From: an uncultured Alphaproteobacteria bacterium
GTDB lineage: Bacteria > Pseudomonadota > Alphaproteobacteria > HIMB59
Direction of reading: 5' to 3'
DNA length: 64,000 bases
NCBI GenBank assembly: GCA_902594145.1
Contig: CACJLA010000003.1
Location: 62,001 to 126,000 of the forward strand
Part shown: piece after piece, positions 1-64,000 of the stretch
How positions within the stretch are numbered: position 1 is the first letter of the stretch
Layout: every line of letters starts with the position of its first letter
The notes under the pieces: generated by a model
Seen by the model: the letters and a program-made list of their open reading frames with translations, nothing else
What the model was told of the DNA's origin: nothing
Databases searched by the model: none
Made by a program: the position numbers and the translations under genes

Positions 1-8
1 TTAAAGTA

Positions 9-953
9 CTAAGTAAGATTTATACATATTTTTTTATCAAAGACACGTATTTTCCCTGAAAATATTGACTTTTCTTTCCCACTTTGAATATCAGATTTTA
101 AAATTTCTATAAAATTCCTAATATTTTCATCTCGAATTTGTTTTTTAAACAAATATCGGTGTTCATAATAAAATAACTGTATAACTAAGAACTTAAGGTT
201 TTCTGTCAAATTATTAAATTTAACTGTTTCAATTTCAAAAATTTTATCCAATTTTCTTTTAAAAAAATTTTGGTACAGTGGTTTTATATGAGTTGTTTTT
301 GAAAAAATTAATCTTTCACTATTAATTTTGTGAAAAAGATCATTTGAATATAGAAAATGCCTTATTTTATTCCTAGTAAAGTCTAACTCTAAATTACTTC
401 TATCTTCGAACCAAATTAGTTTTTTTTTAATTGCATAATTTTTGATTTGTTTTTTTGAATATATATCTAATGGACGGTGTAATTTCAGATCCTTATAGTT
501 ATCTGAAAAAATATTTGATAAACCAGCTGTACCAGATTGTTGAATTTTTCTCATAAAAAATGTTTCATTTAGATCATCAAGATGGTGACCTAAAAATATA
601 TTTTTGATATTTCTTTTTTTTGAAAAATTATATAAAAAATTAAATCTATTAGACCTAGATTTTTCTTGAAATCCTTTTACTTCATTTTTAAGAGATATTT
701 TCTTCAAAAAAAGATTTTTATTTGAAAGATTATAAAATTTTATAAATTGTTTAATTTCATATTTTCCCTCAGATCGTTTTTGGTGATCAAAAATTAAGTA
801 ATATATATTTTTATTAAATAAATATTTCGATTTTGTAATTAAATCAAAGAGAACTGTGCTGTCCAGGCCACAAGAAATTAAAATTAATATTTTTTCATTA
901 TTTTTTATATTCTTTTTAAGATATCCCTTGAGACCAATAAAAAGTGATGACAT
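9..953 (-). CDS. tilS: tRNA(Ile)-lysidine synthase
   Basis: PP-loop motif ISCGLDSTVL near N-terminus, GHHLDD and RNKIRH motifs; position next to tol-pal genes. Confidence 0.9.
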   Translation of the reverse strand: MSSLFIGLKGYLKKNIKNNEKILILISCGLDSTVLFDLITKSKYLFNKNIYYLIFDHQKRSEGKYEIKQFIKFYNLSNKNLFLKKISLKNEVKGFQEKSRSNRFNFLYNFSKKRNIKNIFLGHHLDDLNETFFMRKIQQSGTAGLSNIFSDNYKDLKLHRPLDIYSKKQIKNYAIKKKLIWFEDRSNLELDFTRNKIRHFLYSNDLFHKINSERLIFSKTTHIKPLYQNFFKRKLDKIFEIETVKFNNLTENLKFLVIQLFYYEHRYLFKKQIRDENIRNFIEILKSDIQSGKEKSIFSGKIRVFDKKICINLT

Positions 954-1984
954 TAATCAATAATCAAACCGCAGTCTTTTTCAGTTTGAAGAGATTTTGC
1001 AGACTCAATTACATCTTTGCTTTCTATATAAGTATTAGAAAAAATTATGTCTTCCATAACTAAGCAGCCATTTTCTTGATCACCAATACTAAATAATGAC
1101 TTACCCAGCCAAAAATAATTTTCAGATTTAAATTTTGAAAATGAAGAGAAATCTCTATGTCTTATTCCAAAATATTTTACAGCTTCAATCATTTCATTTT
1201 CCATAAAATAAGTTCTTCCAAGTAGATAATAAGTTTCTGCCAAATATTCTTTTTGGTCTGTGTTAGAATTTACTATTAGTAGAAGACTCTCAATAGCAGA
1301 CTTATTATCAAAACTTGCAAAACTAGTTTTTGCATTTTTAAACTCCTCCTCTACATTAATTATTGGCTTATTTAGCTCTATTTCTCTTTCCTGTATTAAC
1401 TGGTCTAGATCATTAAGAATATTAATGTTTACCTCTGAAATTGAACTTATCTCTATCTCATCTAATTCTTCTTTTTCAAAACTCAATTGGGTAACTTCCT
1501 CATCAACCTCGTCAATATCAGATGAGTCAGTAATTATAATCTCATCTCCCTCAAGATCAGAAAGACTTATTTGCCCTAATAATTGATCATCTTTTGAATT
1601 TTCAACAATATTAGAGGAACTTTCTTCTATGTTCAATTGATCAGATGTACGAATAACTTTTTTTTCATCAGAGTCTGAGGTTGTGTATAAAGAGTATAGA
1701 TTACTGACATCATCTTTGATATCCAAAATTTGTTTTTCTAATGAATTAATATTTTTTGAAATATCATTAATAAGTTTTTTTAATTCATTTAAATCATTAT
1801 TGGTTTTTGGGTCATTAGAATTATTTAATGGCAACTTATTTTTATAAACAAATTTTTGAAGATCAATGATGTCGTTTTTAATTCTGTCTAATTCTACTGA
1901 TACTTGATTATGTTTTTCAGATTGAGCATGGCTGTAAAAAAAAAGAAGGAAAAAAATAACCAATATTTCGTTTATTTTTTTCAT
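953..1984 (-). CDS. cpoB: Tol-Pal system protein CpoB/YbgF (TPR, periplasmic)
   Basis: N-terminal signal peptide, coiled coil, C-terminal TPR region (AETYYLLGRTYF...YFWLGKSLF); directly downstream of pal. Confidence 0.8.
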   Translation of the reverse strand: MKKINEILVIFFLLFFYSHAQSEKHNQVSVELDRIKNDIIDLQKFVYKNKLPLNNSNDPKTNNDLNELKKLINDISKNINSLEKQILDIKDDVSNLYSLYTTSDSDEKKVIRTSDQLNIEESSSNIVENSKDDQLLGQISLSDLEGDEIIITDSSDIDEVDEEVTQLSFEKEELDEIEISSISEVNINILNDLDQLIQEREIELNKPIINVEEEFKNAKTSFASFDNKSAIESLLLIVNSNTDQKEYLAETYYLLGRTYFMENEMIEAVKYFGIRHRDFSSFSKFKSENYFWLGKSLFSIGDQENGCLVMEDIIFSNTYIESKDVIESAKSLQTEKDCGLIID

Positions 1985-1994
1985 AATAGTTTTA

Positions 1995-2018
1995 GGTGCT
2001 CTTTATTAAAAGAGCACC
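1995..2018. terminator. Perfect 10-bp inverted repeat, GGTGCTCTTT-ATTA-AAAGAGCACC, between pal and cpoB
   Basis: Read directly in sequence; lies in the 49-nt pal-cpoB gap. Confidence 0.6.
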
Positions 2019-2033
2019 CACATGAAATTTAAA

Positions 2034-2528
2034 TTAATTACTTACTATTGTAACGCCGCGTCTATTTTGACTGTAAGCAGTTTCATCAGATCCAATAACT
2101 TCTGGTCTTTCTTTTCCCCAACTTACATATTCCATTCTATTGGTGTCAATTCCTGCCTGGGCGAGATATGAGTAAACAGAAAATGCCCTTTTATCACCAA
2201 GAGCCAGGTTGTACTCACGAGTACCTCTTTCATCGGCGTGACCTTCAACAGTTATGTTAGTGTCAGGGTATTGAGTTAACCAGGCTGCTTGAGCATCAAG
2301 AGTTGCTTGAGCATCAACAGTTAGTTCTGAGCTATCGAATTCAAAAAACACTCTATCGCCAACGTTAACAATCAAATCCTCTTGGGTACCAGCTGTAATT
2401 TCACCACCAGAGGATGAACTTGCACTAGTTGAAGCTGCATCAACGTTCCCACCTTCTTCTGTCTTTGTGGCAGCACATGAAGCAAGGAAAAAACCCGCAA
2501 CAAAAAGCATAAACAATTTTTTTAACAT
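2034..2528 (-). CDS. pal: Peptidoglycan-associated lipoprotein Pal (OmpA-like)
   Basis: Lipobox LASC; OmpA-family motif VEGHADERGTREYNLALGDKRA. Confidence 0.95.
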   Translation of the reverse strand: MLKKLFMLFVAGFFLASCAATKTEEGGNVDAASTSASSSSGGEITAGTQEDLIVNVGDRVFFEFDSSELTVDAQATLDAQAAWLTQYPDTNITVEGHADERGTREYNLALGDKRAFSVYSYLAQAGIDTNRMEYVSWGKERPEVIGSDETAYSQNRRGVTIVSN

Positions 2529-2650
2529 TATTATAAATCTCCGCGTAAATATATTCTTACTATAGTTTAGCTAACTAAACACTGAATTTTTTGGAAATCA
2601 AGATAATTATTATAAAATTTTATAAAAATTTGTTCAATTTTAATGAATTT

Positions 2651-3985
2651 TTATAGTAAAGGGGACCAAGCTGGGTCACTTCCATCTCTTGGAGTTGGGA
2701 TAATCCTCTCATTGTATCCAGTTATATCTATAAAATGTATTGTAACTTCACCACCTGTCCCGTCAAGATTTGACCTTTTTTGTCTATGAAATATTAAATA
2801 TCTACCATTTGGCGACCAGGCGGGAGACTCTAGAGCAAAATCTCTTACTATCACTCTTTCATTACCTCCATTTGTATCCATAACTCCTATGTGAAAATTA
2901 CCTTGAGTTAACTTTGTAAAAGCAATTAAATCTCCCCTGGGTGACCATACTGGGTTTCCATAAACACCTTTACCTTTAGAAATTCGTTTAATGTTATCTC
3001 CTTTCTTGTCCATTATAAATAATTGAGGACTTCCACCACGATCAGAGTTAAATACAATTTTTTGTCCATCAGGAGAAAAAGATGGGGAGGTGTCAATACC
3101 AGAGTCATTTGTTAATCTCGAGAGGGATCTTGTATTTAAGTCCATTAAATAGATCTCAGAATTTGCAGTATTAGGGTCTGAGAAAGACATTACAACACTT
3201 TGGCTGTCTGGGGAAAATCTAGGTGCAAAAGTCATTCCCGGAAAGTCTCCTACTATTTCTCTTTCACCAGTTTTAAGATTGTAAATAAAAACTCTTGGTA
3301 GATTATTTTTATACTCCATATATGTTATAATTTGATTATTTGGGGCAAAGCGAGGTGTTAAGACCAAATTTTTTCCATCAGTTAAAAATTGATGGCTATC
3401 TAGATGTCCATCTTGATCCATAATTGCTAATCTTTTTACTCTTTGATCTAATGGACCAATTTCAGAAACATAAACAATTCTGGTATCAAAATAACCAGTC
3501 TCACCTGTAATTCTCTCGTAAACAATATCACTCACAGTATGTCCAACTCTTCTTATTAAATCTTCATTGGGTATTGTGAGTTGTAATTTCTCTATCTCTT
3601 TCGCGTTAAAAACATCATAAAGTCTCATACGTAATCTTATCCCTTTTTCTGTTTTACTAACGTCTGCACTTAACAAAAACTGAGCTTTAATTAGCTTCCA
3701 ATCTTCAAAACGCGGAACTTTTTCAACTAAGTTATCAGATTGAATATACAGATCCTCATTCACTGTGTAAAAAAGACCAGAATTTGTAAGGTTATTGTTA
3801 ATAATTTGCCTAAGAGTGTTCCCATATCTAGCTGTGTCTGAGTCTGTACCAAATATTTGAGTTATTGCTATGGGTGTTGGTTCAACTTTACCCTGTGAGA
3901 TTGTAATATCTAAAGCTGCATTAGCACTCAGAGAAAAAAATAATATAAATAAAATTTTTTTAATCATAGATATATGTTTATTCAC
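2651..3985 (-). CDS. tolB: Tol-Pal system beta-propeller protein TolB
   Basis: Signal peptide; repeated WSP/FSPDG beta-propeller motifs; operon context. Confidence 0.95.
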   Translation of the reverse strand: MNKHISMIKKILFILFFSLSANAALDITISQGKVEPTPIAITQIFGTDSDTARYGNTLRQIINNNLTNSGLFYTVNEDLYIQSDNLVEKVPRFEDWKLIKAQFLLSADVSKTEKGIRLRMRLYDVFNAKEIEKLQLTIPNEDLIRRVGHTVSDIVYERITGETGYFDTRIVYVSEIGPLDQRVKRLAIMDQDGHLDSHQFLTDGKNLVLTPRFAPNNQIITYMEYKNNLPRVFIYNLKTGEREIVGDFPGMTFAPRFSPDSQSVVMSFSDPNTANSEIYLMDLNTRSLSRLTNDSGIDTSPSFSPDGQKIVFNSDRGGSPQLFIMDKKGDNIKRISKGKGVYGNPVWSPRGDLIAFTKLTQGNFHIGVMDTNGGNERVIVRDFALESPAWSPNGRYLIFHRQKRSNLDGTGGEVTIHFIDITGYNERIIPTPRDGSDPAWSPLL

Positions 3986-4013
3986 ATTATGAATTATTTA
4001 TCATAAATTTTTA

Positions 4014-5018
4014 TTAATCAAACATCCAGCTGAAATCAAAAGTAAAATTTATTTCTTTCCATTGATCATATTTATCCTGAGGTAATAAAAGAGGACTGCA
4101 ATCTGGGTTATTAACTGCCCTCATAGCAGCTTCTGCAGCAGTTCTAAATGATGGATTGTTTAATTTTTCTTTGTTGACTACTTTAGCACTTTTTACTGTT
4201 CGATCCGGATTAACCTCTATAAATATGACAGGTTTGATTTCTTTTAAATTGGCAACTCCAACATTAAGGTTAAGACAGGCATGTAATTGTTGCCTTAGTA
4301 AATCAATTTCTGAAATAGTCATCGAGGGTCCAACTTTTTCTGTAAAAACCTCTTCTTGTTTTATTTCAGATGCTTCTTGTTCTTTTTTTAATTCTTTATC
4401 TTGATTTTCTAAATCTTTTAAAACAGTACTGACATTAAAAGTTTTCTTTACAGGTTTTTTCTTAACAACAATCTCAATATCTTTTTCTGGCTTAGGTATT
4501 TCTTTAGGCTCGGGTTTTTGTTTTAATTTTATTTCAAAATCATTTTCAATTGGAGGAGGTGTATCTTCATCTGGTTTTTTAATTTCAGGCTTGATTTTCT
4601 CATCAATAACAAATTCATTTGTTTTATCCGAAGAACTATCTATTAACACTTCCTCGTTGCTATCTTGAATAATTGGGTCAGTTGTTTCTTGTGGGATTAT
4701 ATTTTTAACCTCTTGTTCAATGATTTCAGTTTCATTCTGCTGTTGAGGCACTTCTTGAAATGTTGGAACAATTTCATTAATCTCTTCAGCAAATTCAGGT
4801 GCTGCGGTCTGTTCTTCAACAATAAACATTTCAATAGGTAATATCATTGGAGTATCACTAATTGTTTTTTCAAAGGTAAAATTAATCATCGGAATTAAAA
4901 TTAAAAGATGCAAAAGAAAAGAAATTATTTGAAAGTAAAAATCACTTTTTCTATAACTTTGGTTTTCTATAAATAAGATGAAATTTCTATAGGGAGTTAT
5001 AAATGAAATAGTAGACAA
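4014..5018 (-). CDS. tolA: TolA-like energy-transducing protein
   Basis: Single N-terminal TM, long Pro/Glu/Lys-rich middle, TolA-like C-terminal domain; between tolR and tolB. Confidence 0.8.
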   Translation of the reverse strand: MSTISFITPYRNFILFIENQSYRKSDFYFQIISFLLHLLILIPMINFTFEKTISDTPMILPIEMFIVEEQTAAPEFAEEINEIVPTFQEVPQQQNETEIIEQEVKNIIPQETTDPIIQDSNEEVLIDSSSDKTNEFVIDEKIKPEIKKPDEDTPPPIENDFEIKLKQKPEPKEIPKPEKDIEIVVKKKPVKKTFNVSTVLKDLENQDKELKKEQEASEIKQEEVFTEKVGPSMTISEIDLLRQQLHACLNLNVGVANLKEIKPVIFIEVNPDRTVKSAKVVNKEKLNNPSFRTAAEAAMRAVNNPDCSPLLLPQDKYDQWKEINFTFDFSWMFD

Positions 5019-5414
5019 TTAATTTGGCTTTTTTGTAACAAGAGCTATTTTTAAAAAACCAGATGTATTTAATGCTCCGAGGACTTTCATGACTTCTCCG
5101 TAATCAATTGTTGTATCAGCTCTTAAAAATATTCTGATGTCAGTATTTGAGCCTGCAATGGTTTTTACCTTTATAATCAACTCTTCAAAAGGAATTAGAT
5201 CTTCACCTAAATAGATCTCATTATTTTCATTAATTGAAATTTCTAGAGGTTCTTTTTGTGCATCTAAAGAATTAGCTTCTACTTTTGGCAAATTAACAGG
5301 AACACCTACTGTAAGAAGTGGAGCGGTAACCATAAATACGATTAGTAAAACCAACATCACATCAACCATAGGTGTTACATTTATACTTGAAACAGGTCGA
5401 TGTTTTTTTCTCAT
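5019..5414 (-). CDS. tolR: ExbD/TolR family protein
   Basis: INVTPMVDVMLVLLIVFMVTAP motif. Confidence 0.95.
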   Translation of the reverse strand: MRKKHRPVSSINVTPMVDVMLVLLIVFMVTAPLLTVGVPVNLPKVEANSLDAQKEPLEISINENNEIYLGEDLIPFEELIIKVKTIAGSNTDIRIFLRADTTIDYGEVMKVLGALNTSGFLKIALVTKKPN

Positions 5415-5418
5415 ACTT

Positions 5419-6117
5419 TTATTTGACTTGGCGTGAAATTATATTTACTAAGTCTTTTCCAAAACTTTCAGCCTCTGATAAATAGTTGTCAATTTTTGAG
5501 GTTATTAAGTTGTAATAAGCAGTTGAAGGAATAGCCACAAATAGACCTAAAGCAGTTACAAATAATGCTTCTGCTATACCCGGTGCTACCACAGCGAGGT
5601 TAGTATTTTGAGCAATAGCTATTGCTTGAAAACTATTCATAATTCCCCAAACTGTTCCAAATAATCCAATGAACGGTGCAACTGATCCAGAAGAGGCCAA
5701 AAAGGATAGTCCCTTGTTAAGAATCGTATCTTCATTTGCAATACTTAAATCAAGAGATGTATAAAGTCTTTGAATAAAAGCAGAGTCAACTTTGTTTTTT
5801 TGTATTCGAGATTTTTCATACTCATTCATAATATTTCTAAAAATATTTGAGAAGCTCTCTTGATCGAATTCATCAATTTGTTGGTAAAGCTCGTCTAAAG
5901 AAACACCAGACCAAAAATGATTTTCAAATTTTTTAGATATTTTAATGAGTTTATTTATTAGTAAAATTTTTTGAATAATTATCTTCCAAGATTGAATTGA
6001 AAAAATCACTAACAATACAATTACAAATTTTACAACCCAGTCAGATTTTAGAAACATTCCCATCATAGAGAAATCTACAGATCCCTCAAGGGCAGTTAAG
6101 TTAATTATTTCTTCCAT
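5419..6117 (-). CDS. tolQ: MotA/TolQ/ExbB proton channel family protein TolQ
   Basis: ASSGSVAPFIGLFGTVWGIMNSF...IAEALFVTALGLFVAIPS motif. Confidence 0.95.
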   Translation of the reverse strand: MEEIINLTALEGSVDFSMMGMFLKSDWVVKFVIVLLVIFSIQSWKIIIQKILLINKLIKISKKFENHFWSGVSLDELYQQIDEFDQESFSNIFRNIMNEYEKSRIQKNKVDSAFIQRLYTSLDLSIANEDTILNKGLSFLASSGSVAPFIGLFGTVWGIMNSFQAIAIAQNTNLAVVAPGIAEALFVTALGLFVAIPSTAYYNLITSKIDNYLSEAESFGKDLVNIISRQVK

Positions 6118-6120
6118 AAA

Positions 6121-6456
6121 TTATTCTTCTTTAACTATTTTTTTTTTAAGTTCTTCAGAAACTTTATCAAAGTCTTCTGAATGTACCATTATCCAAAAAC
6201 CAGGTCTATTTTTTTCACATAATGCAATAACTGGAGTTTTTTTTTCCTTATCAGCAATAGATTTTGTATCGTCCCATAGTTTAATAGCTGTGTGCTTGGC
6301 TCTTAGCTTACACTCTATGAATAAACTATCATGAATTACGTCTGCATGAGTGACTTTTGAATTAATCCCACTAAGAGCGTTTCTCAAACCCCCAAAAAAC
6401 TTTGCAACAAGTCTCTCTCTATTTTTCCATGCTTTATCAGGCATTGGTAACCACAA
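6121..6456 (-). CDS. Small PD-(D/E)XK-like nuclease / putative Holliday junction resolvase-like protein
   Basis: D-x(n)-ExK signature (ADVIHDSLFIECKLRAKHTAIKLWDD) with later PVIALCEKNRPGFWIMV strand; 111 aa; sits between tolQ and yebC. Confidence 0.5.
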   Translation of the reverse strand: MWLPMPDKAWKNRERLVAKFFGGLRNALSGINSKVTHADVIHDSLFIECKLRAKHTAIKLWDDTKSIADKEKKTPVIALCEKNRPGFWIMVHSEDFDKVSEELKKKIVKEE

Positions 6457-7177
6457 TTAAACTAGAGTCAAAATCAAGATTTGAAAAGCAATTTTGGACA
6501 TCATCATTATCTTCTAATTCATCATTTAATTTGACCAATTTCATAAGTTCTTCCTCTTTTTCAATTTTTATAGTTAAATTTGGCTTCCATGTAATATTGG
6601 CACTTTCGATTTCGAATTTTTTCTTTCTTAATAATGTCTCAAATGAAGCCAACGCTTCATAAGAGCAATATAAATTTGTCCTGTTATCCTCTGTGTTGTA
6701 GTCGACCAATCCGTGATCAAGTAAATCTTCCAATAAGAAATCATCAATCTCTTCTTTAACTTGGACTTCTCCAACTCTTTTAAAATTAAAACTCACACTC
6801 CCAGTTTCTCCTAAATTTCCTCCATTTTTTGAAAAAATAGATCTAATTTCAGAAGCTGTCCTATTTTTGTTATCAGTTAAAGCCTCAACAATAAAAGCTG
6901 TTCCAAAAGGACCATACCCTTCGTATCTCACTTCTGAATAATCTGCAGAGTCATTATTATTTTTATTAATAGCTCTGTCTACATTGTCCTTGGGCATGTT
7001 AACACTTCGGGCATTAGTCATAGCTAATCTTAATCTTGGATTAGACTCTGGGTCTATTCCTCCTATTTTAACAGCAATTTGAATTTCTCTTCCTATTTTT
7101 GCGAATTGTTTTGCTCTTTTTTTATCCTGAGCACCTTTACGATATTGAATATTTTTAAATTTGGAATGACCTGCCAT
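6437..7177 (-). CDS. yebC: YebC/PmpR family transcription/translation factor
   Basis: MAGHSKFKNIQYRKGAQDKKRAK N-terminus; family-wide conservation. Confidence 0.95.
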   Translation of the reverse strand: MAGHSKFKNIQYRKGAQDKKRAKQFAKIGREIQIAVKIGGIDPESNPRLRLAMTNARSVNMPKDNVDRAINKNNNDSADYSEVRYEGYGPFGTAFIVEALTDNKNRTASEIRSIFSKNGGNLGETGSVSFNFKRVGEVQVKEEIDDFLLEDLLDHGLVDYNTEDNRTNLYCSYEALASFETLLRKKKFEIESANITWKPNLTIKIEKEEELMKLVKLNDELEDNDDVQNCFSNLDFDSSLIVVTNA

Positions 7178-7180
7178 GAC

Positions 7181-8023
7181 TTAAGATAATAAATTACTAT
7201 CCAAAACACCACCTATTTGAATAGATTGGATTGAGTTTTTCCTATCTTTATCAGCAGTAATTACTGCACCAGAGACAGTTGCAGCTCCTTCAGCTGGTTC
7301 AAGTCTGTGTTCATTAGAACCAGTCCTCATTCTTTTTATGGCATTTTCTTTTTTCATACCAATGACAGAGTTATAATCACCTGTCATGCCAATATCAGTT
7401 TGAAAGCAAGTACCTCTCTCTAATACCCTAGCATCTGCGGTTGGGATATGAACATGCGTTCCATATATAGCTGTAAATTTTCCATCATAATTTTGAGCTA
7501 TACCATTTTTTTCAGAGGTTACTTCTGCATGCACCTCTAAAAATGAATAATCAATATTATGGTCATTAATTATAGATAAAAGTTGAGTATCAATAGAATT
7601 AAAAGGATTGTCTAAAGGAAGATCAATGTACGTTTGTCCATGAACTTGGCTTACTAATATTCTCTTACCATTTTTATGAGTAAAAATTTTAAAACCTTTA
7701 CCAGGTGATCCAATTTCAAAATTTAAAGGCCTTATAATATTATGATTTGGATTTTTCTCCATGTAATCAATTATCTCTTTTTGTTTCCAAGCATGATTTC
7801 CTAAAGTAATCGCATTAGCTCCCCAATTTATAAGATCCTCATAAATTTTTCCTGTAAGCCCATATCCACCTGCTGAATTTTCTGCATTAACTATAGTAAA
7901 ATCAATATTAAATTGTTTTTGTATTTTATTTAAGTTTTCTTTTAGAGCTATTCTACCAGACCTTCCAACAACATCTCCTATAACTAAAAAATTCATAAAT
8001 AATAAATTTTCTGTTCTGAACAA
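7181..8023 (-). CDS. TIGR00282/YmdB family metallophosphoesterase
   Basis: MNFLVIGDVVGRSGR...NAENSAGGYGLT...GNHAWK...EVHAEVTSEK motifs; the likely start is the internal MNFLVIGD Met. Confidence 0.9.
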   Translation of the reverse strand: MFRTENLLFMNFLVIGDVVGRSGRIALKENLNKIQKQFNIDFTIVNAENSAGGYGLTGKIYEDLINWGANAITLGNHAWKQKEIIDYMEKNPNHNIIRPLNFEIGSPGKGFKIFTHKNGKRILVSQVHGQTYIDLPLDNPFNSIDTQLLSIINDHNIDYSFLEVHAEVTSEKNGIAQNYDGKFTAIYGTHVHIPTADARVLERGTCFQTDIGMTGDYNSVIGMKKENAIKRMRTGSNEHRLEPAEGAATVSGAVITADKDRKNSIQSIQIGGVLDSNLLS

Positions 8024-8559
8024 ATGTAATCAACTTTTTGGTCAAAACTTTCCTGAAAGTTTAAGTCAGTTTTTTGAATTTCAAAGGCAGCTAAAATAGT
8101 TTTTAAGTTTCCTTTTTTTTTTAAATCTTCAATAGTTCTATCAAAAAAACCTCCGCCATAACCCACTCTGTAGCCTTCTTCATTGAAAGCAGAACAAGAT
8201 ACAATAATTATGTCTGGATCCAAATAAATCAAACCTTTAGGCTCCATTATACCACCAAAACCTTTTTCTAGATTTGGATTATTAGGATTATATTCATAGT
8301 ACTTTAAAGCAGTTTGTTTTGATATAACTCGAGGAAGTAAACATGTAATATTTTTTTTTATTAAATCATTTGATATCTTCAGTACATCTACTTCTTTTTT
8401 ATATGGATAAAACAAACCAACAGAATTTTTTGGATTAAGTTTTTCTATTAGTTCAATAATTTTTGTATTAATTTTATTGGAAAAAATATCTAAATCTGCA
8501 GTGCTAAGTTTCATTCTTAGATCTAGGTGATAATTGCGAATTTGTTTTTTACTCAACAA
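7993..8559 (-). CDS. 5-formyltetrahydrofolate cyclo-ligase
   Basis: VGYGGGFFDRTI motif; position next to zapA. Confidence 0.9.
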   Translation of the reverse strand: MLSKKQIRNYHLDLRMKLSTADLDIFSNKINTKIIELIEKLNPKNSVGLFYPYKKEVDVLKISNDLIKKNITCLLPRVISKQTALKYYEYNPNNPNLEKGFGGIMEPKGLIYLDPDIIIVSCSAFNEEGYRVGYGGGFFDRTIEDLKKKGNLKTILAAFEIQKTDLNFQESFDQKVDYICSEQKIYYL

Positions 8560-8890
8560 TTAGATTGTCATTTAATTTTTTAAAAATTTGTTCTATGTCA
8601 GATTTTAAATTATGATTTTCATTTTGTAATTCTTGGATACGACTCTCGTTAAATAATTTTTCGTTTAAAGTTTCTTGTAATATCTTTTCTTTTTTTAATA
8701 AGTCCTCCATAGATTTTAAATAAGCAATAAGTGTAGAGGTTAAAAAGGGAACATTCACTTTTTTTTCATTTTCTATTAATTTACTGATTGTAGAAGAGAT
8801 TTGTTTAACTTCCTCAACGTTATTATCAGAACATTGTATTTTTAGGGGCATCCCACCAATCATTAAATTCAAATTAGCCATCGATATCAA
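8549..8890 (-). CDS. zapA: Cell division protein ZapA
   Basis: MANLNLMIGGMPLKIQCSDNNVEEVKQISSTI; context with 5-FCL. Confidence 0.8.
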   Translation of the reverse strand: MISMANLNLMIGGMPLKIQCSDNNVEEVKQISSTISKLIENEKKVNVPFLTSTLIAYLKSMEDLLKKEKILQETLNEKLFNESRIQELQNENHNLKSDIEQIFKKLNDNLIVE

Positions 8891-9134
8891 TTGTACCTAA
8901 AAGTTCTTCAATTTTATTTGTTGCTTGATCTATAAGTTGAGATTTTTCTGATAACTCAAGTTTATTATTTTCTAGTTTAGAGACTAACTCGGATTCCCTT
9001 CTTTCAAGATATTCGATTTTAGCTATTAATTCTTGTTTTTCATTTATCAATTCTTGATTGCTCGTTTTATAATTTTGAAGTTTCGATGCAATTTGCTCAA
9101 TTTTTTGAAGTATTTGTTGTTGAAATTCATTCAT
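8874..9134 (-). CDS. Small coiled-coil protein upstream of zapA
   Basis: Continuous heptad-like coiled coil; overlaps zapA start. Confidence 0.6.
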   Translation of the reverse strand: MNEFQQQILQKIEQIASKLQNYKTSNQELINEKQELIAKIEYLERRESELVSKLENNKLELSEKSQLIDQATNKIEELLGTIDIDG

Positions 9135-9169
9135 ACTTTAATTATTAGTTATTAAGTAAAGTTATTCCA

Positions 9170-11101
9170 TTGAAAAATTACACTGAATTAGCAAATTGTA
9201 TCAGATTTTTATCAATTGATGCTGTAGAAAAAGCAAAATCTGGTCATCCAGGCATGCCAATGGGAATGGCAGACATAGCTACAGTTCTTTTTCATAAATT
9301 TCTGGTACATAACCCAGATGATCCAAGTTGGCTGCTAAGAGATCGATTCGTTTTATCTAACGGGCATGGCTCTATGTTACTTTACTCACTTTTATATCTC
9401 ACGGGTTATAAAAAAATGACATTATCTCAAATTAAAAATTTCAGACAATTATACTCCATTACTGCGGGGCATCCAGAATATGAACCAGATGCGGGTATTG
9501 AAATCACTACTGGTCCTCTTGGACAAGGAATTTCAAATGCTGTTGGAATAGCAATAGCGCTTAAAAAATTATCAAAAGAAAAAAAATTATCAAAAACCCC
9601 TAAAGTATATGTCTTTTGTGGTGATGGTTGTTTAATGGAGGGAATTAGCCAAGAGGCAATAAGTTTAGCTGGGCACTTAAAGTTAAATAATTTGATATTG
9701 GTTTATGATAACAACAATATTAGTATCGATGGATCCACTGACTTAGCTTTTAGTGATAATACAAACCTAAGGTTCAAGTCAGCAAATTGGAAGGTGCATA
9801 GTGGTGATGGTCATGATCATCAAAATATTTATGACTTATTTAAAAAAGCGCAAATATCAAACGCTCCATGTTTATTAAATTTTAAAACCACTATTGGTTT
9901 TGGTTCACCTAACAAATCTGCAAAAGCATCATCACATGGATCACCTTTAGGTTCAGATGAAGTTAATTTAACTAGAGGTAAATTATCTTGGAGTGAAAAA
10001 CCATTTCAAATACCCGATAAACTCTTAAAGATTTGGAGAGGATCTGCTGATAAGAATAAAAAGTTATACAAAAAGTCAAAATCAACATTTCATTTAAATT
10101 TATCTAAAAAAGATATAGATAAGTTATTCAATAAAATAGAATTAGATTTGAAAAATTTTAATTCTGATCAAGCTACTAGAAAATCCTCTGAGTCAGTCTT
10201 AAATTATATCAAAGGAGATCATCCAATCCTTGGAGGCTCTGCAGATTTAACTGGTTCAAATAATACTAAAGGTAAAGAGATGTCTGTCATGAATAGTAAA
10301 AATATGTCAGGTCAATATATTCATTATGGTGTAAGAGAACACGGAATGGCTGCTATAATGAATGGAATTGCAGCCACTAAAATTTATAAAACCTATTCAG
10401 GGACTTTTTTAAGTTTTGCTGATTACATGAAGCCAAGTCTTCGTCTTGCTGCTTTAATGAAAATTGATCCTATTCAAATTTTTACACACGACTCTATTGG
10501 TTTAGGTGAAGATGGACCCACTCATCAACCTATAGAGCAAATTAATATGTTAAGACTAATACCAAATAGTTATGTTTTTAGGCCTTGTGATCTCAAAGAA
10601 ACAATAGTTTGTTGGAAAGAGGCCTTAAAGATTGATAATGCTCCATCATTTATATGCCTTTCAAGGCAAAATTTGCCTCAAATTTCTAATAAAAAATTAG
10701 TTTCAAAAGACTTCAAGGGGGCTTATGTAATAAGTGGGCCAAAAAAAAATAATGATATTACTATTATAGCAACTGGCTCAGAAGTGTCCTTAGCTGTAAA
10801 TATTGCAGAAATTTTGAAAAATAACGGGATTATCACAAAAGTTATATCTATGCCATCTACATCAATTTTTGAAAGACAATCGAGATCTTTTAAAATTTCT
10901 TTGTTGGACTCTAAATTAGATGAAACTTTTGTGATTGAAGCTGGCTCAACCATGTATTGGAATAAATTTACAATTTCAGAAAATATTTTTGGATTAGACA
11001 TTTTTGGTGCAAGTGCTCCTGGGAGTGAAGTATTTAAAAAATTTGGGTTAACAACAAAAACTATATCAACTAAAATATTAAGGAAAATTAAAACAAAATG
11101 A
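9170..11101 (+). CDS. tkt: Transketolase (TTG start)
   Basis: IRFLSIDAVEKAKSGHPGMPMGMA, GDGCLMEG, HDSIGLGEDGPTHQPIE. Confidence 0.97.
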   Translation: MKNYTELANCIRFLSIDAVEKAKSGHPGMPMGMADIATVLFHKFLVHNPDDPSWLLRDRFVLSNGHGSMLLYSLLYLTGYKKMTLSQIKNFRQLYSITAGHPEYEPDAGIEITTGPLGQGISNAVGIAIALKKLSKEKKLSKTPKVYVFCGDGCLMEGISQEAISLAGHLKLNNLILVYDNNNISIDGSTDLAFSDNTNLRFKSANWKVHSGDGHDHQNIYDLFKKAQISNAPCLLNFKTTIGFGSPNKSAKASSHGSPLGSDEVNLTRGKLSWSEKPFQIPDKLLKIWRGSADKNKKLYKKSKSTFHLNLSKKDIDKLFNKIELDLKNFNSDQATRKSSESVLNYIKGDHPILGGSADLTGSNNTKGKEMSVMNSKNMSGQYIHYGVREHGMAAIMNGIAATKIYKTYSGTFLSFADYMKPSLRLAALMKIDPIQIFTHDSIGLGEDGPTHQPIEQINMLRLIPNSYVFRPCDLKETIVCWKEALKIDNAPSFICLSRQNLPQISNKKLVSKDFKGAYVISGPKKNNDITIIATGSEVSLAVNIAEILKNNGIITKVISMPSTSIFERQSRSFKISLLDSKLDETFVIEAGSTMYWNKFTISENIFGLDIFGASAPGSEVFKKFGLTTKTISTKILRKIKTK

Positions 11102-12114
11102 AAAAAAAAGTAGCAATTAATGGATTTGGTAGAATTGGTAGACTTGTTTATCGAGCATTTTTAGAAAGGTCAAATGAATTTAGTGATCAATATGAAATAG
11201 CTTATATTAATGATTTAGCTGATATCGATACAAATATTCACTTACTAAAATATGACAGTATTCACGGACCTCTCTCTAAGGAGATTAATAAAATTTCAAA
11301 CGAACAGTTTTCAATAGATGAAAGCAAAGTTACTGTTACATCTGAGCGAAACCCAATTGATTTAAAGTGGAGTGACAAGAATGTAGATATTATTCTAGAG
11401 TGCACAGGAGTTTTTGCATCTAAAGATAAAGCTATGTCACATGTCGAAAGTGGTGCTAGTAAGGTCATCGTTTCAGCACCTTGTACAGGTGCAGATATAA
11501 CAGTTGTTCAAGGTGTAAATAACAAAAATATTAATTTAAATCACCAAGTTATATCAAATGCTTCCTGTACAACTAATTGTTTGGCACCTGTAGCTTTCGT
11601 AATAGATCAGGAGTTCGGAATTGAAAATGGATACATGACAACAATTCACTCTTATACAGGAGATCAAAATACAGTTGATACATTTCATAAAGATCTCAGA
11701 CGTGCTAGAGCGGCAGCTAACAATATTATTCCTACGAGCACAGGTGCAGCAAAAGCTGTTGGCCTTGTGCTTCCTCATTTAAAAGGAAAATTAGATGGAA
11801 CCGCAATAAGAGTTCCAACACCAAATGTCTCTCTTGTAGATTTTAAATTTAATACAAAAAAAAATATTTCAATTGAATCTATGAATAATAAATTTCAAGA
11901 ATATGCCAATAATTCTCTTAAAAATATTTTAGGAGTGGATAAAGATGCTAAAGTTTCCAGTGATTATAATCATGACTCAAGAAGTTCAATTTTAGATTTG
12001 AGTGAAACGACTACAGTATCTGATAATTTTGGTAGAATACTCACTTGGTATGACAATGAATGGGGATTTTCAAATAGAATGCTTGAGACAACCGCTCAAG
12101 TATGTAATTTATAG
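11098..12114 (+). CDS. gap: Type I glyceraldehyde-3-phosphate dehydrogenase
   Basis: INGFGRIGRLVYRA, SNASCTTNCLAP. Confidence 0.97.
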   Translation: MKKKVAINGFGRIGRLVYRAFLERSNEFSDQYEIAYINDLADIDTNIHLLKYDSIHGPLSKEINKISNEQFSIDESKVTVTSERNPIDLKWSDKNVDIILECTGVFASKDKAMSHVESGASKVIVSAPCTGADITVVQGVNNKNINLNHQVISNASCTTNCLAPVAFVIDQEFGIENGYMTTIHSYTGDQNTVDTFHKDLRRARAAANNIIPTSTGAAKAVGLVLPHLKGKLDGTAIRVPTPNVSLVDFKFNTKKNISIESMNNKFQEYANNSLKNILGVDKDAKVSSDYNHDSRSSILDLSETTTVSDNFGRILTWYDNEWGFSNRMLETTAQVCNL

Positions 12115-12122
12115 GAGTAATT

Positions 12123-13040
12123 ATGAAAGTAACAAATACTACCAAAAAAATCATTTCAAACTACAGCCATGAAAATGTAGGTGTGAGATCAAATCTTATG
12201 AAAATTTTAGGACAAGGAAGGCTTGGGGGAACTGGGAGAATGATCATTTTACCAGTCGATCAAGGCTTTGAACATGGCCCAGATAGAAGTTTTGCTGTTA
12301 ATCCTCCTGCATACGATCCCAACTATCATCATCAACTTGCAATAGATGCTGGTTTGTCAGCTTATGCAGCACCTCTTGGGTTACTTCAAGCAAGTTCTGG
12401 AAACTTTAATGGTCAAATTCCAACAATATTAAAAATTAATAGTTCAAATACCCTAGCAACCTCTTTAGATCAGGCTGTTACTGGGAGTGTAACTGATGCA
12501 TTAAAACTAGGATGTGCAGCGATAGGTTTTACAATTTATCCTGGATCTGAACATAATTTTGATTTGATGGAAGAGTTTAAAAAACTAAGTCTTGAGGCTA
12601 AAGAAAAAGGTCTTGCAGTAGTATTATGGGCCTATGCCAGAGGTTCAAACATCTCTAAAAAAGGTGAGACTGCAATGAATATAATTTCATATGCTGCACA
12701 CATTTCTGCTTTATTGGGAGCTAATATAATTAAAGTTAAGTTGCCAAGTGACTTTTTAGAAGATGATCCAACTAAAAAAGCATTTGAAAATAATAAATTA
12801 AATATAAGTACTTTAAAAGATCGCGTAGCCCACATTAAAAAAGTTGCTTTTAATGGAAAGCGCTTAGTTGTTTTTTCTGGTGGAGATGTAAAAGATGATC
12901 AAGCTTTAATGGATGAAGTCCTTGCAATTCATCAAGGAGATGGTAACGGATCCATTATTGGAAGAAATTGTTTTCAAAGACCTAGATCTGATGCATTGGC
13001 TTTATTAGAGCAAATGATACAGATCTATAAATCTAAATGA
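12123..13040 (+). CDS. fbaB: Class I fructose-bisphosphate aldolase (DhnA/FbaB type)
   Basis: ILPVDQGFEHGPDRSF; VVLWAYARG; IIKVKLPS; FSGGDVKDDQ. Confidence 0.85.
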   Translation: MKVTNTTKKIISNYSHENVGVRSNLMKILGQGRLGGTGRMIILPVDQGFEHGPDRSFAVNPPAYDPNYHHQLAIDAGLSAYAAPLGLLQASSGNFNGQIPTILKINSSNTLATSLDQAVTGSVTDALKLGCAAIGFTIYPGSEHNFDLMEEFKKLSLEAKEKGLAVVLWAYARGSNISKKGETAMNIISYAAHISALLGANIIKVKLPSDFLEDDPTKKAFENNKLNISTLKDRVAHIKKVAFNGKRLVVFSGGDVKDDQALMDEVLAIHQGDGNGSIIGRNCFQRPRSDALALLEQMIQIYKSK

Positions 13041-13603
13041 AAATCAATGCTAATGATTTAAAGATTGGAAATATTATTCAGCATAATAACTCTCTGTGGA
13101 AGGTTGCTAAACTCTCCCATACACAACCTGGTAAAGGTGGTGCATATATTCAGGCAGAACTTAAAAATATTTCAAATCAGTCAAAATTAAATGAGAGATT
13201 TAGAAGTTCGGAGTCTCTTGAAAAAATTCGAGCTGAAGAGATAAATCACCAATTTTTATTTCGCAGTGAAGATGATTTTACATTTATGAACAACCAGACT
13301 TATGAACAGATAATTATGAATATTACTCAAGTTAATGAGAACACAGCTAAATTTCTTGAAGATGGAATGGAAGTCTCTATTGAATTTTATGATGAAAAAC
13401 CAATGAATGTTAATCCCCCTGAAAGTCTTGTTGTGCAAATTGCCGAAACAGAAGCTGTTGTTAAAGGACAAACAGCGTCTTCTTCTTATAAACCTGCTTT
13501 GCTAACTAATGGTGTGAGAGTTACTGTTCCTCCCCATGTCGAAACAGGTGATAAAGTTAGAATAAATACAAGTGAATTAACTTACATAGAAAAAGCAAAA
13601 TAA
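13037..13603 (+). CDS. efp: Translation elongation factor P
   Basis: KVAKLSHTQPGKGGAYIQAELKN; C-terminal PPHVETGDKVRINT. Confidence 0.95.
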   Translation: MKINANDLKIGNIIQHNNSLWKVAKLSHTQPGKGGAYIQAELKNISNQSKLNERFRSSESLEKIRAEEINHQFLFRSEDDFTFMNNQTYEQIIMNITQVNENTAKFLEDGMEVSIEFYDEKPMNVNPPESLVVQIAETEAVVKGQTASSSYKPALLTNGVRVTVPPHVETGDKVRINTSELTYIEKAK

Positions 13604-13610
13604 ACTCTCT

Positions 13611-14405
13611 ATGTCTATTGTTCCTCCTGTAATTGTTGTTATGGAAAAGGCATGCAGAAGTGCCGCCAAGTCTTTGATTAGAGATTTTGGTGAACTTGAA
13701 AAACTTCAAATTTCTAAAAAAGATAAAAATGACTTTGTATCCTCAGCAGATATTAGGGCTTCTGAAACAATTAGTTATAATTTGGGTAAAGATAGACCTG
13801 ATTTTCTTCAAATAGATGAAGAGACTTTTAGTTCTGAGGATTTAGAAAAACTTAATGGTGATACTCCAGTATTTATCACAGACCCACTTGATGGTACAAA
13901 AAATTTTATACACGGCAATGGATACTTTGCAGTGACTATTGGTTTAATGCAAAAAGGAGAAATTATTGCTGGTGTTACATACAACCCAATACTAAATGAA
14001 TTATATTGGGCTCATAAGGGTTCTGGATCTTGGATTAATAATCAAAGACTAAGAGTTTCTCAAAGAGATAAGTTAGATGGATGTATGTTTACATCTGGTG
14101 TTCAAATTAAGCACCAAGACATTCTCGAAAAAGGTATTGCGCAAATAGGAGCCCTTCAAAGAAAAACAAGTGTCAGATTACTAGGATCATCAGCACTTGA
14201 TTTAGCTAATGTCGCATCAGGAAAATTTGATGGTTTTTGGTCATTAAGACTAAATCTCTGGGATATTGCAGCAGGTATAATTTTAATAAGAGAGGCCGGT
14301 GGGATATGCTTAAATGAAAAAGGAAATGATTTTGATCCTTTAAAAGATGAGAGTTTAATAGCCTCAAGTGCTGCTATCAGTAGCGAATTACTGAAAAATC
14401 TATAA
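13611..14405 (+). CDS. suhB: Inositol monophosphatase family protein
   Basis: [28 protein letters not shown]. Confidence 0.9.
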
Positions 14406-14451
14406 ATATTTACTTGATTTTTTAATCTTTGGTCTCTATTTTCTGATAATT

Positions 14452-14673
14452 ATGAAACAAAAAATACACCCTGATTATCATGAGATAACTGTGGAGCGCA
14501 CTGACGGTTCTACTTATAAGACTAGATCCACTTGGGGTAAAGCTGGCGATACTATGAAGCTTGAAATTGATCCTTTATCTCACCCAGCATGGAATCAAGG
14601 ATCTGGTAAAATGGTAGACTCTGGTGGAAGAGTTGCACGTTTTAAAAATAAATATAAGTCATTTAATATTTAA
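14452..14673 (+). CDS. rpmE: 50S ribosomal protein L31
   Basis: [29 protein letters not shown]...[30 protein letters not shown]. Confidence 0.95.
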
Positions 14674-14686
14674 AGCCTAAAAAATT

Positions 14687-15271
14687 ATGTCTGACAATAA
14701 ACCTTTAATGCCCCTTGCAACAGCCGTTTGGTTAGTTGACAACACAGCTTTAAGTTTTCCTCAAATATCACAATTTTGTCAGCTACACGAACTTGAAGTA
14801 CAAAGCATTGCAGATGGTGAAGATGCATACCGTATGCAAGGATTAAATCCTATTGCAAGTGGTCAACTTACGATGGATGAAATTAAACGATGCGAGGTCG
14901 ATCACTCACAAGAGTTACAATTGCAAAATAAAAAGTCTGAATCAATACAATTTAGTGTCAAAACAAAAAAATATCTTCCATTATCAGTGAGACAAGAAAG
15001 ACCTAAGGCTATTGCTTGGCTGATTAGAGAGTACGGTAAAATATTAACTGATAGTCAAATTGCTAAACTTACAAGCTCCACAAAACCAACAGTTGCAAAT
15101 ATAAGAGCTGGTAACCAATCTCAACCAATTACAGAATTCAGAAACCCTACTGATCTTGGGCTATGTACGTACGAAGATCTAGAAATATTAGTTGAGAAAG
15201 GTCAGCGTAAAGCTGAGCGTGAAAAAAAAGCAGAAGAAAGAGCTGAAAAATTACAGTCTACTACTGTTTAG
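14687..15271 (+). CDS. trcR: DUF1013 / TrcR-type cell cycle transcriptional regulator
   Basis: PLMPLATAVWLVDNTALSFPQISQFCQLHELEVQSIADGE, typical of the alphaproteobacterial DUF1013 family. Confidence 0.85.
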   Translation: MSDNKPLMPLATAVWLVDNTALSFPQISQFCQLHELEVQSIADGEDAYRMQGLNPIASGQLTMDEIKRCEVDHSQELQLQNKKSESIQFSVKTKKYLPLSVRQERPKAIAWLIREYGKILTDSQIAKLTSSTKPTVANIRAGNQSQPITEFRNPTDLGLCTYEDLEILVEKGQRKAEREKKAEERAEKLQSTTV

Positions 15272-15797
15272 TAAAAAATAAATAAACTTCTCCCAACCTG
15301 ATCCCAAATTTTTTCATTGTAGCTTTATTGAAAACGTTTTTTTCATCTTGCATGATCATCCAATCGTCAAACTTGACATTCATTATACCGTCCCCATACT
15401 TAAGCTTTAAAGTATAGTGCCAGTTTAATGCATTACCTGATCTCTCACCCAGAGCTATACCTTTAATATCTTCAGATGTACCCTCATAGGTTTTTTCACC
15501 AGTTTTTTTAATTTCCCATCTTCTAAATTCTTCTTCACCATCATCATAGAGAAAAATCTCATTAAGAATAAAGCTGTCCTCTTGTTGAATACCCTCCATT
15601 TCAACAGTGAATTGTCGTCTTACTTTTCCTAGCCTATCAATGAAAAGGCCACTAGCTGTTGTTTTACCTAAAAAGTATTCTTCTATTTTGAGTGTGGGTT
15701 GTTTATCGGCAAAATTTTCAAGTTTCATATTATTACATCCGCCAAGAAATATTAATAAAATTAAAGCTATTAATACATTTCTCATACACACAATCAA
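15261..15797 (-). CDS. DUF3833-like lipoprotein
   Basis: Lipobox LGGC; FADKQPTLKIEEYFLGKTTASGLFIDRLGKVRRQFTVEMEG. Confidence 0.75.
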   Translation of the reverse strand: MIVCMRNVLIALILLIFLGGCNNMKLENFADKQPTLKIEEYFLGKTTASGLFIDRLGKVRRQFTVEMEGIQQEDSFILNEIFLYDDGEEEFRRWEIKKTGEKTYEGTSEDIKGIALGERSGNALNWHYTLKLKYGDGIMNVKFDDWMIMQDEKNVFNKATMKKFGIRLGEVYLFFTKQ

Positions 15798-15836
15798 TAC
15801 GCTCTTTTAATGAAGTAGATGTTAATCATAAGCATT

Positions 15837-17006
15837 TCACTTATTGGTAAAATCAATTTGATAGACATCAATTTTTTTAGCTTTAAAACCCCCTGAACAA
15901 TATGATAAATAAAAATTCCACATTCTTTTGAAATCTTCAGAATAACCTAAGTTTTTTATTTTATCCCATTTTTGGTTAAAGTTATTCCTCCACATCTCTA
16001 GCGTTTGATAGTAACTATCAGCCATTTGATTTTTTATAAGAAAATTAAATTTTTTTTGGTTAGCTATTTTCTCTAAAGCTTTCACTGAAGGCAACATTCC
16101 TCCAGGAAAAATATATTTTTGAATAAAATCAATTTTTTGAATGTATCTATCAAAAAAATCTTCAAAAATTACAATAGTTTGCATTGAAAAAACACCAGTT
16201 GGTTTTAATAAATCTTTTACTTTTTCAAAATAGGTTTGCCAATATTGAATTCCAACTGCCTCGAACATTTCGATGGAGTATATTCTGGAATATTTCCCCC
16301 TATGCTCTCTGTAATCTTTATAAATGACATTTAACTGATCTTGTAACTGGTGTTCTTTAATTTTAGAATTTACAAATTCGTATTGTTCTTTTGAAATAGT
16401 TAAAGTGTCAATTTTTATATCTGGATACTTTGAAATAAGATAAAAAGCAAAACTTCCCCAGCCAGATCCTATTTCTAAAACATGATCACCGGGTTTGGGC
16501 TCATTGCCTTTGAGAAGACTTTCAAATTTATTTTTTTGTGCCTCAGATAATGTCTCAGATCCTGTTTTAAAAAAACCTGAGGAATATGTTAAGGTATCGT
16601 CAAGCCACTCCAAGTAAAAATCATTACCAAGGTCATAATGGGCATGAATATTTTTTTTACTTTGAAATAAAGAATTTTTTGTTTTGCTCATATATTTTTT
16701 AGATAAGAGTCTATAAAATTTAGATCCACTCATTTCACTACCGAAAGCTTTTTCATTTAAAGCCCCAAATTCCAAAAATTTACTTAAATCATCTGCTTCA
16801 AATTTCTTTTTTATATAAGCATCTCCTAGTCCAACTGATCCACGAAAATATAAGTCCCATATCATAGAAAGATGCCCAATTGTTAAATGCACTGAGGGAC
16901 CCTTTAATTCACCATTAAATTCATAAAATTTTCCCTTTACGTCTAAGCTCAAGGATCCATGTCTTATTTTTGAGCAAACATTATGTATATATTTGTCAAT
17001 TAACAA
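15837..17006 (-). CDS. Cyclopropane-fatty-acyl-phospholipid synthase family methyltransferase
   Basis: HYDLGNDFYLEWLDDTLTYSSG; VLEIGSGWGSFA; C-terminal YCSGGFKA. Confidence 0.9.
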   Translation of the reverse strand: MLIDKYIHNVCSKIRHGSLSLDVKGKFYEFNGELKGPSVHLTIGHLSMIWDLYFRGSVGLGDAYIKKKFEADDLSKFLEFGALNEKAFGSEMSGSKFYRLLSKKYMSKTKNSLFQSKKNIHAHYDLGNDFYLEWLDDTLTYSSGFFKTGSETLSEAQKNKFESLLKGNEPKPGDHVLEIGSGWGSFAFYLISKYPDIKIDTLTISKEQYEFVNSKIKEHQLQDQLNVIYKDYREHRGKYSRIYSIEMFEAVGIQYWQTYFEKVKDLLKPTGVFSMQTIVIFEDFFDRYIQKIDFIQKYIFPGGMLPSVKALEKIANQKKFNFLIKNQMADSYYQTLEMWRNNFNQKWDKIKNLGYSEDFKRMWNFYLSYCSGGFKAKKIDVYQIDFTNK

Positions 17007-17022
17007 TTTTAAATTATCTTTT

Positions 17023-17775
17023 CTAATCTAAGTATAGATTATCTTTTATTTTATTGGAATATTTAAAGAATTTACTTTTTTTTAGTAAAAGCTTAAAAGC
17101 TTGGTAATGAATTAAGGTGATCGTTTTTATACTCCCAAAAATATTTAAAATAAAAAATAAAATACAATTTAAATACGTTATTTCTTTTAGATTAAGATCA
17201 ATTGAAGCATAAAATATTTGCTTATTTTTAAGATTAAATTGATTAATATTACAAAAAAAATGGTATTTAGATTTATTTTTTGATGAAATTTTATAAACAC
17301 AGTCCATCTCAATGAAAGGTGACACATACATGTTTTTTTTAAACTCTTTATCTTTAAATTTATCTATAGTTAAGTAATGGACTTGATCTCCAAAGGTATT
17401 TTTTACTTCGTAGATAATTGATTTCACTTTATTTTGATCATCAAGATATAAATAAAAACTAATTGGATTAAAAGAATAGCCAATTATAGAGGGAATACAA
17501 ATAAACTGTACATTATTAAAAATAATATTGTGCTTATCTGCAATATTTTTTGCAAAATCGTACAAATTCTTTTTTTTATCTCTGAAACCATGCTGTCTGT
17601 AAAATATAGAAAAAAAATTTAATTTATTAAGCGATATAAAAGGATGTATCTTTGAAGTATTGTTAAGATTAATACTTAAGTAAGGTGCATTATATTGAAA
17701 AAAGTTTTTGGTATCTCTTGTTCTTTTATGGACAATTTTACCTGTTCCAAGACTATGAGAAGAAACTAACTCCAC
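17023..17775 (-). CDS. DUF1365 family protein
   Basis: KIVHKRTRDTKNFFQYNAPYLSINL; YSFNPISFYLYLDDQNKVKSIIYEVKNTFGDQVHY; clustered with CFA synthase and FAD oxidoreductase. Confidence 0.85.
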   Translation of the reverse strand: MELVSSHSLGTGKIVHKRTRDTKNFFQYNAPYLSINLNNTSKIHPFISLNKLNFFSIFYRQHGFRDKKKNLYDFAKNIADKHNIIFNNVQFICIPSIIGYSFNPISFYLYLDDQNKVKSIIYEVKNTFGDQVHYLTIDKFKDKEFKKNMYVSPFIEMDCVYKISSKNKSKYHFFCNINQFNLKNKQIFYASIDLNLKEITYLNCILFFILNIFGSIKTITLIHYQAFKLLLKKSKFFKYSNKIKDNLYLD

Positions 17776-19061
17776 TTTACTCTTGATGTATCGGCATTAT
17801 TAAATCCCTTTAAATCGATACCTAACTTATTACAAACTTTTATAGCTGATTGAATTCCATCTTCATGAAAACCATAACCTAGATAACTACCAACATAGTA
17901 TGATTTATTATGACCTTGTATGTGTGAAATATTTTTTTGAGCATTTAGAGTTTTTTGTGAAAATATTGGATGTTCATAAAGTGTCTGATAATGGTTGTCT
18001 TTTTGTTCCTGATTTAATGAAACAAAAAAATCATCTCCTGTATTAAGAGGTTGTAGTTTATTCATCCAATAACTGAGTGTACATTTATTATTCTTATTGG
18101 TATGAAAATTCCAACTTGACCAAGCTTTTAAATGAGTGGGCATTAAAGAGGTATTTTGATGCAATTGAGCTAAATTTTTTTGGAAATTAAATTCTTTCAA
18201 AATTTCATACTCTTTCTGATGAATTTTGTCTAACAAAGGAAAAAAATGGTTTGGAGGACAAGCAAATATTATTATATCAAAAACAGATTTTTTTCCTTCA
18301 AAAAAAATTTCAACATTATCAGTTCTTGAGATTTTTTGAATCCTACAAGATTTTTTTATACTAAATTTAGAATATCTTATAAGAGATTTAATATATTGTT
18401 TAGATCCATTTTTTATAGTCTTCCATTGTGGTCTATTAATAAAATTAAATAGTTTATGATTTTGAAAAAAATTAATAATACTTTTTAAGGGTTGGTTAAG
18501 AGAGTCCTGATCAGGAGTTGACCAAATACTTGAAATTAAAGGAAGTAAATGGAAATTAACAAATTCATCAGAGTAATTTTTTGTCTTAAGAAAATTTCTA
18601 ATAGAAATATCTGAAACTATATTTTTTTTTTGAAAAGTTTTATAGAAAATAATTATATCTTTTAGCATTTTATAAAATTTTAAATTATAAAAATTTTTAC
18701 GGTCTGCAAATAATGCACTTAAGCTTCCCCCTCCATATTCAAAATTGCTTTCCTCATTAAAGAAGCTAAAGGACATATTGCTATCTACTTTTTCAACATT
18801 TAGATAATCAAAAAATTTAGTTAAATTTGGATATGTTAACTCATTAAAGACAATAAAACCTGTATCTATAGGGATAATATTTCCAGAATTATCTTTAACT
18901 TCTCTTGTATTAGCGTGACCCCCTAAATAATCATTTTTTTCAAAAAGTGTGACATCAAATTTATCTTGTAAAAAATATGCTGATGATAGCCCTGCTATAC
19001 CCGATCCAATTATAGCTACTTTTTGTTTCAAATTATGATTTGGTTTGTTGGTAAGCTTCAA
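17766..19061 (-). CDS. FAD-dependent oxidoreductase (amine oxidase/phytoene desaturase-like)
   Basis: VAIIGSGIAGLSSAYFLQDKFDVTLFEKNDYLGGHANT dinucleotide-binding fold. Confidence 0.9.
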   Translation of the reverse strand: MKLTNKPNHNLKQKVAIIGSGIAGLSSAYFLQDKFDVTLFEKNDYLGGHANTREVKDNSGNIIPIDTGFIVFNELTYPNLTKFFDYLNVEKVDSNMSFSFFNEESNFEYGGGSLSALFADRKNFYNLKFYKMLKDIIIFYKTFQKKNIVSDISIRNFLKTKNYSDEFVNFHLLPLISSIWSTPDQDSLNQPLKSIINFFQNHKLFNFINRPQWKTIKNGSKQYIKSLIRYSKFSIKKSCRIQKISRTDNVEIFFEGKKSVFDIIIFACPPNHFFPLLDKIHQKEYEILKEFNFQKNLAQLHQNTSLMPTHLKAWSSWNFHTNKNNKCTLSYWMNKLQPLNTGDDFFVSLNQEQKDNHYQTLYEHPIFSQKTLNAQKNISHIQGHNKSYYVGSYLGYGFHEDGIQSAIKVCNKLGIDLKGFNNADTSRVKWS

Positions 19062-20439
19062 GAGCTCTGTTTCGAGAGTCTTTCAGATCAACAATAGGGT
19101 TAAAATATTTTTTATCTTTGATTAAATTTTTTAATAAATTTTCGTCTAAATACGGCTCAAATATTGTCTTTGTAGAATTAAAAATTTTTAATTGAGGAAT
19201 ATATTTGAGAATAAAATGGGCTCGAGGATCAAACTTTTCAGATTGAAGCACTGGGTTAAAGACTCGAAAATATGGTGAAGCATCTGCCCCACAACCTGCA
19301 ATCCATTGCCATCCAGCAGCATTACTAGCCTCATCATAATCTAATAAACTTTTATGAAAGTAATTTTCACCCAATGTCCAATTTAACAATAAATTTTTAA
19401 CTAAAAAGCTTCCTACTACCATTCTTAGTCTATTGTGCATCCAACCCTCTTCATAGATTTGTTTCATCGCAGCGTCGACTAGTGGAATACCTGTCTCTCC
19501 CTTAGTCCAAATAGTAAAATCCTTTTTACTGTTCCTCCATGGAAATTTTTTAAATTTTGGATTTATGGGTATATTGGATAAATCTTCCGAGTAATACAAT
19601 AAAGAATAAGAGAACTCTCTCCAACCAATCTCTGAAAGATATGTATTAATTGAATTATTCATTTTTTTTGAGTGTTGGATTTTTTCTATTATTATACGTG
19701 GAGAGATTTCTCCAAATCTTAAATGAGGTGATATTCTCGAAGTTTGATCTAAGTCTGGTCTATTTCTATTAACCTCATATTTATCAATATCGGATGAGAT
19801 GTAAGTATCAATTTTTTTTAAAGCTGCGTCTTCTCCTGGAGTCCAGTGTTTATCAAACTTCTCGTACCAATTTTTGTTATCAAAAAAACTAAGATCAGTT
19901 TTTTGATTATGTATTAAAGGTTTTATAAATATTTTTTTTTTATAACTAAATTTCTTATTTAAATAAACTTTATAAGCTGCTCTCCAGAAAGGAGTGAAAA
20001 CTTTAAAATATTGCCCTGAATTGTTTCGTACTTCCCAAGGCTCATTTAATAAATGTGAATTAAAAGTATCTACTTGAATACTACTATCTTTAAAAAATTT
20101 TTTAATTTCAGTGTCTCGTCTAATCGATTGTTGAGAATAAAGCCTATTCCAAATTAAAGATGTAATTTTATATTTTTTAACTAAGTCAGAGATATTTTTT
20201 TTTGCCTCTCCGTTAAGTGTTATTAGTTTTACATTGAAGGTCTGCTCTAATTTTTGAGCATGTAATCTAAGAGTCTTTTCAAGCCACCAGTGCCCAGCAT
20301 CTCCAGTAGCTTTTTTTTCTATGTCATCATATATATATACTAGAAGGGCTTCAGATTTTTGGTTTGAAATAAATTCAAGGCATGGATTGTCGTTGATCCT
20401 AAAGTCTCTTCTCAGCCAGTATAAAGTTTTATGTTCGAT
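19033..20439 (-). CDS. phr: Deoxyribodipyrimidine photolyase/cryptochrome family, full length, apparent non-canonical start
   Basis: The frame stays open upstream of the 209-aa track ORF: (I/M)EHKTLYWLRRDFRINDNPCLEF...GDAGHWWL...FTPFWRAAY...FDKHWTPGEDAALKKIDTY...DLDQTSRISPHLRFGEISPR...then MNNSINTYLSEIGWREFSY...WQWIAGCGADASPYFRVFNP. Start placed tentatively at ATC 20437-20439; no in-frame ATG/GTG/TTG upstream of 19662. Confidence 0.85.
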   Translation of the reverse strand: MEHKTLYWLRRDFRINDNPCLEFISNQKSEALLVYIYDDIEKKATGDAGHWWLEKTLRLHAQKLEQTFNVKLITLNGEAKKNISDLVKKYKITSLIWNRLYSQQSIRRDTEIKKFFKDSSIQVDTFNSHLLNEPWEVRNNSGQYFKVFTPFWRAAYKVYLNKKFSYKKKIFIKPLIHNQKTDLSFFDNKNWYEKFDKHWTPGEDAALKKIDTYISSDIDKYEVNRNRPDLDQTSRISPHLRFGEISPRIIIEKIQHSKKMNNSINTYLSEIGWREFSYSLLYYSEDLSNIPINPKFKKFPWRNSKKDFTIWTKGETGIPLVDAAMKQIYEEGWMHNRLRMVVGSFLVKNLLLNWTLGENYFHKSLLDYDEASNAAGWQWIAGCGADASPYFRVFNPVLQSEKFDPRAHFILKYIPQLKIFNSTKTIFEPYLDENLLKNLIKDKKYFNPIVDLKDSRNRALEAYQQTKS

Positions 20440-20457
20440 AGTTAGAGAATATCAAAA

Positions 20458-20652
20458 TTATTTACTATGAGGAGGCATTTTCTTTTCAACAAACCAAACA
20501 TGTTGTTTCAAGACAGGGTCATACTTTCTTTGGCGAAGTTTGTCAGAAACTTTTAAACCTTTTGTAGGCTTACGTACAATGTATTTTGTACCAGTTTCTG
20601 GTTTTTCTTCAGGTATCAACTGTTTTAACTGATAAGTGGACTTTTTAGCCAT
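20458..20652 (-). CDS. rpmG: 50S ribosomal protein L33
   Basis: GTKYIVRKPTKGLKVSDKLRQRKYDPVLKQHVWFVEKKMP. Confidence 0.85.
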   Translation of the reverse strand: MAKKSTYQLKQLIPEEKPETGTKYIVRKPTKGLKVSDKLRQRKYDPVLKQHVWFVEKKMPPHSK

Positions 20653-20703
20653 TGGCGTAAAATAAACTAATTTTAAATTTGGTCAAGATTGATATTAGAA
20701 AAA

Positions 20704-21567
20704 TTAAAAGACTTTTTTCCAATGTTCTCTCTTGTCTTTGAGAGAGCGTCTCTTTTTTTCTGTCATATTGTCAAAACAAACAGGGCAAGTAAATCCTTTT
20801 TCATATTTTGGTGATTTTGTCTCTTTAATTGTCAAGGGCGTATTACAACCATAACAAAGCTTACTTATTCCTTTTGAAAGTTCTTTGTTCAGTGAAACTC
20901 GATAATCAAAGACAAAACATTCTCCATTCCATAATTTTGAATTAGTTTGTTCAAAATATTTTAAAATACCGCCTTTAAGTTGGTAAGTATCTATTCCGTA
21001 TCTTTCCATTAAGGGTCCAGCTTTTTCACATCTAATCCCTCCTGTGCAATAGATAGCTACTTTTTTATTTAGAAATTGGTTCTTATTTGTTTTTATATAT
21101 TCATTAAATTCTTTAAATGTGTCGATTTTAGGATTTATTGCATTTCTAAAATGTCCAATTTTATACTCATAATTATTTCTTGTATCAATAATTTTTACAT
21201 CTTTTTTATTAATAAATTTATCCCAATCATTTGGATGTATAAATTTACTTTGTTTAATCTCTGAAATTTTTAATCCAAAATCAGAAGTTACAATTTCATT
21301 TTTAAGTTTTATCTTAAATTCCTTAAATATTTCCTGGCCACTATAATTAGATATTTTGATATTTTCATTTAAAACACCCAATGAGATTAAATAATTAATT
21401 GTATTTTTTTCTTTTTTTTGAGTAACAGTAATTGTTCCATTGAGCCCTTCTTTGCTCACGAGAATTGATCCTTTTATTTTTTTCAAAAGAAAGAATAAAT
21501 TTATTTCTTCTTTTAATTTTTTAGGATTGGAAATATCAAAAAAGCTATAAAATGCTAAGACTCGCAT
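20704..21567 (-). CDS. trhO: tRNA uridine(34) hydroxylase / rhodanese-related (YceA/TrhO)
   Basis: SKEGLNGTIT; rhodanese loop IYCTGGIRCEKA. Confidence 0.9.
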   Translation of the reverse strand: MRVLAFYSFFDISNPKKLKEEINLFFLLKKIKGSILVSKEGLNGTITVTQKKEKNTINYLISLGVLNENIKISNYSGQEIFKEFKIKLKNEIVTSDFGLKISEIKQSKFIHPNDWDKFINKKDVKIIDTRNNYEYKIGHFRNAINPKIDTFKEFNEYIKTNKNQFLNKKVAIYCTGGIRCEKAGPLMERYGIDTYQLKGGILKYFEQTNSKLWNGECFVFDYRVSLNKELSKGISKLCYGCNTPLTIKETKSPKYEKGFTCPVCFDNMTEKKRRSLKDKREHWKKVF

Positions 21568-21611
21568 TGTTATGTTTTATAACATATATAATAGTTGATC
21601 AAATAAGGTGT

Positions 21612-22925
21612 TTAAACAGCTTTGATTTTATTAGTAAATTGATTTTCAAATTTGGATAACTGAGGCATAAATTTGAACCAAGCATCTTTTAAAGCATCCA
21701 CAAATTTTTCAGTGGACTCTGGGTCGTGACATGGAGTTGGGGTTATTCGAATTCTTTCAGTTCCTTTTGGAACAGTAGGATAATTTATTGGTTGGACATA
21801 AACTTGGTGTTCGTTTAAAAGAAAATCACTAATTTCTTTACACAATTTACTATCTCCAATTAAGACAGGTATTATATGAGAACCTGAGTCTAAAAAAGGT
21901 ATTCCTGCGGATCGAAGCTCTTTTTTAACAAAATCAACATTCTCAAAAAATGAAGATCGAATTTCATTACTTTTCTTTACTTGTCTAATACTTTCTAAAC
22001 TTCCAGCAGCAACTGCAGGGCACATAGAAGTTGTAAAAATAAATCCTTTTGAGAAACTTCTGACAAAATCAATTATGGTCTCTGTCGAAGCTATATATCC
22101 GCCTGCTAGCCCGAATGCCTTTGCTAAGGTACCATTGATTATATCAATATGTTCAGCTAAGCCTCTTTGATCAGCAACACCTGCTGCATTGGGACCGTAT
22201 AAACCCACAGCATGGACTTCATCCAAATAAATTAGTGCTCCATTATCTTGTGCAACTTGAATGATATCTTCTAGTGGTGCAAAATCAGCTTCCATGGAGT
22301 AAACAGATTCTAAAACAATAATTTTAGGTCGCATAAAATCAACGCCTTTCAAAATATCTTTAAGGTGTTTTACATCGTTATGTCTATAAATTGCTTTTTC
22401 TTTTTTACTAGTTCGAATACCTTCTATAAGTGAAGCGTGATTGAGTTCATCACTTAAAACTAGACAATTATCAAAAGCTGAGATAATAGACTTAAGAGCT
22501 GATTCATTGGCACTATAGCCAGAGTTAAATGCTAAAGCCCTCTCCTTTTTATGTAAAAGTGCAATTTCTTTTTCTAACTGTATATGAAAATTAGTTGTGC
22601 CTGATATATTTCTTGTCCCGCCGCTGCCTGCGCCCAGCTTTTCTGCAGCAGACTGCATTGCATAGATAACATTTTTATTTTGACTCATACCTAAATAATC
22701 ATTTGAGCACCAAACATCTATTTCTTCTGTTTGGCCATTGCCACTGTGTCTTGTGGCTTTAGGAAATTGTCCGGCTTTCCTCTCAATATTATTAAATACT
22801 CTGTAATGACCTTCATCTTTAATTTTATCAATTTCAGATTGAAGGGTACTTAAATAATTAGACTTCCAATTATGAGTTTTCACAAGTTTAAATGTATTTT
22901 TTACTATTTCTAAAAGATACTGCAA
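21612..22925 (-). CDS. hemA: 5-aminolevulinate synthase
   Basis: WCSNDYLGMSQN; GSGGTRNISGTTNFH; YLDEVHAVGLYGPNAAG; TLAKAFGLAGGYIA. Confidence 0.95.
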   Translation of the reverse strand: MQYLLEIVKNTFKLVKTHNWKSNYLSTLQSEIDKIKDEGHYRVFNNIERKAGQFPKATRHSGNGQTEEIDVWCSNDYLGMSQNKNVIYAMQSAAEKLGAGSGGTRNISGTTNFHIQLEKEIALLHKKERALAFNSGYSANESALKSIISAFDNCLVLSDELNHASLIEGIRTSKKEKAIYRHNDVKHLKDILKGVDFMRPKIIVLESVYSMEADFAPLEDIIQVAQDNGALIYLDEVHAVGLYGPNAAGVADQRGLAEHIDIINGTLAKAFGLAGGYIASTETIIDFVRSFSKGFIFTTSMCPAVAAGSLESIRQVKKSNEIRSSFFENVDFVKKELRSAGIPFLDSGSHIIPVLIGDSKLCKEISDFLLNEHQVYVQPINYPTVPKGTERIRITPTPCHDPESTEKFVDALKDAWFKFMPQLSKFENQFTNKIKAV

Positions 22926-22947
22926 TAAAGACGCATAAAGCTTATAT

Positions 22948-23967
22948 TTAGGGGCTTTTTGTCCTATTTATCTTTGGAATTACCTCTTTGCCAATAAGTT
23001 CAATGGATTTAATTAAATTTTCATGAGTAATATCAGCTATATCCATTTGAAATTGGAATCTATCAATTCCTCCAAGAGCTTCACTGTGTCGAATAATTTT
23101 TTTCGCTACTTGATCAGGATCTCCTAAGACTATCGCACCTAATGGGCCTATCTGATTGTCAAATTGATCTCTAGTGACAGGGCCCCAGCCTCTTTCTCTT
23201 CCAATTTTTGTGAACATTTTATGGTACCCCTCATAATACAAATTAATTGCTTCATCCATACTATTTGCTACATAGCCTAAAGAATGAAGTCCCACAGAGA
23301 GTTTTTCAGGAGGATGTCCAGCTTCTTTACCCGCTTGTCTATAAACATCTACTAAAGGTTTGAAACGGTGGGTATTACCTCCAATAATTGCAATCATTAA
23401 AGGCAAACCCATTGATCCAGCTCTTGCAAAAGATTGAGGAGTCCCACCAACACCTAACCAAATTGGTACTGGGTTTTGAATAGGTCTTGGGTAAACAGGT
23501 AAATTATTAATTGAGGGTCTAAATTTACCAGACCAACTGACAAATTCGTTTTCTCTTATATTTAGAAGTAAATTAAGTTTTTCAATAAATAAATCATCGT
23601 AGTCTTTAAAATCTAAACCAAATAAAGGAAATGCTTCAGAAAATGATCCTCTACCTGCAACCATTTCTGCTCTACCACCAGATATAAGGTCAAGAGTAGA
23701 TAGATTTTGAAATACACGAACAGGATCTGCTGCACTTAGAACAGTTACAGCACTTATCAACTTAATTTTTTTTGTTTTTGCTGCAGCAGCAGATAAAATC
23801 ATGAATGGAGATGAGTCTAAAAATTCTTTTCGATGGTGCTCACCTATTCCAAATGAATTTAAACCAACCTCATCAGCAAAAATAATTCTATCAATGACGT
23901 TATTTATAGCTTTGACACTGTCTGATCCTTCTCTTTTATCAGCAAAACTGTCTATACCTATTTGCAA
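22948..23967 (-). CDS. LLM class flavin-dependent oxidoreductase
   Basis: GIGEHHRKEFLDSSP; LDLISGGRAEMVAGRGS; bacterial luciferase-like fold. Confidence 0.9.
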   Translation of the reverse strand: MQIGIDSFADKREGSDSVKAINNVIDRIIFADEVGLNSFGIGEHHRKEFLDSSPFMILSAAAAKTKKIKLISAVTVLSAADPVRVFQNLSTLDLISGGRAEMVAGRGSFSEAFPLFGLDFKDYDDLFIEKLNLLLNIRENEFVSWSGKFRPSINNLPVYPRPIQNPVPIWLGVGGTPQSFARAGSMGLPLMIAIIGGNTHRFKPLVDVYRQAGKEAGHPPEKLSVGLHSLGYVANSMDEAINLYYEGYHKMFTKIGRERGWGPVTRDQFDNQIGPLGAIVLGDPDQVAKKIIRHSEALGGIDRFQFQMDIADITHENLIKSIELIGKEVIPKINRTKSP

Positions 23968-23976
23968 AGTATTATT

Positions 23977-24654
23977 CTAAAATTTTTCAGTATTAGTTCT
24001 AATTTCAATTTCCCAAGACCAGGCTTTTTTATCTTGCTGGTAAAAGTTAAGGTATTGTTTTGCAATTTCATCAGGGTGTATCATTTGATAATTTCCAATC
24101 GGTTTTCTTCCAATTCCTCCATCAATTACAAAATGACCAATATGAATATTTTGTGGGTGCAATTCTCTAGCCAATGATTGAGCTAAGCCCCTTAATCCAA
24201 ACTTGCCAATTGCAAAAGATGCAGATTTAGCAAATCCTTTTACGCTTGCAGATGAGCCTGTAAAAAATATATTTCCTTGTCCTGATTTAATCATTCTTTT
24301 TGCCGACTCATGCGCTACTAAGAATGCCCCGTAGCTATTTACTTTTATTGATTGAAGCATCTCGTCTGGGTCATATTCTACAAAAGGTTTTACTATTCTT
24401 AAAGATGGATTGTATATAACGATTTCTGGGGTACCAATAGTTGAGTCAATTTGTGAAAATAATTCATGAACACTTTTATTTTCAGTTGAGTCACACTTAA
24501 AAACCAAAGCATCAGTCTCTTGTTTTAAAGAGCTAAGTTTTTCAATATTTCTTGCAGCTAGAGCAATTTTCATACCTTTAGAATAAAAAATTCTGGCTAA
24601 TGAGGCACTTAGACCTGATCCTGCGCCTACAATTAAAACTGATTTCTGACTCAT
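23977..24654 (-). CDS. SDR family oxidoreductase
   Basis: VLIVGAGSGLSASLARIFYSKGMKIALAARN; Rossmann motif. Confidence 0.85.
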   Translation of the reverse strand: MSQKSVLIVGAGSGLSASLARIFYSKGMKIALAARNIEKLSSLKQETDALVFKCDSTENKSVHELFSQIDSTIGTPEIVIYNPSLRIVKPFVEYDPDEMLQSIKVNSYGAFLVAHESAKRMIKSGQGNIFFTGSSASVKGFAKSASFAIGKFGLRGLAQSLARELHPQNIHIGHFVIDGGIGRKPIGNYQMIHPDEIAKQYLNFYQQDKKAWSWEIEIRTNTEKF

Positions 24655-24770
24655 CTTTTGAATATTGACTAGCTATAACATATTTTTACTTAAGTACATA
24701 TTGACCATTAAGTCTCGCTTAAATTGTATTAAGGTTGATTATTTGTTATTTCTTAATGTCATCAAAAGAT

Positions 24771-26249
24771 ATGAAAAAAATAGTTATTTTATCAAGAAAA
24801 AGTTTTCTAGCTAAAATTCAAACACACATAGCAAAAATAGAAATTAATAAGATTAGAAAAAATATAGTCGATACTCATTACTCATCTAGTATAGGCGACA
24901 AGGATCTCTCGGCAAAAGCTTGGGAACAGCATGGTTTTGGTGTATTTACAAATTCTCTCTCAAGGAAATTAATTTTAAAAGAGGCAGATGTTGTAGTTCA
25001 CTCATTCAAAGATCTACCTGTTAAAAATCTTAATAAAACTTCGTTTGTTTGTCTTCAAAGAGATGATCCAAGAGATATTATTCTAATAAAGAAATCATCA
25101 TTAAATAAAAAAAAATTAGTAATAGGAACCTCTTCTCCTAGAAGAAAATATTATTTAAAAAAATTAAAGGAATTTCTTCCATTTCAGGAATTAAAATCAA
25201 TTCAGATAAGGGGTAATGTTACATCAAGACTAGATAAAGTTTTAAATTCCTCTAAAGAAGATGGATTATTTATTGCAAAAGCTGCTACTGATAGAATTTT
25301 TAAATACGGGAAAAAAGTTGATAAAAAAGAGTATATTAATTTTAGGTCTAATTTTGAAAAGTTTGAAAAGGTAATTTTACCAATTTCTGAATTTCCAAGC
25401 GCCGCTGCTCAGGGATGTATAGCTTTAGAGTTCAGAAAAGATGATAAAAAAATAAAAAAAATATTAGAAAAAATAAATCATTTGCCCACTTCTGAAGATT
25501 GTTATAAGGAGAGGAAGTATTTATATAAGTGGGGGGGAGGTTGTAATCTCGATATAGGGGTAACTATTGAAAATATATTAAACGAAAGAATTCTGTTTGC
25601 TCGGGGTAAAGACACTCAAACAAAAAAATATTTTAATGAAAAAAAATATCTTAATAACAAGCGTGTAAAAAAAGTTAAGAATATATTTCCACTAAACATC
25701 TCTAATTATCAAATGTTCAGCAGAGATTTGATAGAATTTAGTAAGACTATAAAGAATAAAAACGTTCTAGCAACAAGAGCAAACTTTAAAGAATTTGGGT
25801 CTTTAAAAAATGTATCTAATCTTATTACTTCTGGTGTCACCTCTTGGAAAAAAATAAATAAAAAAGGTATTCTTGTAAATTCATCTCTTGATGGTTTTGG
25901 AGAAAATTACAGAGAAATTGAAAATGTTTACAAAGGCAATAATCACACTACTTATAAACTCACCTACAAGGAAAATAATCTAAAAACAAAATTTCCCAAA
26001 ATTTCCCATTATAGTTTAACCCCTTTTATTAACGATACTACTATTGATAATTTATTTATTGCTGAGAGTTTTTATTGGATGAGCTTTTCGGCTTTCAAAA
26101 TAGCTATACAACTCAGGCCAGAAATAATAAATAAGCGAAATGCATGTGGTCCTGGACAAACTTATGTTCAAATTTCTAAATTTATTCCTAAAAATCAATT
26201 AAACATATATCTTACATATGAAGATTTTAAAAAATTTGAACTTAAATGA
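24771..26249 (+). CDS. hemC: Porphobilinogen deaminase (hydroxymethylbilane synthase) with C-terminal extension that may be a divergent uroporphyrinogen-III synthase
   Basis: N-terminal ~300 aa HemC: EADVVVHSFKDLP, IGTSSPRRKY, IRGNVTSRLDK, AAAQGCIALEF, GGGCNLDIGV; C-terminal ~190 aa does not belong to HemC. Start moved to MKKIVILSRKS. Confidence 0.85.
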   Translation: MKKIVILSRKSFLAKIQTHIAKIEINKIRKNIVDTHYSSSIGDKDLSAKAWEQHGFGVFTNSLSRKLILKEADVVVHSFKDLPVKNLNKTSFVCLQRDDPRDIILIKKSSLNKKKLVIGTSSPRRKYYLKKLKEFLPFQELKSIQIRGNVTSRLDKVLNSSKEDGLFIAKAATDRIFKYGKKVDKKEYINFRSNFEKFEKVILPISEFPSAAAQGCIALEFRKDDKKIKKILEKINHLPTSEDCYKERKYLYKWGGGCNLDIGVTIENILNERILFARGKDTQTKKYFNEKKYLNNKRVKKVKNIFPLNISNYQMFSRDLIEFSKTIKNKNVLATRANFKEFGSLKNVSNLITSGVTSWKKINKKGILVNSSLDGFGENYREIENVYKGNNHTTYKLTYKENNLKTKFPKISHYSLTPFINDTTIDNLFIAESFYWMSFSAFKIAIQLRPEIINKRNACGPGQTYVQISKFIPKNQLNIYLTYEDFKKFELK

Positions 26250-27169
26250 TAAAAAATTATTTCCCTATAAATCGGTCAAATACTATAAAAAAGAAAATGC
26301 TCATACAGCCTTTTTTTGTGGACCAAAAAGTAAATGACTCAAAAAAAATTAAAGGGTTAGGTGATAATAAAAGTTGGTCGTCTTCTAATGTCATCAAGGC
26401 AATTGAGAAGGATCTTAAAAGGGGTATAAATAATTTTCTTTTGTTTATTGTACCTCTTCAAAAACAAAGAACTCCAGAAGATTTTAGCTTTCACTATGAG
26501 GTTATTAGAAAAATTAAAAAATATTTTGGTAAAGATATAGTATTGCTCATCGATACGTGCCTTTGCTCTATTACTTATGATGGACATTGTGGAATTACTC
26601 ATCAAAAATCTATCGATCTTAATAAAACTCATTACTCTTTAGGATTAGCAGCAAATACATATCTTGAGGCAGGTGCAGATATAATAGCTCCAAGCGATAT
26701 GATGAAAAATACAACAAAATACTTAAGGAAAATCTTTGCACAAAATGGATTTTCTAATTCTCAGATTATGAGTTACTCAACAAAATTTAAAAGTCATTTT
26801 TATGGTCCATTTAGAAATGTAGCAAAATCGTCACCTAAAGGTTTTGATCGATCATCATATCAGTTGCCAGTTGCAGACAAAAAAAAAGCAATCAAAAGTT
26901 CCATCGATAATGCTGCACAGGGAGCGAATTATTTAATGGTTAAACCTGGAATGACATCAATTGATTTAATTGGAGATATAAAAAAAGAAACACTACTTCC
27001 TACAGGGACATTTCAGGTAAGTGGTGAATTTGCTAGTTTGCAAATGCTTAGCAAAGCTAATTTTGGCAACTATATTGATTTACTAAAAGAGTCTTTGGTG
27101 GTCTTCAAAAGAGCACGATCAGATTTTATTATTACTTATGGGGCAAGGGATATTGCAAAATACTTATAA
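26246..27169 (+). CDS. hemB: Porphobilinogen synthase (delta-aminolevulinic acid dehydratase)
   Basis: DTCLCSITYDGHCGIT (Zn-type Cys site); MVKPGMTSIDLI. Confidence 0.95.
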   Translation: MIKNYFPINRSNTIKKKMLIQPFFVDQKVNDSKKIKGLGDNKSWSSSNVIKAIEKDLKRGINNFLLFIVPLQKQRTPEDFSFHYEVIRKIKKYFGKDIVLLIDTCLCSITYDGHCGITHQKSIDLNKTHYSLGLAANTYLEAGADIIAPSDMMKNTTKYLRKIFAQNGFSNSQIMSYSTKFKSHFYGPFRNVAKSSPKGFDRSSYQLPVADKKKAIKSSIDNAAQGANYLMVKPGMTSIDLIGDIKKETLLPTGTFQVSGEFASLQMLSKANFGNYIDLLKESLVVFKRARSDFIITYGARDIAKYL

Positions 27170-28163
27170 CAAAAAATTTCTCAATGCTTTAAATAAAGTA
27201 GAGCAAAAAGTTCCCCCTATTTGGCTAATGAGACAAGCTGGTCGGTATCATAAACATTATAGAATTTTAAAAGAAAAATATTCTTTTGAGCAATTATGCA
27301 AAGAGCCTGAGCTAGCTTGTAAAGTGGCTCTAGGACCTATTGCTGAGTTTGACTTTGATGTTGCAATACTATTCAGCGATATACTTTTTCCTTTAGATTA
27401 TTTAGGGATGGGCCTGAAATTTAAACCCGGCCCTGTATTTGAAAGAAATTTAAATTCTAAAATGATATCTGAGTTTAATATTGATGAATTTGATAGTTTT
27501 ATGGAATTTCAAAGTAAATCACTCAATCTTATTAGAAATGAGTTATCAAACGATAAGTCCTTAATTGGTTTTACTGGTGGGCCTTTAACTTTATACCATT
27601 TTGCAATCAGACATAATCCTGTATCAGAAACATTATTTCAACAAACCCTACCAATCTTAGAAAAGTTAATTCATAAAAATATCCAAATTCAGTTTCAAAG
27701 TGACATAGATCTATTGATGATTTTTGATACTGAGGCTAATAATCTTAATGATGAAGAATTTGATAAGTTTGTAATTCCTTTTATAAAAAAAATTGCAGAT
27801 AGTTATCCCAATAAGATAGGTTATTTCACAAAAGATATTTCTCAAAACAAATTTAGTAAATTGCAAAGATTAGAAAATTTAAAACTAACAGTTCTTGGAA
27901 CCAATTTAGAAATATTTAATGAATTACCAAAAACGCATTTATCTTTACAAGGAAATTTTTCAAATAATTTACTAGCTATGGAAGACACTAAAGCTTTTTC
28001 ACATATCATCGATGAATATTTAGAAAAATGTTTGCAGAATGATATATCCCATAGATCAGGTTGGATAGCTAGCCTGGATCATGGTGTAAAAAAAACTACT
28101 CCTGAGGCTAATGTTCATCTATTCATAGAAAAGATAAGAACTAAATTATCACTAAAATCGTAA
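27138..28163 (+). CDS. hemE: Uroporphyrinogen decarboxylase
   Basis: PPIWLMRQAGRYHKHYR; AILFSDILFPLDYLG. Confidence 0.95.
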   Translation: MGQGILQNTYNKKFLNALNKVEQKVPPIWLMRQAGRYHKHYRILKEKYSFEQLCKEPELACKVALGPIAEFDFDVAILFSDILFPLDYLGMGLKFKPGPVFERNLNSKMISEFNIDEFDSFMEFQSKSLNLIRNELSNDKSLIGFTGGPLTLYHFAIRHNPVSETLFQQTLPILEKLIHKNIQIQFQSDIDLLMIFDTEANNLNDEEFDKFVIPFIKKIADSYPNKIGYFTKDISQNKFSKLQRLENLKLTVLGTNLEIFNELPKTHLSLQGNFSNNLLAMEDTKAFSHIIDEYLEKCLQNDISHRSGWIASLDHGVKKTTPEANVHLFIEKIRTKLSLKS

Positions 28164-28172
28164 TGTTTTTCA

Positions 28173-29195
28173 ATGGCTTCTTTTAAAGGTAATAAACTCT
28201 ATGTTCATGGATCTGGTTTGAAAACAGGTATCCTGTTAACAAATTTAGGTACACCAGATGAGCCAACTAAATCTTCTTTAAAAATTTACTTAAAACAATT
28301 TCTTTCAGATAAACGTGTAATAGAAACACCAAAAGCGGTTTGGTGGCCTATACTTAACGGTATAGTTTTAAATACTCGACCTGCAAAGTCTGCTAAAAAT
28401 TATAAATCTGTTTGGACTGAAAAAGGATCTCCACTTTTGTATCACACTGAATCACAGTTAACAAAAATTGAAAATGTAATATGTAAAAAATATAAAAATA
28501 TTGTATTTGATATTGGAATGCGCTACGGCAACCCAAGTATTTCTAAAGGTTTAAATAACTTACGTAATCAAAATTGTGATCGTATTATTGTCCTACCTTT
28601 ATATCCTCAATATTGTGCAGCTACAACAGGATCAACATTTGATGCAGTTGCAGAGGAATTACAAAATTGGCGTTGGGTACCTTCTCTTCGTTTTATTGGA
28701 GGCTATTACGAACATAAGCTTTACATAAAAGCACTTAAAAATAGTATTGAAGAGTTCTGGACTAAAAACGACAAACCTAAAAAAATCTTATTTAGCTATC
28801 ATGGTGTCCCAAAAAAATATTTAGACAAAGGAGATCCGTATCACTGTTTCTGTAGAAAAACTACTAGATTAGTAGCCGAGGCCATGGGTTTACCAGAAGA
28901 AAGCTACATGACAACATTCCAATCAAGATTTGGACCAGCAGAGTGGCTTCAACCTTATACAGATAAAACAATTGAGAGCTTGGCAAAAAATGGCACAGAC
29001 CATATTCATGTTATTAGTCCAGCTTTTTCTTCAGACTGCCTCGAGACTATTGAAGAACTTAATGAAGAAAATAGAGAAATATTTATGGAAAATGGTGGAA
29101 AGGAATTTGGATATATTCCTTGTCTAAATGATCGAGAAGATCATATACTCCTACTCACTTCGTTGCTAGAAAACGAACTACATGGGTGGGTATGA
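28173..29195 (+). CDS. hemH: Ferrochelatase
   Basis: GILLTNLGTPDEPT; LFSYHGVPKKYLDKGDPYHC; TTFQSRFGPAEWLQPYTD. Confidence 0.97.
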   Translation: MASFKGNKLYVHGSGLKTGILLTNLGTPDEPTKSSLKIYLKQFLSDKRVIETPKAVWWPILNGIVLNTRPAKSAKNYKSVWTEKGSPLLYHTESQLTKIENVICKKYKNIVFDIGMRYGNPSISKGLNNLRNQNCDRIIVLPLYPQYCAATTGSTFDAVAEELQNWRWVPSLRFIGGYYEHKLYIKALKNSIEEFWTKNDKPKKILFSYHGVPKKYLDKGDPYHCFCRKTTRLVAEAMGLPEESYMTTFQSRFGPAEWLQPYTDKTIESLAKNGTDHIHVISPAFSSDCLETIEELNEENREIFMENGGKEFGYIPCLNDREDHILLLTSLLENELHGWV

Positions 29196-30010
29196 GTGAT
29201 CAAATAAAAAACCAGCAAATCAATGCAGAAAAGTGGTTTCAAGAACTTCGAAATCAAATGATTGGAGCTATTCAAAAAGTTGATAGTTCAAGATTTAAAG
29301 AAAAAAGTTGGCAAAGGCCAGGTGGAGGTGGTGGATTAATGTCTATATTAAAGGGGGATATTTTTGAAAAAGTAGGAGTAAATATATCAACTGTTCACGG
29401 TGTTTTCAGTGAAGAAATTAGAAAAAGTATGCCTGGAACAGATAAAGATGGAAAATTCTGGGCATCAGGAATTTCTGTAGTTGCCCATATGAAAAACCCT
29501 AAAATAGCTGCTGCTCATTTTAATACGCGCTATATTACTACAAATGAAAGTCAATGGTTTGGCGGAGGTTGTGATCTTACTCCAGCAATTCCTGAAAATG
29601 AAGAAACAGAAAACTTTCATGAAGTTTTAAAAAGAACTTGTGACCAACACAATTCTGATTTTTACAGCAAATTTAAAAAGGAATGTGACGAATATTTTTA
29701 CTTACAACATAGGGAAGAATCTAGAGGTATTGGAGGAATATTTTTTGATTATATGCGCGACAATTTTGAAAAAGACTTTTCCTTTGTAAGAGATATTGGT
29801 CAGTGTTTTATAAATTTTGTGATTGAAAATGTAACAAGAAAGAAAGATTTAAAATATAATGATAATGACCTCCGTATTTTAATGAAAAAAAGGTCTCGCT
29901 ATGTGGAATTTAATTTACTTTATGATCGTGGAACTCTTTTTGGACTAAAAACTAATGGAAATATTGATGCTATACTGATGTCAATGCCACCAAACGCTAT
30001 TTGGGATTAA
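29186..30010 (+). CDS. hemF: Oxygen-dependent coproporphyrinogen III oxidase
   Basis: FWASGISVVAHMKNPKIAAAHFNTRYI; WFGGGCDLTP; EESRGIGGIFFDY; YVEFNLLYDRGTLFGLKTNG. Confidence 0.97.
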   Translation: MGMSDQIKNQQINAEKWFQELRNQMIGAIQKVDSSRFKEKSWQRPGGGGGLMSILKGDIFEKVGVNISTVHGVFSEEIRKSMPGTDKDGKFWASGISVVAHMKNPKIAAAHFNTRYITTNESQWFGGGCDLTPAIPENEETENFHEVLKRTCDQHNSDFYSKFKKECDEYFYLQHREESRGIGGIFFDYMRDNFEKDFSFVRDIGQCFINFVIENVTRKKDLKYNDNDLRILMKKRSRYVEFNLLYDRGTLFGLKTNGNIDAILMSMPPNAIWD

Positions 30011-30510
30011 TTGATTTCTCTAGAAAATTTTTTAACTGCATCCCAATCTGTAAATTCAAAAGTTTTTGTTGTATCCGTTGGACCATTTGTTATCCACATA
30101 ATAAACTTAATTATATATTTTTCTAAAAAGTTATAATTTGGAAAATCTATCTTTCCAGCAAATACTCCAATATAATCTGGTTTCCAATTAGTTTTTTTTA
30201 GAAACTTTATAATATATGGATTTGTATTAGGTGTATTTTTCTCAGATTTCCTTGCGGTAGCATTTACAGAAAAAAAAACTGTTTTTTTTCTTTCAAGTAA
30301 AATTTTATTATTTTTAACAAAATTATAAATTTTCTTATTATGATCTCCATATTTTACTGATGCACCGATAATTATCTGATCGAAATTATCTAAATTAACA
30401 CTATTTAATCTGTCTATATTTAATATTAAAGACTCTTTTTCTTCATTAAGAGTTTCGCAAATTTTTAAGGATTGTCCATTGGAGGAAGAATAGATAAAAA
30501 TTTTTTTCAT
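30007..30510 (-). CDS. hemG: HemG-type (flavodoxin-like) protoporphyrinogen IX dehydrogenase
   Basis: IFIYSSSNGQSLKICETL; IIIGASVKYGDHNKKIYNFV; C-terminal KFIMWITNGPTDTTKTFEFTDWDAVKKF typical of HemG. Confidence 0.85.
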   Translation of the reverse strand: MKKIFIYSSSNGQSLKICETLNEEKESLILNIDRLNSVNLDNFDQIIIGASVKYGDHNKKIYNFVKNNKILLERKKTVFFSVNATARKSEKNTPNTNPYIIKFLKKTNWKPDYIGVFAGKIDFPNYNFLEKYIIKFIMWITNGPTDTTKTFEFTDWDAVKKFSREIN

Positions 30511-30566
30511 TGAGCCTTATTACATAAGTTATTTGAATAGAGCAATTAATTAGTGTAAGAAAAAGC

Positions 30567-30950
30567 ATGGTTCAAGAATTCAAATTCTTAGGTTACAACA
30601 TGGAAAAAATATCTTCTTTTTATGGTTTTTTTTTAATAATTTGGGGGTTTTTTATTAGTCTGTTTAGTCAGAGTAGCTCAATTACATCTTACATACCCTC
30701 CTTAATTGGAGTCTGTATATTATTTTTTTCTCTTTTGGCTTTGTATGTTCCAAGAAGAAAGAAGCTTTTTATGCATATAGTAGTTTTTATTGGATTAGTT
30801 ATAGTTTTAGGAGGCTTAGATATTTTACGAAGTATTGACACAATTTTTATTAATTTTTGGGCGGATATATCAAAAATAATGATGCTTTTGACTGGAATTT
30901 TTTTTATTTTCCTTTGTGTTAAGTCATTTATTCACGCAAGATCTCATTAA
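30567..30950 (+). CDS. Small integral membrane protein of unknown function
   Basis: About four predicted TM segments; likely start at internal MEKISSFYGF (30600). Confidence 0.6.
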   Translation: MVQEFKFLGYNMEKISSFYGFFLIIWGFFISLFSQSSSITSYIPSLIGVCILFFSLLALYVPRRKKLFMHIVVFIGLVIVLGGLDILRSIDTIFINFWADISKIMMLLTGIFFIFLCVKSFIHARSH

Positions 30951-30999
30951 AACTATTGAAATAATTTGCTAGAAAAAATTAGGTATTAATAAATCTTAA

Positions 31000-32358
31000 A
31001 TGGATCTCACTAATGGCGATATAAAAAAACAATTAATTAGTATGGCTGTTCCAGCAGGAACTGGTTTGTTGTTTTATACTCTTTATAATGTTGTTGATAC
31101 ATTTTATGCAGGTCTTATAAGCACAGAGGCTATTGCAGGTTTATCTATTTCTTACCCGTTATATTTTATTTTATTAGCCTTCGCTGTAGGTTTTGGACAA
31201 GGTACAACCACTCTTGTTTCTATAGCTATTGGGAAAAAAAAATTTAATGAAGCAATTAAGATACATATTCAAGCACTAGTTATCACTTTGTTAGTTTCTG
31301 TTACTATAGGGCTTATAACCTTTTTATTATCCAAACCTGTATTTTTATATTTTGGAGCAGAGGGTATATTTTTAAGCAACGGTCTTAAGTACATTAAAAT
31401 TCTATCAATTGGCGCACCAATCTTTATTGTTTCTTTTGTTGTCAATTCTCTTTTATATGCACAAGGAGATACTAAAAAAAATAGAAATGCTTTAATTATA
31501 AGTTTTTTTATTAATTTAATATTTAGTCCATTCTTATCTTTAGGCTATGGTCCTTTTCCTGCTTTAGGAACACTTGGCATAGCTCTTGCGACAGTCATAT
31601 CTCAATTATTTCATTTTTTCTTTCTAAGCTACTATGCTATTCGTAGCCCATTATTTAGTTATTTCAGCTACAATTACACTAGGCTAGAATTGAAATTTGT
31701 TTTAAGAATTTTAAGACAATCAATTCCTTCTAGTTTGAATATGTTTATGATAGCCGTTGGTTTCTTCATAATGCAGAAATTTGTGACAGGTTATGGTGCA
31801 TCAGCTAGTGCAGCTTACGGTATAGCTTTAAGAATTGAGCAAATTATTTTATTACCAGCCATAGGATTTAGTAGTGCTTTATTAAGTATGGTTGGACAAA
31901 ATTTTGGTTCGAAGAATTTTGTTAGAATTTATGAAGCTTTTTTAATTTCACTGAGGTTATCTTTGACAATGATGATATTTGGAGCAGTGGTGCTTATATT
32001 TGCAGGAGAGAGAATAGCTGGTTTTTTTTCAAGAGATAGCGAAGTAATAATTATCGCTGGTAGTTACTTATTTATGGTGGCGTTCTTGGCTTTTATATAT
32101 CAAGTTATTGATAGATGTGACTCTGTGCTTTCTGGTTTGAGAAAACCTTCTGTAAATGTCTTCTATACTTTTATAAGGTTGGTATTTTTACCACCATTTG
32201 TAATTTATTTGTTTTCAGAGACTTTCGAAAAAGGCTTAATAGGCATTTGGTGGGCCATATTTTTTACAAATTTACTAGGCTCAGTTTTCGTATATTTTCA
32301 TATGCGTTATATATTCAAAAATCAAGCCAGACTTGTTGAAGGGAGCAGTCCGTTATAA
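31000..32358 (+). CDS. MATE family efflux transporter
   Basis: 12-TM; MAVPAGTGLLFYTLYNVVDTFYAGLISTEAIAGLSISYP. Confidence 0.9.
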   Translation: MDLTNGDIKKQLISMAVPAGTGLLFYTLYNVVDTFYAGLISTEAIAGLSISYPLYFILLAFAVGFGQGTTTLVSIAIGKKKFNEAIKIHIQALVITLLVSVTIGLITFLLSKPVFLYFGAEGIFLSNGLKYIKILSIGAPIFIVSFVVNSLLYAQGDTKKNRNALIISFFINLIFSPFLSLGYGPFPALGTLGIALATVISQLFHFFFLSYYAIRSPLFSYFSYNYTRLELKFVLRILRQSIPSSLNMFMIAVGFFIMQKFVTGYGASASAAYGIALRIEQIILLPAIGFSSALLSMVGQNFGSKNFVRIYEAFLISLRLSLTMMIFGAVVLIFAGERIAGFFSRDSEVIIIAGSYLFMVAFLAFIYQVIDRCDSVLSGLRKPSVNVFYTFIRLVFLPPFVIYLFSETFEKGLIGIWWAIFFTNLLGSVFVYFHMRYIFKNQARLVEGSSPL

Positions 32359-32537
32359 CTAGGAGGGAATAACTAAGAATCTATATCAACACGGAGTTGT
32401 TTGAAACTTTTATTTGAACTGCTCCTAGATAAGTTATATCGAATATTGAAGAAGTATGTTGTGTTATCATTGCATAATAACTATGCAACTTACAATCATC
32501 TTAAATCAAAATTATTATTTAGTTGAAATTTCGAAAA

Positions 32538-33149
32538 TTAGATTATTTCTGTATAAATAATCGACATAGTAAGAATTAGTAAATAACAAATGATAAAGGT
32601 ATTAACAATTCTCCATACTTTTTTGTTTAAGAAATATACTCTAAGTGACTGAGCACCATAGCCTAAGAAATAAAAGAAAATAAAAGATGCTAGACTAGCG
32701 CCCAGTCCAAACAACACCTTATCAGAAATAGATAGGAAATTTTTTGATAAATTCCCTAAAATAAAAACGGTATCTGAATAAACATGAGGATTTAAGAAGG
32801 TAAAAGCAAGAGTTTGTAGGCCTATTTTTGACTTTGATGTTTGTAAGTTAGTTTGTGAAAATTTAATATCATATTTAAATGTTTTTAATTTCAACCATAT
32901 AAAATTTAAGAGAAAGAGCACTAGACATAAAGATAATAACATATTGATTAGATCATTGATAAAATTTTTAATAAAATGAAATAGAAAAATCCCAAAAAAA
33001 ATTAATAAAAAATCACCTAGTATGCAGATCGATGTAACTAAAAATATATTATTTTTTTTTATACCCTGCTCTATTACAAATAAATTCTGTGCTCCTATTG
33101 CTAGTATTAGACTTAAACCTGTTGAAAAACCAAAAACAAACTCATTCAT
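32538..33149 (-). CDS. LysE/ArgO family amino-acid exporter
   Basis: GFSTGLSLILAIGAQNLFVIEQGIKKN; TFLNPHVYSDTV. Confidence 0.9.
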   Translation of the reverse strand: MNEFVFGFSTGLSLILAIGAQNLFVIEQGIKKNNIFLVTSICILGDFLLIFFGIFLFHFIKNFINDLINMLLSLCLVLFLLNFIWLKLKTFKYDIKFSQTNLQTSKSKIGLQTLAFTFLNPHVYSDTVFILGNLSKNFLSISDKVLFGLGASLASFIFFYFLGYGAQSLRVYFLNKKVWRIVNTFIICYLLILTMSIIYTEII

Positions 33150-33207
33150 GACAATTTTGCACAGTTTATATACTTTACACCTAAAATCTATTTAGTAAGT
33201 TTGACTC

Positions 33208-33297
33208 ATGAAAGTATTTGCCGGTGGAATTTTTTTCGCCTTAATATTTATTTATGTAGTAACTGACGGTTTTGTTAAGATTAGTCTGCCTCTGTAA
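33208..33297 (+). CDS. Putative 29-aa single-TM microprotein MKVFAGGIFFALIFIYVVTDGFVKISLPL
   Basis: Open ATG..TAA frame in the intergenic gap, with hydrophobic segment; not in ORF track. Confidence 0.35.
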   Translation: MKVFAGGIFFALIFIYVVTDGFVKISLPL

Positions 33298-33862
33298 ACC
33301 TTCTTCTTTTTCCATTACTCCACTCTTCATTAAATCTTAGAGTGCCTAAATGTAATGGGATCTTTTGTTTAACAATCAAATTACTTTCTGAAAATTCAAA
33401 GAATGAATTATGTAGATAGCGAAACTCTAACAAATTATTCATAATCCCAAAGTTTATATCTTTTATGATGTTAGGATCCACATTCTGATTTGAAATGAAA
33501 ACGTAGTCATCTTCTGCTGTAAAATTCAAAACTAAACGAAGAGATAAGTTAGATGGGTGTTCAAATAAATCTGATTTTTTTATAATTGCATATTGAAATT
33601 GATTTTGTTCAATTTTTTTTATGATTTCATCAACACTATCGTCTAGACGTGTATCGCATTCTAAGGTGTTGGATCCTCCATAACTATGGGATATTTCTAG
33701 CTCTCTATCCAAAACTTTACATACACTTTTAGCAAGTATGTATTCTGTACCTAGTGTAGATCGAACCATTATTGTTAAAGAAATATCTTGGGAGAGCGCA
33801 TATAATAAATTTGTTTTAAAAAATAATAGTACAATAAAAGAAAATATTATTTTTAAATACAT
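33281..33862 (-). CDS. Periplasmic TAXI/TRAP-receptor-like protein, short and divergent
   Basis: Signal peptide; LGTEYILAKSVCKVLDRE...YGGSNTLECDTRLDDSVDEIIKKIEQNQFQYAIIKKSDLF. Confidence 0.45.
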   Translation of the reverse strand: MYLKIIFSFIVLLFFKTNLLYALSQDISLTIMVRSTLGTEYILAKSVCKVLDRELEISHSYGGSNTLECDTRLDDSVDEIIKKIEQNQFQYAIIKKSDLFEHPSNLSLRLVLNFTAEDDYVFISNQNVDPNIIKDINFGIMNNLLEFRYLHNSFFEFSESNLIVKQKIPLHLGTLRFNEEWSNGKRRRFTEAD

Positions 33863-33908
33863 AGATTACTTTTAACATAAAACATTCTAGATTGTTAAAG
33901 AGATTTAG

Positions 33909-34622
33909 ATGCCAAATTTTTCAATAATTGCAATAATAGCATGCTTTGCTTATGCAATTGAGAGTATTTTTGGTTTTGGTGGAACTATAATTTTTTTAGG
34001 ATTTAGTGGATTTTTTTTTGATTTTAACTCTCTATTGAGATTAGCTATGATTGTTGGCCTATCGTCTGGGTTGGCAGTTTTAATTCAATCATACAAATAT
34101 GTTTCTACAAAACACCTAATCAAAATTTTGATCTACACAATTCCCGGGGCTTTTATTGGAACATATTTTATTAATTATTTTACATCAGATGTTTTAATAA
34201 AAATATTTGCCTTAATTTTAATTGTCTATGGATGCTTTAACCTATTTTTTCCAAATATAATTTTTCCTCAAATTTTAAAAAAATTTTTTGTAATTTTAGG
34301 TGGTTTTATTCAAGGAATTTACACCATTGGAGGACCTTTTGTATTGATGGGTTATAAAGATAGTTTTTCTTCAAAACAAGAGTTGAGGTCTACTATGGCT
34401 GGATATTTTTTTATTATTAACTCCTTAAGAGCATTATTTTTTGTTTTTCTAGGAGGGAGTTATTTAAATATTGTCAAAATATATTATCCAATAGCATTTT
34501 TAGTAATGTTGAGTGTTTGGATAGGTTATTATGTTCACAAAAAGATACCAGAGGACCTATTTAAAAGGCTTATAATCATTGCTATCACTTTAATTGGTAT
34601 ATTGATTTTTTTTACAAAATGA
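33909..34622 (+). CDS. TSUP (TauE/SafE) family sulfite/sulfonate exporter-like protein
   Basis: ESIFGFGGTIIFLG; GGFIQGIYTIGGPFVLM. Confidence 0.85.
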   Translation: MPNFSIIAIIACFAYAIESIFGFGGTIIFLGFSGFFFDFNSLLRLAMIVGLSSGLAVLIQSYKYVSTKHLIKILIYTIPGAFIGTYFINYFTSDVLIKIFALILIVYGCFNLFFPNIIFPQILKKFFVILGGFIQGIYTIGGPFVLMGYKDSFSSKQELRSTMAGYFFIINSLRALFFVFLGGSYLNIVKIYYPIAFLVMLSVWIGYYVHKKIPEDLFKRLIIIAITLIGILIFFTK

Positions 34623-35332
34623 TTGATTGGGAACCATATGGACCTATTTATTCTGTAGCCCCTGGAATAAAAAAAATAAATGATTTGCCAATTATAGAAT
34701 TTGATGAACATCAAGATAGATACTTAGATTTAAAAAAAAAATGTAAGGAGAATATTTTTTTTGATGATTATTACTCAGCAGAAACAGATAAAATTATATG
34801 CAATAAGTTGAGTAATATTTTAAAAAGTGAATATCCCTCAAAGACAATTAAATTCAATAATTTTGTTGAGCTTGGTTATGCTATCCAAGAGGACATAGCA
34901 ATTTTTCACAGATCTAATAAGCTTATAGCTTTACATGTGTCTTTTCCATCTGTTTGGAAGCCTAAAGAAAAAATTGGTCTAAGTTTTGCTCAAATTCACA
35001 AACCAGTACCAGGTATGGAAAATTTTCTTAAAAATGAAGATAAATATGTACAAATGATGGTTGAGGCGACAACTCCTATCATTAGGTATGTTTGGGGGGA
35101 GCACTACGGATATTTTTTATGTGAACATGAACCTCTACAAAAAAACATTAAAGTTATGCATACTGAAAGACAAACTTTCATTGGTGTTCCTAAAAGTGAT
35201 ATTGGTATTTTCCTTATAAGAAAAAAAGTTATTCTTTACAAGGATACTTCAACTGAATTTAAAATTTGGTATGAGAAGCAAATTAATTCTATGTCCGGGG
35301 AACAAAGAAAATATAAGTTAAAAGAAATCTAA
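34619..35332 (+). CDS. DUF3445-like protein (heme-dependent oxidative N-demethylase family)
   Basis: IQEDIAIFHRSNKLIALHVSFPSVWKPKEKIGLSFAQIHKPVPGM. Confidence 0.65.
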   Translation: MIDWEPYGPIYSVAPGIKKINDLPIIEFDEHQDRYLDLKKKCKENIFFDDYYSAETDKIICNKLSNILKSEYPSKTIKFNNFVELGYAIQEDIAIFHRSNKLIALHVSFPSVWKPKEKIGLSFAQIHKPVPGMENFLKNEDKYVQMMVEATTPIIRYVWGEHYGYFLCEHEPLQKNIKVMHTERQTFIGVPKSDIGIFLIRKKVILYKDTSTEFKIWYEKQINSMSGEQRKYKLKEI

Positions 35333-35379
35333 GTCGATACTACAGATCGAAAAAATTCATATAATTGAAGTTAATCAGA

Positions 35380-35565
35380 TTATTGTTCCTGATTTACCTC
35401 AGGTGGAGCATTTGGATTTGTAAGACGCTCTAATTCAGCTAATTCTTCTGCCTCTTTCTTAGCTTCTCTTTTAGCTTTTTTCGCGGCAAGCTTTTCTTGA
35501 CGTTTTCGTTCTTTCTCCATAGCTCTTTCACCAGCTTTTGATTTATAGTCAAAATGTAATCCCAT
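35380..35565 (-). CDS. Small highly charged (Lys/Glu/Ala) protein
   Basis: 61-aa ORF with upstream spacing consistent with a gene; low-complexity helix. Confidence 0.5.
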   Translation of the reverse strand: MGLHFDYKSKAGERAMEKERKRQEKLAAKKAKREAKKEAEELAELERLTNPNAPPEVNQEQ

Positions 35566-35622
35566 TTAAAAATTATATCAGAATTTTTTTTATACTAAAG
35601 TTTCAGTTCAATAAATTTGATC

Positions 35623-36702
35623 TTAATTTAGTACTCTTTTTAAAAGATTTATCCAGTTTAAATGGGTAATTTTAATCATTAGTTTTTCATTAAAATCTTG
35701 CTTTGATAATAATTCAATTAATTTCTGCATTCCTAATACACTATTAAGATCTTTTGGCATCATAGCTCCATCAAAGTCAGAGCCAAAACCTACTTTGTCT
35801 TCTCCAAGATAGTCTATAAGGTATTTAAAATGGTCTGCAATTATTTGTAATTCTGTATCAGAGACCATTTTTCCATCTCTCCTCAAAAAAGCAGGTGCAA
35901 AATTAACCCCAACCATACCTTCTGTATCTTTGATCGCATCTAATTGCTTATTTGTGAGATTTCTAGTATGTGGGCATATTTCGTGAGCATTGCTGTGCGT
36001 TGCGACTAAGGGTGATGTTGAGTATTTAGCAATATCCCAAAATCCTTTTTCATTTAAATGAGAAGTATCAATTAACATTTTAAGAGAATTACAATTTTTT
36101 ATTAATTCTATTCCAATATCAGTTAAACCCTCGCCGATATCAGGTGATTGTGGAAATGCGAAGGGAACGCCCTCTGCGAATATAGTAGGCCTTGACCAAA
36201 CTGGTCCAACAGATCTAAGGCCAGCTCGGTAAAGTGTTTCAAGATTATAAAAGTTTTTATCTATGCACTCTGCACCTTCAATGTGCATCACAACAGATAA
36301 TTGATAATTGTCATCATTAAATGAAGTCTCTAAATCATCATTAGATAAGCAAATTTTAACTCTGTTGCCAGAGTTTCTCTCAATTTTAGAAAGGATTGAT
36401 ATTTGATTTAAAACAATAGGTAGAGCATCATTCACATCAATAGATCCTGGTAATGGTAATGAATATTCATCTTGTTCCATATCTTTATAATTAACTAATT
36501 TATCTGAATCAGAAATAGCATGTTCTGGAGTTGGAACGTAAATTGCACACAAACCTCCCTTGAAATTAGCTTGTTTCATTCGTGGAATATCTAAATGGCC
36601 CTCATTATCTCCATCTATAAAATCGAGGTGAGAATTTGGATTTTTCTTTAAAAATAGCCTAAACAAAACATCGTTATGACCATCAAAAATCTTATAGTCC
36701 AT
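35623..36702 (-). CDS. Membrane dipeptidase (peptidase M19)
   Basis: FDGHNDVLFRL; LIDTSHLNEKGFWDIAKYSTSPLVATHSNAHEICPHTRNLTN; GFGSDFDG. Confidence 0.95.
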   Translation of the reverse strand: MDYKIFDGHNDVLFRLFLKKNPNSHLDFIDGDNEGHLDIPRMKQANFKGGLCAIYVPTPEHAISDSDKLVNYKDMEQDEYSLPLPGSIDVNDALPIVLNQISILSKIERNSGNRVKICLSNDDLETSFNDDNYQLSVVMHIEGAECIDKNFYNLETLYRAGLRSVGPVWSRPTIFAEGVPFAFPQSPDIGEGLTDIGIELIKNCNSLKMLIDTSHLNEKGFWDIAKYSTSPLVATHSNAHEICPHTRNLTNKQLDAIKDTEGMVGVNFAPAFLRRDGKMVSDTELQIIADHFKYLIDYLGEDKVGFGSDFDGAMMPKDLNSVLGMQKLIELLSKQDFNEKLMIKITHLNWINLLKRVLN

Positions 36703-36865
36703 ATAGCGAACCTATCATTATTTTTGCAATATTGACTACATACAAATTTAAAATTTGTAATGAAATTTTTTCGGCAGTCTCATAAAAAGACATCAGCCGT
36801 CTGTATTTAGCAAAAGTAAAATATTTTTTTAGACCTATATGTATGTATGAAAGGAATTATAAAAA

Positions 36866-37045
36866 ATGAATAAAATTTTTGGATTTACAGAGCGATCTTT
36901 AAATTTCTGGTTGTCTTTTTTTAGTAAAAAAGAAGATAGTATTATTAATTTTTGCAAAGTTGAATATGGCAACGATTGGCAATGGGCATACTCCCAATAT
37001 CAAAGAAATCAATCTTTTCCTAATAACATGAAAGAGGCTGCGTAA
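36866..37045 (+). CDS. 59-aa small protein MNKIFGFTERSLNFWLSFFSKKEDSIINFCKVEYGNDWQWAYSQYQRNQSFPNNMKEAA
   Basis: Read directly; purine-rich AAGGAATT upstream; TAATG overlap with the next ORF; below the track threshold. Confidence 0.6.
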   Translation: MNKIFGFTERSLNFWLSFFSKKEDSIINFCKVEYGNDWQWAYSQYQRNQSFPNNMKEAA

Positions 37046-37209
37046 TGAGTAATTTATTTAAATCTATTAGAAATATAATTATTAACGAAAAAAATGATCA
37101 AAAAACAAAATCTAACAAAGAAGAGTCTTATTTATCTCAAGCAATTGATATGATTGACCTTGAGAGAAGGCAAAAAGAATTAGATAGAAGATTTATAAGA
37201 AAATTTTAA
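37045..37209 (+). CDS. 54-aa small protein, DUF3563-like (SQAIDMIDLERRQKELDRRFIRKF)
   Basis: TAATG overlap with upstream ORF; DLERRQ..LDRR C-terminal motif; followed by terminator. Confidence 0.6.
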   Translation: MSNLFKSIRNIIINEKNDQKTKSNKEESYLSQAIDMIDLERRQKELDRRFIRKF

Positions 37210-37230
37210 AAGCCCTATTTTGGGCTTTTT
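37208..37230 (+). terminator. Rho-independent terminator (AAAAGCCC-TATTTT-GGGCTTTTT)
   Basis: Stem with T-run, immediately after the 54-aa ORF and convergent with the next gene. Confidence 0.8.
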
Positions 37231-37232
37231 GC

Positions 37233-37859
37233 CTAACTCAATACCCAAATTTCAATAGCAACAAATATAAAAAGACCAGCAAATATTAAATTGATAATAT
37301 TTTTAGGTCTATTGAAGTAGTTCGAAAACTTTTTAATTCCAAAAAAATGGCCAATAATTGAATAATTCATGGCAGATATAAAAAAACTCCCTGTAGCAAA
37401 AATTAAAGCGATACTAAAAGTTAAATTTTCACTGAATTGCAAAGTTGCTAAAGCGGACCAAAATGCAAAAGCTTTAGGATTAGTATATGCTACGATTACT
37501 GCTTTTTTCATGCTGTGAAAAAAATCTCTCTCATTTGATAATTTAATAAGTTGATTTTCAGAGCTAAAGTACTGACTACCAATTTGATATGCTAAATAAA
37601 TCATATAAAGACTTGCTAGTATTTTTAATAAAATAAAACCCCAACCCATCAAATTAGAGATAAGAATAGATATTCCTGTAGTAGCTAATAAGCACCAAGT
37701 AAAAGAGCCAATAGCAGTTCCAACAGCAGCCCCCCAGATTTGTTTTTTCTGACCACTTATCCCAACCGATGCTACAAAAAAAGTATTAGGGCCAGGTAAA
37801 AAAACAGCAAAATAAAATACAATCCAGCCCGATATTAGGGCCATTGTAATTTCATTCAT
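37233..37859 (-). CDS. LysE family translocator
   Basis: PGPNTFFVASVGISGQKKQIWGAAVGTAIGS; YTNPKAFAFWSAL. Confidence 0.9.
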   Translation of the reverse strand: MNEITMALISGWIVFYFAVFLPGPNTFFVASVGISGQKKQIWGAAVGTAIGSFTWCLLATTGISILISNLMGWGFILLKILASLYMIYLAYQIGSQYFSSENQLIKLSNERDFFHSMKKAVIVAYTNPKAFAFWSALATLQFSENLTFSIALIFATGSFFISAMNYSIIGHFFGIKKFSNYFNRPKNIINLIFAGLFIFVAIEIWVLS

Positions 37860-37864
37860 TTATT

Positions 37865-38602
37865 TTAATGATTAAGTATTTGACTTAAAAATAGTTTGGT
37901 ACGATCACTTTTAGGATTATTAAAGAACTCATCTGGAGTCGCTTGCTCTATAATTCTTCCTTCGTCCATGAATATCATTTGGTCAGCAACAGTTTTAGCA
38001 AAACCCATCTCATGAGTTACAACTAACATTGTCATTCCCTCTTCAGCTAGTTGAATCATCACGTCTAAGACTTCCTTGATCATTTCGGGATCAAGAGCAG
38101 ATGTTGGTTCATCAAACAACATTATATCCGGATTCATAGCAAGAGACCTTGCTATAGCAACACGTTGTTGTTGACCACCTGACAACTGTCCAGGAAATTT
38201 CTGAGCCTGTTCTGGAATTTTTACCTTTTCTAGGTATGACATAGCTATATCTTCTGCCTCTTTTTTTGGCATTTTTTTTACCCAAATTGGTGCAAGAGAT
38301 ATATTGTCTATGACAGAAAGATGTGGAAATAAATTAAATTGTTGAAAGACCATTCCAACATTTTTTCTTATCATATCTATATTTTTCAAGTCATTTGTAA
38401 GTTCTGTACCGTGGACAACAATTTGTCCTTTTTGATGAGCCTCCAATCTATTAATGCACCTAATCATGGTTGATTTACCTGAACCACTTGGACCACATAC
38501 AACGATCTTTTGACCTCTTTGAACACTTAGATCAATATCTTTAAGAACATGAAAATCATCATACCATTTATTAACTTTTTCCAATTGAATGACTTGTTCC
38601 AT
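37865..38602 (-). CDS. aapP: General L-amino acid ABC transporter ATP-binding protein
   Basis: [38 protein letters not shown]; operon order. Confidence 0.92.
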
Positions 38603-38604
38603 GG

Positions 38605-39717
38605 TTAACTATTATCTGTTTTTAATTTCTTTTCTAAATATAAACTATAGCGAGACATCCCAAAGCAAAATATAAAAAATACAAGAGATATGAAGACATA
38701 GACTTCATAATAAAGTTTTGTCCATGTCATATCAGCTAAAGCTGCCCTTCCAATTCCTAGTAAATCAAATAAACCAATAATTAAAACTAAAGATGTGTCT
38801 TTAAATAGACCAATACATGTGTTGACTATGGGAGGGATAGCTATCTTGAGTGCTTGAGGTAAAATAATTTTACGAGTTGTTTGCCAATAATTTAAACCTA
38901 AAGATTGTGCTGCCTCTATCTGGCCTCGAGGAATGGCTTGAAGTCCCCCTCTAATTGCCTCTGCCATATAAGCAGATTGAAAGAGAGTTACTGCAACTAA
39001 AGCTCTTAGAAGATTATCTGGGTTAACGCCATCTGGCAAAAATAATGGTAGCATCACATTTGCAGTAAATAATAATGTGATAAGGGGTACTCCTCTTATA
39101 AATTCAATAAAAACAACACATAAAGATTTTACAATAGGCATTTTTGAGCGTCTACCAAGAGCCAAAATAATACTCAAAGGAAATGCTAGGCCAATTCCAG
39201 TAACTCCTAAAAATAAAGTTACCAATAAACCTCCCCATTTATTTGTTCCTACAACACTCAGGCCGGGACCTCCATAAAGCATGAAGTATGCTAAGAATGG
39301 GTAAATAAAAGTAAAATAAATAAAGTATTTTCTGTAAGGTAATTTATCAAAAAGTATTCCTATAATAGCTAAAGGCAAAAGTGCGTAGACAAAATTTACC
39401 CTCCAAACTTGTTCGATAGGATAAAATCCATACATAAATTGATCCCATCTAGCATAAATAATTGCCCAACAAGCGCCGTACTCTCCTGGCATGATATTTT
39501 TTGAACACAAAGTTCGATCACTAATTATTTCTCCCTGAAAATTTGTCCTAAAATCAGCACCAAATATAGCCCAATTTAAAAAAAAAGTTCCTACTTCGTA
39601 AATAAAGATTATTGCAACAACTGTCATTAAAGAGTTCACCCAAGAAGAAAATAAATTTTTAATAATCCAATTATAATACTTATTGCGCATTAAGCTTTGA
39701 TTAGAAAATGTAGTCAT
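38605..39717 (-). CDS. aapM: General L-amino acid ABC transporter permease AapM
   Basis: [49 protein letters not shown]. Confidence 0.92.
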
Positions 39718-40883
39718 GCGTTACCTTTGAACTGAACCGATTTATTGTAAATATTCATGAATAAAGAAATTGTTAAACTGATTGTTAAATAAGTAAGCAT
39801 CACCATTAACATTATTTCTATTGCCCTACCAGTTTGATTTAAAGAAATACCCCCAAATCCATGGACTAAATCTGCATAACCTATAGCGATACCGAGTGAG
39901 GAATTTTTAGTCAAATTTAAATACTGAGATGTTAAAGGAGGGATAATAACTCTTAACGCTTGGGGAATGACTATTAACCTCATAACCAAATTATTTTTTA
40001 AACCCAAGGCTTGAGAGGCTTCTCTTTGCCCTTTTGAAACAGCTATTATTCCTGACCTGACAGTTTCAGATATAAAAGCTGCAGTATAAATTGATAAACC
40101 AAAAAGCATTCCTAAAAATTCTGGTCGTATGACCATGCCACCCTTAAAATTGAAACCTTTTAAAACAGGGGTATCAAATTCTAGAGGTCTTCCCATAATG
40201 TAATAGAATAAAATAGGTGTAAAAATGATAAGAGCGCTATTGATATAAAATATTGGGTATTGTTTACCTGTTTGTTCTTGTTTCTTTTTTAAAATTCTTT
40301 TTATAAAAATAGATGCAAGTATTGCAACTATGAAACTCCATAAAACTATTGAAAAACCATCTTTAAATATTGGTGAGGGAGTAAAAAAACCCCGATTAGT
40401 TAAAAAGAAACCATCGAATATTTCAATTGCCTGTTTGATTTTTGGTAAATGAAGTAGAATACTGTAATAGAGAATAATCTGAAGAAGAACCGGTACATTT
40501 CTTGTAAACTCTACATAAACATAGGCTATATTTCGAAAAAGCCAATTGCTTGATAGTCTGATTACACCAACAAGAAAACCCATAATTGTTGCAAGAAAGC
40601 ATCCGCATACCGCTATCATAAGAGTGTTTAGAAGTCCTACAAAGTAAGCTCTAAGATGGGTATCTTCACTAGTAAAAGGTATAAGACGAATGCTTATATC
40701 ATAGCCTGCAGAAATATTTAAAAAATCAAAGCCAGAGCTAATTCCCCTTTTTTCTAAATTATAAGCTGTTTGTTGAGCAATTAAATATATAAAGAGAGCA
40801 AAAAGCCCGATAACAAGTGTTTGGATTAGAAGAGATCTTGATTTTTCATCAAAAATAAGTTTTCTGACAAAATATGACTCCAT
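39714..40883 (-). CDS. aapQ: General L-amino acid ABC transporter permease AapQ
   Basis: YVEFTRNVPVLLQIILYYSILLHLP; FISETVRSGIIAVSKGQREASQALGL. Confidence 0.92.
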   Translation of the reverse strand: MESYFVRKLIFDEKSRSLLIQTLVIGLFALFIYLIAQQTAYNLEKRGISSGFDFLNISAGYDISIRLIPFTSEDTHLRAYFVGLLNTLMIAVCGCFLATIMGFLVGVIRLSSNWLFRNIAYVYVEFTRNVPVLLQIILYYSILLHLPKIKQAIEIFDGFFLTNRGFFTPSPIFKDGFSIVLWSFIVAILASIFIKRILKKKQEQTGKQYPIFYINSALIIFTPILFYYIMGRPLEFDTPVLKGFNFKGGMVIRPEFLGMLFGLSIYTAAFISETVRSGIIAVSKGQREASQALGLKNNLVMRLIVIPQALRVIIPPLTSQYLNLTKNSSLGIAIGYADLVHGFGGISLNQTGRAIEIMLMVMLTYLTISLTISLFMNIYNKSVQFKGNA

Positions 40884-40920
40884 AAATTTTAGGTATCTCT
40901 CTCTAGTAAAACTAAATATG

Positions 40921-40947
40921 AGGGTATGGGTTTTAAACCCATACCCT
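40921..40947. terminator. Near-perfect palindrome AGGGTATGGG-TTTTAAA-CCCATACCCT in the aapJ-aapQ gap
   Basis: 10-bp stem and 7-nt loop, read directly; minus-strand transcript lacks a following U-run. Confidence 0.65.
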
Positions 40948-40955
40948 TGATTTTT

Positions 40956-41981
40956 TTATCTGAACGGAGGTGCGTAAAGTATTCCACCGTCTTTGTATAA
41001 TGCATTTAAGCCTCTTTGAATATTAATTGGTGTATTTGGACCAATATGTTTTTCAAAGCTCTCTGAGTAGTTACCAACTTGACTTAAAATATTGTAAGCC
41101 CAGTCGTCAGAAAGACCTAACATTGCACCATAACCAGCATCAACACCTAAAAGTCTTAAAACTTCTGGGTTGTTTGAGCTTTTCATTTCATCAACATTAC
41201 CTGATGTAATACCTAGCTCTTCACCAATGATCATAGCATTGAGTGACCATCTTACGATATCTGCCCACTCACTATCACCATGACGAACTGCAGGACCTAA
41301 AGGCTCTTTAGATACGATCTCTGGTAAAACAACGTGTGCTGATGGATCTGGATAACCAGCTCTACTTGCATATAGACCTGAAGCGTCAGTTGTGTATACG
41401 TCACAACGACCTGCTGTGTAAGCAGCATCTGCTTCTGAGTTAGTTTCAACAGGAACTGACTCATATGACATTCCATTAGCTTTAAAGAAATCAGCAAGGT
41501 TCATTTCAGTTGTTGTACCAACTTGGATACAAACTGAAGCTCCATCTAATTCCATTGCACTTGAAACTCCAAGGTCTTTACTTACCATAAAGCCCTGACC
41601 ATCATAATAATTAACACCAACAAATTCTAAACCAAGGTCAACGTCTCTTGATAGAGTCCAAGTAGTGTTTCTTGATAGCATATCAATCTCACCAGATTGA
41701 AGAACTGTGAATCGTACTTTTGAAGTTGTAGGTACGTATTCAACTTTAGAAGCATCACCAAATACAGCAGCTGCTACAGCTCTACATACATCAACGTCAA
41801 TGCCTTCCCAAACACCAGCATCGTTAGGAGCGCCAAAGCCCGCTAATCCAGTGTTGGAACCACACATTAATTTTCCTCTTTCTTTAACTAAATCATGAGT
41901 GCTTCCGTGACTTCCAGCTATAGCTGTAGAAACACCAAGAGTTAATAGAAGAGAAATAAACAACGATTTAATTTTTGTCAT
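40956..41981 (-). CDS. aapJ: General L-amino acid-binding periplasmic protein
   Basis: Signal peptide; LMCGSNTGLAGFGAPNDAGVWEGIDVDVCRAVAAAVFGD. Confidence 0.95.
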   Translation of the reverse strand: MTKIKSLFISLLLTLGVSTAIAGSHGSTHDLVKERGKLMCGSNTGLAGFGAPNDAGVWEGIDVDVCRAVAAAVFGDASKVEYVPTTSKVRFTVLQSGEIDMLSRNTTWTLSRDVDLGLEFVGVNYYDGQGFMVSKDLGVSSAMELDGASVCIQVGTTTEMNLADFFKANGMSYESVPVETNSEADAAYTAGRCDVYTTDASGLYASRAGYPDPSAHVVLPEIVSKEPLGPAVRHGDSEWADIVRWSLNAMIIGEELGITSGNVDEMKSSNNPEVLRLLGVDAGYGAMLGLSDDWAYNILSQVGNYSESFEKHIGPNTPINIQRGLNALYKDGGILYAPPFR

Positions 41982-42105
41982 CGTTTCCTCCTTATAATTA
42001 TAAGCTTGGGCAGTATAGACCTATCTGAACTGAAACTAAAATACAAAAATGCCATATAATTGGTGTATTTTTTGCATAAATAAATGAAAATCAATAATCT
42101 TTGTC

Positions 42106-43272
42106 TTAATCTTGGTTGAACAAGTCTCTTGTAAAAATCCTATCTTGCACGTCCTTTAAATCTGGGTGACTACGATTACAAAGAATTAAATCGGCATCTT
42201 TTTTAAATAATTCTAAATCTCGATAAATCTCTGAGTTCAAAAATCGCTTTTCTTTTATCAAAGGTTCGTAAACGATTACTTTAATGCCTTTTGCTTTAAC
42301 TCTTTTCATTATGCCTTGCATGCTTGATTCCCTTATATTGTCTGATCCCTCTTTCATAGCTAATTTGTAAATACCTATAGTTTTAGGTTTTAATTTGGTA
42401 ATTTCCGAAGCTATAAAATCCTTTCTAATAGCATTGGAGTCAACAATTGCTTTAAAAATTTTCTGAGGAGTTTTTTCAAAGTTAGCAAGTAATTGTTTTG
42501 TATCTTTAGGCAAGCAATAACCTCCATATCCAAATGAGGGGTTATTATAAAAATCTCCAATTCTTGGGTCTAAACTTATTGCATGTATTATCTCCTTTGA
42601 GCTTAGATCATTTGATATAGCGAAAGAGTCTAGTTCATTAAAAAATGCTACTCTCATAGCAAGATAAGCGTTGGAAAATAATTTTGATGACTCAGCCTCT
42701 ATTGAATTTGTATGAATAATTTGGACATTTTTATCTAAAGAAGAGTCTAATAGAAGTTTTGCAAACACTTTTCCTTTTTCTGAATGTGAACCTATAACTA
42801 TTCTTGATGGATGAAGGCTATCTTTTAAAGCACTACCTTCTCTTAAAAATTCTGGCACAAAAATTATTTCAAAATCATTATATTTCATTTGTATTTTTTT
42901 TATATATCCAACAGGTATAGTTGATCGAATAATTACGGTTGGATTTGAATTAGATTTTTTAATATTTTCTAAAGATTTCTCAATTGAAGAGGTATCGAAT
43001 GTATTTGTGTTGACATCGTAATTGGTTGGAGTAGCAATAATTGCAAAATCAAAGTTATCAATATCGACAGGATAATTTTTTGAAGAATTCAAATTCAATT
43101 TTTTTGATGATAAATAATATGATACTTCTTTGTCCTCAATTGGTGAAATACCTTTAGTTATATTATCAGTTTTTGAGTAATCTAAATCGAAGCAGGTTAC
43201 TTCATTTAATTGCGACAAAAGAACTGCATTTGCAGTTCCTACATAACCAAGCCCTATAACTATTATTTTCAA
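42106..43272 (-). CDS. ugd: UDP-glucose/GDP-mannose dehydrogenase family (UDP-glucose 6-dehydrogenase)
   Basis: IIVIGLGYVGTANAVLLSQ; VPEFLREGSALKD; SFGYGGYCLPKDTKQ. Confidence 0.9.
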   Translation of the reverse strand: MKIIVIGLGYVGTANAVLLSQLNEVTCFDLDYSKTDNITKGISPIEDKEVSYYLSSKKLNLNSSKNYPVDIDNFDFAIIATPTNYDVNTNTFDTSSIEKSLENIKKSNSNPTVIIRSTIPVGYIKKIQMKYNDFEIIFVPEFLREGSALKDSLHPSRIVIGSHSEKGKVFAKLLLDSSLDKNVQIIHTNSIEAESSKLFSNAYLAMRVAFFNELDSFAISNDLSSKEIIHAISLDPRIGDFYNNPSFGYGGYCLPKDTKQLLANFEKTPQKIFKAIVDSNAIRKDFIASEITKLKPKTIGIYKLAMKEGSDNIRESSMQGIMKRVKAKGIKVIVYEPLIKEKRFLNSEIYRDLELFKKDADLILCNRSHPDLKDVQDRIFTRDLFNQD

Positions 43273-43465
43273 AATTTTAAAGTATAAAATATTTAGTATG
43301 TAACAACGACTTTTTTATGAAATAGATATTAATGCGACACATAGGCTATAAATTAATGAAGTAATTTGAATTTTTTTTACTTAATTAACTTAATTTACTT
43401 AAATATTTATAAACTTATTGGTATATTGTATACCACGTTTTTTTTGTGAAAGGATCTAAAATTAG

Positions 43466-45136
43466 ATGTCAGATATAGAAATAGCAAGAGCCGCTAAAAA
43501 AATTCATATAAGAGAAGTTGCTGCTAAAGTAAACATTCCTGAGGAAAATCTAATTCCTTATGGTCATGATGCTGCAAAAATAAATTTTGACTTTATTGAA
43601 AAAAGCAAATCTAACCCTGATGGAAAATTAATTTTGGTTACTGCTATTAATCCAACTCCTGCAGGAGAGGGCAAGACAACCACTTCTGTCGGTTTAAATG
43701 ATGGATTAAATAAGATTGGAAAAAAATCTATTGTTTGTCTCAGAGAACCTAGTCTAGGCCCTTGTTTTGGTATGAAGGGTGGGGCTGCAGGAGGAGGTTA
43801 TGCTCAAGTAGTGCCTATGGAAGAAATAAACCTTCACTTTACTGGTGACTTTCACGCTATAACTTCTGCTCACAATCTATTATCATCATTAATAGACAAT
43901 CATATTTATTGGGGAAATGAATTACAGATAGACCAAAGAAGAATTACTTGGGGAAGAGTGCTTGATTTAGGTGATAGATCGTTAAGAAAAGTAAATGTTA
44001 ATCTTGGAGGAATTTCAAATGGATTTCCTAGAGAAGACAAATTTGATATTACAGTAGCTAGTGAAATAATGGCTATTTTTTGTTTAGCAAATGATATTAA
44101 TGACCTTCAAAAAAGAATTGGAAATATAATAATTGCTTATAAAAGAGATAGATCTCCAATTTATGCAAGAGATGTAAAAGCGGATGGACCAATGACAGTT
44201 TTGCTAAAAAACGCTTTAATGCCTAACTTAGTTCAAACATTAGAAAATAACCCCGCAATTATTCACGGTGGTCCTTTTGCTAATATTGCTCATGGATGCA
44301 ACACAGTTATTGCTACTAAAGCTGGCTTAAAACTTGCTGATTATGTTGTTACTGAAGCTGGATTTGGTGCAGATTTAGGTGCTGAAAAATTCTTAGATAT
44401 TAAATGTCGTAAAGCTGGATTGGCTCCAAGTGTGGTTGTCATTGTAGCAACTGTAAGGGCATTAAAATCACATGGAGGTGTTGAAAAAGGTGACCTGAAC
44501 AACGAGAATGTTTCTGCTGTAAAAAAGGGTTTTGAAAATTTGCAAAGACATATTGAAAATATTCAATCTTTCGGACTTCAGCCAATAGTGGCTATTAACA
44601 GTTTTACTTTGGATACTGAGTCAGAGAGTAAAGTTATCTCTGATGCATGTGAAAAATTAGGAGTAAAAGCTATCCTTTGTTCTCATTGGGCAAATGGTAG
44701 TAGTGGTACTCTTGAGTTGGCTAAAGAAGTAGTAAAAATTACTGAATCAAATGACTCTTCTAATTTTAAGTTCATATATGAAGACAACGCTTCATTAGAA
44801 GAAAAAATTCGTTCTGTTGCTCAAAAAATTTATAGAGCTGATGATATTGTGATAGATAAATCAGTGAGTGATCAGCTTAAAGGGTTTGAAGAAAGTGGTT
44901 ATGGAGACCTACCTATTTGTATAGCAAAGACACAATATAGTTTTTCTACAAACCCTTCTTTAAGAGGTGCACCTAATGGTTTTACTGTTCCAATAAGAGA
45001 AGTAAGATTATCTGCTGGAGCTGGATTTATTGTTGTAGTAACAGGTCAAATTATGACAATGCCAGGTCTTCCTAAGGTTCCAAGTGCTAATTCTATAATG
45101 TTAGATGAAAAAGGATTAATTCAAGGACTATTTTAA
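43466..45136 (+). CDS. fhs: Formate-tetrahydrofolate ligase
   Basis: [41 protein letters not shown]. Confidence 0.97.
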
Positions 45137-45154
45137 TTTATCAATTTAATTCTA

Positions 45155-45180
45155 TATACCCCATAAATGGGGTATATTTT
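45155..45180 (+). terminator. Terminator hairpin TATACCCCA-TAAA-TGGGGTATA followed by TTTT
   Basis: 9-bp perfect stem after the fhs stop. Confidence 0.75.
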
Positions 45181-45184
45181 AATA

Positions 45185-45577
45185 ATGTATTCTAAAACAA
45201 CTAATGGGGTTACAGTGACTGTAAAACCCTATTTTTTAGATGATCAATCTTCTCCTCAAGAAAGTCACTTTGTATGGGCATACCAAGTAAACATTACCAA
45301 TTCGGGAAACTCATCAATTCAAGTTAGTCATAGAAATTGGTTAATTATTGATGCTAATGGTAAGGTCATTAATGTTCAAGGTGAAGGGGTTGTAGGAGAG
45401 TTTCCAATAATCGAACCTGGACAAACCTTTGAATACACAAGTGGTACTCCTTTAAAAACGAATAGTGGAATAATGCAAGGTTTTTATTTAGTTTCTCAGG
45501 ATAATGGTGAAAATTTAAAAATAGATATTCCTGCATTTTCACTAGATAGCCCTTACAATAAAAAAAACGTTCATTAA
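45185..45577 (+). CDS. apaG: ApaG family protein
   Basis: VTVKPYFLDDQSSPQESHFVWAYQVNITNSG; start refined to MYSKTTNG because the track start lies inside the fhs terminator. Confidence 0.9.
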   Translation: MYSKTTNGVTVTVKPYFLDDQSSPQESHFVWAYQVNITNSGNSSIQVSHRNWLIIDANGKVINVQGEGVVGEFPIIEPGQTFEYTSGTPLKTNSGIMQGFYLVSQDNGENLKIDIPAFSLDSPYNKKNVH

Positions 45578-45586
45578 AAAAAATAT

Positions 45587-47035
45587 ATGTTTAATCTCAA
45601 ACCTATTGCACTGGTATGCGGGACTGTTATTTGTGCTGTTGGTTTCTTTTTATTTATACCTCTAATAACTGAAGTAATCTATAAAACCGAGACATGGCAA
45701 TCGTATGCTGTACCTATACTGCTTTACCTTATCGTCGGGGGTTCGCTTGTAATAACAAATAAAAATGTAGATCTAAAAATTACCCTAAAGGAGGCATTTG
45801 TAATGACTGTTTTATCATGGCTTCTTATGACCTTTCTCTGTGCTGTTCCTTTTTTGTACACTAAAGTCGATCTTGGATTAGTAGACGCATTATTTGAGTC
45901 AATGAGTGGCGTCACTACCACAGGAGCAACAATATTAAGTAATATAAATGCACTTCCAAAAGGAATTCTTATATGGAGGTCTTTTTTACAGTGGTTAGGT
46001 GGGATAGGAATAGTTGTAATAGCTTTATTTATACTTCCTTTTTTAAGAATAGGTGGAATGCAACTTTTTCATTTAGAAGGAGATGACCCATACGATAAAT
46101 CTTTACCTAAAATATCATCAGTTATAAAAAAAATATTTACCATATATTCAATATTGACAATTATTTTAATATTTTTGTATTACATTTTTGGAATGAATTT
46201 CTTCGACGCCATTACCCATAGTTTTACTACTATCTCAACTGGGGGTTTCTCTTCGTATGATGACTCATTTGCTAATTTTGATAGTGATAAAATCCTTGTT
46301 ATAGGAATAGTTTTTATGATTTTAGGTAGTTTACCTTTTTTAGTGCTCGTACAAACATCTCACAAGAATTTATTTGCTATATTTAAAGATCACCAAATTA
46401 GGGTTTTTTTTATAGTGCTAATTATAGCTATTACTATGATTTTTTTCTTTGCAAATAGTTATATAGATGGGAGTTATTTAAGTAAAATTATTGCAGTATC
46501 TTTTAATACTATATCTATAATTTCTGGAACTGGATATATAAGTGAAAATTTTGAAAATTGGGGAAATTATGCTTCGGTATTATTCCTTATATTAATGTTT
46601 GTTGGGGGTTGTGCTGGCTCTACAACTGGAGGATTAAAAGTTTTTAGATTTCAGATATTATTTAAGTACATAAATTTACATTTAAAAAAAATGCTTAAAC
46701 CTCATTCGATAAGTGCTAGCAGATTTAACGGAAAAATAATAAATGAAACAACTTATGAGTCTGTAATGAGTTTTTTCTTTCTGTATATATTGACTTTTTT
46801 TATATCTGCTTTGTTATTATCTTTTAGTGGACTTGATTTTTTATCATGTATTTCAGCATCAGCATCTACAATTTCAAATGTGGGTCCAGGTCTTGGATCT
46901 ATAATAGGCCCAGATGGCAACTATGGAATATTGGATAATTATTCTAAGCTAGTACTAATTATAACAATGTTTCTAGGAAGACTAGAGCTATTAACTATAT
47001 TTATCTTACTAATTCCATCTTTTTGGAAAGACTAA
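45587..47035 (+). CDS. trkH: TrkH family potassium uptake protein
   Basis: SMSGVTTTGATIL; TTISTGGFSSYD; GGCAGSTTGGLKVFR pore repeats. Confidence 0.92.
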   Translation: MFNLKPIALVCGTVICAVGFFLFIPLITEVIYKTETWQSYAVPILLYLIVGGSLVITNKNVDLKITLKEAFVMTVLSWLLMTFLCAVPFLYTKVDLGLVDALFESMSGVTTTGATILSNINALPKGILIWRSFLQWLGGIGIVVIALFILPFLRIGGMQLFHLEGDDPYDKSLPKISSVIKKIFTIYSILTIILIFLYYIFGMNFFDAITHSFTTISTGGFSSYDDSFANFDSDKILVIGIVFMILGSLPFLVLVQTSHKNLFAIFKDHQIRVFFIVLIIAITMIFFFANSYIDGSYLSKIIAVSFNTISIISGTGYISENFENWGNYASVLFLILMFVGGCAGSTTGGLKVFRFQILFKYINLHLKKMLKPHSISASRFNGKIINETTYESVMSFFFLYILTFFISALLLSFSGLDFLSCISASASTISNVGPGLGSIIGPDGNYGILDNYSKLVLIITMFLGRLELLTIFILLIPSFWKD

Positions 47036-47518
47036 TTACATATTCATTATTTTTTGATTTATATTTTGTAAGCTCTTTAAAATAATATTTTTATTTAAAT
47101 TCTCTGTATCATTTAATGAAAAACTACCTTGGATGTCACCATAGTCTTTAGAATTTACTTTGTAAGTTTTGGTTTTATTAAGGATTTGATTGATTTCAGT
47201 AAATTCAATATTTAAATTAATTTCAAATCTATAATATTCCTCCTCTCTTGTTTTATTTATATCTATTGATTTAATATTAACGTTTAAGCTGCCCTCAAGA
47301 CCATCTGTTTTAATGTTATTATTAAACCAATCAGTAATAAGATTTTTTGTATAATTAACATCAATTCCTGATTGTGGATTATCAAAATTTAAGTTTTTTG
47401 AAACGGTATTAAATTTTATATTTTCAAAATTGACTCTCTCACTTACTATAAGTTGTTCGCTATTAATTTCACAACCAATAAAAAAAATAAAAAATAAAAT
47501 TGTTAAGTTTCTAACCAT
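47036..47518 (-). CDS. Small lipoprotein of unknown function
   Basis: Signal peptide with FIGC lipobox; no recognised domain; overlaps argF end by 16 nt. Confidence 0.55.
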   Translation of the reverse strand: MVRNLTILFFIFFIGCEINSEQLIVSERVNFENIKFNTVSKNLNFDNPQSGIDVNYTKNLITDWFNNNIKTDGLEGSLNVNIKSIDINKTREEEYYRFEINLNIEFTEINQILNKTKTYKVNSKDYGDIQGSFSLNDTENLNKNIILKSLQNINQKIMNM

Positions 47519-48381
47519 TTTAGAATGCCTCTCTGTGCTATTAACCTATTTTCTGCCTGTTTTAGCACAATTGATTTAGGACCTTTAATAACTTCTTTTG
47601 TCACTTCAGAACCTATTTTTGCAGGTAAACAATGCATAAATACAGTATTTTTATTTGTACTTGACATAAGTTGTTCATTAACTTGAAATTTTTTTAGAAT
47701 TTCCTCTTTATTATCTGTGTCATTCATAGAGTTAAAAACATCTGTCATTACAGAATCTGCAGAATTAAGAATATTATCGTTTATTTCAAAGTGATAATTA
47801 ATATTTGGGAAATTTTTAAATTTTTTGTGAGAAGCGTCATAGATTTTTTCATTTGTGAATACATCAATTTTTGAATTATCAATAAAACTAATTATTTCAG
47901 CTAGGCTGAAAAGTACATTGTTCATATCTCCCATCCAAATAATATTAAAATTACTTAAACGGCCAAAATGTTCTTTTAGGGTATAAATGTCTGAAATTGC
48001 TTGGCAAGGGTGAGATAAATCGGAAAGAGCATTAATAATTGGTTTTTTAAAGAACTTGCTAGCCAGTTCTATTTTTTTATGGTCTGTTGTTCTAAAAACT
48101 AAATAATCTAAATAACAAGACATAATTTCAAAGGTGTCTTCGTAGCTCTCAAATCTTTGCATATTTAAATCATTAAGTTTTATATCAATAAAATTACCTC
48201 TTAATTGGTTTATACCAACTTGAAAAGAGAGTCTTGTTCTGGTGGAATTTTTTTCAAAAATTAAACCTATATTTTTTCCAATTAAACTTTCATCAAGCTT
48301 ATTGGTTAACTTATCTGCATAATTGAATATTTCTTTAAGATCGTCGGAGGAAATATCGGATATATTAAGAAGATTTTTCAT
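47503..48381 (-). CDS. argF: Ornithine carbamoyltransferase
   Basis: FEKNSTRTRLSFQVG; HPCQAISDIYTL; FMHCLPA. Confidence 0.93.
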   Translation of the reverse strand: MKNLLNISDISSDDLKEIFNYADKLTNKLDESLIGKNIGLIFEKNSTRTRLSFQVGINQLRGNFIDIKLNDLNMQRFESYEDTFEIMSCYLDYLVFRTTDHKKIELASKFFKKPIINALSDLSHPCQAISDIYTLKEHFGRLSNFNIIWMGDMNNVLFSLAEIISFIDNSKIDVFTNEKIYDASHKKFKNFPNINYHFEINDNILNSADSVMTDVFNSMNDTDNKEEILKKFQVNEQLMSSTNKNTVFMHCLPAKIGSEVTKEVIKGPKSIVLKQAENRLIAQRGILKWLET

Positions 48382-48419
48382 TTAACAAGTCTTTTTATTT
48401 CTAATTTTAATAATAAGAA

Positions 48420-49481
48420 TTAATTATTAGGGATTGAAGAATAAATTTTTTCAATTTCAATAATCATTTCACTTAATTTAAAATACCTTTCATAACGAAT
48501 TTGAGCTTTATTAATCATTTTATTGTAACTATGTTCATCAATATTCATAAGTTTATTAATTTTATCACACATATCATCAAAATTATTAGTATCGTATTGG
48601 TAACCTGTCTCATCATGTTTATTTATCCAACTAACACCACTATTAATATTAGGTGAAATTATAGGTATTCCAGATCTAAGTGCTTCAACAAGTACTATTC
48701 CAAATGCTTCATTCCTTGACGTAGATGTCATAAGCAATAAATATGACTCAGATAAAATTTTTTCTTTATCTGACTCATTTACATCCTCGTATAATTTTAC
48801 ATTTTTAAATTTTCTTAAATCTTTCAAATTAGATCCAATAATAACAATATTAAAGTTTTTTTCTTTTATTAATCTTTTTAATAAGTCTATACCTTTGTAT
48901 GTTCTATTCGAACCAATGAAAAGAATATTTTTTCTCTTACTATTAAGTAAATTTTTGAGTGGAGAAGTTAGACTATCTATTCCTATGGGTACAATTTTAA
49001 TTTTTGATAAAGGAACATTCTTTAATATCTTACTTGTCTCATAATAAACTTTACTTGTAACAATTATTTTTTTTATATTATCCTTACTTAATAATTTTAT
49101 ATTTAATTTTTTATAAAAAAAATTTATAAATTTTTGTCTTATAATATCTGAGTGATATGTAACAACAATATTTTCAAAACCTAAAAAATTTAAAAATAAT
49201 TCCATGGAGGGCCATGGGGTATGAAGATGCAAAATAACTTTTTTTCTATTAACTTTTTTATACAAATAAAAAAATAACTGAAAAGATATAATATCAGATT
49301 TAAATGAAAAACTTTTTTTAAATATTTTTTTTTTGTCACTTGATTGATTTACATTCCCTATGCTTAATAAATTATGATCATATTTAGTTTTTTGATAGCT
49401 GAGTATTGAGTCAATATAAGCCTCCACTCCTCCTTGAGTAAAAGGTTTATATGTTTTGTAAATATGAATAACTTTTTTCAT
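48420..49481 (-). CDS. Glycosyltransferase family 4 (GT-B)
   Basis: TQGGVEAYIDSIL; SRNEAFGIVLVEALRSGIPIIS. Confidence 0.88.
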   Translation of the reverse strand: MKKVIHIYKTYKPFTQGGVEAYIDSILSYQKTKYDHNLLSIGNVNQSSDKKKIFKKSFSFKSDIISFQLFFYLYKKVNRKKVILHLHTPWPSMELFLNFLGFENIVVTYHSDIIRQKFINFFYKKLNIKLLSKDNIKKIIVTSKVYYETSKILKNVPLSKIKIVPIGIDSLTSPLKNLLNSKRKNILFIGSNRTYKGIDLLKRLIKEKNFNIVIIGSNLKDLRKFKNVKLYEDVNESDKEKILSESYLLLMTSTSRNEAFGIVLVEALRSGIPIISPNINSGVSWINKHDETGYQYDTNNFDDMCDKINKLMNIDEHSYNKMINKAQIRYERYFKLSEMIIEIEKIYSSIPNN

Positions 49482-49503
49482 TAATTAAAGATTGAGGTTT
49501 TGA

Positions 49504-50604
49504 CTATGAGTCTTCAGTTTTTTCAATGTAAATTGACTGACTTGGAAAAGCAAAATTTAAACCAATATTTTCAACATTTTCTTTAATTTTAATAGCCAAT
49601 TCTTCCTTAATTTTTAAATATTTATCCCAATCTTTAGTAGAAGTAAAACAAATCACCAATATGTCGATAGAGCTATCATTAAATTTATCTATCCTAACAA
49701 ATGATTTATAGTTATCGTCAACCATGAAATTATCATTTCCTTTTAAATAAGAGGATATGGTTTCAGTAAATGTTTTAATTTGACTTAAAGTTGAATTATA
49801 TTCAAGACCAATAGTCCAATTAATCCTTCTATAATTCCTATTAGTGTAATTTAATATAGGAGCCTCTGCAAAAATGTAATTTGGAATAGTTATTGGAGTG
49901 GAGTTGAATTTTCTTATTAATGTTGACCTAAAACCTATATGTTCAACTGTACCTTCAGTATGACCAGGCACACTTATCACATCTCCTATTTGAAATCTTT
50001 TTTCTAATAATATCATAATTCCAGATATTAAGTTTTTAAATAAATCTTGAGCTCCCAAAGCCACTGCTACACCAAATAAACCTAAACCTGCTATTACAGG
50101 TCCAATTTTTATACCCCATACTTCAAGAACTGCTACTATTCCTAAAAAGATGATAAGGTACTTTAGTGATTTAATAATCCAAAGCACTAATCCTTTTGAT
50201 AAAATTTTTTCTAATCTTTTAAATAAATCAGAAAATGGGATTAACGCTTGATGTATTAACCAGAAAACAAATATAGTTGATAGAGTGTTATTTATTTTTT
50301 TGAAATAAATTCCCAATGTTGACTCAATATCAAAGTATAGTGTGATAGCAAGGAAAACGATAACGATTGGAAGAAGCTTAAATGGTGGCAAAAGTGCTTC
50401 AAATAATTTATCGTCAACTTTATTACCAGTTTTAGATACTAGTTTTTTAACTTTATTAACTATAATTTTTGCAACGGCGCTTCTTATTAAAAGCGATAGA
50501 ATTATGGATAAAAAAATAATCGATAAGTTACCTAAACTTATCCCAAAAACTCCATCACTGAATACTTTGAGGATTTGCGTAAAAAAAATATTAATAAGAT
50601 CCAT
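49504..50604 (-). CDS. Mechanosensitive ion channel family protein (MscS)
   Basis: GLGLFGVAVALGAQDLFKNLISGIMILLEKRFQIGDVI. Confidence 0.92.
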   Translation of the reverse strand: MDLINIFFTQILKVFSDGVFGISLGNLSIIFLSIILSLLIRSAVAKIIVNKVKKLVSKTGNKVDDKLFEALLPPFKLLPIVIVFLAITLYFDIESTLGIYFKKINNTLSTIFVFWLIHQALIPFSDLFKRLEKILSKGLVLWIIKSLKYLIIFLGIVAVLEVWGIKIGPVIAGLGLFGVAVALGAQDLFKNLISGIMILLEKRFQIGDVISVPGHTEGTVEHIGFRSTLIRKFNSTPITIPNYIFAEAPILNYTNRNYRRINWTIGLEYNSTLSQIKTFTETISSYLKGNDNFMVDDNYKSFVRIDKFNDSSIDILVICFTSTKDWDKYLKIKEELAIKIKENVENIGLNFAFPSQSIYIEKTEDS

Positions 50605-50625
50605 TAGATAAATTTATACTAACTC

Positions 50626-50658
50626 AAAAAAAAAGCCGCATAAAGCGGCTTTTTTTTT
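50626..50658 (-). terminator. Terminator after groEL (GCCGCTTTATGCGGC stem flanked by A and T tracts)
   Basis: Stem AGCCGC/GCGGCT with poly-T; A-tract on the other side makes it possibly bidirectional. Confidence 0.85.
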
Positions 50659-50675
50659 AAAAATATGAATTATGG

Positions 50676-52334
<1,659 letters not shown>

Positions 52335-52351
52335 TTATAAATTCCTTTCAA

Positions 52352-52642
52352 TTACTTCTCAATAATTCCCATGATGTCTGACTCCTTCATAATTAGGAGT
52401 TCTTTACCATCAATTTTAACTTCTGTGCCAGACCATTTACCAAACAATATCCGATCGCCTTTTTTTACATCTAAGGCAACAACTTGTCCATTTTCGTTTC
52501 TAGCACCACCACCTACAGACACAACTTTACCTTCCATAGGTTTTTCTTGAGCAGTATCAGGAATAATGATACCGCCTTTTGTACGATCTTCTTGTTCAAC
52601 TCTTTCGACCAAGACTCTATCGTGTAAGGGTTTTAACTTCAT
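52352..52642 (-). CDS. groES: Co-chaperonin GroES
   Basis: [29 protein letters not shown]. Confidence 0.99.
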
Positions 52643-52671
52643 TTTTTACCTCTATATCTAAAATTTAGTTT

Positions 52672-52698
52672 TTAGCACTCACTTTTATAGAGTGCTAA
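52672..52698 (-). promoter_or_regulatory. CIRCE operator (HrcA binding site) upstream of groESL
   Basis: Perfect TTAGCACTC-N9-GAGTGCTAA. Confidence 0.97.
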
Positions 52699-52879
52699 TG
52701 CTTATTAGTAAATGGTAAATATATTTCTGGTTTCAAGCAAAAAAATGCTAAAAATTATTAAAATTATTGAAATTTTCTCCTAATTACATAATTATCCCTG
52801 TATGCATAATAGCTCAAATTTTAATAACCTAGCTAAATTATTCATTTTTTATGGTCTTTTTGTAGATTGGCTATCATAG

Positions 52880-55036
52880 TTGTTTGAAAATAATTTCACT
52901 AAACAGCTAGTATTGATAGGTGGGGGGCACGCAAATGTTCATGTTTTAAAGAAACTTTGTACAAGCAGATTAAAAGGACTTCATACAATTTTAATTAGCG
53001 AACATTTTGAGGCTACTTATTCAGGAATGACACCTGGATATATTCATAGAGATTTCAGCAAAGAGGAAATAAGTATAGATCTTCAAAGACTGTGTTTTAA
53101 TGCTGGTGCAACATTTATCAGGGATAAAGTGGTAAGGATAGAAAATAACAATCAAAAATTAGAATTGCAAAATCTACCCTCAATACATTACGATTTATTA
53201 TCAATTAATACTGGTTCAATCTCTAATACAAAAGGAATAAAAATAGAAAATTCATCTAGATGTTTTTATGTAAAACCTATTAGCTTACTTGTAAAAAATC
53301 TTAGTGAGATCGATCAAATTATTAAAAACAAAGAAAGCAAAATTGCTATTATTGGTGGAGGGATAGCTTCTTATGAATTAGCTTTTAGTTTATTAAGGAG
53401 ATATAAAAGAGGCATAGAAATAACAATAATAGGAAAAAATATTTTAAATGAAAAAAATTTAAATAAAAAAACAAAAAAATATCTAAAGAAAATTTCTAAT
53501 TATTTAGGTATCAAAGAGATTTTGGGAGAAGTTGTTTCAATATCAGAAACATATTTAACTTTAAAAAATGGTGTTATATTTGAGTGTGATTTAAGTTTAC
53601 TTTGTTCTGGCGCTGAAATTGAAACCTGGTTATCAAAGAGTAATCTCAAAAAAGACAAAAAAGGATTTATAGCTGTTAATGATTATCTTTTATCTACTAA
53701 TGATAAAAATGTTTTTGTTACAGGTGATGCCTGTAGTATAGAAAATAATTTTAGACCTAAATCAGGAGTGATGGCAGTTCGTCAAGGTGAGGTATTAAAG
53801 GAAAATATTTTTTTTAAATTAACTGGTAAGTCACTTGTTAAATTTAGGCCTCAAAAAAATTGGCTTTATTTAATTGGTACATATGAAAATTATGCATTAT
53901 TAAACTATTTTTTCTTATCTTTTCACGCTCCATGGTGCTGGAAATTAAAAGAATGGATTGATAAAGGATTTATTAACAAATTTAAATTTTCTAGTGGTAA
54001 AGATATGCCTAAAAAAAATTTTGAATTAGAAAGGTCAAAAGATATTAAAATGTACTGTCAAGGTTGTGGTTCTAAGGTTTCAAAGAATACCTTGGTTAAT
54101 TATTTGAATGCAGAAAATTCAAATCCTGAGTTATCAGATGCGTCAATCATAGGTACAAACACCTCTTCTCTTCTACAAAGTATTGATCATATAAAGTTGT
54201 TTACATCACTCAATCCTTTTGATTTTGGAATTATTAGCTATCTGCATTCCCAAAATGATATTTTATCAAGTGGGGGATCTGTTCAAACAATCAGTGTTTC
54301 TCAAGCCTTGCCATTTTCAGAGGGAAAAATTGAAAATTTTTATATGGAATATTTTATGAAGGGTATAAAATCTGAATCCATTAAAGACGACTCAGTTATT
54401 GTTTCAGGACATAGTTACCAATCAAAAGAACCGGGTATTACGATTACTATGAATGGGGTCTTCGAAAAACAAATTTCTAAAAATCAAGGATTAGAAAATG
54501 ACCTTATCTATCTTTCAAAACCTTTAGGCACTGGATATCTCTTAGCCGCATATTTTGATAATTCAAAACTTTTATCAAGTATTGATTTTCAAAATTTAAT
54601 TGAATGGCTTAAGAAGGGAAATAGTAAAGCATCTGAGATTTCAAAAAATTTTAAAAGTAATATTACAACTGATATTAGTGGATTTGGTCTAGCATCTCAC
54701 TTATCAGATATTTGTAAATCTTCTAAATTATCAGCTGAAATTAAACTGAATAAAGACATACTGATTAATAAAAATACTGAGATATTAATAAACTTTAAAA
54801 GTACAGGCTTTGAAAATAATTACTCATCTTCTGTAAATGATATTTCAATATCAGATAAAAATAAGTTTAAAAACATTCTTTATGATCCTCAAACTAATGG
54901 CCCTCTTTTATTATCCATTCATAAAAAAGATCAAGTTGAGTTTGAAAAGAAATTTCAATTAGAGCTTGGTTTTAACCCTATACTTTTAGGAGAATTCAAA
55001 AAATCTAAACGTAAATTAATCAATGTAATTGGTTAA
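52880..55036 (+). CDS. selD: Fusion of NADH-dehydrogenase-like FAD oxidoreductase and selenide,water dikinase-like domain (Ndh-SelD)
   Basis: N-terminal LVLIGGGHANVHVLKKL, IAIIGGGIASYELA, VFVTGDACSI; C-terminal KMYCQGCGSKV, PFDFGIISYLHSQNDILSSGG, TDISGFGLASHL. Confidence 0.85.
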   Translation: MFENNFTKQLVLIGGGHANVHVLKKLCTSRLKGLHTILISEHFEATYSGMTPGYIHRDFSKEEISIDLQRLCFNAGATFIRDKVVRIENNNQKLELQNLPSIHYDLLSINTGSISNTKGIKIENSSRCFYVKPISLLVKNLSEIDQIIKNKESKIAIIGGGIASYELAFSLLRRYKRGIEITIIGKNILNEKNLNKKTKKYLKKISNYLGIKEILGEVVSISETYLTLKNGVIFECDLSLLCSGAEIETWLSKSNLKKDKKGFIAVNDYLLSTNDKNVFVTGDACSIENNFRPKSGVMAVRQGEVLKENIFFKLTGKSLVKFRPQKNWLYLIGTYENYALLNYFFLSFHAPWCWKLKEWIDKGFINKFKFSSGKDMPKKNFELERSKDIKMYCQGCGSKVSKNTLVNYLNAENSNPELSDASIIGTNTSSLLQSIDHIKLFTSLNPFDFGIISYLHSQNDILSSGGSVQTISVSQALPFSEGKIENFYMEYFMKGIKSESIKDDSVIVSGHSYQSKEPGITITMNGVFEKQISKNQGLENDLIYLSKPLGTGYLLAAYFDNSKLLSSIDFQNLIEWLKKGNSKASEISKNFKSNITTDISGFGLASHLSDICKSSKLSAEIKLNKDILINKNTEILINFKSTGFENNYSSSVNDISISDKNKFKNILYDPQTNGPLLLSIHKKDQVEFEKKFQLELGFNPILLGEFKKSKRKLINVIG

Positions 55037-55044
55037 TAAACTTA

Positions 55045-55737
55045 TTATTTAAATTTTTTTTTAAATAAAATAATCATAATTATTAAAAAAGTTATAAAAC
55101 CTAGAGGAAATAAGTACTCTGGCTGAGCTATAAGAGAGAAACTAAGTTCAGTTTTATTTACAAATATTTCCTCTAATCCCTGGCCCAAGCTTCCAAAAAT
55201 AAATGACCATGGAGCCAGTCCAATTAAAGTGGTATAAAAAAATTTTTTATTATTAGCACCAAGAGCTGCTAAAATTAAATTCTGTAAAAAAAAAGGAATT
55301 CCAGGAATAATACGAATTAAAATCATTAATTCTAAATCATTTTTGTTAAAGTAATTTTCTATATGTGAGTATTTATTTAAGAATTTATTTTTAATAAAAT
55401 TTAAAAAAAAGAATTTAGCTATTAAAAAAACACCAAAAGCACCAATTGTACCACCAACTATAGATATAACTCCCCCTATCCATGTTCCAAATAGAAAACC
55501 ATTAATCATAGATAACAAAGAAGCAATTGGGAAATTACATATTATTAAAAAACTATATGAAAGAATAACAATAAATATTGAAATATAGAAATTATGAAAT
55601 ATAAAATTTTGTATAATTTCTATATTAGAAAACAAAGTTTGAAGTTGAAATATATCTTTATTAAAAAAATATATAGACCATAAAATTATAATTAAAGGTA
55701 ATAAAAAAAAAATTAATTTTTTTTTTGAAAAATTCAC
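55045..55737 (-). CDS. TVP38/TMEM64 (DedA-like VTT domain) family membrane protein
   Basis: FLFGTWIGGVISIVGGTIGAFGVFLIAKFF; LIRIIPGIPFFLQNLILAALG. Confidence 0.88.
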   Translation of the reverse strand: MNFSKKKLIFFLLPLIIILWSIYFFNKDIFQLQTLFSNIEIIQNFIFHNFYISIFIVILSYSFLIICNFPIASLLSMINGFLFGTWIGGVISIVGGTIGAFGVFLIAKFFFLNFIKNKFLNKYSHIENYFNKNDLELMILIRIIPGIPFFLQNLILAALGANNKKFFYTTLIGLAPWSFIFGSLGQGLEEIFVNKTELSFSLIAQPEYLFPLGFITFLIIMIILFKKKFK

Positions 55738-56465
55738 TAGATTAGAAGCATTTCTAATGAAGGTAAAATTGAATTAAGTTGAAAACCTAAGGATTGAATT
55801 GACCCATTAAAAATTAATGCACCTGTTATAAGTAGAATTATACCAGTAATAAATTGAAAATAGCGAATGTATCTATTTAAAAAACTAGTCATAATTAATA
55901 GTTTACTCATCATAAGACCAACAATTATAAAAGGTACTGCCAAACCCATTGAGTAAAAAGACAATAATATAATTCCATTTACACTATCTTTAATAGCAAC
56001 AGCCAATACAGATCCTAAAATTGGTCCTATGCATGGGCTCCAACCAAAAGCGAATGCAACTCCTATTAAAAAAGGAAAAAAATGGTTATTTTGAAAACCT
56101 TGTAACTTTAATTTCCGTTCAAAATCCAAAAAAGGAATTTTAATTATACCAATAAAGTAAAGCCCTAAAGTAATAATTAATATTCCTGATATAAAATTTA
56201 ACTGCCTTTTAAAATCAAAAAAAATATCACTTAAAAAATCGATTGACGCTCCCATCATTATAAAAACAGAGGAGAAACCTAGTGTAAATAATAAGACATA
56301 GGGGAGCAACTTAAGACTGTTCACACTTGATGAATTTTGTAAATCAGCAAAAGATTTACCAACTATGTATGATATAAATCCTGGGACAATAGGTAAGACA
56401 CATGGAGAAAGAAAGCTTAAAATACCAGCTAAAAAAGCAATAGTTAGAGGAATATCCTGAACCAT
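55737..56465 (-). CDS. ccdA: Cytochrome c biogenesis protein CcdA
   Basis: FLAGILSFLSPCVLPIVPGFISYIVG; FAFGWSPCIGPILGSVL. Confidence 0.92.
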   Translation of the reverse strand: MVQDIPLTIAFLAGILSFLSPCVLPIVPGFISYIVGKSFADLQNSSSVNSLKLLPYVLLFTLGFSSVFIMMGASIDFLSDIFFDFKRQLNFISGILIITLGLYFIGIIKIPFLDFERKLKLQGFQNNHFFPFLIGVAFAFGWSPCIGPILGSVLAVAIKDSVNGIILLSFYSMGLAVPFIIVGLMMSKLLIMTSFLNRYIRYFQFITGIILLITGALIFNGSIQSLGFQLNSILPSLEMLLI

Positions 56466-56505
56466 AAAATTAATATAACATTATACTGTCCTTACGATAA
56501 CACAG

Positions 56506-57120
56506 ATGTTTGATCACCAAATTCAAAAATTTACCCAAAAGCCACTAGCAGTCATAGCAAAAATTTTTTTAAAACTTATGAAACCAAATCATATGACCAT
56601 ATTAGGTTTCATATTTGGTATATTGATGTGCGTTTTAATTTTTTTTCAATTTTATCTTACTGCTCTTATACTTTTATTGCTAAATAGATTATGTGATGGC
56701 TTAGATGGAACAATGGCTAGACTTACTAATCCTACACCTTTGGGTGGATACTTAGATATTGTCTTTGATTTTACTATCTACTCGGGATTTGTTTTAGCTT
56801 TTGGATTAAGTGATATTAATTACACAATCATATCCATGGTTTTACTTTTTTTATATATAGGTACAGGTACAACTTTTCTTGCGCAAGCAGCTCTGCAAAC
56901 GCAGTTAGATAAAATTCCTCCTAGCTCAGAGTCTAATCAAGAATTACCTAAAGGTTTTTATTACTCATCTGGATTAATTGAAGGCACTGAAACAATTATT
57001 TTTATGGTTTTGTGTCTGTTATTCCCTAATTTTTATATTCTTATATCAATCATATTTGGAATTTTATGTTTAATAACTTTCATATCTAGAGTTTTTGTTT
57101 GTTACAAAGAGTTTATTTGA
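56506..57120 (+). CDS. CDP-alcohol phosphatidyltransferase family protein
   Basis: CDGLDGTMARLTNPTPLGGYLDIVFD motif (DGx2ARx8Gx3Dx3D). Confidence 0.9.
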   Translation: MFDHQIQKFTQKPLAVIAKIFLKLMKPNHMTILGFIFGILMCVLIFFQFYLTALILLLLNRLCDGLDGTMARLTNPTPLGGYLDIVFDFTIYSGFVLAFGLSDINYTIISMVLLFLYIGTGTTFLAQAALQTQLDKIPPSSESNQELPKGFYYSSGLIEGTETIIFMVLCLLFPNFYILISIIFGILCLITFISRVFVCYKEFI

Positions 57121-57469
57121 TAAAAGCTAAATATCCTTCCATAAATATTTTTGCGATTGCTAAGGTAATAAAAAAGAATATTAACTTTAAAAATATTCTT
57201 ATTATTCTTCCTGGCTCAAAACCAGCGTAATAGGCTTCAAAAATATTAAATCCATCAAATAGATATTTGATAACAATTTTTTTTGATTTATGAAGAACGT
57301 AGGCTAAAGGTTTGCAAATTAAATGATATCCAAGAATACTGAATAAAATCACTATAATAAGACTAATATTCATCATAAAAGACCAAATAATTAAAGAAGC
57401 TATCCAATATCCAAGAAATGTCATCCGTTCAACTTGATCTGGCCGAGAAAATATTTGAAAATAATTCAA
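57113..57469 (-). CDS. Small membrane protein of unknown function
   Basis: Two or three hydrophobic segments; abuts the next gene. Confidence 0.5.
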   Translation of the reverse strand: MNYFQIFSRPDQVERMTFLGYWIASLIIWSFMMNISLIIVILFSILGYHLICKPLAYVLHKSKKIVIKYLFDGFNIFEAYYAGFEPGRIIRIFLKLIFFFITLAIAKIFMEGYLAFIK

Positions 57470-58504
57470 CTATTGAAATCCTGCCTCAGCTAATTCATTT
57501 GAAGAGACAGTTGTGAATTGTTTTTTTTCTTTTGAGAGAGTTAAAATTTTTATGAGCTTATTTTTGATACCAATAAGTTTATTTTTTGCTTCGGAGTCTG
57601 AATATTCCATATCCTCTTTAATACTTGAACGTAACGCTAAAATAATTACCCCTCCGGCATTTACACAGTAATCAGGACAAAAAGTAATACCCATATCAAA
57701 TAAATCTTTCTCGATAATGTTATTTTCTAATTGGTTATTTGCTGCACCGATGACACAATCCACTTTAACAGAATTTGCAAATTCAATAAATTCTGTATTT
57801 AAATCTCCTCCTGTTGCGCAAGGAGAGAATATATCTATACTATCGAAAGATGTATCCTGATATTTTGAGAGGAATTTAAATCCTGCGTTTTCAATGAGAC
57901 TTCTATTAGACTCAAAATCAACAACCTCAACTATAGCCCCTACCTCTTTACAAAAATGAGCTAGTCTAGATCCAACTTTTCCAAAACCTTTAAGAACAAT
58001 TTTTTTATTTTCAATTGAACTTGAGTCATATTTAAATTCATTGTAGCCCAATATTGCATTAAAAACACCGTATGCTGTGCTTTGACCTGAGTCTGTTCCT
58101 TTTGTACTACAAACATAATTAGAATATTTTTTCAGTTCGACCAAATCTTGATCTACAATGCCTATATCTCCAGCTGTAATGTAAGAACCATCAAGATGAT
58201 CTAGCATTTTGCCATAAAGTTCATACATTTTATTTTTAGAAACCCTAGAATTAATTGTAGCTTTTCCACCACCAAAATCTAAGTCAGCTAAAGAATTTTT
58301 ATAGGTCATGGCCTTTGAGAGTTTCAAAACATCTTTTTTTTGATCATCTTCACCTTGATAACCAAAAAAACGACATCCCCCCAGAGCAGGACCTCTTTTT
58401 GTATTATGAATAGCTATTATAGAATAAAAACCAGTTACACTTTCTTCAGCTAGTAATACTCTTTCGTATCCATCTTGTTTTAAGTCAGTAAATTTTAAGC
58501 TCAT
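57470..58504 (-). CDS. Glu/Leu/Phe/Val dehydrogenase family protein (leucine dehydrogenase-like)
   Basis: GPALGGCRFFGY; LSKAMTYKNSLADLDFGGGKA; VGAANNQL; YCVNAGGVI. Confidence 0.9.
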   Translation of the reverse strand: MSLKFTDLKQDGYERVLLAEESVTGFYSIIAIHNTKRGPALGGCRFFGYQGEDDQKKDVLKLSKAMTYKNSLADLDFGGGKATINSRVSKNKMYELYGKMLDHLDGSYITAGDIGIVDQDLVELKKYSNYVCSTKGTDSGQSTAYGVFNAILGYNEFKYDSSSIENKKIVLKGFGKVGSRLAHFCKEVGAIVEVVDFESNRSLIENAGFKFLSKYQDTSFDSIDIFSPCATGGDLNTEFIEFANSVKVDCVIGAANNQLENNIIEKDLFDMGITFCPDYCVNAGGVIILALRSSIKEDMEYSDSEAKNKLIGIKNKLIKILTLSKEKKQFTTVSSNELAEAGFQ

Positions 58505-58898
58505 TATTGATTATTTGATCTATAATTTTTTTATCACCATCGAGAAAATCATAGCTAGGTAAGTCCTCTTTTTCAATCCAATTCAGATTATTATGCAAAT
58601 TATTTTTAATGCTACCTTTATACTTTGAAATCAAATAGAAATTTAAATGAATATGCTTGTTTAAGTCTTTGTATGTGTGAGAGTAATCTATTAAAAAACT
58701 ATAATTTTGAATAGTTATTGATAGCTCCTCTTGTATTTCTCTAGTTAGTGCTATCTCAATTGTTTCTTTATCCTCAATTTTACCTCCAGGAAATTCCCAT
58801 TTAAAACCATGATCTTTATTCTTTGTCCTCTGACAAATTAATAGTTTTTGATTTTTAATAATCAAGCCTACTACAACATTTATAATTTTATTTTTCAT
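58485..58898 (-). CDS. mutT: NUDIX hydrolase (MutT-like)
   Basis: Nudix box GGKIEDKETIEIALTREIQEEL. Confidence 0.9.
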   Translation of the reverse strand: MKNKIINVVVGLIIKNQKLLICQRTKNKDHGFKWEFPGGKIEDKETIEIALTREIQEELSITIQNYSFLIDYSHTYKDLNKHIHLNFYLISKYKGSIKNNLHNNLNWIEKEDLPSYDFLDGDKKIIDQIINNELKIY

Positions 58899-59757
58899 AT
58901 TTTGTTCGAGCTATATAAATTCCTATTAATATTAAAGCACTTCCCAAAAACTGTATTGTTGTCAGTTTTTCTTGAAAAAAGAAGTAGGCTAGAACTGTTG
59001 CAGCGATAGGTTGTATTAAAAGACATAAAGATGATAAAGATGCTGATAAATATGCCAAAGAATACGTAATAAATGATTGTCCAATAAATTGACAAACAAA
59101 TCCTAAAAGAAATATTATCACAATTGTAAATAAGGACTGTGGAATTAAACTTTGCTCAAAAAGTATTGAAACAATTAAGAGAATTATTGCTGTCACTATT
59201 CCAGAAAGAAACATAATTGTAGTCGAATTATATTTTTTTCTTAAATGACTAATTATAACTATATAGCTTCCATACCAGACTGCCGTTAACACTCCTAATA
59301 GATCTCCTATAAATTGTGATTTATTGAATTGAAAACTCTCACCTAGAAGCATTAACATTCCCGCCATAGAAAGGAATACTGCAGCATAAAAAAATTTAGA
59401 AAATCTCTCTTTTAAAAAAATTAAGGAAAAGATAATAACCACTATTGGGGCAAGGTTTGATAAAAAGGTAGCTTTTGAGACAGTTGTTAGTTTTATTGAC
59501 CAGTGCCAACAAATCAAGTCTAGAGCAAAAAAAATACCAGAAACTAGAAAAATTATGAGAGTATTATTAAATTGAGGAAATTTAACTTTCTCAATTAAAT
59601 TAAAAAATGAAAAAAATAAAAAAAAGGGCAAGCTTATGAAAATTCTGTAAAAAGCAGTCATAATTGGATCCACATCAGAAAATCTTACGAATATCGGGGA
59701 AAAAGCAATCGCAATAGCTCCTGATATTAAAATAAAGAATGGGTTAATTTTAGGCAA
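58888..59757 (-). CDS. DMT superfamily (EamA) transporter
   Basis: Ten TM; duplicated EamA repeats. Confidence 0.88.
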   Translation of the reverse strand: MPKINPFFILISGAIAIAFSPIFVRFSDVDPIMTAFYRIFISLPFFLFFSFFNLIEKVKFPQFNNTLIIFLVSGIFFALDLICWHWSIKLTTVSKATFLSNLAPIVVIIFSLIFLKERFSKFFYAAVFLSMAGMLMLLGESFQFNKSQFIGDLLGVLTAVWYGSYIVIISHLRKKYNSTTIMFLSGIVTAIILLIVSILFEQSLIPQSLFTIVIIFLLGFVCQFIGQSFITYSLAYLSASLSSLCLLIQPIAATVLAYFFFQEKLTTIQFLGSALILIGIYIARTKYEK

Positions 59758-60952
59758 AAACTTCTTCTGATTTTTCTTTTTCTACAATAGGAAAATGAAT
59801 AAATGCAGAAAATAATGAGATAACTATTGCCATAATCCATGCCAAGTCAAGAGAACCATAGATATCTATTACTAAGCCTCCTACAAAAGATCCAAAAAAA
59901 GCACCTGCTTGGTGAGAAACCATTACAATACCAAAAAGAGTTGATAGGTATCGTGTTCCAAATCTATTTGCGACAATGCCTGAAGTTGGAGGAACTGTTG
60001 AAAGCCAGAGTAAGCCAATTAAACAGCTAAAGCCAATAATAACATAATTATTAGTTGGTAATATTAATAGTAAGAAAATCACTATGCTCCTTGAAAAATA
60101 AATAAAGGAAAGGACATATTTTTTTTTTATAATTCCAGAAATCTTTCCTGATATCAAAGTACCCATCATATTAAATATTCCAATTAATGTTAATCCAGTT
60201 GCAGCAATTGTAGTTTCAAGTCCTTTTAATTTTGTAAAAACTGGAAGATAATTTGAGATTAAAGCTACATGTAAGCCGCAAACAAAAAATCCTAAGATTA
60301 AATATTTATAACTTTTATCTTTGAAAGCCTCTCGAAGAACATTTGAGATTTTTCTTTTGGTAAATTCTTTTTTATTCTCCTTTTCAGGTTTAGGTAGTAA
60401 AAAAATTAAGGATAAAGGTATCATAAATAAGAAAAAAATAGATGTTATTTGAAATGATAAACTCCATTGATATGTGGATACTAAAAATTGATTTATCGGT
60501 GTAAATATGAACATACCAGAGGCAGCAATAGACATTAATATCCCTGTTACAGTACTTTGTGTTTTATCGTCTGCATAAAACTTTGACACGCCTCCAATAA
60601 TAACTGGTACAGAAATTACTCCAGCAGAAAGTCCACCTATAACACCAATGCCAAATAAGAAATGAATCGGGTCAACGGCGGATGATGCTACATAAAATGA
60701 TAAAGAGACACCGATAAATCCAACGCAGAGAGTTTTTACATACCCTTTTTGTTCAGCAAATGCCCCTGCTATAGGTGACATGGAGCCCCACAGTAAATTA
60801 AAAATTCCATATGTTAGTCCGATTAATGAAGCACTAAAAACAGTTGAACCTAATAAATCAGGAACGTAAATACCTAAAGACATTCTAAAACCATTTCCTA
60901 CGCATAGTATTAATCCACTGATTAATATGAGAAAAAACGATTTCATCAGCAT
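59750..60952 (-). CDS. MFS transporter
   Basis: 12 TM; NLLWGSMSPIAGAFAEQKG; overlaps EamA gene. Confidence 0.88.
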   Translation of the reverse strand: MLMKSFFLILISGLILCVGNGFRMSLGIYVPDLLGSTVFSASLIGLTYGIFNLLWGSMSPIAGAFAEQKGYVKTLCVGFIGVSLSFYVASSAVDPIHFLFGIGVIGGLSAGVISVPVIIGGVSKFYADDKTQSTVTGILMSIAASGMFIFTPINQFLVSTYQWSLSFQITSIFFLFMIPLSLIFLLPKPEKENKKEFTKRKISNVLREAFKDKSYKYLILGFFVCGLHVALISNYLPVFTKLKGLETTIAATGLTLIGIFNMMGTLISGKISGIIKKKYVLSFIYFSRSIVIFLLLILPTNNYVIIGFSCLIGLLWLSTVPPTSGIVANRFGTRYLSTLFGIVMVSHQAGAFFGSFVGGLVIDIYGSLDLAWIMAIVISLFSAFIHFPIVEKEKSEEVFA

Positions 60953-61018
60953 AAATTATATTAATGGTTGAAAAAAAATATGTTTATTTTTTAAGTTAAA
61001 TATCTATTATACGCCGTC

Positions 61019-61102
61019 ATGGGTTATCCTAAAAAACATCGTGGCAGACGTAAAATCGGTTCACGAAAACGTCGCGCCAAACGAAGAGCAAAAAAGAAAT
61101 AA
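61019..61102 (+). CDS. Putative 27-aa extremely basic microprotein MGYPKKHRGRRKIGSRKRRAKRRAKKK
   Basis: Open ATG..TAA frame in the intergenic region; locally elevated GC compared with flanks; below track threshold. Confidence 0.6.
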   Translation: MGYPKKHRGRRKIGSRKRRAKRRAKKK

Positions 61103-61147
61103 TTATATTCATTTTTAATTTTTTATTCTTAAAATATAACTAATATT

Positions 61148-61606
61148 TTGAATAGAAGATTTTTTTTAACTTTTACTTTAGGAGGGTGTTTAGTTGGGTT
61201 GAAACCTTTATTATCCATGGAAAAATTAGTGTTAACAGAAACAGAATGGAAAGCAAAACTCACAGAAGAGGAATATTACATACTTAGACAATCAGGAACA
61301 GAGCGCCCTGGTACAAGTGTATTAAATAACGAAAAGAGGAACGGCGTCTATCAGTGTGCTGGATGTGATCTTCCTTTATTTAATTCTGATATGAAATTTG
61401 ATAGTGGAACTGGTTGGCCATCATTTTTTGATTATATTCCAAATTCACTAGGGTTTAAAACAGATTTTAAAATTGTAATACCAAGAAAAGAATATCATTG
61501 CGCCAGATGTGGCGGTCATCATGGCCATGTCTTCAAAGATGGTCCGGAACCAACTGGACTAAGATACTGTAATAATGGTTTTGCCTTAAATTTTATTCCA
61601 AGTTAG
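61148..61606 (+). CDS. msrB: Peptide-methionine (R)-S-oxide reductase with N-terminal export signal (TTG start)
   Basis: GVYQCAGCDLPLFNSDMKFDSGTGWPSFF; YHCARCGGHHGHVFKDGPEPTGLRYCNNGFALNF; N-terminal NRRFFLTFTLGGCLVGL. Confidence 0.95.
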   Translation: MNRRFFLTFTLGGCLVGLKPLLSMEKLVLTETEWKAKLTEEEYYILRQSGTERPGTSVLNNEKRNGVYQCAGCDLPLFNSDMKFDSGTGWPSFFDYIPNSLGFKTDFKIVIPRKEYHCARCGGHHGHVFKDGPEPTGLRYCNNGFALNFIPS

Positions 61607-62151
61607 TTTTTTTTTATTAACAAATAAGAAATTGAGATAGCCAATGCTATTTTTAAAAGTTCACTATAAATAAAAGGATATAAACCTGCTTTAATTGATT
61701 TTTCAAAACCAATAAAACCAGCAAGATGAGATAATCCACAAACAAAAATTATAGCCGCCCCAATTAATATTGAAAAAGTAACCTTTAGTAAATTTTTATT
61801 AAATAAATTTTTTGAAAAATAAGCGATTACAAAAGAAGCTAAAACCATGCCATACAAAAAGCCAAAGGTTGGCGACATCATATAACCAAATCCTCCACCA
61901 GCAGCAAAAATAGGCAGTCCTATTAACCCGAGAATAACATAAGATAAAGTTGAGTAGAACCCAACCATGCCCATAGAGGCGGCAATAAAATAAACCACAA
62001 AGGTTTGAAGAGTCATAGGAACTGGGTAAAATGGAATACTTATTTTACTAGATACAGACAAAAGGATAATGCCTAATAAGAAAAAACCTAATTTAGAAAT
62101 ATTGCTAGATAAATATTGACTGAGAATTGTGATATTTTTTCTATTTTGCAT
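61603..62151 (-). CDS. bioY: Biotin transporter BioY
   Basis: SSKISIPFYPVPMTLQTFVVYFIAASMG; GLIGLPIFAAGGGFGYMMSPTFGFLYG. Confidence 0.93.
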   Translation of the reverse strand: MQNRKNITILSQYLSSNISKLGFFLLGIILLSVSSKISIPFYPVPMTLQTFVVYFIAASMGMVGFYSTLSYVILGLIGLPIFAAGGGFGYMMSPTFGFLYGMVLASFVIAYFSKNLFNKNLLKVTFSILIGAAIIFVCGLSHLAGFIGFEKSIKAGLYPFIYSELLKIALAISISYLLIKKN

Positions 62152-62189
62152 AGATATTATTTATAATTTTGTTTGAAGTTTGGCAATAA

Positions 62190-63149
62190 TTATAATTGTT
62201 CTCTAATAGTTTCCTTGAGTTTTAGTAGGTCTTTGTTGAATAATCTAATTCCCTCAGCAAGCTTAAAAGAAGCCATTTGATTCTCATTTAAATGCCAACG
62301 AAAAGAACTTTCGTTTACATTTATTCTATCAATATCTATTTGGCTAGACTGATTTTGTGATAGTTTTTGATCCAATTCCCCTTCTGATTTATTTAATTCT
62401 TCAAGCAGAGATGGGCTTATTGTTAATTTATCACAACCTGCTAAATTGATTATTTCCTCTTTGTTTCTGAAAGATGCAGCCATTACAATCGTATTATAAT
62501 TGTACTTCTTAAAATAATTATAGATTTTCTCAACGCTTTCGACACCAGGGTCGTTAGTTGCATCATAATCTTTTGAGCTGTTTGCTTTAAACCAGTCAAG
62601 AATTCTTCCAACAAATGGTGATATCAAAAAAGCACCCGCCTCTGCACACGCTACAGCTTGGGTTATAGAAAATATTAATGTGCAATTACATGATATACCC
62701 TCTGCTTCTAATTTTTTTACAGCTTGAATGCCTTCCCAAGTGCCAGCTATTTTTATTAAAATTCTATTTCTAGGAACTCCAGATTGTTCGTAACTGTTGA
62801 TAATTTGTTTAGCTTTTTCAACAGTTGCCTCTGTATTAAATGATAAATCAGAGTCCACCTCGGTTGAAACGTAACCTGGCACTATTTTTGTCAATTGTAT
62901 TCCAAAAGCTATTGCAAGTTGATCTGCAATATAATCAACTTGATCATTTAATTGATTAAATTTTCTACTTTTTGAATTAGCTAATACTTCATCAAAAAGT
63001 TTTTTATATTTATTGGATTGAACTGCTTTAAATATTAAAGATGGATTTGTCGTACAATCATCAGGGCTAAATTTTTGTATACTGTCTATATCTCCGGTGT
63101 CCGCAACAACTGAAGAAAATTTTTTTAGACTTTCTAATTGGGATATCAT
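62190..63149 (-). CDS. tal: Transaldolase (TalB type)
   Basis: TTNPSLIFKAVQSNKY; VSTEVDSDLSFNTEATVEKA; ILIKIAGTWEGIQA; SPFVGRILDW. Confidence 0.96.
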   Translation of the reverse strand: MISQLESLKKFSSVVADTGDIDSIQKFSPDDCTTNPSLIFKAVQSNKYKKLFDEVLANSKSRKFNQLNDQVDYIADQLAIAFGIQLTKIVPGYVSTEVDSDLSFNTEATVEKAKQIINSYEQSGVPRNRILIKIAGTWEGIQAVKKLEAEGISCNCTLIFSITQAVACAEAGAFLISPFVGRILDWFKANSSKDYDATNDPGVESVEKIYNYFKKYNYNTIVMAASFRNKEEIINLAGCDKLTISPSLLEELNKSEGELDQKLSQNQSSQIDIDRINVNESSFRWHLNENQMASFKLAEGIRLFNKDLLKLKETIREQL

Positions 63150-63205
63150 GAAAATAAATATTGTTTCTTAATAGTTATTAAAGCTATATATTAATAAAAC
63201 TTCTT

Positions 63206-63712
63206 ATGCAAAAAAAAATAATTATTTGTGGATTAGCAGATATTCAAAATTGTGTTGACAAATACAATCCGGATAAAATGCTAACCATCATAAATAAAAA
63301 CTTTGAACCTGAGACACCCCTAGGTATGGATAAAAATAAACACCTTAAAATGTTAATTGATGATATATCTGAGCCCAGAGATGGATTTATATTACCTGAA
63401 AAACATCATGCTCAAGAATTATTAGATTTCACTGATGATTGGGATAAGACCAAACCTATATTAATTCATTGCCATATGGGTATAAGTCGCTCTACCGCAA
63501 CAAGTTTAGGGGTTGCAGGAAAATTTGCACCTGAGAACATTGAATTAATCATTGAAAATCTCAAAGATATAGCACCACATGCTAGTCCTAATAAAATTAT
63601 GATGAAGTATTATGATGAAATATTGGACTTAAACAACAGACTTTATGGGTCTGTCCCTTATTTTAACCCTGAACCAATTGAAGAAAGTAGAATTGTAGAG
63701 TTAAATTTTTAA
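63206..63712 (+). CDS. Protein tyrosine phosphatase-like protein
   Basis: CX5R active-site loop HCHMGISRSTATS. Confidence 0.8.
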   Translation: MQKKIIICGLADIQNCVDKYNPDKMLTIINKNFEPETPLGMDKNKHLKMLIDDISEPRDGFILPEKHHAQELLDFTDDWDKTKPILIHCHMGISRSTATSLGVAGKFAPENIELIIENLKDIAPHASPNKIMMKYYDEILDLNNRLYGSVPYFNPEPIEESRIVELNF

Positions 63713-63721
63713 GATAATTTT

Positions 63722-63880
63722 ATGAATGATAATTGTGAAGTATGCAAAAAGAAAATTATAGAGCCACTATATTGGGCCGATCCAAAATTTTATAATATTC
63801 CAAAAAAAGTATTTTTTTGTGGTGCTGATTGCTCACTAATTTATTATAAGAAAATTAAAAAATTATTTAAAAATCAATAA
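63722..63880 (+). CDS. 52-aa putative zinc-ribbon microprotein (CEVCKK...FFCGADCSLIYYKK)
   Basis: Two Cys pairs CxxC...CxxxC; ATG 9 nt after the upstream stop; not in ORF track. Confidence 0.55.
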   Translation: MNDNCEVCKKKIIEPLYWADPKFYNIPKKVFFCGADCSLIYYKKIKKLFKNQ

Positions 63881-64000
63881 AATCATTATTTATAGCTATG
63901 CATATTTTGCACAGCTACTTTTTAATTTCTGCAATTTAATTTTGAACAGATTATTAGTAATTTTTAGTTATTCAAGAAACTAGCTTCACCTTTATTTCTA

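Follow-up and report, generated by a model that had tools for sequence, protein, structure and literature searches.

The window analyzed here, a 64,000-nucleotide stretch of an alphaproteobacterial genome of the HIMB59 order, carries on its minus strand a small gene, hereafter X, lying between yebC (6437..7177, minus strand) and tolQ (5419..6117, minus strand). These two genes border the site, hereafter the slot, where other alphaproteobacteria carry ruvCAB. The open reading frame listed there spans 6121-6456 on the minus strand with a TTG start at 6456, and it had been described as a 111-aa protein running 20 nt into yebC. Since 105 of 106 homologous loci begin with an ATG equivalent to position 6444 (the remaining one with GTG), we corrected the length to 107 aa (6121..6444, minus strand; ATG at 6444, stop at 6121-6123) and, with the start moved, the overlap with yebC to 8 nt. 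Judged from these sequences, ATG 6444 is likely the true start and TTG 6456 an unlikely one; the protein would then begin MPDKAWKN (MPDKAWKNRERLVAKFFGG...). The 8-nt overlap is found in the genus of the window; in the sister family the two genes stand about 14 nt apart.

As originally described, nothing but this reading frame separates yebC and tolQ, and the same arrangement recurs in the relatives: the order yebC-X-tolQ-tolR is kept in 105 of the 106 loci, the last one showing yebC-X only. Of 60 relatives, 53 have a homolog of X, and so does every one of the 17 with a completeness of 90% or more. Pairwise dN/dS was about 0.02-0.08, indicating strong purifying selection, though dS approaches or exceeds saturation where the pairs are more distant. 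With this spread among the relatives and these dN/dS values, X is a real, constrained protein and not a chance reading frame.

By sequence, X belongs with a family of phage proteins. The "Holliday junction resolvase" profile PHROG 2002 matches the X of the window with an E-value of 2.4e-8 over most of the protein (residues 7-106 of the 111-aa form, 3-102 of the 107-aa form), and it matched 24 of 24 family members scanned, the best at 1e-10; one member also matches PHROG 244 (7.8e-5). The suggested likeness to small phage-type resolvases was thereby borne out. Searches of Pfam, NCBIfam, PADLOC and PDB sequences with X gave nothing useful. In the Pfam scan there was no match of X to the RecU profile or to UPF0102, and the RNase H-like domain of RuvC (PF02075) was detected neither in X nor in the genome of the window. 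Because X likewise lacks a match to PF01870, the Pfam family of the archaeal resolvase Hjc, we name it Hjc-like in fold only and place it outside that family.

The residues expected of a PD-(D/E)XK nuclease are strictly conserved. The motif of X is D35-x8-E44-C-K46, preceded by an invariant upstream E10, and the core of the proposed active site, from D35 to K46 (DVIHDSLFIECK), is encoded at 6307..6342 on the minus strand; the invariant upstream columns E10 and R21 lie at 6415-6417 and 6382-6384 on the same strand. E10, R11, R21, D35, E44 and K46 are all invariant across the 24 members from the HIMB59-type order, the members of a second order described below and a Bacteroides phage protein. The original prediction had seen a D..ExK core in this region, and the motif with its invariant ExK (E44-C-K46) stands, whereas the catalytic aspartate is D35 (in HADVIH) and not the D39 of DSLFIECK, which varies within the family and is replaced by N, Q or E. 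The Hjc of P. furiosus requires Asp33, Glu46 and Lys48, with Glu9, Arg10 and Arg25 also important (PMC10140301). In a joint MAFFT alignment that included this protein (sequence identical to PDB 1gef), E10/R11 and E44/K46 of X share columns with E9/R10 and E46/K48 of Hjc; with R21 and D35 paired by eye with R25 and D33, across loops of unequal length, X has counterparts of all six residues.

A single-sequence AlphaFold prediction of X was poor (pLDDT 60), and an AlphaFold2 model built on a 24-sequence alignment was used in its stead (pLDDT 80.4, pTM 0.75). In line with the fold originally proposed, the model shows a PD-(D/E)XK layout, an alpha-beta core with the motif on neighboring strands (H4-17, H23-26, E41-47, H53-66, E70-76, E83-86, H89-105). 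Compared by Foldseek with 350,542 PDB chains, the model matched archaeal Hjc resolvases first (1gef, 2wcw, 2wj0, 2wiw), at probabilities of 0.95-1.00 and TM of about 0.45-0.55, with E-values of only about 0.01. Matches in a viral fold library reached E-values of 1e-5, and some of these carry the annotation Holliday junction resolvase.

The alphaproteobacterial order yebC-ruvC-ruvA-ruvB-ybgC-tolQ, given in the original prediction, was seen in our reference genomes: yebC-ruvC-ruvA-ruvB in both G060 and G067, continuing as ruvB-ybgC-tolQ in G060. Gene order confirmed that ruvCAB is missing from this position in the window, and our searches did not recover the genes elsewhere. RuvC (PF02075) was found in none of the 60 relatives, the 17 with a completeness of at least 90% included. 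RuvA_N and RuvB_C were likewise missing from every one of the 18 order members searched for them; 17 of these reach at least 90% completeness, among them G030, a closed, single-contig genome rated 99% complete. Control genomes scored 66-97 bits in the RuvA_N and RuvB_C searches. Weak RuvB_N matches of about 27 bits (a few up to 32) were set aside, as their scores and the lengths of the frames point to ClpX, Lon and DnaX rather than to a true RuvB. The genome of the window itself is 79.9% complete, and we rejected assembly gaps as the cause of the loss on the evidence of the near-complete genomes and the closed one. The genome searches for known junction enzymes covered RuvA, RuvB, RuvC and RecG, and the genomes may carry a second resolvase of another family (RusA, RecU or YqgF). 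RecG, on the other hand, was present in 17 of the 18 order members, the exception (G017) being an incomplete genome without a full match.

Across the class, X and RuvC exclude each other. In an even draw of 339 alphaproteobacterial genomes, RuvC was found in 319 and X in six, never together, and all six X genomes were without RuvC. The naive hypergeometric value for this exclusion is 2e-8, to be read with the fact that the six genomes represent two orders only and the independent support therefore comes from at most two lineages. A phylum-wide draw of 398 genomes contained X only in the window's own genome. In the second order, five of six genomes have X, all five between yebC and tolQ; RecG is present in this order, and RuvA, RuvB and RuvC are absent from G080, its sole member tested for the ruv genes. 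The YebC tree gave no decision on a single ancestral origin of X in the two orders.

The place next to yebC has also been filled by other proteins. In family f43, a 168-aa phage-type PD-(D/E)XK protein (PF24608 PDDEXK_15, PHROG 244) lies right after yebC and is followed by tilS (L117:2259-2762, plus strand; L121:978-1481, minus; L122:1745-2248, plus), and RuvA, RuvB and RuvC are absent from the family by the models used. In family f89, SAR11-like in its size and gene order, yebC is followed by the gene of a phage-type RuvC-like resolvase (PHROG 1770) not picked up by the RuvC model of Pfam (L126:1006-1497, minus; L128:2233-2724, plus; L125:1001-1414, minus). The copy in G324 matches PHROG 1770 with an E-value of 4.9e-37 and that in G146 was called shorter. 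The next genes in G146 are ybgC and tolQ; in G324 and G244, tolQ comes next. By the models used, f89 has neither RuvA nor RuvB. Resolvase-type proteins of different families hold the position of ruvC in three groups without RuvAB, and this is the strongest positional argument for X doing the same job. A profile comparison by HHalign of X with its f43 counterpart gave no significant match, and we therefore make no claim that the two PD-(D/E)XK proteins share an ancestor. In f97, a further RuvC-less family, yebC and ybgC are separated by about 2.1 kb without a long open frame (L143:4535-6660, L144:4141-6352), as a decayed ruvCAB might leave behind; its genomes gave no RecG match of full length.

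We consider it very probable that X is a phage-type, Hjc-fold PD-(D/E)XK endonuclease that has replaced ruvCAB in its own slot, most likely as a Holliday junction resolvase with RecG as its probable partner. The original suggestion of a replacement Holliday-junction nuclease is thus supported in its essentials, the activity being a predicted one. Neither of the two outcomes named there as refuting it, an intact ruvABC at another place in the genome or a predicted structure without the PD-(D/E)XK catalytic arrangement, came about. By this reading, X would pair as a dimer, in the manner of Hjc, on the four-way Holliday junction arising from recombination or fork reversal. Each subunit would bear one metal site made up of E10, D35, E44 and K46, and the two would nick opposite strands of the junction. 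Branch migration in cells without RuvAB would probably be supplied by RecG or occur spontaneously.

The substrate of X does not follow from its fold and motif, and phage resolvases are described in PMC3864405 as tending towards promiscuity on branched DNA. X might thus be a PD-(D/E)XK nuclease with another role on such DNA (on flaps or three-way junctions, or in fork trimming), in cells whose RecG, which is indeed present, and topoisomerases clear Holliday junctions without a dedicated resolvase. The exact ruvCAB position, the strict exclusion from RuvC-bearing genomes and the presence of different resolvase-type proteins beside yebC in further families without RuvABC all speak against this, and we hold it to be unlikely. 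We give considerably less credence to the idea that X is a DNA-binding protein of Hjc-like fold that is not a nuclease or not a resolvase, comparable to UPF0102/YraN. A protein of UPF0102, a Hjc-like bacterial family, has the Hjc-like core residues and bound DNA without nuclease activity in one assay (PMC10140301), but X, besides lacking a UPF0102 match, differs in its residues: UPF0102 keeps the D/E/K core alone, whereas the X family additionally keeps E10, R11 and R21, the counterparts of Hjc E9, R10 and R25. That the absence of RuvABC is an artefact of divergent and incomplete genomes, such as that of the window, and X an unrelated neighbor is hardly credible and already largely refuted by the near-complete relatives without RuvC, the one-contig genome without RuvA_N and RuvB_C, the clear control scores and the weak RuvB_N matches with their ClpX-, Lon- and DnaX-like lengths.

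RuvABC thus appears to be lost throughout an order of small-genome bacteria abundant in the ocean, which carry a tiny phage-type nuclease, most likely a cutter of Holliday junctions, at the same chromosomal place. RuvABC is nearly universal in the class, judging from RuvC, and its complete loss with X fixed in the slot suggests that a single gene of some 100 codons can be enough for free-living bacteria to finish recombination. For the HIMB59/AEGEAN-169-like order, in which a genomic island has been proposed to be exchanged by homologous recombination (PMC10734472), X is a named candidate resolvase; whether a cell needs RuvAB becomes directly testable by complementation. More broadly, we lean towards the view that the yebC-adjacent site is a recurrent exchange site, at which different phage-type resolvases (PHROG 2002 Hjc-like, PDDEXK_15 and phage RuvC-like) have independently replaced ruvCAB in place in several streamlined alphaproteobacterial lineages, so that some of the ocean's most abundant bacteria would resolve junctions by a single-gene pathway independent of RuvAB. 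A prior report of X replacing RuvABC was not found in the literature searched, which includes only a minority of subscription journals.

Relatives of X among phages are few, with two gut phage records in INPHARED at 40-44% identity. The nearest phage proteins of the PHROG 2002 type that were found are those of Bacteroides phage BS162P1 (OP172706) and of MT835482, and the Bacteroides phage protein has E10, R11, R21, S25-G26, D35, E44, C45 and K46 in common with X. In BS162P1 (L150:3323-4315), the PHROG 2002-like domain lies at the C-terminal end of a longer protein that bears the annotation I-HmuI-type endonuclease; joining a homing-endonuclease-like part to a resolvase-like domain in this way is unusual. 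X, in contrast, is a stand-alone chromosomal gene, fixed across the order in the ruvCAB slot. It is chiefly for its PHROG family and its matches in fold that we call X phage-type; an origin of the gene from a phage is putative.

Archaeal Hjc (PF01870; PDB 1gef, 2wcw) resembles X in giving the best PDB fold and in the six important residues, but X resides in bacteria, shows no significant sequence similarity to it in the Pfam and PDB searches, is shorter and has loops of different length between R21, D35 and E44. The PDDEXK_15 protein of f43 (PF24608/PHROG 244) is alike in being phage-type, of the PD-(D/E)XK kind and encoded immediately after yebC in a RuvABC-less family, and differs in its length of 168 aa and in having tilS instead of tolQ as its neighbor. 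In the Firmicutes, the job of RuvC is performed by RecU, itself a resolvase of the PD-(D/E)XK type. RecU operates together with RuvAB (RuvAB-RecU, PMC8583203). That a different resolvase can stand in for RuvC is therefore known in kind, with RuvAB kept, whereas the genomes with X that were tested are without RuvA and RuvB too; what is new is this further loss, the distinct phage-type family, its fixation in the original slot and the presence of other resolvase types in the same place in other streamlined lineages.
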